A stretch of DNA of 36,776 bases. Source: a virus. This document shows positions 1 to 36,776 of this stretch, in pieces. The stretch lies in IMG/VR virus record IMGVR_UViG_3300036768_001872, positions 1-36,776 of that record; one strand, 5' to 3'. Under the pieces are notes generated by a model. That model saw nothing but the letters and a program-made list of their open reading frames with translations, had not been told where the DNA came from and did no database searches. Made by a program: the position numbers and the translations under genes. Position 1 is the stretch's first letter. Every line of letters starts with the position of its first letter.

Positions 1-612
1 GATTGATAGCCCAGTCGAACTTGAAAGCTGATTCGTATTTTTCAAGCTATCACCGTAGGCCATCCAGCTGTTACTGATCGGTTCATCAATACTATTCATA
101 TGTTCAAATGGCCTGACCTTAGCAGCCCCTGATAATGCGCCATTAGTCCCAGTATCATCAATGTATAAGTAATGCCTATTACCAACTTTCGCTCTATAAA
201 CAGCCCTGTTCGTACCACTGAATACTTTATCCCAACCTAGAGGCGGCACGCGAATATGTACGCTGCCTGTTATAGTCGTATTTGCTAAACTTGCGGGTGC
301 CGTGAAAGTGATAGTATTTGCATCTGGAACGGATTCAACTTCCCATTCCCCATTGATTGCAGTTTGATCTGCACCATATATTTCAAAACGAGCTGGAACA
401 TCGTAACCATGATTTGTTGCTGTTAGAGTTGCTTTTTTATTCGCGTCGATTACTAATGATGTTACAGTCTTATCCCCATAACCATTAACAAGCACTGCAT
501 CTAGAAGAGAAATTAAACTGCCAGGACTATTAGTGAGTTTTGGGTAATCTGCTTGCGTTGTACCAAAATAAGTACCACCACCGTAATAAAATTTAACAGG
601 AAACTTCGCCAT
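1..612 (-). CDS. Virion structural protein, 3' end missing (runs off left edge)
   Basis: An open minus-strand frame begins at the ATG at 610-612 and has no stop before the window edge, so only the first 204 codons are present. The N-terminus has the pattern of a widespread phage structural protein: GSLISLLDAVLVNGYGDKTV at about residues 31-50, followed by a beta-rich stretch with TATNHGYDVPARFEIYGA and an NGEWEV segment. I recognise this N-terminal module from many tailed-phage virion or tail proteins, but no precise function is established for it. It is the last visible gene of the late baseplate/tail operon, 3 bp after the INEL-repeat protein. A tail-fibre or baseplate-periphery role is inferred from position only. 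Confidence 0.75.
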   Translation of the reverse strand, partial: MAKFPVKFYYGGGTYFGTTQADYPKLTNSPGSLISLLDAVLVNGYGDKTVTSLVIDANKKATLTATNHGYDVPARFEIYGADQTAINGEWEVESVPDANTITFTAPASLANTTITGSVHIRVPPLGWDKVFSGTNRAVYRAKVGNRHYLYIDDTGTNGALSGAAKVRPFEHMNSIDEPISNSWMAYGDSLKNTNQLSSSTGLSI

Positions 613-615
613 TTA

Positions 616-1263
616 CTACCACCCGTGCGCTGTCTGATTCGCTTTTAATTCATTAATAGCTGCAACTAAACTAGTTTTAGCTGTAGTAGTAAGAGTTGTC
701 AGATCTCCAATTTTCGTTACAAGTTCATTAATAGCGTTAACTAAATTATCTTTCGCAGTTGTATTAAGAGACGTTAATGTTCCGTCGCGGGTTTTGCTAT
801 TGGTATCAACTTCATTAATGGCAGCCACGAGATTACTCTTGTTAGTAGTGCTCAAACTACTTAAAGTGCCTATATTAGACGACGCATTCCCCGCAATACC
901 ATCAACTTCATTGATAGCCGCAACAAGATTACTTTTGTTGGTTGTCGTTAAAGTAGTTAAGTTTCCAATATTACCTGACAGTTGCAAATTCAAGTTGTTT
1001 ATAGCAGTTACTAACTCATTAATAGCTGCGACAAGGTCACTTTTAGCCGTAGTATTCAAACTTGATGTATTGCCAATTTTTGTCGCTAACTCATTAGCTG
1101 CTGCCACTAAATTATTTTTAGCAGTAGTTAGCAATGACGATAATGTTCCAATCTTACCGTTCAAGTCTGTTTCGACACTGACAACATCTGCGCTGATCTG
1201 ATTAGTTGTTAATCGCCAGGTATTAAATGAATCGCTGAGTTGAACAGTTTTCTGTGTTGTCAT
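616..1263 (-). CDS. INEL-repeat tail fibre/tail-associated protein
   Basis: A 215-aa protein built almost wholly from seven or so degenerate copies of a repeat of about 23-30 residues, with the core IGxLxxLxTTxKxxLVAAINEL. These repeats recur in phage tail-fibre and tail-associated proteins and probably form a helical, trimerising rod. The first 30 residues (TTQKTVQLSDSFNTWRLTTN) are non-repetitive and resemble the N-terminal attachment segment seen in such proteins (SDSFNTWR type). The ATG shares its A with the TAA stop of the upstream small gene (TAATG), which suggests translational coupling. The exact location in the virion is unknown; attachment near the baseplate is inferred from its neighbours. 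Confidence 0.8.
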   Translation of the reverse strand: MTTQKTVQLSDSFNTWRLTTNQISADVVSVETDLNGKIGTLSSLLTTAKNNLVAAANELATKIGNTSSLNTTAKSDLVAAINELVTAINNLNLQLSGNIGNLTTLTTTNKSNLVAAINEVDGIAGNASSNIGTLSSLSTTNKSNLVAAINEVDTNSKTRDGTLTSLNTTAKDNLVNAINELVTKIGDLTTLTTTAKTSLVAAINELKANQTAHGW

Positions 1264-1460
1264 TACTTCTTCTCTTTGAGTAATTCTAGAATTAAATCAA
1301 GCTTTGATTCTAAATTTTCCACTCGTTTTTCAATATTACTAAGTCTATTAGCAGATTTCGCTCGAAGTAAGGCAGCTCTGTATTCTTTATCATTGCGATT
1401 TATAATATAGCTGCCATTTACTTTCACATAATCTCTGTTATCTTTTATGATCTGTTCCAT
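1263..1460 (-). CDS. Small coiled-coil protein in the structural operon
   Basis: A 65-aa charged protein. Residues about 24-62 form a continuous predicted amphipathic helix with heptad-spaced Leu/Ile (LSNIEKRVENLESKLDLILEL), ending in a Lys-rich tail. The N-terminal part includes VNGSYIINRNDKEYRAAL. It is one base downstream of the giant DUF4815-type gene and overlaps the next gene by one base, so it is almost certainly co-translated with virion genes. Its role is unknown. A small oligomerising connector or chaperone for the adjacent fibre protein is one possibility. Confidence 0.7.
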   Translation of the reverse strand: MEQIIKDNRDYVKVNGSYIINRNDKEYRAALLRAKSANRLSNIEKRVENLESKLDLILELLKEKK

Positions 1461-1461
1461 A

Positions 1462-4400
1462 TCAAGTTATCGCTATTGCTCTAAATCTTTTAAACATTGG
1501 CGGATTAGCAGGATTTTTGGAACGCCCCACTATCTTAATTTTGAAAGTACTAAATTCTTTAGCACCAAACACATCAGGCATCAATTCGCCTAGAGTAAAT
1601 TCAACTTCACGATAATCTAACAAGCTATTACTGATGAAATCCTTCCAAACACCTTCAATGAGAATCCAATTTTTAGTATCTATATCAACATTTTCCCATG
1701 GATGAAGAATTTTGATATAAACATCAAAATCAGCATCTTGAGGTTTGTAAACATCTACTAATATTTTTGCATCAAGAGCAGGATTGCGAAGTACGATATT
1801 ACGAGTTACATATTTGAACACTTCGCTTCCATTTACAGGATCAGTTTCAGGGAAGAATTGTTTTGTCGAATTCGGACTAACAGCCATTATGGTAGAATCG
1901 GCAAATCCTACTCTATTTGCAACTCCAATTAAGCTGAAACTTTCAACATTCACTACAGGACTTAACAATTTGTTAGAAGTCTTAAAATTACAAGTAACTT
2001 TTATGCTAGAATCACTTGCGAGACGCCGAATTTCATTCAAGCGACTTGCGAACTTAAGAGGTTTCCCGACATGTGTATCTTGGCCAGGAACGAAAAGTTT
2101 TGGATCTTGGCGTACATAATCATCATTTTCAAACAACCCATTACATTTATGACCGATGCCTGCTAATTGCCATTGATATTCAGAGCCATGAGCTGTAAAA
2201 CTACCACTTACATTAAACATTTCATAACGTTTGTTCATATCGAGAATTACATCCCCGCCTGCAAAACCAGTTAAATTGGCGGCAGTGGTGGTTTGAACAA
2301 TAAAGCTATCTGGGCTATCAACTTCAATAACGGTAAGTTCATCATTCAACTCTGTAAGAGGAATGCCATTGATATTGTCATTGAAATCTAGATTAATAAC
2401 TCCTGTTACAACATTACTGGGGCCTAGTACTGTAGGATGACTCGTGAAATTTGTTACTAAGTACGTATTGTTTAAACTAGGCGTGATGCTTTGTGCTGTG
2501 AAGGTTTGGTTTTGTAAGAAATAACCTTTTATATTAGTTAATTCACAATCCACGGTGTTGTTCAGGTTTACTTTTACATTTTTGATGGTTGCTGATCCGG
2601 TACTCGTGACAATCTTTTGTCCTATCACTAATTTTCCAGTATTGACAGTCACATTCATCCAAGTGAATTCACCAATATGGAAACCTGTTTTATCACCGAC
2701 CACCACGCCGTGATTTTTACAGTGTACCCGAACTCGATGGCTACCTGCCTCTGTTTCAAATGGGTTAGTGACTACTTCATCATCATATAAGGGTTTATTT
2801 TTCAACACAAGATTCATTTGATCATATTTGAACTTCGCTCGATACAACACATATTTTAAATCTTCATACTGACTAGAAGTCCAAGTTGAATTATTCTGTG
2901 ATTTGAAAAGTGATCCTAAAGAAGGCTGTTTGTCAATGATGAAACCTGGTTTCGTTACATCCTCTTGCCCTAAGACAGAAATCCAGACTCGAGTATCTGG
3001 AGACGTAGAACCGACCATTATTGCGTATTCTTTTCCTCCCTCGATAAAAATTGGATACGGGAAAGTCACGCGTGTAGGTGTCTTTCCTTTTTCATCGGCT
3101 TTTACTTTATTCCAATCAAGAAAAGCTTGACCTAACATGGTTCTGCCCGGATAACCATTTTCAGTATTTCTCAATTGAACTACAATACGGTCAGATTTGT
3201 ACACAGAATGGAACCAAAGATCAACTTCCGTGACGAAACAACTCTCATCAGCCCAGAAAGTTTGAGCTATAGGATCCCAATCCCAAAAATCTTGACTTGT
3301 TACTCCTAAAATTTGTGTAGTAGTGCTGCTCGATGTTTGTGTCCTGACAGTACTGGTTACTGTGTTAGTAGTTGTCATCCTGTCAGAAACGTTAGTATCA
3401 ACTAACATCGGCGTGATCACATTCAAGGTGGTGGCTTGTTTACTGATATCTAAGCCACCTGCCCAATAAACAGCTTCCGCGCTCGTCATCAACAAATCAG
3501 GATCACGACTATCTTTAGGATCATTTGTTAGGCGAAATGTTTTCTGGCCATTGAAAAACCTTTCAGGAGGAATGCGGAAAATGCCAGCTACATTTCCATT
3601 ACTATCAACAACAATAGGCGACCCAAATGTGCCTCCAGTAGTTAATGGACGACAGTTAGCAGTCACATCCACACCATCAAAGAAAGCATAGAGACGGGTA
3701 TTGGGCTTCAAGCCGGTTGCATGAAATTCAATATCCCTTGACCTCATGTATGGTATAATACTGATATCTGTTACTCGATCACCTAAGTTGTAAGAAGTGG
3801 TACGAGTATCAAATGTCGTCTGAACGCCACTGCGCTGCCAGTCAGTGGTAGTTGTAGTTCTTGTGGTAGTGTCTATTCCACTTACAGTAGTTGTGTCTCT
3901 GCCTGTAGTGGTGGTGACAGTATGACCCCACACGCCAGGACCGTCTGCGTGCCATCTTATGTTTGGATTAAACCAATAATCGGTGTTCGTATTTGTCCAA
4001 TCGCGAGAAGTCGAAGAAGACCAGGTTTGTTGTGAAGTATTAGAAGTGACAGTTGTATTGACCGCACTCCAGGCACCCCATTCAATTCCAAGCACACCTG
4101 CTTTATTTGCGATCCTTTTGATAGTATCTACACCAGTATCAACATTCACTACAAGATTGGGTTCACGGTGGACATCACCCCAAGTATCATGATCAGGCGA
4201 TAAAACCATCTTGCCTTTTCTCTCATAGACCAAATATGGGTTCGTTGAGATATGTTTGCTGGCATATGGTTGAGCATGCCAAAATTCACTATCATAATCA
4301 ATCATTACAATATTGCCGAGAACTTTAGCATTAGTTGTATTAGTAGTATCAACATCAAAACCTGTATGGAACATTGTGTATGAAGGACGCAATTCAGTCC

Positions 4401-7158
4401 TTTTTCTGTCTAAAGAGGCGCGAAATTCACTACTTTCTAAATTTGCAGCTTGATAGTTTACAAAATTGTCAGCTATGAATCCATTTTTGAAGCGATCAAG
4501 ACCATTTTCATCTTTGATTTTTAAATCAGCAGCTTGCATTTCCATCACGGTGAAGGTTGTGTAATATTCAATATTAGAAATGCGTTCTTCTATACGACCA
4601 ATATCACGCATGGTATAACGTTTATTTTCAATGAAACGCAATGATACATCTTTCTTTATATCATAAACAAACGGCTTCATGATAACATGATATATTGCCA
4701 TTTCATCTCCAGTTTCAACGCGAGGAGGAGAAGGAGATTCACTGCTCACACCTTTCTTTTGGAAGATGTCGCCATTTTTATTCACAACTATCAGATCGGT
4801 TCGAGGTAGATAATACTCAACATCACTATTATACAAACTATTGAGTGCAGGCTGCTTCACGTCAATAGTCGAAGAATCTAAAATCAATGGACGAAAATCC
4901 AAACAACTCCTCATGTCATATGTGAGGCCCGAGGTGGATTTATAGTAAGGAATGTCTTCGTAACCATAATCCAGTCTAGGATCATCAACGATATTTCTGT
5001 AGCTGTCGACAGAAAAGAAATCACCTGGTCCGTGTTCATAATAAGAAAAAGTTACTTCGAATCTGTCAGTTCCTGTCCAACTTGGAGCGGTAGGTTTTTT
5101 AGTCAGGACAATAGGAATGTAGGCAAAATCATTTTGACCCATTGTCCATGTGAAATGCTCTGTTACATCTGTTTTACTGGCAGGATTTGTTGCAGGGTAT
5201 TGTTTTATGCTTATGATTTTGAATAAATCAGCCTTAGATAAAGTAATTGTGCCGCTAGTGATTTGTAAATCAGACTCTACCGTTGTAACGAGAGTCTTAG
5301 TTTTTTCGACGACATTATTTTTCAATACATTATGGTAAAGAATAACATCTTTACCTGCATGCGCACTTGCGTTGACCGTAATAGTTGATTGCGTGATAGT
5401 GATATTCGATAAAGGAATTTTAGTAAATGATCCGCTAGATCCGATAACACCACAGAGCGTGTAAGTCGGGTTTGCCATATCGAAAAATTCACCAGAACTC
5501 GCATTCCATGTATATTGACCAACTGAATTTAGAGTCGCTTTGAATTTTCTTCGAGCGGTATAATTTAAGCTACTGATGGTTGGGTTATCGGCGTCATGTA
5601 AGCTTTTTATATGGGAGCGCCCAATATCCCAAATTAGCGCAGATGCATTTGTATTATAAATTTTCGGTTTGCCTGTTGCATCATCATTAACAGTCGACGC
5701 GATAAAAGTAACTAGACCTGTATGATATAGACTTTTAACCATATCATAGGTCTTGTTGGGATCCATTGTAACACTTGCAACATACAAGCGATAGCGATCA
5801 ACGCCACTTACAGTCGAATCGTATTCGACATCATAGACTTTCATTTTACCAATTACCGACCCTGTGGGTAAACCGCCACTTACTGGGCCATTATACAGAT
5901 CAATGGCTTGATTAGTAAAAATGCTAGAACCAGTCGAAGCTCCTGGAGAGAAAGCACTGTTGGGCGCTAATGTTACTAAAACATAACTTAAACTGCCGAT
6001 GCGATTGTAATAATTTCTGACTTTCCTGGTATCGCGGGCTTTTTCAAGAAAAATCATCGATTCAGCAATGCGTTCAACCAGATACCCTTTCACATAGGCT
6101 TTACCGTCACTTACAATCCCCACAAAAAGATTTTCATCGCCACCTTCTTCTTTAGTGAAATATCCATTAGGGTCATCAGGAGTTTTCTTCAGGTGTTCGT
6201 GAAATTTCACTCTGAATGGAATAACTGTATAGTTACCGCTTTCATCATAAGTGCGCTCTGCGAGTAAATCTAAAAGAGCAGCATAATCTACACGAGAACG
6301 AACGTACTGAATGACACCTTTTGTGACTCGTGCGAGAGTAATGAAATTTTCGCCGTCTGAAAAATTTTCAGAACGAACTGCAGGGAACAGGCGAATTCGA
6401 GCACGATCGGCGCCATCCGCAGAATAATTAGGATATCCGAGCGCATTATCATATAAACTCGGGTCATCCTCCACCGTGACGATATCTGCTACTACATCTA
6501 ACCCTACGGTATAACTTTCTTTATTAACGGTGTATTTTTCAGCCACCAATAATTCACGATCAATATCAATAAAATAACCATGAACGTAATAAGTACTTTC
6601 TGGAATATTCCATAAAGTTCCTTTGCCCGTAGGAGACAAACCAGGATAGCCATCAACGTTGCCAGGGCAAGCAGGACAACGAACCTTAACGCTATATGTG
6701 ACAATGTCATTATCATCGACCACATCAACTATCTCGCCATTTAGAAAAACATGAGTTTCTTGATCGACTGCAGTTAAAGTATAAGCGACATATAAAGTAT
6801 CAGGATCAGTACCAACTGCAGGGACATGTTTTAATAAAATCGCTTCTATCTGGCTAGTCCGTCCACGGAGACGTTTATCAATCAACTTGTCATAGTTGAG
6901 CGGTTTGCCATCCCAGGGACTGATAGGATCTATCGTCACATAATGGGCATTTAAACGAGTTGGTGTAGAGCCATTTACTCTCGCGCCATGTTTGAAAACA
7001 TGATCGGCGAAACGTTGTAGCTGATGATGCTGAATACTTTGAATTTGATTTAATTCACGGGCTTGAACGGGTCGAGATGGCTTAAAGAGAACACGAACAA
7101 AGTTTTTATTCTTATCAAAATCATCAAAGTACGGCTGTTTATTAAAATCTAGTGGCAT
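1462..7158 (-). CDS. Giant DUF4815-type virion/baseplate protein (1898 aa)
   Basis: The N-terminus (PYFDDFDKNKNFVRVLFKPS, then RPVQARELNQIQSIQHHQLQ and FADHVFKHGARVNG) is the hallmark of the DUF4815 family of large structural proteins in T4-like environmental phages. Further features are a Ser/Thr-rich low-complexity region at about residues 1035-1110, another Thr-rich stretch at about 1258-1283, and then WDPIAQTFW with a beta-sandwich-like segment (about 1295-1400) that recurs in baseplate or fibre-associated proteins of cyanophage-like myoviruses. The start at 7158 is preceded by GAAGG with suitable spacing. It is by far the largest gene in the window, next to the gp8-like gene. It is probably a peripheral baseplate or short-fibre-like component; the exact role is inferred. 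Confidence 0.85.
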   Translation of the reverse strand: MPLDFNKQPYFDDFDKNKNFVRVLFKPSRPVQARELNQIQSIQHHQLQRFADHVFKHGARVNGSTPTRLNAHYVTIDPISPWDGKPLNYDKLIDKRLRGRTSQIEAILLKHVPAVGTDPDTLYVAYTLTAVDQETHVFLNGEIVDVVDDNDIVTYSVKVRCPACPGNVDGYPGLSPTGKGTLWNIPESTYYVHGYFIDIDRELLVAEKYTVNKESYTVGLDVVADIVTVEDDPSLYDNALGYPNYSADGADRARIRLFPAVRSENFSDGENFITLARVTKGVIQYVRSRVDYAALLDLLAERTYDESGNYTVIPFRVKFHEHLKKTPDDPNGYFTKEEGGDENLFVGIVSDGKAYVKGYLVERIAESMIFLEKARDTRKVRNYYNRIGSLSYVLVTLAPNSAFSPGASTGSSIFTNQAIDLYNGPVSGGLPTGSVIGKMKVYDVEYDSTVSGVDRYRLYVASVTMDPNKTYDMVKSLYHTGLVTFIASTVNDDATGKPKIYNTNASALIWDIGRSHIKSLHDADNPTISSLNYTARRKFKATLNSVGQYTWNASSGEFFDMANPTYTLCGVIGSSGSFTKIPLSNITITQSTITVNASAHAGKDVILYHNVLKNNVVEKTKTLVTTVESDLQITSGTITLSKADLFKIISIKQYPATNPASKTDVTEHFTWTMGQNDFAYIPIVLTKKPTAPSWTGTDRFEVTFSYYEHGPGDFFSVDSYRNIVDDPRLDYGYEDIPYYKSTSGLTYDMRSCLDFRPLILDSSTIDVKQPALNSLYNSDVEYYLPRTDLIVVNKNGDIFQKKGVSSESPSPPRVETGDEMAIYHVIMKPFVYDIKKDVSLRFIENKRYTMRDIGRIEERISNIEYYTTFTVMEMQAADLKIKDENGLDRFKNGFIADNFVNYQAANLESSEFRASLDRKRTELRPSYTMFHTGFDVDTTNTTNAKVLGNIVMIDYDSEFWHAQPYASKHISTNPYLVYERKGKMVLSPDHDTWGDVHREPNLVVNVDTGVDTIKRIANKAGVLGIEWGAWSAVNTTVTSNTSQQTWSSSTSRDWTNTNTDYWFNPNIRWHADGPGVWGHTVTTTTGRDTTTVSGIDTTTRTTTTTDWQRSGVQTTFDTRTTSYNLGDRVTDISIIPYMRSRDIEFHATGLKPNTRLYAFFDGVDVTANCRPLTTGGTFGSPIVVDSNGNVAGIFRIPPERFFNGQKTFRLTNDPKDSRDPDLLMTSAEAVYWAGGLDISKQATTLNVITPMLVDTNVSDRMTTTNTVTSTVRTQTSSSTTTQILGVTSQDFWDWDPIAQTFWADESCFVTEVDLWFHSVYKSDRIVVQLRNTENGYPGRTMLGQAFLDWNKVKADEKGKTPTRVTFPYPIFIEGGKEYAIMVGSTSPDTRVWISVLGQEDVTKPGFIIDKQPSLGSLFKSQNNSTWTSSQYEDLKYVLYRAKFKYDQMNLVLKNKPLYDDEVVTNPFETEAGSHRVRVHCKNHGVVVGDKTGFHIGEFTWMNVTVNTGKLVIGQKIVTSTGSATIKNVKVNLNNTVDCELTNIKGYFLQNQTFTAQSITPSLNNTYLVTNFTSHPTVLGPSNVVTGVINLDFNDNINGIPLTELNDELTVIEVDSPDSFIVQTTTAANLTGFAGGDVILDMNKRYEMFNVSGSFTAHGSEYQWQLAGIGHKCNGLFENDDYVRQDPKLFVPGQDTHVGKPLKFASRLNEIRRLASDSSIKVTCNFKTSNKLLSPVVNVESFSLIGVANRVGFADSTIMAVSPNSTKQFFPETDPVNGSEVFKYVTRNIVLRNPALDAKILVDVYKPQDADFDVYIKILHPWENVDIDTKNWILIEGVWKDFISNSLLDYREVEFTLGELMPDVFGAKEFSTFKIKIVGRSKNPANPPMFKRFRAIAIT

Positions 7159-7186
7159 TTTTTAACCTTCTTCTCGTGTTCCAGTT

Positions 7187-8749
7187 TTAAAATACTATTG
7201 CGACTTTTATATGTTCTTCTTGGCCTGTAGAACGCGTTACACTTTTTATGTTACTTAGGTATAATATGTATCCACTATTAGGCGAGATTTTATTTAAACT
7301 GCTGCTAGCATTCGGGAATTCATCATGGGCAGGGCCTATGTAATAGAGTCCAGAAGCGTAATCGCCGACAGAATCTTTCACATCTGTTATGATACCTATC
7401 TGGCGAAAATCGCTTGTTGGTCCTACTGGAAAGTACGAATTGCTGCTATTTAGCACTGCACTAACAATCGCGGATGTCGCCCCAAGCTCGGATACTATGT
7501 TACTACCATGTCCGTTTATAGGAGCCATAATGGCTTTTGCAACGGCACCGACTGTACCAGGAATAATCCAAATTTTAGCGCTCGTGTAGCCAGAACCGCC
7601 GCTAGTGATATTGACAGCTTGAATGCTTCCATCTAAAGCAACCGTAACTGAAGCAGTCGCTCCCGTGCCATCTCCTGTAATGAGCGCAATGGCTCCACTC
7701 GTATATCCGCTCCCTGCATTGGCAATTGTAACACCCGTTATAGCCCCTGACGAGTTGATAGAAGAAACGTTTACTACTGCTCCAGAACCAGGAGTACCAC
7801 TTTCACGCACAATTGCATAAGTTTCTGGTTCATAGTTATGGCCAGGATCTGTAACTAGAACTTGTTTGATTGCGTTGGTTGTGGTATTCTTAACCGCGAA
7901 AACAGAGGCGCCTGTACCTACTCCAACTACAGAAACAACTGGAGTTGTAAACGTACCTGTCTGAGTAAGAATTTTAAAAGTACTAATGCTCTTGAATTTA
8001 GCAGCTTGCTGAACATTCCATTGATCAGATCCATCGTTATAGGTCTTATATTCAACAGGAATGAAATCACTCGTCAAGAATCCAGCGGCATCTTGTCCAC
8101 TGACTGAACCCATATACTTCCAAGCATAACCGTCTGCTAAATTGATGATTGCGGTACTAGTACCAGTAGGTTTACTAGTGGAGGGCGAATTGTTGTTGTT
8201 ATTCAAACATTTATAGATATTATATTCATCCGTTATAACATAAAACGGCTGAGGATAAGAACTTGGATTAAATGGATCTTTGGTGCTATCATACTGTGAA
8301 TAAACCGTTCCGCTTTCCCAGTTGTATCGCGCGATGCCTAATTTAACATCATTGAGTGTAATTTTCTTTAAGCTGACTATATCATTTAAAGTTACATAAT
8401 CCTGTACATCAGTGGTAGACGGGTTAGGCGGGCTATTTTCATCAGGCCATTCTGTATTCTTGCCGATGAACAAATAGAGATTGCCTTGGAAACTATTATT
8501 GATTGGCATCGGCTCGACGAAAACCCAATCCACACTTCCATCGCTTTGAATGCCACTCGTATGGGTCGGGGGAATGTTTCCTGTGGTCCCAGAAGTTGTA
8601 GCGGCATACTTTGCGTTACTGTAGTACACTAACTTTCCTGCAGTAACCGACACGCCAGGAGCCCAAGGATCCGGTTTTTTAGAACGCAACGAGTTTACGA
8701 AACTGCTGCTTGCGAAACTGCGAATATTCTGACTTAGTTTTGCTGCCAT
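7187..8749 (-). CDS. gp8: Baseplate wedge protein, gp8-like
   Basis: A 520-aa protein. Residues about 85-180 contain NSFQGNLYLFIGKNTEWPDE, then LKKITLNDVKLGIARYNWES and GTVYSQYDSTKD. This pattern matches the gp8-type baseplate wedge proteins of T4-like environmental phages. Residues about 310-400 hold Gly-rich beta repeats of the form GSGYxSxxIxxxxGxGTGAxAxVxV. T4 gp8 is 334 aa, so this protein is longer, partly because of the Gly-rich insert. It lies 9 bp after the wedge-associated protein and about 30 bp before the DUF4815 gene, matching gp6-unknown-gp8 clusters. The gp8 assignment rests on recognised motifs and neighbourhood and was not tested by a search. Confidence 0.7.
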   Translation of the reverse strand: MAAKLSQNIRSFASSSFVNSLRSKKPDPWAPGVSVTAGKLVYYSNAKYAATTSGTTGNIPPTHTSGIQSDGSVDWVFVEPMPINNSFQGNLYLFIGKNTEWPDENSPPNPSTTDVQDYVTLNDIVSLKKITLNDVKLGIARYNWESGTVYSQYDSTKDPFNPSSYPQPFYVITDEYNIYKCLNNNNNSPSTSKPTGTSTAIINLADGYAWKYMGSVSGQDAAGFLTSDFIPVEYKTYNDGSDQWNVQQAAKFKSISTFKILTQTGTFTTPVVSVVGVGTGASVFAVKNTTTNAIKQVLVTDPGHNYEPETYAIVRESGTPGSGAVVNVSSINSSGAITGVTIANAGSGYTSGAIALITGDGTGATASVTVALDGSIQAVNITSGGSGYTSAKIWIIPGTVGAVAKAIMAPINGHGSNIVSELGATSAIVSAVLNSSNSYFPVGPTSDFRQIGIITDVKDSVGDYASGLYYIGPAHDEFPNASSSLNKISPNSGYILYLSNIKSVTRSTGQEEHIKVAIVF

Positions 8750-8758
8750 CTTTGTTCT

Positions 8759-10390
8759 TTAAACACTAACGGTGGAAATTTCAGGGTCAATTGTTCTCGA
8801 TTCAAGTATTTCAGACCTTTCCATAAAATCTTGTATTGTCAATGCGCTGAAATCACTTATTTTATAAGAAAAATTACTCGAAAATTTTAGAAGATCGACG
8901 TTATTTATACTGAAGAGAGTGCTACTTTTTCGTTGATTCATGTAAACGATATTCTCTAGCGACTCCCCTAAATCAGGCAAATGAGCAAACGGCGGGTTCA
9001 AGCCGATTGAACTAATAATTTCATTGACCTTGGCATCAGTTATAGGTAAAGAGGCTGTGAATTCATTGAAGTAAACATTGTAACGTTGAAGTCCAACAGG
9101 ATGTAAAAGATCGTCGACTATATTATTAAAATGAGAGCTTGCAACTTTACTATGGACCGCATAGGAATATTGTTGAAAATAATCGCTGTCATGCAAGATG
9201 CAATTTAATTCCAATATGCCTCGTTGATTCTTATAAGACAATTTATCACGGCTTATACATCCGTTTTTATCAACAGAGATAACGGCTCCTACGCCTGTAT
9301 TACTGATTACAGTAGCAGTCGGACTGGATGAGTTAAACCCCCAGTATTGGTCTACGATTTCAATCTTTTTTATTCCGCCTATTACGTCACTTACAGCAAC
9401 TAACTCTGCGCCCGATCCTGTTTTTGAAATAATTTCTAAAGAAGGGATGTAGGAGTAATTATAACCAGTACTCCAAATTTTGAATTTTTGAATTTCGCCT
9501 GTTGAACTAACCTTACTAACGGTGGCAAAAAATCCTGACCCGTCTCCTGTATATTTTGTTTTTACCTGGTCTCCTACTACATAACCTTGCCCTGGGTTAA
9601 TTATATTGATGCCTGTAACTCCCCCGCGCATAACGCTCTTGACCTTGGCGTATCCATTTATAATGGCGTTATGGATAACCACCACATCATCAGGGCGATA
9701 CATTTTACCTGGTTGCTCAATAATCAGTCTGGCACTGGGAAGTATCGTTTCATAAACAGAAAAAGTTCCGTCTGAAATAACTACCGTCTCAAGTGGCTTG
9801 AAGTCAAGTTCTGTTTCACTTACTAGTATTTTCAAGTATTGTTTGCCATCATAAACAATAGGTACTACTTTATCAATCGATAGTGCTGTACCACTAATTT
9901 GACCTTTTACTGTTAAACTGAGCGAGCTACTATGAATCAATTTGTCAAAAATGTCAGTTCTAAGATTTATGGCAGTAGTAAGAATCCAATGATCTCTGCT
10001 ATAAGTAGCATCACTTAGAACAAATAGTCTCTCACGAGGATAATTAATGGCGGCATCTTCACCAAACAGCACCCTGAAAAGAAGTCTGAAGCTGTTTTCA
10101 CTACCACGACTAAGATAAAAATCCTTTAATATTAGAACTAATGTCTTTTTGTCAATCGTGATGGGTTTATTGAAAAACCAACCGAGTTCAGAAATTATCA
10201 GATCAACATAAGGTTCAACTTGTCTATTAACTTCTTGGTCTTCTTTAAATTTAGTTAAAACATAAATGAAGTTTTTATTCGTTTCAAGCCATTTATAGAA
10301 ATCAACTATTAGCTTATGTGCAGCAGGATATTCTCTTGTGATAAAATTAGGTATCCTGCTTTCTATTTTCGGAAAGATTGGATTACGCAT
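8759..10390 (-). CDS. Baseplate-wedge-associated structural protein (543 aa)
   Basis: The N-terminus reads FITREYPAAHKLIVDFYKWL followed by ETNKNFIYVL, the FY(K/R)WLE-type motif of a structural protein found next to gp6 and gp8 in T4-like environmental phages. Residues about 245-335 hold two or three Gly-rich units (GGVTGINIINPGQGYVVGD, GDGSGFFATV, GSGAELVAVSD) of the same type as in the gp8-like neighbour. The C-terminal half mentions no enzyme motif. The ATG at 10390 lies 8 bp inside the 3' end of gp6, so the two are translationally coupled. A wedge or wedge-to-fibre connector role is inferred from context. Confidence 0.7.
   Translation of the reverse strand: MRNPIFPKIESRIPNFITREYPAAHKLIVDFYKWLETNKNFIYVLTKFKEDQEVNRQVEPYVDLIISELGWFFNKPITIDKKTLVLILKDFYLSRGSENSFRLLFRVLFGEDAAINYPRERLFVLSDATYSRDHWILTTAINLRTDIFDKLIHSSSLSLTVKGQISGTALSIDKVVPIVYDGKQYLKILVSETELDFKPLETVVISDGTFSVYETILPSARLIIEQPGKMYRPDDVVVIHNAIINGYAKVKSVMRGGVTGINIINPGQGYVVGDQVKTKYTGDGSGFFATVSKVSSTGEIQKFKIWSTGYNYSYIPSLEIISKTGSGAELVAVSDVIGGIKKIEIVDQYWGFNSSSPTATVISNTGVGAVISVDKNGCISRDKLSYKNQRGILELNCILHDSDYFQQYSYAVHSKVASSHFNNIVDDLLHPVGLQRYNVYFNEFTASLPITDAKVNEIISSIGLNPPFAHLPDLGESLENIVYMNQRKSSTLFSINNVDLLKFSSNFSYKISDFSALTIQDFMERSEILESRTIDPEISTVSV
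8902..8909 (-). promoter_or_regulatory. Possible internal late promoter (TATAAATA)
   Basis: Read on the minus strand this is an exact TATAAATA, the T4 late-promoter -10 octamer. It lies inside the last 150 bp of the wedge-associated gene and could give extra transcripts of the gp8-like and DUF4815 genes. In DNA this AT-rich one exact octamer may be chance. Confidence 0.3.
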
Positions 10391-12194
10391 AAGTTACGTT
10401 TACATCTACGGTATTAAACATTATAATATTGTTCATGTAGGTTTCAATGTCTGGCAAAACAGGCCTCGCAGTAAATTTGAGTATTCCTTGTATGCCATTG
10501 AAATCGGTATCACTTATGATATCCAAATCTAATATCAAACTAATCACGCCCTTTTCGTAATCAACTGAACCAATGGGCTTATTCAACAATTTCTTGTTAT
10601 TCGAAATAACCCAAAGTTTTCCTTCTCCATCATCTTCAAGAATGCATTTATTCTGCCCGTAAGTAAATCCTGTGCTTTTTACACTTCCTGGAACGATTTT
10701 ATTGCCAAAAATTACTAGATGTTCGGTACTTGAACGATAAGTAAATACTAGCGTTTTTGACATTGTTTTTGTACAATAAATTCTAGTAATAGATGAATCA
10801 TCCCCGCGGACGTAATCTAAAAAATCAACTTCGCTCAAACCTGCATTGAATCTGTCTAAATTTTCTTTACTGAAAGTAACTGCTCTGTCATGAATATATC
10901 TTTCAATTTCACCTATGCTTTTAGAAGTTTTAGATTGATCAAATTTTACGAAAATCTCTATGTCTAAGTACAAGTATTCTGGATCGATGATCTTTGGTTT
11001 CATTCCAACAACGCTGTATTTTGATAGCGTGCGTTCAATTTCTTCGCGAGCAGATCCACTTAACTTTAATCCGTGTTTCGGCTTGATGCTTATGAAAACT
11101 GTGCCATACTCTCTTCTGTAATTCTTTTCTCCGCCCCAGACATTCATGCTATCTATATCCCGAAATTCGCTTAACAAGATGCTTCGGTAATCGCTTTCAG
11201 TGACGATTCTATTTTGACGGCGATAATGGTGTGGGATATTGAAACGCAATTCTTCAATTGTCTCTTCTCCCATACCGCCGTTACTCACCTCTGTCACAGT
11301 AGTATTGAAATAAGAAAAAGAAGCGGTTGTATTAGTGTTCGGCGTCGGTGTCGGTTGAACATAAACCATGGTCTTACAACCATTGCCCGTTTCTCCTTTT
11401 GAGCTCAAATAAGTTGCTTCAATTACTTTACCATGACCTGGTTTTGCACCGAATTGATTATTCCCAAAGAAAATTTCATAATATCCTTCTTCATTGGTAC
11501 TAATATAGAAAACTTCACTTGTTGGATGGATAGCAAAAAGATTATTGGCGAGCGAAAATTCTTTTTTGTTAGTGCTACTTAAACTGTCATAAACATTGAC
11601 GCGAAGAGTGTCGATGTCGATCGTTCTGTCCTTTATGATGAAGCGCTGATTAAAAATAGCTGTATCAACTACAAAGCGCCATTTTTTCATCACCCCTTCA
11701 TAAACAGTAAATTCTGGTGAGGTATATCTCACCATATGATTACTGCTAGTATCAAAAAATTCTTCGCGCTCGTGGCAAATTACATCATCAATAACATAAA
11801 AAGTTCTACCGTCATTACTCATATTGGCGCCTGAAAAATAACTGCCGCGCGGAATAATGACGCTTCGGCTCGGAGGATCTTGAGAAATTTCAACACTACA
11901 TTTGAGGATTACTCTAGCGCGTGCGCTCCGTATATTTTTAGGAATGTAACCATTTAGCTTTGCTTTGCTCAATAAAGATTCACGGAGAACGGCACTATCA
12001 AGAAAACTTTCATTGAGAAGCATTTTAACATAATAACCAATATAATGCGCATTATAAGCGAAGATATTGATCAATGAACTTATACCACTTGCTTCAAAAT
12101 TATAATCTTTGTAAGCTAAATCTTGTTTCAGAAATTCGATGAAATTTGCTTTTATTTCATCGAAATCCAAACTATTAATCGGGAATGATTTCAT
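10383..12194 (-). CDS. gp6: Baseplate wedge subunit gp6
   Basis: A 603-aa homologue of T4 gp6 (660 aa), the ring-forming wedge protein of the baseplate. The N-terminus has the family signature LDFDEIKANFIEFLKQD followed by GISSLINIFAYNAHYIGYYV and SFLDSAVLRESLLSKAKLNG YIP. A central segment (TVTEVSNGGMGEETIEELRF, then NRIVTESDYRSIL) is the J-like region common to gp6 and baseplate J proteins. The ATG directly follows the TAA of the gp25 gene, and the 3' end overlaps the next gene by 8 bp. The gp25-gp6 order is standard for contractile injection machines. Confidence 0.93.
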   Translation of the reverse strand: MKSFPINSLDFDEIKANFIEFLKQDLAYKDYNFEASGISSLINIFAYNAHYIGYYVKMLLNESFLDSAVLRESLLSKAKLNGYIPKNIRSARARVILKCSVEISQDPPSRSVIIPRGSYFSGANMSNDGRTFYVIDDVICHEREEFFDTSSNHMVRYTSPEFTVYEGVMKKWRFVVDTAIFNQRFIIKDRTIDIDTLRVNVYDSLSSTNKKEFSLANNLFAIHPTSEVFYISTNEEGYYEIFFGNNQFGAKPGHGKVIEATYLSSKGETGNGCKTMVYVQPTPTPNTNTTASFSYFNTTVTEVSNGGMGEETIEELRFNIPHHYRRQNRIVTESDYRSILLSEFRDIDSMNVWGGEKNYRREYGTVFISIKPKHGLKLSGSAREEIERTLSKYSVVGMKPKIIDPEYLYLDIEIFVKFDQSKTSKSIGEIERYIHDRAVTFSKENLDRFNAGLSEVDFLDYVRGDDSSITRIYCTKTMSKTLVFTYRSSTEHLVIFGNKIVPGSVKSTGFTYGQNKCILEDDGEGKLWVISNNKKLLNKPIGSVDYEKGVISLILDLDIISDTDFNGIQGILKFTARPVLPDIETYMNNIIMFNTVDVNVTYA

Positions 12195-12584
12195 TTACCT
12201 AACTCTTTGAATATAAAAACTGATCTTATCTTCGATTAACAAGCTTCGTATGGTGTATGCGATAGTAACTTCATAACCCGCTTCATCCTGAAACAAATCA
12301 ACGTCTATGGATTGAATTTTAACACGCGGCTCAAATGCTTTTATCAACCACTCAACTTTTGATCTAATGGTGGCTTTAATAGGATTACTTGGAAATTCAA
12401 ATAATTCATCTCTGAGATGATTATGATGGACAGAAGAAAATGGGACGTCCCATTTTTCCCATAACAACAAATGCCGCAATGAACGCTTAATCGCCTCGGC
12501 GTTTATTTTAGGTAAAATGTCGCCCGTCAGAGGGTGCGGTGTCAAAGAAAGATCTAAATCTTTGTATAAAACGTTTTCCTGCAT
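12195..12584 (-). CDS. gp25: Baseplate wedge subunit gp25
   Basis: A 129-aa protein with the GPW/gp25 family pattern: DLDLSLTPHPLTGDI near the N-terminus, AIKRSLRHLLL, the WEKWDVPFSSV and DELFEFPSNPI region, and a C-terminal VTIAYTIRS strand. gp25 joins the wedge core to the sheath-initiating complex. A longer reading would start with TTG at 12587; the ATG at 12584 is preferred because it shares its A with the PAAR gene stop (TGATG), the coupling style used across this operon. Confidence 0.93.
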   Translation of the reverse strand: MQENVLYKDLDLSLTPHPLTGDILPKINAEAIKRSLRHLLLWEKWDVPFSSVHHNHLRDELFEFPSNPIKATIRSKVEWLIKAFEPRVKIQSIDVDLFQDEAGYEVTIAYTIRSLLIEDKISFYIQRVR

Positions 12585-12877
12585 CAATCGCCTATAAGTA
12601 CGTTATGTGAACCCGTGACGGCTACACTTCCGCAAGAAACTCTGTCTCCAATTCTCCCTGCACCTCGTCCATTTATGCGAACGGTTGAACTGCCTTTTAC
12701 TAATGAACCTGAATGGTCATCATGGTGAGGGCAATGATGCGTGGCCCATTCATCTCCCTCTCTATGAGCTGAGCGATCATTGATAAAAACATCATCACTG
12801 CCTTCAACAGCTGGACGCGGCGGATAACAACCGTGCCCTGAACACATATCCCCTACACGACAAGCAGGTTTCCCCAT
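12584..12877 (-). CDS. PAAR-domain spike-tip protein
   Basis: A 97-aa protein that is essentially one PAAR domain. It starts MGKPACRVGDMCSGHGCYPP and contains EGSDDVFINDRSAHREGD, HHCPHHDDHSGSLVKGSSTV and GSVAVTGSHNVLIGD. The His/Cys-rich loops (CSGHGC, HHCPHHDDH) are candidate metal ligands at the tip. PAAR proteins cap the gp5-type beta-helical needle and sharpen the membrane-piercing device. A GGGGA-type ribosome site lies 5-6 bp before the ATG. The gene is far from gp5 and next to gp25, an order seen in other contractile phages. Confidence 0.93.
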   Translation of the reverse strand: MGKPACRVGDMCSGHGCYPPRPAVEGSDDVFINDRSAHREGDEWATHHCPHHDDHSGSLVKGSSTVRINGRGAGRIGDRVSCGSVAVTGSHNVLIGD

Positions 12878-12889
12878 AGCTTTCCCCTT

Positions 12890-13111
12890 TTAACAACCTT
12901 TTGGCATAGCATGGCAGTTTTTTGACATCACAACCCTACGCATATAATCACGAAGACAATACTCCGTTACTCTTGTGATATTTCGTCTTGGCGTCTTTTC
13001 AATTTCTTCATTTGACTTAATAAAATCTGGACAAAGAGATTTAGGAATTTTTTGATATTCCTTCTCAGGTTTTATTTCGACGCATTCAGGGCAATTATCT
13101 TTTAACTTCAT
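12890..13111 (-). CDS. Small Cys protein related to the upstream gene's C-terminal linker
   Basis: A 73-aa basic protein of unknown function. Its ATG overlaps the upstream stop (ATGA). The N-terminus LKDNCPEC, followed exactly 17 residues later by Cys27 in SLCPDF, repeats the arrangement LKDQCQPC...KLCPEC in the upstream 439-aa protein. The C-terminus has two more Cys (KNCHAMPKGC). The Cys pairs could bind zinc or form cross-links. Its place between that protein and the PAAR gene suggests a small baseplate component or an assembly factor. Confidence 0.65.
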   Translation of the reverse strand: MKLKDNCPECVEIKPEKEYQKIPKSLCPDFIKSNEEIEKTPRRNITRVTEYCLRDYMRRVVMSKNCHAMPKGC

Positions 13112-14427
13112 CCGAAATATTCTCCTGCAAAAGCAACAAATTCCATTGGGAGTGTTTGGTTAACCTCTTTGACTAGATTCAAGTATTCATAATCAATATC
13201 ATCTTTATTTCTGCCATCAATCAACGTGCTTTGTAGAAGCTGTATATACCCTTCTACTTCTTTTACTGCAATATTAACTTTTTCTAATTGCTTAAGTTTT
13301 TCAAGATCTGCTTCAAGTATGCCTTTTTTGATTAGTAAGTTTTTGAATATGTTACTATTTATCAAGTTGGTTAAAAATATCTTCTCTTCTTCACATATAT
13401 TGTCAGGATCAAGATTCAATGCTTTTCTATACCAAGCTATCAAATTTTCAATTGTTATTTTCATTCTTTTAGGAATTCTAAACATCTGAACGTCAGTTTT
13501 AGCGCTTTCTGGACATTCAGGGCATAATTTCGGTAAAGGAGAATAAGGAGGCAATTCTGTTGTTTTTCCGGCACAAGGTTGGCATTGATCTTTTAGAACT
13601 ACTTTATTATCATCTTCAACGACAATCTCATAGGAATGGTTGAAAGGTAAATTCTTTTGGAAGTTATCTCTTTCAAAATCCCAGTTGTTGTAAACTCTAA
13701 TACAAAACCATTTTTCGTCAATTGCAGATGGGAATTCAGGGATGGTGATTCGAACTTTAAATCTCCATTGTCGACCCCAAGGAAACCACACACCTGAGGG
13801 TTGTTGGCCGAACCAATTCGCACTCGGACTCAAATCTGCATTTTCTTCAACGCAATCTAAGTTGGGTAGTATACCATAAAGTTTACCGTAACCCGTCATA
13901 GAAATTCCTGGAGGAGGCGATCCGTCAATTATTTCAAAAAAGATCGGACGATCGCAGTCTTTCTTTTTTCCTGGTTGCGTTATTTTTTGTACTTTACATG
14001 ACGTTCCGTCGTAAAATTTTGGCGCAAATTTAACCCACGGGACAAACCCAACAAATGTGCCAGTGATGTAAGCATCAAATGAAGAAAAGAAATTGGTGAT
14101 ACACATAAAATACGTGTCACTAGATAAATCTTTTTGAAATTCTTGGTACTGCTCTTCTATAAGCACTGAACCTAAATCAATGATAGTCCCTGAACTTTCA
14201 TCATATGAGAAAATGCTAATTGTCATTTTGATTTGTCCAGGGATGCCTATAGGCACCAATTCAGTGATAAATCGAACCGTGTCTTGTCTTTCAACGTAGA
14301 AGATGAAAATATGTTTCTGGCTAGGGCCTATTGTAAAATGAGTTCTTGTGTTAGGATAGATGACATCGACTTCATCTACTTTATTTTGTGCTATGATATT
14401 AGAAATTACCTGAGCACAAGTTGCCAT
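13108..14427 (-). CDS. Baseplate/tail structural protein of unknown role (439 aa)
   Basis: A mostly beta-rich protein. At about residues 166-186, IDGSPPPGISMTGYGKLYGI resembles a putative-Ig (He_PIG-like) motif, in which GxPPG... precedes a GxLxGxLP turn. At about 276-306 there is a Cys-rich linker (KDQCQPC, then KLCPEC), followed by a mostly helical C-terminal part of about 130 residues. A GTG at 14436 would add three residues; the ATG at 14427 is chosen because it forms TGATG with the stop of the 792-aa gene. It sits between the repeat protein and the PAAR gene, so a baseplate or fibre-network role is likely. I do not recognise the family. Confidence 0.7.
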   Translation of the reverse strand: MATCAQVISNIIAQNKVDEVDVIYPNTRTHFTIGPSQKHIFIFYVERQDTVRFITELVPIGIPGQIKMTISIFSYDESSGTIIDLGSVLIEEQYQEFQKDLSSDTYFMCITNFFSSFDAYITGTFVGFVPWVKFAPKFYDGTSCKVQKITQPGKKKDCDRPIFFEIIDGSPPPGISMTGYGKLYGILPNLDCVEENADLSPSANWFGQQPSGVWFPWGRQWRFKVRITIPEFPSAIDEKWFCIRVYNNWDFERDNFQKNLPFNHSYEIVVEDDNKVVLKDQCQPCAGKTTELPPYSPLPKLCPECPESAKTDVQMFRIPKRMKITIENLIAWYRKALNLDPDNICEEEKIFLTNLINSNIFKNLLIKKGILEADLEKLKQLEKVNIAVKEVEGYIQLLQSTLIDGRNKDDIDYEYLNLVKEVNQTLPMEFVAFAGEYFG

Positions 14428-16805
14428 CAGAAGCACCTTGTTTTTATGTTATGCTGGTATGGATACAGTTCGATAGGTGTGGGTTCGAATTTTTCTGGAA
14501 TCGGATCTCCATCCTCATTCATGTATATGTATTCGTTATCAAGACAGCCCTCTTCAGTAAATTCAATTTGAACTTCTAAAGTCATTGACGCGCTGGCTGT
14601 TTGCCCTTCATGGCCGACCCAATCCGGTTCATAGAAATTGAGAGACATGCGAGAGCCGGTATGGGTACTATCGCTGGTTATACTAATCGTTGTGGAAAGA
14701 TTGAAATCAAGTCTTTCACCGCCATGTGTGATGAACAACCAAGGAGGGTAAACCATAAGATCAAAACTTAAACGTTCACCTGAGTAATTTTGATGAGCTA
14801 GCGTTCGGGTATTACGAAGAATTGCTCGAGCACTCTCTCCTGTGTATATGCGATCAACATAACAATTCTCATCGAGTACATCTGTCAATTCAATTATGAT
14901 ATTATGCCCGCTTGGAATGAAATAACCTTTACATAAGCGGATATTAAGTTTACTCTCAAAAGAGGTAAGAGAGAATTTCTCTCCGCTTGTGAAATTTATT
15001 TGTGGCTTGCCTTCATAATCTTCAGCAATATAAACCGTTCTATCGATGAAATCCGTGTATTCACCACCATGCGCCTGAAACTTAAATCTCGGGCGACAAC
15101 TTAAGTCGACATGAAATACAATATGATCCCCATCATGAATCTGGTCAGGATATTCAGCGAAATCCATTTCAATTCTGAAATTCTGTCCAAACCAAGGTCT
15201 AGGACCGCCGCAACAGCTATCAGTAGTTAAATCAAAGTATGTCTGGCTATCGATATCAACTTGAATATGAGTGTCATGCCAGAATACAACATATAAATCA
15301 TGATGCTGCATTGTTTTTAGAGTATCGGCTACTGCTTCTTCGCCGCCTCTGGCTCTTAGTAAGCCGATACCCTCACTTGGTCTGATGGTTAGGTCAATTG
15401 AATTTCTGGCACCATCATAATATCCCAGACTCAAAACAGTTTCAGTTCTTAAATCTAAGAGTAGATTTTCGCCAGCAGGAAACTTATAATTTTCAAGGAA
15501 ATCAATGGTATCGACTACTCCTGTTTCGCCGCCTATGTGATTGAATACTCCTATAGGCTTCGAAACTTGAATGCTAGCCTCTCCGTATTCACCTGTATAA
15601 AACAGAAGCGATAATCCAGGAGACGGGAAAGTCGTAATTGTTACTTCATTGACTTCACCGCCATAAGAGAACGTACCAATTTTAGTTGTGTAATTGATGT
15701 ATGGTAGTTCAAGTAATTCGCCAGAATAGCCATTGATAGAGAACTGAACAGGCGGACGGGGTTGTAAATCAGAAGCCGCCAGTTGACCATCATACGCAAG
15801 AGGTTCGAGTGCCTGACTGGTGCTTAGATAAGCATTTCCATATTCACCACCATAAGCAATAGATGGTAGGGCGTCTTTAGTTGATAACGCAACATCATTT
15901 AAGTTTTCGCCGCCATAACCATCTCCAGGCGAACCAGGATTTACAACATATGATATGTCAAACTGGGTTAATTCGCCGCCATAATACACATGGCCGAGCA
16001 GACGGTACGTATAAAGATCGAAATCTTCAGATACTTCACCTGCTCTAGCATTTACTGTTCCTAGGTCAATTGATGGGAATAAAGTAAGATTTGCATCAAG
16101 ATTTTCACCGACATAATAATCATAGCTGAAATGCGGCGTAACAAATAGGTCAAGTTCGGCATATTCACCTCCATAGTTATTAGATTCTAGAATATCAGGT
16201 AAGTTGATTTCGACGTCTGCGTTTGAATACTCACCGCTAACATAATCTTGAGGTATCATCGTCCAGTTATAAATTTCAACAGGTTGCAGAACCTCGCCTG
16301 TTGTGAACGAGATGATACCAAGGCTAAAAGACGGATGCGTGTCTAAATCAACAACATTTTCTTCGCCATCCTGAAAATCTGGCGAAACGAGTACACTCTT
16401 TAGTAGATCAGAGTAAGTATTCTCACCTGAATAGCTTCTAGGTTCTAGGAGTGCCGCAGGGGGTAAATAGAGCGGAACTTGTTCTAGAGCCGAACCATCA
16501 TGAGCGGAAGCGACAAAATAAGCAGTGATGACAACGTCGCTAGCACACGTTTGACCATCATAAGCTGTTACATCATTTAGAAGTTTATAAGTTTCTAGTA
16601 CAACAGAAAGTGTTTCACCATCTATCGCATCTATGGTATTACTTTCTGTGAGCTCAAAAGAAGCGTAAGAACCTTCCCTGATGTCAATAATACCAAAATC
16701 AGCACATTGCGAATCGGGGAAATTTACACTGACAAGTCCTTGAGGCGGTGAATACGGGCAATTGAAATCAATGGAATTATTGGCAGAAGGATTGTAGTTA
16801 CTCAC
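14427..16805 (-). CDS. YxGE-repeat structural protein (792 aa)
   Basis: About 25 degenerate copies of a unit of roughly 20-28 residues, with a Y/F-x-G-E core (YGGEYAELDLFVTP, YVGENLDANLTLFP, YYGGELTQFDISYV, YSGERLSFDLMVYP). Each core is followed by alternating hydrophobic positions typical of short beta-strands. This implies an elongated beta-solenoid or bead-like fibre. A Cys-containing non-repeat segment (DSCCGGPRPWFGQNF) interrupts the array near residues 527-541. The start is GTG at 16805, supported by AGGGG 8 bp upstream; no ATG gives the same N-terminus. It lies between the LamG protein and the 439-aa protein. I do not recognise the repeat as a named family; a virion fibre or decoration role is inferred. 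Confidence 0.75.
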   Translation of the reverse strand: MSNYNPSANNSIDFNCPYSPPQGLVSVNFPDSQCADFGIIDIREGSYASFELTESNTIDAIDGETLSVVLETYKLLNDVTAYDGQTCASDVVITAYFVASAHDGSALEQVPLYLPPAALLEPRSYSGENTYSDLLKSVLVSPDFQDGEENVVDLDTHPSFSLGIISFTTGEVLQPVEIYNWTMIPQDYVSGEYSNADVEINLPDILESNNYGGEYAELDLFVTPHFSYDYYVGENLDANLTLFPSIDLGTVNARAGEVSEDFDLYTYRLLGHVYYGGELTQFDISYVVNPGSPGDGYGGENLNDVALSTKDALPSIAYGGEYGNAYLSTSQALEPLAYDGQLAASDLQPRPPVQFSINGYSGELLELPYINYTTKIGTFSYGGEVNEVTITTFPSPGLSLLFYTGEYGEASIQVSKPIGVFNHIGGETGVVDTIDFLENYKFPAGENLLLDLRTETVLSLGYYDGARNSIDLTIRPSEGIGLLRARGGEEAVADTLKTMQHHDLYVVFWHDTHIQVDIDSQTYFDLTTDSCCGGPRPWFGQNFRIEMDFAEYPDQIHDGDHIVFHVDLSCRPRFKFQAHGGEYTDFIDRTVYIAEDYEGKPQINFTSGEKFSLTSFESKLNIRLCKGYFIPSGHNIIIELTDVLDENCYVDRIYTGESARAILRNTRTLAHQNYSGERLSFDLMVYPPWLFITHGGERLDFNLSTTISITSDSTHTGSRMSLNFYEPDWVGHEGQTASASMTLEVQIEFTEEGCLDNEYIYMNEDGDPIPEKFEPTPIELYPYQHNIKTRCF

Positions 16806-16849
16806 GCCAATAACCCCTGATTATTTTAACTAATGTAAATTCAAGCGCT

Positions 16850-16918
16850 GAGAGACAAATTTTATTCGGAGAAGATGTTTCTAATGTAACATAATCCATC
16901 TTCTCCGTTTTGGCTCTC
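16850..16918 (-). other. Strong intergenic RNA hairpin
   Basis: The 144-bp gap at 16806-16949 holds no gene. It contains a perfect 11-bp inverted repeat (CGGAGAAGATG at 16867-16877 with CATCTTCTCCG at 16897-16907; 19-nt loop). An outer arm GAGAG/CTCTC (16850-16854 with 16914-16918) extends with CAAA/TTTG after one mismatch. No U-run follows on either strand, so it is not a textbook intrinsic terminator. It may be an RNA-processing or attenuation site or a stabiliser of the downstream late mRNA. Confidence 0.6.
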
Positions 16919-16949
16919 ATTTGTTTGCATGCCTATCTAATGAAGGGAA

Positions 16950-18785
16950 TTAGATAAGAATTGGAAGATCTTCATACTCGCTCGGCGTTATAGGCCCATA
17001 CGCTCTATAGCGAACACTCCTGTCATGTTTATTAAATACCATCAAATCAATCTTACTGTTATTCAAAAGAGACAGTGCAAAATTACCAGTATTAGGATCA
17101 CTTTCGATTTCTGATATAAGTTCTCCTGTAAAATTTTTATAGACTCGGATAGTTGCTTGTGTTGGAACACCCTGTAAAGTAACTTGACCTCTGATACGAA
17201 AAATTATCGAATAAGTATATCTGGCTTTTATTTGTTGCTCTTGAAGAGCGAAATTATATTGAGCGAATTTACAAACTTTACCTGTAACACTGAGATCACC
17301 TGGTTTACTTCCCATCAGATACATAACACCTGAAGCACCGACCCCGTATTTCGGCACATTCTCAAGCTGGGCATGTAAAACAGCATCAATCCATAGTCGC
17401 AGTGTCGTTCCCTCGCGTTGAGCTACTACATGATGCCATTTACCGTCATTAAATCTATAAGGATTAAAGTCTTCGTCAAAGTCTAATGATTTTATTGCAA
17501 AATTTTCACTTTCTCTGAATTCTATCGCTCCTAGTTTGAACGTTCCTTCAGCCCAGTTAATAGAAATTTCTACCCCCTGAAAAGGAGGCTTCTCTTGTTG
17601 CATAGCAAACAAAACGCCGCGATTTACGGTTCCAGTATTGAACCAAAATTCAACGGTATAATCGCCGTTGGTGGTAAACCATGGTATGGGATCAGAGCTG
17701 GAATTATTTTTTCTAAAATGCGCTAACGCTTTATTAGAAAAATAAGCTGCTTTTGATAGCGGAATGTTTTCAGGGCCTGGCTGTCCTCTAGCGATAGTAT
17801 TGATATCACCTACGTATTCACCGTTTATACCCCCGCTGATGCTATTTTTTATTGACCAATTCACTAAATCATTAGGTTCGTCAAACGGAAAGTAATTGGC
17901 TGGACGATCATTTACAATCATGTTATCATATTCATAAATCTTCTTATAATGTTTTGCCACTTGATCATTGGTAAATGCTTCATCGTAAATTGCAATTTGA
18001 TCAAGATAAAGAGCAGATGTGTTTCTGTCATTCCAATGGCTCGTCGGACCGTCAATTGTTCCGCCTATTTCCCATGAACTTGCAATATTTGTGGTGGGGT
18101 AACTATCATAGTAGGTATGAGTAGCAGAATGCATTAAGCGACCATCAAAAAATACTTTTTCAACTGCTCTGTAAACACCCGCTTCTGTTTCTTTAACATC
18201 CCAAACTAAAATGACATGAATATTTCGATTTAACCAACCATATGAATCAATGGACGCTGTTTGACCACTAGGAAACCAAACTCTGAAAGAATCAAAATCC
18301 CACGTGTGAGTAGTTTTATGCCAGTATATGTTAATAACGCCTGATTTACGTAGGATGGGGCGAGTGAAAGAAAAAGTGCTACTACCAAGTGTTGCAACAT
18401 ACTGACTTTCATAATCTTTGCGCATCATAAATTCAACAGTGAAACTTCCATAATTCGGGAATTGAAATGTATCAGAATGAGGAACCTCCAAGAAAGCTTT
18501 CGCATATCCACTCGGATGGCTTGGCTGAAATCCATAATAACCAAAACTGATACTCGCTTGATCTGACATTTCAAGAGGAATCATACTCGGCATCCCCATG
18601 CGATAACCATGGGGACCTGTAGGACTATCTACATGTAGAATAGCAGGATTTTGGTTATCTATCTCATCGATGATTTGTAAAGGCGATGCAAGCAGCGTCC
18701 TGCTGCCTGAATCCACCATATCGCCATCGAACGTCCAAAATGCCACTGCATCATCATCGATGACAGTTTGCTTGTAACCAGCCAT
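16950..18785 (-). CDS. Double LamG/ConA-like adhesin-type virion protein
   Basis: A 611-aa protein with two concanavalin/LamG-like jelly-roll domains. The first spans about residues 70-285 (FPNYGSFTVEFMMRKD, KVFFDGRLMHSATHT, LYLDQIAIYDEAFTNDQVAK). The second spans about 300-520 (WFTTNGDYTVEFWFNTGTV, GKWHHVVAQREGTTLRLWID, CKFAQYNFALQEQQIKARY). The C-terminal 80 residues (FRIRGQVTLQGVPTQATIRV onward) look like a carboxypeptidase-regulatory/transthyretin-like beta-sandwich. Such domains bind carbohydrates or decorate virions. The ATG at 18785 has GGAG 9 bp upstream and lies 15 bp after the preceding gene. A host-surface-binding role is inferred. Confidence 0.85.
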   Translation of the reverse strand: MAGYKQTVIDDDAVAFWTFDGDMVDSGSRTLLASPLQIIDEIDNQNPAILHVDSPTGPHGYRMGMPSMIPLEMSDQASISFGYYGFQPSHPSGYAKAFLEVPHSDTFQFPNYGSFTVEFMMRKDYESQYVATLGSSTFSFTRPILRKSGVINIYWHKTTHTWDFDSFRVWFPSGQTASIDSYGWLNRNIHVILVWDVKETEAGVYRAVEKVFFDGRLMHSATHTYYDSYPTTNIASSWEIGGTIDGPTSHWNDRNTSALYLDQIAIYDEAFTNDQVAKHYKKIYEYDNMIVNDRPANYFPFDEPNDLVNWSIKNSISGGINGEYVGDINTIARGQPGPENIPLSKAAYFSNKALAHFRKNNSSSDPIPWFTTNGDYTVEFWFNTGTVNRGVLFAMQQEKPPFQGVEISINWAEGTFKLGAIEFRESENFAIKSLDFDEDFNPYRFNDGKWHHVVAQREGTTLRLWIDAVLHAQLENVPKYGVGASGVMYLMGSKPGDLSVTGKVCKFAQYNFALQEQQIKARYTYSIIFRIRGQVTLQGVPTQATIRVYKNFTGELISEIESDPNTGNFALSLLNNSKIDLMVFNKHDRSVRYRAYGPITPSEYEDLPILI

Positions 18786-18800
18786 TCAGCTGAACTCCAA

Positions 18801-19229
18801 TCAGCAAGTGGCTCTAGTGATGCGAAGCTGACCTGCTAAAATTTTGGGAGCACCGTCGCCGTTATTAACCACTTTGGGTGTGGTCAAGTAGGCAACATAC
18901 ATTAGATTTCCGCCAGTTTGTGCGTCATATAAACCTGCTCCCTGAATAGTTCCCCAGTTAGCTGTAGGGACATTGAAAGTCAAATCGGCTGCATTGCTGT
19001 ATTCAAGATTCGATCCACTTGGACCCGACCAACCGCTCGAAGCTTGAATTTCAAGTCGTCCATAGTTAGTACCGGAAGTCGAAACTTCAACTCCACCTGT
19101 ACCCGATAAATTAGGCACGGTAGTGAATAAAGCCACCCATAAAGAAGAGGGCGGAGTCCAAGACGTATTCTTCAGCAAATAGTTCATTTGTTTAGTATAA
19201 AGATAATCGCTAGTAGTCGCGCTTGGCAT
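18801..19229 (-). CDS. Small tail-fibre-type structural protein
   Basis: A 142-aa beta-rich protein whose pattern (MNYLLKNTSWTPPSSLWVAL, LFTTVPN, TNYGRLEI, DLTFNVPTANWGTIQGAGLY, GGNLMYVAYLTTPKVV) matches a widespread small phage structural protein. In that family YTPPxxLYVAL and WGTVxxxAlyda are conserved; it is often annotated as a tail fibre or tip protein. It has a good ribosome site (TAGGAG). It follows the gp5-like gene after a 48-bp gap that carries a possible late promoter. The role is inferred from family annotation habits and is not experimentally secure. Confidence 0.78.
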   Translation of the reverse strand: MPSATTSDYLYTKQMNYLLKNTSWTPPSSLWVALFTTVPNLSGTGGVEVSTSGTNYGRLEIQASSGWSGPSGSNLEYSNAADLTFNVPTANWGTIQGAGLYDAQTGGNLMYVAYLTTPKVVNNGDGAPKILAGQLRITRATC

Positions 19230-19267
19230 TATGTTTCTCCTATTTCGTTAAACAATATTTACAAAAA

Positions 19268-19275
19268 TATTTATT
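19268..19275 (-). promoter_or_regulatory. Possible late promoter box (AATAAATA)
   Basis: Minus-strand AATAAATA, one base from the T4 late consensus TATAAATA and matching the NATAAATA form. It lies just after the gp5 stop and about 39 bp before the ATG of the 142-aa gene, a spacing that leaves room for a short leader. It would start a sub-operon of adhesin-like genes. Confidence 0.45.
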
Positions 19276-19277
19276 GG

Positions 19278-20234
19278 CTAGTTAAGTAATATTCTGCTTG
19301 CTTCTCTTTTTTCTGTGCCGCCAGTGTCAGAGGTTTGGTTTCCGCCAACGGATACATTCCAATTTCCCCCAACTTCAACATTCCAATTTCCATCTACTTT
19401 AAGATCATAATTTCCATGAATTTCTTCCTTACAATCTCCCTCAATTTCTATTTCAGCATCTCCTTCAACGAGAATGCTACTGTCTCCTACAACATTAACC
19501 TTACAATCTCCTTTTATTAACACATAATTATCCCCTAAAACAATTTCATATTGATCTTTTACAATTTTATGAACTGTGGTTCCATCAGGATGAATTTCTT
19601 CAAATGTGCCTACTCTATGATATCGATGTAAACGTTCAGCGCCTTCTGTATCATCAAATTCTTCAATATGACCGCTTTCAGTTTCTCTTACATGATTATA
19701 AGGATAAACTGCATCATAAGGAGTTTCAGGTTCTTCCCATTCCCCACCAAAAGCTACTCTTGCTTTATCAAGAGAATCTTTTTTCTTTTGAACGATTGTT
19801 TCGTTTATTTTCTCATTTCTCGCCAGGCGATTCGTATCTTGTTCGCCATAAGGATAGGTAGGATATTTACCGTTCGGGTCTTTGAATCCATCTCCATCTA
19901 AATGGTTTTGTTGTGGTTTACCGCCGAGCGTACCTAAAATGATAGGATGCTGAGCTACATGTCCATCCGCAAAAAATCCTATAACAGTAGTACCTTCTAC
20001 TATACCTGTTGGGCTAAATCCAATGCCACTCATAGCCGCACTGATGATAGGCTGAATCGGCATAGCCCAGAAGAGATCTTCAGTTGGAATCTTACCCGTG
20101 TCGGCAGTGTGATAACCATAAATTCGCACTCGCAACCGACCCAATTTTTCAGGATCCATGCGATCTTCTACTACCCCAATCCACCAAACAAATTCACCAA
20201 AACTAAAGGCGTTATTCTTTAATTGACGATTCAT
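19278..20234 (-). CDS. gp5: Baseplate central spike, gp5-like (no lysozyme domain)
   Basis: A 318-aa spike protein. Residues about 12-105 form a gp5/VgrG-type OB-fold domain (FVWWIGVVEDRMDPEKLGRL, VRIYGYH, WAMPIQP, GTTVIGFFADGHVAQHPIIL GTLGG). Residues 234-299 are eight-residue repeats (GDNYVLIK, GDCKVNVV, GDSSILVE, GDAEIEIE, then GNWNVEVG-type), the triple-stranded beta-helix needle. T4 gp5 is 575 aa and carries a lysozyme domain between these parts; here only a linker of about 80 residues is present, as in many environmental T4-like phages. The ATG directly follows the gp27-like stop, the canonical hub-spike pair. Confidence 0.92.
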   Translation of the reverse strand: MNRQLKNNAFSFGEFVWWIGVVEDRMDPEKLGRLRVRIYGYHTADTGKIPTEDLFWAMPIQPIISAAMSGIGFSPTGIVEGTTVIGFFADGHVAQHPIILGTLGGKPQQNHLDGDGFKDPNGKYPTYPYGEQDTNRLARNEKINETIVQKKKDSLDKARVAFGGEWEEPETPYDAVYPYNHVRETESGHIEEFDDTEGAERLHRYHRVGTFEEIHPDGTTVHKIVKDQYEIVLGDNYVLIKGDCKVNVVGDSSILVEGDAEIEIEGDCKEEIHGNYDLKVDGNWNVEVGGNWNVSVGGNQTSDTGGTEKREASRILLN

Positions 20235-21455
20235 TTACATCTTCACTTCATGTCGTTTCTTAATTAACTCGTAATTGATAAAGTAAGCATGTTTACCGAA
20301 ATAATGGCTAATTGCAACCACCAAATATCTTCCCTTGAATTGTCTGTCCAGTTCTTCATTCTGATAATCTTGATGAGAAGGTAAGTCAATGTCTACCGTA
20401 TGACCAAGAGCTTCCCATCCTTTTACGCCACCGGGTAGTTGAACAATAAGCTTATCTTGTTCGAGTTTCATCAAACTGCTCTTACGACTACCTGACCAAT
20501 CCTTAGCAGTTTCAAATATTGTTTTACCACCTTCGGACAATCCAGGATGTAATGGCATGAATGTAATATTGGCATTTTCTTGCTCAAAAACTTCATCTTC
20601 CCAAGGCTTCTTTGCAGCATCCTCGCTTACATCATCACCGTATTTGAATGCCTCCTCAGTCCATGTTTTATCAATAAAATTGAATTGCACTAGTTTGCTG
20701 GCATATAAACCACTGCTGATATTACTCATGGCATCATAATGTTCGAAATGGTAGTCAGTTACGCACAAGTTATAATCTTCTTCTAAATTACCAGCTTCAT
20801 CGCGTTTATGAGCAGGCCGCATAATAAATTTGAACACGGGACTTTCATTATACATTTCTTCAATGCTCTTCATGGCATATTTCCGTTCATCTCTCATAAA
20901 AAACATCATATCAGCCGCTTTATTATGAACAGCCACTTTACATAATTGGTGGGCTGCGGTAAATGGACTGATATCACTGATTATAATGTCAACTTGGTTT
21001 TCTGCGGCATCAGCTTCAACTGAACCGCCAAGGTATTCGTTAATTATCGAACTGCAAATTTGATCAGGGCTGGTATTTTTAAAACTCTGCTGAACGCGAA
21101 TGCCTTGATTTCTAATAAAATCTCGCGAAACGCAACTAATTGTATAAGTTTGTTGCATCGCGTTTTGAAATTGCCTGTTATTGATACCAAAGACAATAAA
21201 ATTGAAGGTTTTTTCCCCGTCAGTTTCACTTTTCAAATCTGTCTTTGCGGTAATTGTTACTCTACTTCCAGGTCTAATCGGCACATTCATTAACATGTTA
21301 TTAGTATCATTCAAATCAATTTCAGCAGTCCAGGTTGGACTAAAAATATCTTGAAATACGGTTGCACTCACAACAGAATCAGTAATATCAGTATTGTCGA
21401 TTTTGATCTCAAATTTAGATAAGTCACCAGGGAGTGAATTTTTTTCGCTTAACAT
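20235..21455 (-). CDS. gp27: Baseplate hub protein, gp27-like
   Basis: A 406-aa protein with the layout of gp27/GPD-type hub proteins. The first half has tube-like beta-barrel domains (KFEIKIDNTDITDSVVSATV, FSPTWTAEIDLNDTNNMLMN, PGSRVTITAK). The middle has the DxxxxTAxxxLCxVA-type segment (ISDISPFTAAHQLCKVAVHN, then ADMMFFMRDERKYAMKSIEE). The end is beta-rich (FKGRYLVVAISHYFGKHAYF). gp27 trimers sit on top of the gp5 spike and start the tail tube. It shares one base with the gp53 stop (TAATG) and abuts gp5. Context makes the assignment firm although sequence divergence from T4 is large. Confidence 0.85.
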   Translation of the reverse strand: MLSEKNSLPGDLSKFEIKIDNTDITDSVVSATVFQDIFSPTWTAEIDLNDTNNMLMNVPIRPGSRVTITAKTDLKSETDGEKTFNFIVFGINNRQFQNAMQQTYTISCVSRDFIRNQGIRVQQSFKNTSPDQICSSIINEYLGGSVEADAAENQVDIIISDISPFTAAHQLCKVAVHNKAADMMFFMRDERKYAMKSIEEMYNESPVFKFIMRPAHKRDEAGNLEEDYNLCVTDYHFEHYDAMSNISSGLYASKLVQFNFIDKTWTEEAFKYGDDVSEDAAKKPWEDEVFEQENANITFMPLHPGLSEGGKTIFETAKDWSGSRKSSLMKLEQDKLIVQLPGGVKGWEALGHTVDIDLPSHQDYQNEELDRQFKGRYLVVAISHYFGKHAYFINYELIKKRHEVKM

Positions 21456-21991
21456 TACTTACTTTCAAGCATTCGTTGAAATTCGTCGGCGAATCGAGAA
21501 ATTGCTCTTGGGTTTATGACTATGATTTCTCGTCGTTTTTCATTCAATTCTACTTCATGCTGATAATTAGTTACAGGTACAATTTCGCTAGGAAAACTTG
21601 GGTTGCCTATGAGCGTACGGAAATAGGCATCATCGACGTCGTCACAAATTCTGCCGTTATTAGTATCATAAAAATGATGTATGCCATATAAACCATTAGA
21701 GTATTTTGCTTCGACAAATTTTTCTAAAGTTGAACTATCCATATACCATTCAGTCATGGGATCGATAATATTATTCACTAATAAGATTGTCCAGTAGTAT
21801 TTCGGAGTTTTATATAATTTATCTGATACACTTTCGGGTAATTCGCCGTCATGTAAAATGTAACGTTGATAAACAAACGTGTCATCAATTTTTATTCTTT
21901 TGAGCAAAAAGGCAGTTGAGATATTAACTACATTTCTTGGTAATCCATCAGTGCTGTAATTTATTTTAGGGAAATATTTAAAGAAAGACAT
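21455..21991 (-). CDS. gp53: Baseplate wedge subunit gp53
   Basis: A 178-aa protein matching the gp53 family: FFKYFPKINYS at the N-terminus, DTFVYQRYILHDGELPESVS, then the diagnostic YYWTILLVNNIIDPMTEWYM, and a C-terminal EKRREIIVINPRAISRFADEFQ. gp53 clamps adjacent wedges in the inner baseplate; T4 gp53 is 196 aa. Both ends are coupled to neighbours by TAATG overlaps (gp48-like upstream, gp27-like downstream). Confidence 0.9.
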   Translation of the reverse strand: MSFFKYFPKINYSTDGLPRNVVNISTAFLLKRIKIDDTFVYQRYILHDGELPESVSDKLYKTPKYYWTILLVNNIIDPMTEWYMDSSTLEKFVEAKYSNGLYGIHHFYDTNNGRICDDVDDAYFRTLIGNPSFPSEIVPVTNYQHEVELNEKRREIIVINPRAISRFADEFQRMLESK

Positions 21992-22746
21992 TAGAATCCC
22001 TCATTTACATCGTCACGAAGAACGATTTCTATTTCCGTAAATCGTAAGTTCAGAGTGATTTCAGCAGGAAACCCGTCTCGCGTCATACTCCACATGCCAG
22101 AACCAGTGTAATCTGTATCAATCCCAACCAAGACGCAACGCTTGAATTTATTTAACCATGGGTTAAGGTCGCCGCCATAATGATACTCAATGGTGAACTC
22201 ATTAGGATACCCTAAAAGATAGTCACCTGATCCCCCTTTTCCTGGAGGCAATGAAGCCATTCTGAGGGATTTTATCATGTTATAAATTGTATTTGTATCC
22301 TGTTGACTGTGAGGATATAATTTAAATGTAAATTCAAAAGTTCTAAAGTCAACACCGCGAAACAACATTGTCAAGTACGGATTGGGAATTTTTTGTTGGG
22401 TTGCTCCTAGCAAAGTCTCCGCGGAAGCATTGCTACCTAATTTTTGTGCAATTGAGCTAGCTATATTAAAACCTGCTCTTGTAGCGCCTGCTTTAAATAT
22501 ATTAGACAAGGCTGTACCAACACTTACCTGATGGTTGGCTATTTCTGAAGCCGCACCCGTTAAAACACCGAGCTTCTCTGCATCCCAACTAACCGTATTC
22601 GGATTTACCAAACGCTCAGGCATATAAAGAGTATACGTATTCGTTGGGCTAGATGAATTCCTGTCTTGTCTTTCCCATTCTTGAAATAAAATAAAAGCCT
22701 GGAATACATCTTCCCCTACGTTCGCGGGATACTTGTAATCTGCCAT
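21991..22746 (-). CDS. gp48: Baseplate tail-tube cap, gp48-like
   Basis: A 251-aa protein. The C-terminal half carries the tube-cap family pattern NPYLTMLFRGVDFRTFEFTF, KLYPHSQQDTNTIYNMIKSL RMASLP, GYPNEFTIEYHY, and FKRCVLVGIDTDYTGSGMWS. gp48 sits on the hub and nucleates tail-tube growth. A TTG codon at 22776 would extend the protein but lies within 2 bp of the late-promoter box at 22778-22785; the ATG at 22746 is chosen. It is the first gene of the leftward baseplate operon. T4 gp48 is longer (364 aa). gp54 and gp48 are related in role, but the motif fits gp48 better. Confidence 0.82.
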   Translation of the reverse strand: MADYKYPANVGEDVFQAFILFQEWERQDRNSSSPTNTYTLYMPERLVNPNTVSWDAEKLGVLTGAASEIANHQVSVGTALSNIFKAGATRAGFNIASSIAQKLGSNASAETLLGATQQKIPNPYLTMLFRGVDFRTFEFTFKLYPHSQQDTNTIYNMIKSLRMASLPPGKGGSGDYLLGYPNEFTIEYHYGGDLNPWLNKFKRCVLVGIDTDYTGSGMWSMTRDGFPAEITLNLRFTEIEIVLRDDVNEGF

Positions 22747-22753
22747 GGCCTGA

Positions 22754-22761
22754 GATAAATA
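22754..22761 (+). promoter_or_regulatory. Late promoter box for the rightward operon (GATAAATA)
   Basis: Plus-strand GATAAATA, matching the NATAAATA form of T4-like late promoters, 35 bp upstream of the gp4 ATG. It faces away from the box at 22778-22785 on the other strand. The two lie only 16 bp apart in the sole intergenic gap between the two late operons. Confidence 0.6.
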
Positions 22762-22777
22762 ACTTACTGAATGCAAG

Positions 22778-22785
22778 TATTTATG
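22778..22785 (-). promoter_or_regulatory. Late promoter box for the leftward baseplate operon (CATAAATA)
   Basis: Minus-strand CATAAATA, 31 bp upstream of the ATG of the gp48-like gene. It is paired head-to-head with GATAAATA on the opposite strand. The transcribed regions would overlap, because each box lies downstream of the other's probable start, so the two transcripts may be mutually complementary at their 5' ends. Confidence 0.6.
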
Positions 22786-22796
22786 AAAGCATCCAG

Positions 22797-23267
22797 ATGC
22801 CGCGAGAACATTATCAGGGCAGGTATAGGGTTCGTAATCCAGAAAAATATGTAGGGGATGTGAAGGATGTAGTTTTTAGGAGTCTCTGGGAAAGAAAATT
22901 CATGATCTGGTGCGATACTAACCCTAGCGTATTGAAATGGGGTAGTGAAATTTACCCAATTCAGTATTATAGTAAAGTTGACGGAAAGGTTCGCAGATAT
23001 TTCATCGATTTCTTTATACAAATAAAGAAAGCTGACGGGTCTATTCAGAATCTTGCAATCGAAATAAAACCATTTTCGCAAACACAGCCTCCCGTTCGCG
23101 GAAAGAAAAAAGAAAAGACATATATACAAGAATGTCTAACTTATCAAATCAACCAAGATAAATGGGCAGCAGCTCGTGAATGGGCCAAGAAAAATGGTTT
23201 TGAGTTCATCATTCTAACCGAGTACGACCTAGGACTCGCAAAGAGAAATGAGAAAAAGAAAGATTGA
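22797..23267 (+). CDS. gp4: Head completion protein gp4-like (TnsA/PD-(D/E)XK-like nuclease fold)
   Basis: A 156-aa protein with the gp4 pattern: HYQGRYRVRNPEKYVGD, then VVFRSLWERKFMIWCDTNPS, VLKWGSEIYPIQYYS, RRYFIDFFI and LAIEIKPFSQ. Glu32, Asp71 and Glu89-x-Lys91 are positioned as in the TnsA-like nuclease core of the family. T4 gp4 (150 aa) is needed to finish the head before tail joining and may trim packaged DNA ends. It is the first gene of the rightward late operon, 35 bp after a GATAAATA box. The next gene starts 20 bp before its stop. Confidence 0.9.
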   Translation: MPREHYQGRYRVRNPEKYVGDVKDVVFRSLWERKFMIWCDTNPSVLKWGSEIYPIQYYSKVDGKVRRYFIDFFIQIKKADGSIQNLAIEIKPFSQTQPPVRGKKKEKTYIQECLTYQINQDKWAAAREWAKKNGFEFIILTEYDLGLAKRNEKKKD

Positions 23268-23805
23268 AGATAAAGTAAGGAAAAGCGGCAATAATGCCAA
23301 GAGGCTTGCAGCCAACAGCTTGAGATGGTTTTATAATCAAATCAAAAGTACTGCGAGTGCTTTTCCGAAAAATACCTTCAAGCCAGTAAAAGATCCTTTC
23401 ATCGGCGGAATGTTCCATTTCATTTATGATCCTAAATGGAAAGAAGAATTGCCTTATTGGGATAAATTTCCGTTAGTAATTCCTATAGAAGCTTATAATG
23501 ATGGTTTCTTGGGATTGAACCTTCATTATCTTCCGCCGATACTGAGGGCTAAATTACTTGACGCACTATTAGAATTAAAAGAAAAGAGTCCAACTAATCA
23601 ATCATACATGCGCGTAAGTTATGAAATTCTTAAAGGAACAGTTAAGCAAAGTCTTTTTCAGCCTTGCTTGAAACGTTATCTTGCAAGCCATATAAGAAGT
23701 AATATTATCAGTATAAATGAAGACAGTTGGGAAGAAGTTGCTTTTCTTCCGACACAACAATTCCAGAAAGCTTCGCATAACGAAGTTTGGAGAGATGCAA
23801 GATGA
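23248..23805 (+). CDS. Conserved T4-like virion assembly protein of unknown function (185 aa)
   Basis: A basic protein with a striking conserved core at about residues 50-105: FIGGMFHFIYDPKWKEELPY, WDKFPLVIPIEAYNDGFLGL and NLHYLPPILRAKLLDALL. I have seen this pattern in proteins next to structural genes of T4-like environmental phages, but no role is known to me. The start overlaps gp4 by 20 bp, and the stop overlaps the tube-fold gene (ATGA). The N-terminal 40 residues are Lys/Arg-rich and could bind nucleic acid. Its position between gp4 and a tail-tube protein suggests a head- or tail-completion job. Confidence 0.75.
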   Translation: MRKRKIEDKVRKSGNNAKRLAANSLRWFYNQIKSTASAFPKNTFKPVKDPFIGGMFHFIYDPKWKEELPYWDKFPLVIPIEAYNDGFLGLNLHYLPPILRAKLLDALLELKEKSPTNQSYMRVSYEILKGTVKQSLFQPCLKRYLASHIRSNIISINEDSWEEVAFLPTQQFQKASHNEVWRDAR

Positions 23806-24422
23806 GCAACGATGTCAGTATAAAAAGTTTCATAGCAAAACTCGGAACAGGACTAGCCAAACCTTGTCGTTATCGCGTCGAGTTTAGTTTACCTGCAGGT
23901 TTTAATGCCGATCCTTCTTTGCCAGGCGTAAATACTGATAGCGCTGCTTCAAATATCAGAACTGTAGAAACGAATTTGAATCAAAATGGTTTAGTGAATG
24001 TGATGTGTCATACATGTAGTTTCCCTCAGCGCTCGTTATTAACTTATGAACATAAACAATTATCGGCGCCTTATAGAGTTCCCTATTCGCAAACTTATGA
24101 TCCTGTTACTTTTAGTTTTTATGCCGATTCAGATTATATTGTGAGGGAGTATTTTGATATCTGGCAAAATGCAGTCGTGAATATTGGAAGCAATACGATA
24201 AATTACTATAATGAGTTTACGAGCGACGTTAACATCTATGCTATAAATGATGCAGGTGAAGATACTTACTACGTTACTCTTTATGAAGCGTACCCAATTA
24301 ACATTGGCATAGTTGATCTTAGTTATAGTAATGTGAACGCGACACAAACAGTCACGGTAACTCTAAGCTACAAGTACTGGGCTTCAAGTTATAATGATAC
24401 CGCTGTAAACAGAACTCAATGA
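23802..24422 (+). CDS. Tail-tube-fold protein (gp19/gp54-like)
   Basis: A 206-aa protein with the tube-protein layout: an N-terminal FIAKLGTGLAKPCRYRVEFS, then VMCHTCSFPQRSL, YRVPYSQTYDPVTFSFYADS, YIVREYFDIWQNAVV, INYYNEFTSDVNIYAINDA, LYEAYPINIGIVDLSYS and VTVTLSYKYWAS. T4 gp19 (163 aa) forms the tail tube and the related gp54 (320 aa) starts it. The gene lies apart from any sheath gene and near gp48, so a gp54-like tube initiator or a second tube protein are both possible. A TTG-start extension at 23787 is rejected in favour of the ATG at 23802, which forms ATGA with the upstream stop. Confidence 0.75.
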   Translation: MSNDVSIKSFIAKLGTGLAKPCRYRVEFSLPAGFNADPSLPGVNTDSAASNIRTVETNLNQNGLVNVMCHTCSFPQRSLLTYEHKQLSAPYRVPYSQTYDPVTFSFYADSDYIVREYFDIWQNAVVNIGSNTINYYNEFTSDVNIYAINDAGEDTYYVTLYEAYPINIGIVDLSYSNVNATQTVTVTLSYKYWASSYNDTAVNRTQ

Positions 24423-24898
24423 CGTCCAAGCCGTATGAAAATCCATGGCTGTTCAATGGAGAGCCATTTCTGGATTGTAGTAAATATGCAGGTTTTGTTT
24501 ATTTGCTGATAGACAAGGTGACTGGTAAACGATATATTGGCAAGAAATTTTTCTGGTGTAAGCGTAAAGCGCCAAACAAGAAACGTCGGGTAACTGTTGA
24601 GAGTAATTGGCGAGAGTACTATAGCTCATGCGATGAAATCAAGAAGTTAGTCAAAGAACATGGTAAACAGAGATTCGAAAGACATATCCTGAGTTTACAT
24701 GAACTTGAACGAGACGTGAATTATATGGAAATCAAACTTCAGTATATGCTAGGAGTTTTAGAAAAGACAGATGAAGAAGGAAATATGCTCTATTACAATG
24801 GCAACATTTCAGGGAAACATCATGCTCATCTAGTCAAAGGAATCGAAGAAAGAACCAAAGCTATAGATCCTGAAGTTTTGAAATCCTTAGTGATTTGA
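24419..24898 (+). CDS. GIY-YIG endonuclease-like protein in the late operon
   Basis: A 159-aa protein. GFVYLLIDKVTGKRYIGKKF (residues 25-44) gives the GIY-YIG core as FVY...YIG. Arg65 in SNWREYYSS and Glu104 in NYMEIKLQ fit the catalytic Arg and metal-binding Glu of the fold. Many such proteins are homing endonucleases (T4 Seg type), but this one is joined to the tube-fold gene by ATGA and has no obvious separate DNA-binding domain, so a fixed function in phage DNA processing is possible. Its last 38 bp overlap the 3' end of the convergent kinase gene on the opposite strand. Confidence 0.82.
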   Translation: MTSKPYENPWLFNGEPFLDCSKYAGFVYLLIDKVTGKRYIGKKFFWCKRKAPNKKRRVTVESNWREYYSSCDEIKKLVKEHGKQRFERHILSLHELERDVNYMEIKLQYMLGVLEKTDEEGNMLYYNGNISGKHHAHLVKGIEERTKAIDPEVLKSLVI

Positions 24899-25463
24899 GT
24901 TTCTCGAGAATATATCTTATTCGATCTTCGAGATTGATTATTTGTGACGGTATGATGTGAAAATTCTCTAGATAATTGACTCCAAATGCCAGCATATTGT
25001 TATTGATCGCCGTTCGGTAAATATCCCCTAGAAAAACTTCTCCTTCTTTACCGACTTCAGGCACCACAGGAATGCCTGGCTGCACAAGAAATATCTTATC
25101 AAAATGTTTTTGGGTTAAATCAATCACTTTATCGACATAGGATCTCGTGGCATTGGACCATAAATCGCTGCACGTATGATCCAAAGAAGCAAACAGATAC
25201 CCAAGCAAGTCAAGAGGAGTCCTATCAGCGACAAAGGCTTTTTCTGCTTTTTCATATTGTTCCTTCAAGTAATCTAGTAAACCAAACTGAATTTTCAATC
25301 TTTCAGCAAACGTGACAATATCAGAAGGAGAGGTCTGAGTCTCCTTCCAGATAGGAGCTTGGCTAATATTTGTGACGTGAAAATGAATTCCTAGTTGCTC
25401 AGCAATAATTCGAGCGAGTGTAGACTTCCCTGTCCGATGCGCTCCGCAGAAACCAATCCTCAT
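24861..25463 (-). CDS. P-loop nucleoside/nucleotide kinase-like ATPase (AAA_28 type)
   Basis: A 200-aa protein beginning MRIGFCGAHRTGKSTLARII, a Walker A (GAHRTGKST, residues 7-15). FVADRTPLDLLGYLF (about residues 76-90) is the DRTPLDxxxY element common in NadR/AAA_28-like phage kinases, and the Asp-Arg pair is likely to act in phosphate transfer. The substrate cannot be told from sequence; nucleotide metabolism or RNA/NAD repair are candidates. It is the last gene of the leftward early block, 12 bp after the lipoprotein gene, and converges on the late GIY-YIG gene with a 38-bp overlap, a natural boundary between early and late transcription. Confidence 0.82.
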   Translation of the reverse strand: MRIGFCGAHRTGKSTLARIIAEQLGIHFHVTNISQAPIWKETQTSPSDIVTFAERLKIQFGLLDYLKEQYEKAEKAFVADRTPLDLLGYLFASLDHTCSDLWSNATRSYVDKVIDLTQKHFDKIFLVQPGIPVVPEVGKEGEVFLGDIYRTAINNNMLAFGVNYLENFHIIPSQIINLEDRIRYILEKLKSLRISKLQDL

Positions 25464-25475
25464 GTCACGCGCCCT

Positions 25476-25664
25476 TCAGTTTTTCACTTTCTTGACTTCG
25501 CAAGTGCTTACGAATTTTTTCATCTTACCTTCTTGCGTCAATTCAGTAGTAAATGAGTTGTTTTTACAGTTCATCAAATATGAACGAAAAGCGCTCTCAG
25601 TCGCTTGACGAGCATCGCAGCCTGCGATTATGATAGTTGTGATTAAAACAAAAAGAAATCTCAT
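25476..25664 (-). CDS. Small phage lipoprotein
   Basis: A 62-aa protein starting MRFLFVLITTIIIAGCDARQ, a short signal peptide with a lipobox (IAGC), so Cys15 should be lipidated after cleavage. The +2 Asp resembles the inner-membrane retention signal of Gram-negative lipoproteins. The mature part is about 48 residues, polar, with two more Cys (MNCKNN, STCEVK) that may form a disulphide. AGGAGG lies 6 bp upstream of the ATG at 25664; the longer reading from 25694 is rejected because it would place that site inside the gene. Early phage lipoproteins are often superinfection-exclusion factors, which is a guess here. Confidence 0.8.
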   Translation of the reverse strand: MRFLFVLITTIIIAGCDARQATESAFRSYLMNCKNNSFTTELTQEGKMKKFVSTCEVKKVKN

Positions 25665-25676
25665 CTCATTCCTCCT
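25657..25676 (-). repeat. Duplicated RBS-start segment, copy next to lipoprotein
   Basis: This 20-bp segment spans AGGAGG and the ATG of the lipoprotein gene. It is 19/20 identical to 27000-27019 on the other side of tnpB, so the two copies bracket the transposase-like gene. Confidence 0.7.
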
Positions 25677-25715
25677 CTTTTGCGAAAATCTCAATCAGAA
25701 TGACTTCGATGATCA

Positions 25716-25759
25716 ACAGCAAGCTGTAATGAGCTAACATACAGCTTTTGGCTGTATGT
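25716..25759 (-). other. tnpB 3'-end hairpins (right-end / omega-RNA candidate)
   Basis: A perfect 9-bp stem (25737-25745 ACATACAGC with 25751-25759 GCTGTATGT; 5-nt loop) covers the last codons of tnpB. A second small inverted repeat, ACAGC-AA-GCTGT, lies at 25716-25727 and shares the ACAGC/GCTGT core. A hairpin at the tnpB 3' end is what IS200/IS605 right ends and their TnpB guide RNAs show. The exact element end and any guide sequence are not defined here. Confidence 0.5.
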
Positions 25760-26939
25760 CTTCCGGATTCACAGACCCAGCTAACGCCAGCGCCTCCTCC
25801 GGTTTTTGTTTAATGTCCGACTCAGCTCCTGAACCAGACAATACTTTTAAACCTTGCTGAAGTATATTCTTAGCAGCATTGACGTCTCGGTCATGTTCAA
25901 TTCCACAAGACGGACAAGTCCATTTCCTGACGTCGAGGACTAATTCTTCGAGCACATGTCCACAGCAAGAACAAGTCTTGCTTGACGGAAACCAACGGTC
26001 AATCAAAATAATCTGCCTGTTGTGCCACGCTGCTTTATACTTCAGCATCGAAACTAAACTACCCCATGAAACATCAGATATTGCTTGAGCCAGTCTGCGG
26101 TTTTTGACCATATTCTTAACCCCAAGGTCCTCTAGTACGATAACTTGGTTCTCGTCTATCAGCTTAGAAGACACCCGATGGAGGTAGTTGTTTCTTTGGT
26201 TGACTACTTTTTCGTGTTGAATTGCTAATCTGATTCTCGCTTTACTACGAGTCTTAGACTCCTTCTTTTTCTTAGAAAGCTGTCGATTAAGATACTTTAA
26301 CCTCTTGAGTTGCTTCTTGAGAAATCTTCCATTTTCAATTTCTTTGCCATTCGAATCAACCAATAAGGATTTAATACCTAGATCAACACCAATGATTTCG
26401 CCTGTGGATTTCTTTTGTTTGATCTCAAATTCACCTTGTATGGACGCGAAATATTTTCCAGAAGCATTTCTTGAGATAGTAATTGAATTGATTTTAACTG
26501 GAACTCCAGTGTATGATCCCCTGAATTTAAAGGGTTTTTTGAACTTCGGGATCTTCAGCGTCTTGGATTCCCAATCTATGGTAAAGTATTGTGGAACCCT
26601 GAAAGATTGTCTTGCATCACGTTTAGTTTTGAACTTAGGAAGTTTCGATATTTTACGAAAGAATCGCTTGTACGCATCATCTAGGTCTTTCAATGTGGCT
26701 ATAATTGACTGTGAGTTAACTTCCTTCAGCCATGCAAACGAAGGATCCTTTTTCATTTGTGTGACAAGAGCACAACAATCATAAAAATTTAATGTCTTGC
26801 CGTTTTCTTGGTATTCTTTCTCGCGAATCTCTAAAAACTTATTATAGATGAATCTTCGCACGCCAAAGTGTTTAGCCAAGAGTTCTTTATCAGACTCTCT
26901 TGGATAGATTCGAACTTTGACCGACTTCTGAACTATCAT
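25734..26939 (-). CDS. tnpB: TnpB (IS200/IS605-type RNA-guided nuclease)
   Basis: A 401-aa TnpB with a complete RuvC-type active site: Asp186 in IIGVDLGIKSL, Glu270 in VIVLEDLGVKNM, Asp352 in HDRDVNAAKNIL. A zinc finger is formed by Cys323/Cys326 and Cys342/Cys345 (TCSCCG, TCPSCG). The N-terminal KVRIYP and FIYNKFLEI elements are typical. No TnpA is present in the window, so it could move only with help or is now resident. TnpB proteins cut DNA next to a target motif using an RNA from the element's right end. It sits between the membrane-protein and lipoprotein genes in the same orientation, with no clear promoter of its own, so it is probably transcribed from upstream. Confidence 0.93.
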   Translation of the reverse strand: MIVQKSVKVRIYPRESDKELLAKHFGVRRFIYNKFLEIREKEYQENGKTLNFYDCCALVTQMKKDPSFAWLKEVNSQSIIATLKDLDDAYKRFFRKISKLPKFKTKRDARQSFRVPQYFTIDWESKTLKIPKFKKPFKFRGSYTGVPVKINSITISRNASGKYFASIQGEFEIKQKKSTGEIIGVDLGIKSLLVDSNGKEIENGRFLKKQLKRLKYLNRQLSKKKKESKTRSKARIRLAIQHEKVVNQRNNYLHRVSSKLIDENQVIVLEDLGVKNMVKNRRLAQAISDVSWGSLVSMLKYKAAWHNRQIILIDRWFPSSKTCSCCGHVLEELVLDVRKWTCPSCGIEHDRDVNAAKNILQQGLKVLSGSGAESDIKQKPEEALALAGSVNPEDIQPKAVC

Positions 26940-26968
26940 TCGCGTGAATCTTTCTTCGGTGTACGATG
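25734..26968 (-). mobile_element. IS605-like tnpB-only insertion (boundaries uncertain)
   Basis: The right side is marked by the hairpin at 25737-25759. The left boundary is not visible: the sequence between 26940 and the mini-ORF stop at 26969 shows no clear left-end hairpin. The bracketing RBS repeats (25657-25676 and 27000-27019) suggest that the insertion split or followed a duplicated small gene. Confidence 0.45.
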
Positions 26969-26999
26969 TTATCTGTTGTGGAATTTCTCAACTGAAAAG

Positions 27000-27019
27000 A
27001 ATCTCATTTCATTCCTCCT
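27000..27019 (-). repeat. Duplicated RBS-start segment, copy upstream of tnpB
   Basis: This segment is 19/20 identical to 25657-25676. Here AGGAGG and the ATG at 27007 open only a 12-codon frame (26969-27007, MRFFSVEKFHNR) that begins like the lipoprotein (MRFLF) and then diverges. It could be the stump of a lipoprotein gene or of the target interrupted by the tnpB element. Confidence 0.6.
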
Positions 27020-27021
27020 GT

Positions 27022-27198
27022 TCAATGAAGCACCCAAAGCAAAATGATTCCTATAATCACCAACACCACATAGTAAATCGCCACAAGCGCGACGAATATC
27101 AACAAGCATGAAATGATTTTTTTGAATACAAAACGTAATTTATCACGAGGAACCACAACCAACAAAATAGCAAGCGCCAAAAGCAGATAGAGATCCAT
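27022..27198 (-). CDS. Small membrane protein
   Basis: A 58-aa, very hydrophobic protein: MDLYLLLALAILLVVVP forms a short first membrane segment, a basic loop RDKLRFVFKK follows, and residues about 28-56 form a long second hydrophobic stretch (CLLIFVALVAIYYVVLVIIG). The start at 27198 is chosen because GAGG precedes it, the gene begins 5 bp after the RNA ligase stop, and the longer frame would add a hydrophilic tail overlapping that gene. The function is not recognisable. A holin-like or envelope-acting early protein are options, and its place among early genes argues against a holin. Confidence 0.65.
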   Translation of the reverse strand: MDLYLLLALAILLVVVPRDKLRFVFKKIISCLLIFVALVAIYYVVLVIIGIILLWVLH

Positions 27199-27203
27199 AC
27201 TCC

Positions 27204-28295
27204 TCACCTTCCGAAGTTTTGGTTGTAAACACATACCAAAGGCATTTCTCTCAGTCGTCTTTCTTTCCAAACTTTAGCAAAGTCAACCTCCTTTCCATCA
27301 TACAACCTCATTGCTAGTTTGAAATTCTCATGCTTACTGAACTTCATGGCCGCTTCTTTTCTGGAAGGCATCACACGAATCTCTTTGAGCAAATTCTCCG
27401 TATTCTTACGAATCTGATTGATCTCTTCGACTACTTGACGTTCGATTTCTTCGATTGGCGTCAGATCTTTGCCGTCTAGAGAAAGTGAACTTTTCAGATC
27501 ATCAACAGTCTCATTTACGACTGCCTCAGCCACATCTCTGATTCTGAGTCCTGTTTTTATACGATGATTGCGCAAGTACCACTCAGTTTTGAATTTCACG
27601 CGCCTTTGATCAGGTAAAAGAACCACATACCCTTCAAAATTCTCGCGTGTTTTCATCTCATGGAGTATCTCATCCCTATCAAGCTCGGCTTCACCAATGC
27701 AATCAACTTTGAAAACATCAGCAATTTTCTTGATGATGTCGAAGTCTAGATAGTTGCCTGTGATGTTATCCCGAACGGCTAGTAACGTGAACTTAGGTAC
27801 AGGGCCATAATTAATGACGATCTGCCAATTGGGATGTGTGAACTCGAAGATAGGAGTCAAATTATTTTCACAAATGAACTTCGAAAACTTCAGAAGATTC
27901 TCATCCGCAACTTTCTGCGCTTCAAGAGCTACATCAGAGAAGAACGATTTCTTGGTCTTGAAGTAGACTTTACCGTCAATCAAGACAGGAACGACCATAC
28001 TCCCGTCGCGTTTTTCGAAGACGCGGGCCGTATTGAAATCGAGTCGTTCTAGTTTAGTTTCTTCGCGTTCGTTTACATTGAAGAATTTCTCGAAAGGACG
28101 AGACAAGCAAACTCCCGTTTTAGCACAGAACACGGGTCCTCTAGTCTCAAGAGCCATTTCTTTCTTCCAGAAGTCTTCAGTGGCAATTGTATAAGAAATG
28201 ATGATGACATCCCTGTCACCAACTGTTTCTTGTTTGAAAGAAATTCTCGGATCCGAGCGAAGGTGTTCGAAACTTGCAAGGTTGAATGGTTTCAT
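27204..28295 (-). CDS. rnlA: RNA ligase 1 (T4 Rnl1 family)
   Basis: A 363-aa ATP-dependent RNA ligase. Lys95 in EKRDGS is the adenylated motif I lysine. Upstream, ALETRGPVF and SRPFEKFFNVNE match T4 Rnl1 (CRGIMF, SRPMEKFFNLNE). Motif III is PIFEFTHPNWQIV (about 148-160), motif IV FEGYVV (about 220-225) and motif V RVKFKTEWY (about 232-240). T4 Rnl1 (374 aa) rejoins tRNAs cut by host anticodon nucleases with the help of polynucleotide kinase; no kinase-phosphatase is visible nearby. A GTG at 28310 overlapping the previous stop (GTGA) is an alternative start adding five residues; the ATG at 28295 agrees better with T4. Confidence 0.93.
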   Translation of the reverse strand: MKPFNLASFEHLRSDPRISFKQETVGDRDVIIISYTIATEDFWKKEMALETRGPVFCAKTGVCLSRPFEKFFNVNEREETKLERLDFNTARVFEKRDGSMVVPVLIDGKVYFKTKKSFFSDVALEAQKVADENLLKFSKFICENNLTPIFEFTHPNWQIVINYGPVPKFTLLAVRDNITGNYLDFDIIKKIADVFKVDCIGEAELDRDEILHEMKTRENFEGYVVLLPDQRRVKFKTEWYLRNHRIKTGLRIRDVAEAVVNETVDDLKSSLSLDGKDLTPIEEIERQVVEEINQIRKNTENLLKEIRVMPSRKEAAMKFSKHENFKLAMRLYDGKEVDFAKVWKERRLREMPLVCVYNQNFGR

Positions 28296-28306
28296 TTCAC
28301 TCACTC

Positions 28307-28603
28307 TCACATCGAATAGACTACCACACGCTTAGCTTTCATGATTGCGTGTCTCACCGCATTGATATGCCCTTTGACGATACTCCTCATCGAATCGGCT
28401 TCCTCGCTACTTTGAAATACCCCATCTGCATGACTACTGACCCATTCAAAATATCGTGCAATTGCCGCTTTTGCTTGCTTGCCAGTTAGCTCGTACTCGA
28501 TCACTCCATCATCCGTGGTCATGCACATATAGGTGATGTAAGTCGGGGTCTGCCATAGATCGACTGGTTTGTTGTCAACAGTCAAATACATATTGATGCT
28601 CAT
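28307..28603 (-). CDS. Hypothetical early protein (98 aa)
   Basis: An unrecognised protein. The first half is beta-rich (SINMYLTVDNKPVDLWQTPT, YITYMCMTTDDGVIEYEL), and the second half is helical with many Ala (GKQAKAAIARYFEWV, IVKGHINAVRHAIMKAKRVV). The ATG at 28603 follows the upstream stop by 4 bp and has GAGG about 10 bp upstream, which supports this start over the ATG at 28639 inside the preceding gene. It lies in the P1 operon between another unknown and RNA ligase 1. Confidence 0.65.
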   Translation of the reverse strand: MSINMYLTVDNKPVDLWQTPTYITYMCMTTDDGVIEYELTGKQAKAAIARYFEWVSSHADGVFQSSEEADSMRSIVKGHINAVRHAIMKAKRVVVYSM

Positions 28604-28607
28604 ATTC

Positions 28608-29105
28608 TTAACCCTCAGAATACATTCTATTGATTTCACCTAACAAATTATGCATCCAAGACATGGAACGTTTGATGATCTCTTCTTCTTCGAGAATACG
28701 GCGCTCACACATCTCAGCTTTCAATACACCTCTGCGTTTCTCCTCTTCCCATTGCTCTTTGTTTTCAATGGCGCGTTCAAGCTGCTGAATGATTTTCTTA
28801 TAGATGCGCGTGAGTTCTTGTTGTGCTTCTCGAAAAGAGATTCTTGAAGCGCCCTCAGGTTTTTCAACTAGAACTCTCTTTCCATTTTTGAACTCACACT
28901 TCTTGAACACGTCGCAATCAATGATCTCAACGTTACCGACCATGCCGACTTTATAAGAACGCTCAGCTTTTTGTACTTCAAGGCCGAACACTTTCCGCAC
29001 CCAATCTTCTGCGGCTTGATAGTCAGGAGCATGAACTTTGAAGATGTACGGCTGCTTCGTTGATGGATCCTTCAAGAAAACTTGAAACGTTTTTGGTTTG
29101 TTCAT
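28608..29105 (-). CDS. Hypothetical early protein with coiled-coil C-terminus (165 aa)
   Basis: The N-terminal 45 residues (TFQVFLKDPSTKQPYIFKVH APDYQAAEDWVRKVFG) look like a small alpha/beta unit of the kind found in other phage early proteins. Residues about 85-160 are a long, highly charged helix (QQELTRIYKKIIQQLERAIE NKEQWEEEKRRG, ERRILEEEEIIKR). It is the first gene after promoter P1, with AGGAGA before the ATG. Its leader and first codons (ATGAACAAA) are nearly identical to those of the paralogue gene at 32332-32925, although the proteins are not alike. The function is unknown. Confidence 0.7.
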   Translation of the reverse strand: MNKPKTFQVFLKDPSTKQPYIFKVHAPDYQAAEDWVRKVFGLEVQKAERSYKVGMVGNVEIIDCDVFKKCEFKNGKRVLVEKPEGASRISFREAQQELTRIYKKIIQQLERAIENKEQWEEEKRRGVLKAEMCERRILEEEEIIKRSMSWMHNLLGEINRMYSEG

Positions 29106-29136
29106 GATGTATCTCCTTTTTTCACTTTACGATTAT

Positions 29137-29165
29137 ATTATAGTACAACCTTCATAAGATGTCAA
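29137..29165 (-). promoter_or_regulatory. Early promoter P1, consensus sigma70 type
   Basis: Minus-strand TTGACA (29165-29160), 17-bp spacer, TATAAT (29142-29137). An A/T-tract upstream element covers 29166-29197. It drives the gene at 29105 and probably the operon down to the kinase. It is a perfect consensus match for the host housekeeping sigma factor. Confidence 0.9.
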
Positions 29166-29197
29166 GCAATTTTTGAAAATTTTTTGAACTTTTTTGA
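29160..29197 (-). repeat. 38-bp promoter-upstream repeat, copy 1
   Basis: This 38-bp block (-35 box plus A/T tracts) is 37/38 identical to 32981-33018 and 36/38 identical to 31072-31109. In all three places it directly precedes a TATAAT box. Confidence 0.9.
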
Positions 29198-29200
29198 GAG

Positions 29201-29216
29201 AGGACATCCCTGTCCT
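29201..29216 (-). other. Hairpin between VWA gene and P1
   Basis: Perfect 6-bp stem AGGACA/TGTCCT with a 4-base loop, just upstream of the P1 repeat and 27 bp after the VWA stop. No U-run follows on the minus strand, so termination is uncertain. Weaker stems sit at the same place before P3 and P4. Confidence 0.45.
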
Positions 29217-29242
29217 TCAGCGACAAACGTTGCGACACATCT

Positions 29243-30343
29243 TCAATCGAGTAAAATCTTATCCCCGAACGGCACTTCTCGGCTCTCAGTCAGCACCCAA
29301 AGAGTAGGATAAAGAGGGATGGATTCTGGATAATCCCCGTACCCATCTGTGAAGTACAAAAGCACATCTGGTACCATACCTTGTTTTTCAACCCAGGCGA
29401 AAGCAGGTCTGAAATCCGTTCCGCCTCCTCCAATTGGTTCAAGGACTACAGGGCTGTACTCATCGAAATAATCAACTTTCGCTACGTTGGCGTCACAGTA
29501 AACGACGTAAACGTTTTCTATAGAAATTTCATCTTTGATTGCATTTATTTCTGAAGCGAAACTCCTGAGATGATCGTTCGTGATAGAACCCGACGTATCG
29601 ATTACCAGCACGCAATTTTGCATCTTCGGGGTTTTCGTTTTGCCTGGTAGGTAGAGAGAACTGTGAATGAATCTACGGTTTGGTCTCAGCCAGTTCGTCT
29701 CGGGAGATGGTACAAAATTCGCAAAGTAACGACGTAGTTGCTCTTCCCAAGGAATCTTTGGAGTCACTAGATCATCAATCATTCTAGCGATACTAGCAGG
29801 CATCTTTCCTGCCCTTTGAGCAGCTTGCTTGGCTTGTACCAGCTTTCTTTTCATTCTGGCCGCATGTTCTGGATCACTGGGCCCTTCTTGTAAATCCTCC
29901 ATTGATAATTTCAGGCTTTGCCAGTCATTTTTTTCATGGAGGATTTTGTAGATTTCTTCTGCACTCTTGTTTTCAAATTGACGATCGTAAAGCACTCCCT
30001 TGGGAAGCATGAAATTGGAGTGTATCAGCAGCGGATTTATCGCATAGTCACAGGCGATATTCCATAATACTGGATTTCTTTCTTTCAGCCTCGAACAGTG
30101 GAGTAATGCCATATGAAGTATTTCGTGGCATAAGACTCCTTGAATTTCTTCGTCGCGCAAACTTTTGACAAAATTTGAATTGTATAAAATTCTTTTCCCG
30201 TCCGTTGCCATCGTACCGACGAGTTCTGAATTTTCTTCGATGGGAGTCTGAAGGAGCAAACAACCAAAGAACGGCTGGCTCAAGACTAGTTGAAGCTTTG
30301 CTTTCGTGATTTTTTTCTCTGCGTCTGCTTTCACTTTGCTCAT
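29243..30343 (-). CDS. VWA-domain protein with metallopeptidase-like N-terminus (DUF2201 type)
   Basis: A 366-aa protein with two parts. The N-terminal domain has a zinc-peptidase motif HEILH (73-77) in EEIQGVLCHEILHMALLH and WNIACDYAIN (about 94-103), whose Asp is a likely third ligand. The C-terminal von Willebrand A domain has a MIDAS: DTSGS (249-253), GGGGTDF (305-311) and TDGYGD (332-337). Such proteins pair with MoxR-type AAA+ ATPases, which remodel partners under control of the VWA domain. Here the ATPase gene lies 5.4 kb upstream, beyond eight paralogues. The gene has its own promoter, P2, and GAGG 8 bp before the ATG. Confidence 0.9.
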   Translation of the reverse strand: MSKVKADAEKKITKAKLQLVLSQPFFGCLLLQTPIEENSELVGTMATDGKRILYNSNFVKSLRDEEIQGVLCHEILHMALLHCSRLKERNPVLWNIACDYAINPLLIHSNFMLPKGVLYDRQFENKSAEEIYKILHEKNDWQSLKLSMEDLQEGPSDPEHAARMKRKLVQAKQAAQRAGKMPASIARMIDDLVTPKIPWEEQLRRYFANFVPSPETNWLRPNRRFIHSSLYLPGKTKTPKMQNCVLVIDTSGSITNDHLRSFASEINAIKDEISIENVYVVYCDANVAKVDYFDEYSPVVLEPIGGGGTDFRPAFAWVEKQGMVPDVLLYFTDGYGDYPESIPLYPTLWVLTESREVPFGDKILLD

Positions 30344-30373
30344 GATGCACCCTCTTTCAGTCTTCTCAATTAT

Positions 30374-30402
30374 ATTATAATGTAACTCCTAGAAGAAGTC
30401 AA
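30374..30402 (-). promoter_or_regulatory. Early promoter P2
   Basis: Minus-strand TTGACT (30402-30397), 17-bp spacer, TATAAT (30379-30374), 31 bp upstream of the VWA gene. It shares the TATAATATAAT extension with P1 and P4 but lacks the long upstream repeat. Confidence 0.88.
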
Positions 30403-30411
30403 GTACTTTTT

Positions 30412-30433
30412 GAAAAACGATCTCTTGTTTTTC
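30412..30433 (-). other. Hairpin directly after paralogue A1 stop
   Basis: A perfect 7-bp stem (GAAAAAC at 30412-30418 with GTTTTTC at 30427-30433; 8-nt loop) abuts the stop codon of A1. The short U-tract in its 3' arm on the minus strand makes a weak terminator possible just before promoter P2. Confidence 0.45.
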
Positions 30434-31015
30434 TCAGTCATCTAGGAACCTCAACTGATTCAGAGTGACCAAGATGCGAGAAGGCGTGAGCTGTTTCATC
30501 GGAGTCACATGATCATAATTTCCCTTAAGAAAAGGAATGAAACAGGTGTTACGTGCAATGAAATCTTCAAAGATGGGATATCTATTCATTTTCTCATGAA
30601 CGTAGTCGAGTACCCTGTTCGCGTTTTTCTCTAAGTCCCCATAGAAACGCAAGATGAGTTTCAGTTGCTTAAAGAAAGACAACTTCTTGAGTTTATCATA
30701 AGGATATACCGTCACGTGGGAACAAAAGAAGTGAAAACCAGTCTCTGCCGCTACAGCGAAAAAATCATTGTCATCCTTGGGGTTGTAGTGAAGAATGAAA
30801 TTGGAAACGTAACGCTTTCTGTAGGTACCAGGCGGCAACAAAGTTTCGATGAACTCTCCCGGATATGAAGGCGAATACGGCTCGTACAGAACAGTCAGGA
30901 ATTCTTTTTCGTTCTCTTGGATCAAATTCACAACCTTCTTCTGCCGTTTTTCAACGATCTTTTTGTAAATGAGGGAGCTCAATGAAAGTTTGAGGCTGTT
31001 GTACTCTTGCGACAT
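30434..31015 (-). CDS. Array paralogue A1 (unknown function)
   Basis: A 193-aa protein of paralogue family A. Family marks are an N-terminal helix ending NLIQENEKEFLTVLYEPY, a beta-rich centre, YPYDKLKKLSFFKQLK, a helical stretch then YPIFEDFIARNTCF, and a C-terminal QLTPSRILVTLNQL. The frame extends to 31081 but that would cross promoter P3; GGTGA 5 bp before the ATG at 31015 and alignment with A2 (MSQEYN with MAIGYN) fix this start. No enzyme motif, signal peptide or membrane segment is seen. A1 is closest to A2. Confidence 0.8.
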   Translation of the reverse strand: MSQEYNSLKLSLSSLIYKKIVEKRQKKVVNLIQENEKEFLTVLYEPYSPSYPGEFIETLLPPGTYRKRYVSNFILHYNPKDDNDFFAVAAETGFHFFCSHVTVYPYDKLKKLSFFKQLKLILRFYGDLEKNANRVLDYVHEKMNRYPIFEDFIARNTCFIPFLKGNYDHVTPMKQLTPSRILVTLNQLRFLDD

Positions 31016-31048
31016 CATGATCACCGTTATTTCATCATTGTCGATCAT

Positions 31049-31077
31049 ATTATAATACATCCTCCACAAGAAGTCAA
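31049..31077 (-). promoter_or_regulatory. Early promoter P3
   Basis: Minus-strand TTGACT (31077-31072), 17-bp spacer, TATAAT (31054-31049), with the upstream 38-bp repeat. It drives A1. Its -10 region lies inside the in-frame extension of A1, which rules out the upstream starts. Confidence 0.88.
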
Positions 31078-31109
31078 GCACTTTTTGAAAATTTTTTGAA
31101 CTTTTTTGA
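31072..31109 (-). repeat. 38-bp promoter-upstream repeat, copy 2
   Basis: 36/38 identical to 29160-29197, with changes near the -35 end only (TTGACT instead of TTGACA, and one base in the adjacent tract). It precedes P3. Confidence 0.9.
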
Positions 31110-31139
31110 CAGAAGGCATCTCTGTTCCCATCAGACGCA

Positions 31140-31727
31140 TCAGAACAAAGAATTCAATTCATCCAGGATGGCCAAGATTTCAGGTGGAGTTCTTTGTTCT
31201 TTTGGCTGCACATGTTCGGGAGGCTGATCGAGAAAAGAAGCGAAGCAGATATTATGTGCAATGAAATCCTTGAAATCAGGGAATTCTTTCTCGTTTGCTC
31301 TTATATGAGCTAACAATTCACCCGCAAGTTTTTCTGCCTTTCTCATCACCTTTTTGTATATGTCGATGGACAATTTCAAATCTTTAAAGAAAGACAGCTT
31401 CTTGAGTTTGGCGTAAGGATAGTACAAGAAGTGTGTACAAAGCAAATGATACTCAGTCTCTAGAGTGACGGTGAGGATATTGTTACTTACTGGATCATGG
31501 CACAAATGGAAGTATGAAATACAGCGATTTTTGCAATCATCAGGTGGCAATAAAGCTTTGATGAACTCTTCAGGAAATGAGATCGGATATGGCTCGTACA
31601 GAACAGTCAGGAATTCTTTTTCATTCTCTCGGATCAAGTTCATAACTTTTTCTTGGTATTTTTCATCTACATCCCTATAGATGTGAGAGTACAGTGCAGT
31701 TTTGAACATATTATAACCGATTGCCAT
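31140..31727 (-). CDS. Array paralogue A2 (unknown function)
   Basis: A 195-aa family A protein, clearly homologous to A1 along its length: NLIRENEKEFLTVLYEPY is almost identical, as is YPYAKLKKLSFFKDLKLS, and FPDFKDFIAHNICF corresponds to YPIFEDFIARNTCF. The C-terminus is QRTPPEILAILDELNSL. The ATG at 31727 has GGTGA 5-6 bp upstream and lies 5 bp after the A3 stop; a GTG at 31736 overlapping that stop is less likely. It probably shares an mRNA with A3 and B1, started at P4. Confidence 0.8.
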   Translation of the reverse strand: MAIGYNMFKTALYSHIYRDVDEKYQEKVMNLIRENEKEFLTVLYEPYPISFPEEFIKALLPPDDCKNRCISYFHLCHDPVSNNILTVTLETEYHLLCTHFLYYPYAKLKKLSFFKDLKLSIDIYKKVMRKAEKLAGELLAHIRANEKEFPDFKDFIAHNICFASFLDQPPEHVQPKEQRTPPEILAILDELNSLF

Positions 31728-31732
31728 GAGAA

Positions 31733-32335
31733 TCACCCATTACACAAAATTTCCAGTTGACTCAAAAAGGTGATGATTTCTGGAGGGGTCAACTGCTCAC
31801 GAGCAACAGGAAGCTTGACCTTATAAAACTCTTTGGTGTAGTTCACGAAGCAGATATTGTGTCTCAAGAAATTCCGAAATACTGGAAATTTTCGTTGACA
31901 GACATCAATATAATCAAAGAGTTTCACTCTCGCGTCAGATAAAATATAATACGAAAGAAGTTCATGCCTCAATTCTTCAAAGAATGAAAGTTTTTTCAGT
32001 TTATGATAAGGATACTTAAGAGAAAATCCTTGGAAAGGATGCGGTGTTTGAATAGGAATATATAGTTGTACTTCACGTTCAGAATTCTCATCTAAGCGAA
32101 AGTAAACTAGACTGAATCGAATGTCGAAATGTTTCACGTAAATCACTTCATCCATGAACTCATCTGAAAATTTAGGCAGGACATAAGGTTCATAGAATTT
32201 ATCCAGAAATTCGGCAGCATTTTGTTCGATCAATGACATCGCCCGGTCATTGTGATCATTTTGTCCGATACTCAGGCGGCGGTCTAAAACATTCTTCAAA
32301 ATTGCGTAATATTCTTCCGATTTCAATGGAGTCAT
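31733..32335 (-). CDS. Array paralogue A3 (unknown function)
   Basis: A 200-aa, more divergent family A member. It keeps SLIEQNAAEFLDKFYEPY, the hallmark KYPYHKLKKLSFFEELRHEL, FPVFRNFLRHNICFVNY, and EQLTPPEIITFLSQLE. The central 55 residues are unlike A1 and A2, so the ends are constrained while the middle varies. The ATG overlaps the B1 stop (ATGA), which shows that families A and B are translated from the same message. Confidence 0.8.
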   Translation of the reverse strand: MTPLKSEEYYAILKNVLDRRLSIGQNDHNDRAMSLIEQNAAEFLDKFYEPYVLPKFSDEFMDEVIYVKHFDIRFSLVYFRLDENSEREVQLYIPIQTPHPFQGFSLKYPYHKLKKLSFFEELRHELLSYYILSDARVKLFDYIDVCQRKFPVFRNFLRHNICFVNYTKEFYKVKLPVAREQLTPPEIITFLSQLEILCNG

Positions 32336-32925
32336 GTGTTACACACCTTGCAGATAAATTGTGCCTTTCGAACGTAGTCCCCTAGATGTTCTGGTAGTCG
32401 CTTGAGCTTCTTGGGGTCTTTGTATGGGCCTAACTTAAATCTGAAGCGGAACCGCCTCTTCGTGAACTCATGCAGTTCAGGATATGTTCTCAGCATCTCA
32501 GACAAAGTGTACTTCTGGCTTTCTTCTTTAAGAAATCTTCTCAATTCAAGAGATGTTTGCTCAAAATAGCTGATACTCTCGTAAAACGACTTGAACTCTT
32601 CAAATTTCGAAAAATACTGGAGCTGATCGTCTGTGATTGTGAACACGCAAAAGGGTGCACTGAAATTTTGAGGTTTATAAACAACTGCTACAATCCAACC
32701 GGGGTCGCTCAAACGAATATGAAAAGTGAGATGTTCTTGCCAGGTGGGCTGTATCTGACTATTCTCCGCGAGAAAGTTCTCGTCTGGTCCTCTGAAGACA
32801 CACTCAAAGAACTCATTTTCGTTCTCTCTAATGAGCTCTCTGAGCTTACTCTTGAAATAGTTAGTTACTCTTTCGTTCTCGAATTCTAGAAAACTCGTTA
32901 GTACATGAAGATCACCTTTGTTCAT
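32332..32925 (-). CDS. Array paralogue B1 (unknown function)
   Basis: A 197-aa family B protein: ELIRENENEFFECVF near residue 35, LQYFSKFEEFKSFYESISYF in the middle, then LSEMLRTYPELHEFTKRRFR and the C-terminal PYKDPKKLKRLPEHLGDYVR KAQF. These four landmarks align in order with those of family A (IxENExEF, KLxxFSFF, YPxFxxF, PPEI), so A and B look like branches of one superfamily. The ATG at 32925 has AGGAGA 6 bp upstream; it is the first gene after promoter P4. Confidence 0.8.
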   Translation of the reverse strand: MNKGDLHVLTSFLEFENERVTNYFKSKLRELIRENENEFFECVFRGPDENFLAENSQIQPTWQEHLTFHIRLSDPGWIVAVVYKPQNFSAPFCVFTITDDQLQYFSKFEEFKSFYESISYFEQTSLELRRFLKEESQKYTLSEMLRTYPELHEFTKRRFRFRFKLGPYKDPKKLKRLPEHLGDYVRKAQFICKVCNT

Positions 32926-32957
32926 GATATATCTCCTTTTTTTCACTTCACGATTAT

Positions 32958-32986
32958 ATTATAATGCAACCTTCATGAAATGTCAA
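32958..32986 (-). promoter_or_regulatory. Early promoter P4, consensus sigma70 type
   Basis: Minus-strand TTGACA (32986-32981), 17-bp spacer, TATAAT (32963-32958). The spacer, the TATAATATAATCGT extension, the leader, the ribosome site and the first three codons of the gene are nearly identical to P1. It drives B1, A3 and A2. Confidence 0.9.
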
Positions 32987-33018
32987 GCAATTTTTAAAAA
33001 TTTTTTGAACTTTTTTGA
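32981..33018 (-). repeat. 38-bp promoter-upstream repeat, copy 3
   Basis: 37/38 identical to 29160-29197. Together with the downstream similarity it makes a cassette of about 95 bp shared by P4 and P1. Confidence 0.9.
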
Positions 33019-33046
33019 GGAGAAGGGCGTTCTTATCCTTCAATGA

Positions 33047-33661
33047 TCAATCAAACAATGTCTTCTCCATGAACTGTACCTTTCGGACGTAGTCACCCAG
33101 ATGTTCTGGTAGTTGTTTGAGCTTTTCTGGACTTTGGAAGGGCGGAGTTTTGAACTTGAAGCGATTCTTAGTATACTCGTACAGCTCAGGGTATGTCCTG
33201 AGCAATTCTAATAAGGTGTAGCTCGGATGCTCACGGTCAAGAAATCTTTTCAGATCTAATAAGCTCTGATTGAAATAGTCTACAGCCTCACATTGCGACT
33301 TCAACTCGTCAAACTTTGGGAAATTTTGAATGCGTTGATAACGAACTATGACTGAATGAAGCGGAATGAAAAAGTCTTTTGGTGGGTAATCGAGGGATAT
33401 GACGCCTGGCGGCATCCCAGGTTTGTAAGTTATATACAACAAGAAATTCTTTCTCGCGGGAGGTACGAAATCATAACTGATTTCTTGAATCAGTGGAAGC
33501 AATTTGCTGAAATGTTCTTTTTGTTCTCCGAGTACAGCATCGAAGAACGCTTCCTCATTTTCATTGATAAATGATATCAGTTTAATTTTCAATGTATTCA
33601 GTACTCTTGAATTGCGCTGCTCTAAGAAATTTTTCAGGTCAAGCAAGTCGTTTAGCTGCAT
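33047..33661 (-). CDS. Array paralogue B2 (unknown function)
   Basis: A 204-aa family B protein: FINENEEAFFDAVLGEQKEH FSKLLPLIQEISY, then RIQNFPKFDELKSQCEAVDYF, LLELLRTYPELYEYTKNRF and LKQLPEHLGDYVRKVQFMEK. It has a slightly longer beta-rich centre with PPGVISLDYPPKDF. AGGAGA precedes the ATG. It is the only gene between P5 and P4, so it can be expressed separately from its neighbours. No known domain recognised. Confidence 0.8.
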   Translation of the reverse strand: MQLNDLLDLKNFLEQRNSRVLNTLKIKLISFINENEEAFFDAVLGEQKEHFSKLLPLIQEISYDFVPPARKNFLLYITYKPGMPPGVISLDYPPKDFFIPLHSVIVRYQRIQNFPKFDELKSQCEAVDYFNQSLLDLKRFLDREHPSYTLLELLRTYPELYEYTKNRFKFKTPPFQSPEKLKQLPEHLGDYVRKVQFMEKTLFD

Positions 33662-33690
33662 GATGATCTCCTTTCACTTTTCTTGATTGT

Positions 33691-33719
33691 ATTATAACGC
33701 AGTTCTTAAGAAAAGTCAA
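33691..33719 (-). promoter_or_regulatory. Early promoter P5
   Basis: Minus-strand TTGACT (33719-33714), 17-bp spacer, TATAAT (33696-33691), only 7 bp after the B3 stop. It has no 38-bp upstream repeat because the upstream sequence is coding. It drives B2. Confidence 0.88.
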
Positions 33720-33725
33720 GCAATT

Positions 33726-34325
33726 TTACATTGTCTTCATGATGAACTGGACTTTGCGGATGTAGTCACCTAGATGTTTTGGTAATTCTTTGTGTTTCTT
33801 CGGATCTTTGTATGGTTTCAACTTGAATCTGACTCCAAAGTAATCTTTCACGTACGCGCACAACTCAGGATACATTTTCAAGAGGACTGAAAGAGTATGC
33901 ACTTGATGCTTATCATAAATGAAATTTCTGAGCTTCACTTTGTTGATTTCGAGATAGTCAATGAGCTCGTAGTATGATCTCAAATCATCGAACTTCGAAA
34001 AATCTTGAATCTTATCCTGCCTTACTATGATTGTTTTGAGCGGCAACCAGAAATTTTTGAAATCATAGGAGATGAATGTATGTGAACTTCTAGCTGCTTC
34101 GAACTCGAAAAGTATATCAACACCCTTCGTTATGAAAAGTTTGTAATAACTCAACTCTTCAAACACAGGAAGTAATTTTTTGTAAGCATCACTTTGTTCG
34201 CCGAAGAGACAGTTGAAGAATTCTTCCTCATTATCCCTAATAATCCATTTGATTTTGTTCTTTAGATGTTCAACTACTTTTTTGTTAAGAAATTCAATGC
34301 AGTTGTCTAAGTCATCTAATCTCAT
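33726..34325 (-). CDS. Array paralogue B3 (unknown function)
   Basis: A 199-aa family B protein: WIIRDNEEEFFNCLFGEQSD AYKKLLPVFEELSYYK matches B2 closely, followed by KIQDFSKFDDLRSYYELIDY, VLLKMYPELCAYVKDYF, PYKDPKKHKELPKHLGDYIR and KVQFIMKTM. The ribosome site is weak (GGAA, 9 bp upstream), and a 35-bp gap without a promoter separates it from the C1 gene, so it is probably read from the upstream operon. Function unknown. Confidence 0.8.
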   Translation of the reverse strand: MRLDDLDNCIEFLNKKVVEHLKNKIKWIIRDNEEEFFNCLFGEQSDAYKKLLPVFEELSYYKLFITKGVDILFEFEAARSSHTFISYDFKNFWLPLKTIIVRQDKIQDFSKFDDLRSYYELIDYLEINKVKLRNFIYDKHQVHTLSVLLKMYPELCAYVKDYFGVRFKLKPYKDPKKHKELPKHLGDYIRKVQFIMKTM

Positions 34326-34360
34326 TTCAAAATTCCATCATCTAGGGTTTCAATGTAACG

Positions 34361-35053
34361 TCACAGATCTGCTCTCTTGTTTACTATTGTCAAAGCACCG
34401 AAGTCCTTGTATATTTCTGCTCCCCAACTCGCAATATTCAAAGTCACAATATTGGGATCTGCTAAAACTTCCTTACCATGTTTTAGGTACAAATCATAGA
34501 GTTCATGTAAATCATCATATGCCATTCCTTTCAAATTCAAGACAATACTTCTTGGTAACAATTGCACATAAAACCTCTGCGCTTGTTGCAAGTCTTTAAG
34601 AAATCTATCTACTTTGCGTTTGATGGAATAGTTCCATACTTTCTTTTCAATGACAGGTTCTTCACCGCATAGATAATAATTTCTTGTCTTCTCATCATAA
34701 CGGTATTGTTGTCCTTGCTTCAGAGGATACTCCTTCCCTTCAAGATAGTATTGTTGATGTCTGCAAACTATTTTCTTCCCTAGAATGGACTCCAAATAAC
34801 CTTTGTATGATGGGTACAAAGAATCAAGGCGTACAATAAATCCTTCCTTGCCAATAGAATGTATAGTTGTTATTACTACATGCAGCAAAAAAGCATGGTG
34901 GACGTAAATCACATACCCATCTTCAATTTGTTTTATCCGAAACCCCTTTAGACTCTTAGGCCCTTCAGGGAAATCAGGGAATAGTCGTTTTCCGTTTATT
35001 CGGGTGAGATTGCTCAGAAAATGCTCTCTATCCACAGTTTCATTTACACTCAT
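34361..35053 (-). CDS. Array paralogue C1 (unknown function)
   Basis: A 230-aa protein and tandem partner of C2, with close similarity throughout: GKRLFPDFPEGPKSLKGF, ESILGKKIVCRHQQYYLEGK, YRYDEKTRNYYLCGEEPVIE, KRKVDRFLKDLQQAQRFY and the nearly invariant EVLADPNIVTLNIASW followed by GALTIVNKR. The first 130 residues look beta-rich and the last 100 helical. The ATG overlaps the C2 stop (ATGA). It does not obviously match families A or B, and no named family is recognised. Confidence 0.8.
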   Translation of the reverse strand: MSVNETVDREHFLSNLTRINGKRLFPDFPEGPKSLKGFRIKQIEDGYVIYVHHAFLLHVVITTIHSIGKEGFIVRLDSLYPSYKGYLESILGKKIVCRHQQYYLEGKEYPLKQGQQYRYDEKTRNYYLCGEEPVIEKKVWNYSIKRKVDRFLKDLQQAQRFYVQLLPRSIVLNLKGMAYDDLHELYDLYLKHGKEVLADPNIVTLNIASWGAEIYKDFGALTIVNKRADL

Positions 35054-35730
35054 GGATCTACTCTCCTTTCAACTATAGTCAAAGCACCTAAATCCCTGTA
35101 TACTTCCAGTTTCCATCTATCAATATTCAAAGTCACAATATTGGGATCTGCTAAGGCTTCTTTACCGCGTTTCGAATACAAATCGTAAAGTTTTTTCAAA
35201 TCGTCATATACTATCCCACTCAAGATGACGTTATCCGGGAGTAACTGTCTGTAAAAATTTTGAGCTTGTTGTAGATCTCTTAAAAATCTATCCACTTTAC
35301 GCCTGACAGGATAATCCCATATAGCTTCTTTAACGATAGGCTCACTACCATACAAATAATAATTCCTTAATTTTTCGTCATAACGATACTTCTGCTCTCG
35401 CACCACTATGGGATATTCTTTTTCTTCTAAATAGTATCTGTAGTTCTTATAAATTATCTTCTTTCCCATCACGGATTCCAAACAAGCCGCATATTCACGA
35501 CTTATTGAATCGATGCTTATGATGAATCCTTCGCTAGTGATGGAAGAGATAGTTGCCACTGCCACTTCTGTGCGCGGAAAAGGAAGATAACCATAAATCT
35601 CATATAACTCACCTTTTTTACTCACCCAAAAATTTTTCAGACTCTTGGGCCCCTCAGGAAAATCAGGAAACAATTTTTTGCCCTTCAGGGGCTTATTCAC
35701 GAGATCGTCTAGAAAACTCTTCCTGTCCAT
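35050..35730 (-). CDS. Array paralogue C2 (unknown function)
   Basis: A 226-aa paralogue of C1, sharing KKLFPDFPEGPKSLKNF, ESVMGKKIIYKNYRYYLEEK, YRYDEKLRNYYLYGSEPIV, RRKVDRFLRDLQQAQNFY and EALADPNIVTLNIDRW. The most variable part is residues about 30-75. AGGA lies 6 bp before the ATG at 35730; the ATG at 35736 directly abuts that AGGA and is less likely. It follows the MoxR gene after a 77-bp gap that holds a 12-bp hairpin but no visible promoter, so it is probably cotranscribed with the ATPase. Confidence 0.8.
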   Translation of the reverse strand: MDRKSFLDDLVNKPLKGKKLFPDFPEGPKSLKNFWVSKKGELYEIYGYLPFPRTEVAVATISSITSEGFIISIDSISREYAACLESVMGKKIIYKNYRYYLEEKEYPIVVREQKYRYDEKLRNYYLYGSEPIVKEAIWDYPVRRKVDRFLRDLQQAQNFYRQLLPDNVILSGIVYDDLKKLYDLYSKRGKEALADPNIVTLNIDRWKLEVYRDLGALTIVERRVDP

Positions 35731-35758
35731 ATCCATTCCTAGTTGAAATGTTTTTAGT

Positions 35759-35795
35759 TAAGGGAAGGTGAGTGTTTTTGGTCCACCTTCCCTTA
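35759..35795 (-). other. 12-bp stem hairpin between MoxR and C2
   Basis: A perfect inverted repeat, TAAGGGAAGGTG (35759-35770) with CACCTTCCCTTA (35784-35795), 13-nt loop. No U-run follows on the minus strand, so it may attenuate or protect the message rather than terminate it. A 13-bp palindrome CTGTTCAGAACAG at 35804-35816 covers the MoxR stop just upstream. Confidence 0.6.
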
Positions 35796-35807
35796 GCACC
35801 CTACTGT

Positions 35808-36776
35808 TCAGAACAGCACCGCGGCATTTTGTTTCGACCACTTCGTGAACTCAGCCGTGAGAACGATTTCTGCGTTCTTCTTTGAGATATCCTTGAAGAA
35901 CATGGTCTGGAACTCGACAGGCAGTTTCTCGATGAACTTGAAGACTTTAGAGAAGTCTTTTTTCTCAGTGCGATTCACCAGCATCGTCGTGATTGCATAC
36001 AGTAATGCTAACTCAGTCGGTACTTCAGTTTTCTCAGGATTATCCCTGACGTCCTCATAAGAAGGAAGATTCTTATATACGTTCACATAAGCATCGAACT
36101 CTACTGCTGCCGCTTCTCCTACCGTAGAACAGGCCAGTGAGAAAATCATATCGTGAGTGGCATGTTCAAGCAAACGAGACAAGAAAGACCAGCTCCTCGG
36201 AGTCGCAAAACTAGCAACATCCCTCTTCGTGGGATCGAAGGTGTTCAAAAGATCTGGTCTGAATTTTAAGAAGGCGATGATCATTTCATTTATGTCATTG
36301 GCATAAGCCCAATCATACCAATCTTCTGCGGCACATTCGACGTCGATATGCGCCATGCGATTTTTCAGAGCAGAAGAAAGGGGATTGGCTAAGGCACCAT
36401 CCGTGAGTCGATTACCTGCGGCTATGATAGTCCAACCATCAGGTAACTTGTAGTCACCGATCCTCCTGTTCAAGATTAATTGATAAGCTGCGGCCTGAAC
36501 AGTCTTATCAGCCTGATTGATTTCATCTAAGAACAAAATGCCTTCACCTTCAGTCGGCAAGAAATTAGGCGGACACCAACTCGTCTGATCATTTTCGACC
36601 CGAGGTAATCCTCTCAAATCTACGGCATCAATCTGCGATAATCTAAGATCAATGACAGGAAGTCCGAGTGAGAAAACAATATCAGATTTCCCAATCCCCG
36701 GACTTCCCCATAACATCACAGGAACTTTTGCTTTAACGAAGGTGGGGAGAACTTTCTTTACTTCACTAGTACGCAT
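35808..36776 (-). CDS. MoxR-type AAA+ ATPase
   Basis: A 322-aa ATPase whose ATG is the last codon of the window. Walker A is GSPGIGKS (24-31), Walker B ILFLDEIN (80-87), sensor 1 IIAAGNR (117-123), and the arginine-finger region is ALKNRMAHI (136-144). The order and the DLRLSQIDAVDLRGLP insert are typical of MoxR/AAA_5 proteins of phages. MoxR ATPases act as chaperones with VWA-domain partners; such a partner is encoded at 29243-30343. The C-terminal 120 residues are mostly helical. Promoter and ribosome site lie outside the window, so the start is taken from the frame and motif distance only. Confidence 0.92.
   Translation of the reverse strand: MRTSEVKKVLPTFVKAKVPVMLWGSPGIGKSDIVFSLGLPVIDLRLSQIDAVDLRGLPRVENDQTSWCPPNFLPTEGEGILFLDEINQADKTVQAAAYQLILNRRIGDYKLPDGWTIIAAGNRLTDGALANPLSSALKNRMAHIDVECAAEDWYDWAYANDINEMIIAFLKFRPDLLNTFDPTKRDVASFATPRSWSFLSRLLEHATHDMIFSLACSTVGEAAAVEFDAYVNVYKNLPSYEDVRDNPEKTEVPTELALLYAITTMLVNRTEKKDFSKVFKFIEKLPVEFQTMFFKDISKKNAEIVLTAEFTKWSKQNAAVLF

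What the first reader, a model, noticed from the sequence alone, without database searches (positions are those of the whole stretch)
30434..35730. Array of eight tandem paralogues of unknown function between a MoxR ATPase and its VWA partner
Six proteins of about 200 aa (A1-A3, B1-B3) share four landmarks in the same order: IxENExEF near residue 30-35, a KLxxFSFFxxL or FSKFDELKS segment near 110, YPxFxxF near 150, and a C-terminal PPEI or LPEHLGDYVRK. The centres vary strongly. Two further proteins (C1, C2) form a second paralogue pair. Repeated duplication with conserved ends and variable middles, plus early-type promoters, is what an arms-race gene family looks like (anti-defence or host-takeover factors). 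I recognise no named family.
Basis: partly seen in the sequence, partly recalled or inferred. Interest (0 to 1): 0.82.

Follow-up and report, generated by a model that had tools for sequence, protein, structure and literature searches.

The report
Expanded third-component genes, phage MoxR–VWA module
In this uncultured T4-like phage, the gap between an AAA+ unfoldase and its protease/VWA partner, which in many other phages holds a single Nmad5-type gene, has filled with at least six duplicated relatives of apparently the same fold, several with their own early-type promoter, which may let one protein-remodelling machine act on several targets.

Summary
The array is real: six ~200-aa paralogues (A1-A3, B1-B3) plus an unrelated pair (C1, C2) between MoxR and a DUF2201 metallopeptidase-VWA gene. 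A and B are homologous (B3-A1 BLAST 1e-4; hhalign 2e-6), and a third subfamily, D, occurs in two related contigs. No database names them. The best lead is the slot: in other phages it often holds one Nmad5-type (PF18757-like) or DUF3150 gene, and one contig has a tandem Nmad5 pair. AlphaFold models of a B protein and a slot Nmad5 show the same order of helices and strands, and five of 42 BFVD hits for B are among the 22 best Nmad5 hits (none of ranks 23-50). So A/B/D most likely are diverged, multiplied versions of the slot's third component, though Nmad5 membership is not met by sequence. Five near-perfect sigma-70 promoter cassettes confirm 'early-type promoters' and correct the A1 start. 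Orthologues show purifying selection (dN/dS 0.06-0.17), so a present arms race is not shown; duplication, gene loss and one-gene exchange are. The closest cultured phages lack the module, which weighs against virion assembly. Most likely: early accessory adaptors or clients of the MoxR-VWA protease (inferred).

The parts
35808..36776 (-). MoxR-type AAA+ ATPase (322 aa), first gene of the module; reaches the contig end
   Evidence: phrog_1297 4e-102, Pfam AAA_5 7e-7; Walker A GSPGIGKS and ILFLDE visible in the sequence; same start as L005 MoxR, 69% identical
35050..35736 (-). C2, first member of the C pair (228 aa)
   Evidence: 55% identical to C1; single C gene in L005; unrelated to A/B/D
34361..35053 (-). 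C1, second member of the C pair (230 aa), 4-nt overlap with C2
   Evidence: the first 27 nt of contig L004 encode the same C1 C-terminus
33726..34325 (-). B3 paralogue (199 aa)
   Evidence: 97% aa identity and dS 0.10 to L004 B3 against about 0.65-1.0 for most neighbours, so recently exchanged
33691..33719 (-). sigma-70 promoter of B2, TTGACT-17-TATAAT
   Evidence: divergence from L004 sets in within this promoter
33047..33661 (-). B2 paralogue (204 aa)
32958..32986 (-). sigma-70 promoter of B1, TTGACA-17-TATAAT (12/12)
32332..32946 (-). B1 paralogue (204 aa as called; likely start ATG 32925)
   Evidence: Shine-Dalgarno next to the inner ATG; two L004 co-orthologues
31733..32335 (-). A3 paralogue (200 aa), 4-nt overlap with B1
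31140..31736 (-). A2 paralogue (198 aa), 4-nt overlap with A3
31049..31077 (-). sigma-70 promoter of A1, TTGACT-17-TATAAT
30434..31018 (-). A1 paralogue, corrected start (194 aa)
   Evidence: 47% identical to A2
30374..30402 (-). sigma-70 promoter of the VWA gene, TTGACT-17-TATAAT
29243..30343 (-). DUF2201 zinc-metallopeptidase-like + VWA protein (366 aa), module partner
   Evidence: PF13203 5.7e-50, PF09967 4.6e-23; HEILH and DTSGS motifs visible in the sequence; 92% and 65% identical in L004 and L005
29137..29165 (-). fifth promoter cassette (12/12), in front of the next gene, 28608-29105
   Evidence: 93% identical over 82 nt to the B1 cassette

Best explanation
A1-A3 and B1-B3 (and D in relatives) are diverged, tandemly multiplied versions of the small 'third component' that phage MoxR-VWA modules carry, most likely sharing the fold of Nmad5-type slot proteins. 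Shown: they are one family; they lie between MoxR and a metallopeptidase-VWA protein; copy number varies; several copies carry their own near-consensus sigma-70 promoter cassette. Supported but not proven: common fold, hence probably common descent, with slot Nmad5. Inferred: the MoxR ring and the metallopeptidase-VWA protein form an unfoldase/protease (or maturation) machine, and the paralogues are its adaptors or dedicated clients, each with a different variable surface, made early in infection and aimed at host or other non-virion targets. Duplication and gene-by-gene exchange, with breakpoints in the shared promoter cassettes, would build such a repertoire.
For: Slot: of 35 loci with an Nmad5-type gene, 31 are MoxR>Nmad5>VWA, 2 more carry two Nmad5 calls in the slot (one, L122, a tandem pair), 1 has it right after VWA; 17 others carry DUF3150 near the pair (Pfam names). 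Fold: the B model (pLDDT 87, pTM 0.82) and the slot-Nmad5 model (81.6, 0.65) share the order helices, three strands, short helix, 32-38-residue helix, 7-residue helix ending at [YW]P, next helix. BFVD: 5 of 42 B hits are among the 22 best Nmad5 hits, 0 among ranks 23-50; three of them have the highest TM-scores in the B list apart from one tie (0.38-0.44). One family. Expansion: window 3A+3B+2C; L004 4B+3A+1D with C in front; L005 B-A-D-C. Promoters. Accessory module: five closest cultured relatives lack MoxR, VWA and A/B/D, positive control for VWA.
Against: Sequence alone does not link A/B/D to Nmad5: no Pfam or PHROG hit, hhalign P 0.14-0.66, best single case P 0.008 for L093, and a rank test in which Nmad5, DUF3150 and an unnamed helical family all scored above background, so it does not single out Nmad5. 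No individual Foldseek hit of B is significant (best E 0.22). The Nmad5 VRMT start and C-terminal FD...LTAKL block are absent. No physical link to MoxR or VWA is tested. The slot statistic is biased, because the Nmad5 query came from slot members; in KpCHEMY26 Nmad5 lies about 10 kb from the pair and in Dhillonvirus near the capsid gene (PMC11846954).
Confidence: 0.5

Rival explanations
1. Free-standing anti-defence or host-takeover inhibitors: each paralogue binds a host protein by itself and MoxR-VWA are mere neighbours.
For: Strong early-type promoters, copy-number change and one-gene exchange, no conserved catalytic residues, small size, not found in the closest cultured phages.
Against: Present in all three known loci inside the MoxR-VWA interval, a slot that has its own resident gene in other phages; orthologues under purifying selection without a hot centre; PADLOC has no match (it is a defence library, so weak evidence).
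Confidence: 0.25
2. Nucleotide-modification role: like Nmad5 as named, the proteins take part in altering phage DNA bases, and MoxR-VWA matures or loads a cofactor into that enzyme, as MoxR-VWA pairs do for chelatases and dehydrogenases (established knowledge).
For: Fold resemblance to Nmad5; Nmad5 is described as a DNA-modification gene, and a point mutation in it lets Dhillonvirus escape Tmn immunity (PMC11846954).
Against: Only F39 and P172 are invariant over 17 members: no candidate catalytic residue. No base-modification enzyme is recognised in this 36.8-kb fragment. Nmad5 is itself named by association; six enzyme copies would be odd.
Confidence: 0.1
3. Virion-assembly chaperone: MoxR-VWA and the paralogues fold or process tail or head parts, as proposed for jumbo phages.
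For: Published proposal for group 2.2 jumbo phages with the same metallopeptidase-VWA fusion (PMC7824862); tail and baseplate genes in the same record.
Against: Near-consensus host-type promoters, repeated in the array and rare in the structural part; the cultured phages that share the baseplate gp6 (42-45%) and the LamG protein (38-39%) lack the whole module (control 127).
Confidence: 0.15

Closest known systems
Nmad5 (Pfam PF18757, PHROG 1965)
   Same: Same genomic slot between MoxR and VWA in 31-33 of 35 sampled loci; same predicted order of secondary structure; split helix at a T-[VIL]-x-x-[LF]-[LF]-x-x-[WY]-P motif (B and most Nmad5); shared BFVD neighbours.
   Different: No significant sequence match; lacks the VRMT start and the C-terminal FD...LTAKL block; 3-8 copies instead of 1-2; three subfamilies.
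MoxR-vWA ternary systems with VMAP, iSTAND or FtsH third components (eLife 2020, PMC7159879)
   Same: A MoxR AAA+ protein and a vWA protein with a distinct third component, the VMAP ones rapidly diverging variants of a helical fold; there linked to biological conflict.
   Different: Bacterial, with effector domains and a different third protein; here a phage module with a metallopeptidase-fused VWA and many small third proteins without effector domains.
Phage MoxR / metallopeptidase-vWA chaperone pair of group 2.2 jumbo phages (PMC7824862)
   Same: Same two partner proteins, a metallopeptidase fused to VWA next to MoxR.
   Different: No paralogue array described there; proposed for virion assembly, which the early-type promoters and absence from close relatives do not favour here.
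PeSL mobile regulatory cassettes of T4-like phages (known here through PMC4503421)
   Same: Repeated early promoter cassettes in front of accessory genes, with exchange at their edges.
   Different: The stem-loop half is not supported here (fold z-scores -0.69 to +0.85).

Membership tests
Nmad5 (PF18757) | Profile match above the curated cut-off (27 bits) | tested here: not met
   No Nmad5 hit for any of the six at E up to 10; none in the L004 or L005 records
Nmad5 (PF18757) | Fold: helices, three strands, long helix, split helix at [WY]P | tested here: met
   Secondary-structure order of the two AlphaFold models and shared BFVD hits; no direct superposition was possible, so this is a match of topology, not of coordinates
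Nmad5 (PF18757) | N-terminal VRMT and C-terminal FD...LTAKL blocks of slot Nmad5 | tested here: not met
   Alignments A8 and A13
DUF3150 (PF11348) | Profile similarity | tested here: not met
   No Pfam hit; hhalign P 0.03-0.75; one DUF3150 ORF (L043) scores E 0.012 with the B profile
MoxR-vWA module | MoxR AAA+ ATPase with Walker A/B and a VWA partner with metal-binding DxSxS | tested here: met
   motifs GSPGIGKS, ILFLDE, HEILH and DTSGS in the sequence
MoxR-vWA VMAP ternary conflict system | Third protein with the VMAP helical region and effector domains | not tested
   No VMAP profile was run; no effector domain found by Pfam
PeSL cassette | Early-type promoter | tested here: met
PeSL cassette | Stem-loop terminator joined to the promoter | tested here: not met
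   no segment folds better than shuffles
One family for A, B and D | Significant profile similarity between subfamilies | tested here: met

The most novel reading that the evidence does not exclude
A phage-encoded, early-expressed AAA+ unfoldase/metalloprotease with an interchangeable set of duplicated specificity adaptors: each Nmad5-fold paralogue directs the MoxR/VWA-protease at a different host (for example defence) protein, and promoter cassettes allow adaptor genes to be gained, lost and swapped one at a time.
Probability: 0.2. Interest if true: 0.85.

Novelty: new variant of a known kind. Interest (0 to 1): 0.55.

Why it matters
Phage MoxR-VWA pairs are common (over 700 cultured records match each gene) and their job is unproven. 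The finding ties them to a third component, of Nmad5 or DUF3150 type, and gives a natural case in which that component alone has been multiplied. If the paralogues are adaptors, this is a ready set for asking what the machine acts on. It also gives Nmad5, so far named by association with DNA modification and seen as a mutation site that changes Tmn sensing, a second and possibly more telling context.

Tried and rejected
Sequence profiles against Pfam, PHROGs, NCBIfam, PADLOC and PDB sequences: nothing significant for A, B, C or (NCBIfam, PADLOC, PDB) D. Cultured phages by tblastn: no match for B or C. hhalign with secondary structure added gave no gain; an earlier global run was discarded. The profile rank test was not specific. 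PDB comparison (pdb_via) of both models: Z below 5, only generic coiled coils and the like. Stem-loops beside the promoters: not better than shuffles. Positive selection: not found. Homology of C to A/B/D: not supported. The paper that defined Nmad5 and the PeSL papers are not in the library. L093 as a sequence bridge between Nmad5 and A/B/D: only P 0.008, not relied on.
Full report
What is there. The window is a 36,776-base virus record of a T4-like myovirus fragment: baseplate, tail-tube-cap, tail-lysozyme, tail-tube gp19 and RNA-ligase genes. At one end, all on the minus strand, stand MoxR, C2, C1, B3, B2, B1, A3, A2, A1 and a DUF2201 metallopeptidase-VWA gene. Gene joints are tight (4-nt overlaps C2/C1, B1/A3, A3/A2; other gaps 35-100 nt).

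Family relations. B members are 38-42% identical, A members 33-47%, the C pair 55%; the best A-B pair reaches 1e-4. Two related IMG/VR contigs, L004 (3300035183_001189) and L005 (3300036768_000624), carry the same interval. They add a third subfamily, D. Profile comparison joins A, B and D (P 2.4e-6, 1.4e-8, 1.5e-13) and separates C. In the tree A, B and D are each supported, with an L005 member inside each, so the three subfamilies predate the three phages; the younger splits (A1/A2/A3, B1/B2/B3, and the L004 pair of B1) came by later duplication (some branches are long and their place is unsure).

Copy number. Window: 3A, 3B, 2C, no D. L004: 4B, 3A, 1D, with the end of a C1 gene at its very first bases. 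L005: one each of B, A, D and C. The window has therefore probably lost D. B3 stands out: dS 0.10 between window and L004 against about 0.65-1.0 for most neighbouring genes, and near-identity stops inside the B2 promoter. This is best read as a one-gene exchange with an edge in the promoter.

Selection. Whole-gene dN/dS of window/L004 orthologues is 0.06-0.17, similar to VWA 0.06 and RNA ligase 0.10, without a central peak except in quarters where dS is too small or saturated. These are two-sequence estimates. They argue against present positive selection; they do not exclude diversification just after duplication.

Promoters. Five sites with 11-12 of 12 matches to the sigma-70 consensus lie in front of B2, B1, A1, VWA and the next gene, against 0.09 expected; the other 28 kb hold two such matches, and the cassette around them was seen only in the array and its edge. 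The site and its flanks form a repeated cassette of about 80 nt, 61-93% identical between four copies; six sites are in L004 and none in the L005 array. Host-type consensus promoters are what T4-like phages use early (established knowledge); timing itself is not measured here. A stem-loop, as in PeSL cassettes, was not supported.

What other phages have in this slot. With the VWA profile 80 viral loci were fetched. In most, MoxR and VWA are neighbours, often with one extra gene. Pfam names two kinds of extra gene: Nmad5 (PF18757, E to 1.6e-8) and DUF3150 (PF11348, E to 1.7e-9). After a further fetch with Nmad5, 31 of 35 loci with an Nmad5-type gene read MoxR>Nmad5>VWA, two more have two Nmad5 calls in the slot and one has it just after VWA. 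In L122 the two are a tandem pair of 260 and 223 aa. In L118 they overlap and may be one broken gene. The sample is biased, since the query was built from slot members, and some loci are the same contig fetched twice.

Fold. The L005 B protein gave a confident model (pLDDT 87.1, pTM 0.82), the slot Nmad5 of L087 a fair one (81.6, 0.65). Elements in B: H3-34, H36-61, E72-77, E83-88, E99-102, H104-107, H113-144, H148-154, H156-166, H182-196. In Nmad5: H8-25, H33-44, H47-58, E75-87, E96-111, E119-121, short turn, H127-164, H168-174, H176-181, then further helices. In both a 7-residue helix follows the long one after three residues and ends at a proline, P156 in B and P176 in Nmad5, within S/T-[VIL]-x-x-L/F-L-x-x-[YW]-P. 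Foldseek against BFVD gave no significant hit for B (best E 0.22), but five of its 42 hits are among the 22 best Nmad5 hits, three of them at probability 1.00 to Nmad5, and none among Nmad5 ranks 23-50. The hypergeometric P is 5e-16 with a library of 351,242 entries (that size is from memory) and still 6e-5 if only 2,000 independent entries are assumed. I take a common fold as likely (about 0.7), common descent as somewhat less certain. Sequence comparison did not show it.

Function. The literature held describes MoxR-vWA pairs as chaperone and co-chaperone, proposes virion assembly for the metallopeptidase-fused kind in jumbo phages (PMC7824862), and describes ternary MoxR-vWA conflict systems with a diverging third protein in bacteria (PMC7159879). 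Here the nearest cultured relatives by baseplate gp6 and the LamG protein (Acidovorax ACP17, Xanthomonas X1, Stenotrophomonas Mendera and BUCT608, Variovorax V45v66) gave no match to MoxR, VWA or A/B/D, while the VWA profile finds its target in four control phages (no such control was run for MoxR or exists for A/B/D). So the module looks accessory, and virions of relatives are made without it. With only two invariant residues over 17 proteins an enzyme is unlikely. Adaptors or dedicated clients of MoxR-VWA, made early, fit best; the targets are unknown, and no binding is shown.

Novelty. Nmad5, DUF3150 and MoxR-VWA are known. Of the four held papers that mention Nmad5, the one that studies it does not mention MoxR; the others were not read, and the paper that defined Nmad5 was not available. 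The array is a new variant: a multiplied third component with three subfamilies, no recognisable sequence family and promoter cassettes of its own.

Noticed in passing
window 29243-30343: PHROG 1314 labels this family 'HNH endonuclease', but Pfam shows a DUF2201 metallopeptidase plus VWA domain; the label recurs in many phage annotations.
   Followed up: yes
L122:3497-4961: Tandem pair of Nmad5-type genes between MoxR and VWA, an independent duplication in the same slot.
   Followed up: partly
L063:4183-9875: Six short ORFs around MoxR, VWA and DUF3150 show weak mutual similarity (best E 9e-5 in a 7-protein set) and may be shrunken DUF3150-like paralogues, i.e. a second array.
   Followed up: partly
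L040:9257-10153 and 40 similar loci: Unnamed family of about 275 aa directly after VWA in 41 loci, perhaps another third component.
   Followed up: partly
window 25734-26939: IS605 OrfB/TnpB-like gene (PF07282 7e-27) inside the phage; no TnpA seen among the ORFs examined.
   Followed up: no
window 24419-24898: SegE-type GIY-YIG endonuclease (PF19835 1.5e-41) beside the tail-tube gene.
   Followed up: no
L006:7037-7802 (Bacillus phage G): Bacillus phage G also has nine genes between MoxR and VWA; two small neighbours look like paralogues of each other by eye, not recognisably related to A/B/D.
   Followed up: no
window 14427-16805: 792-aa protein in the structural region without any PHROG or Pfam match.
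   Followed up: no
Klebsiella phage KpCHEMY26 (L094, L143): Has MoxR and VWA as neighbours and a strong Nmad5 (E 1e-55) about 10 kb away, so the two also occur together but apart.
   Followed up: partly
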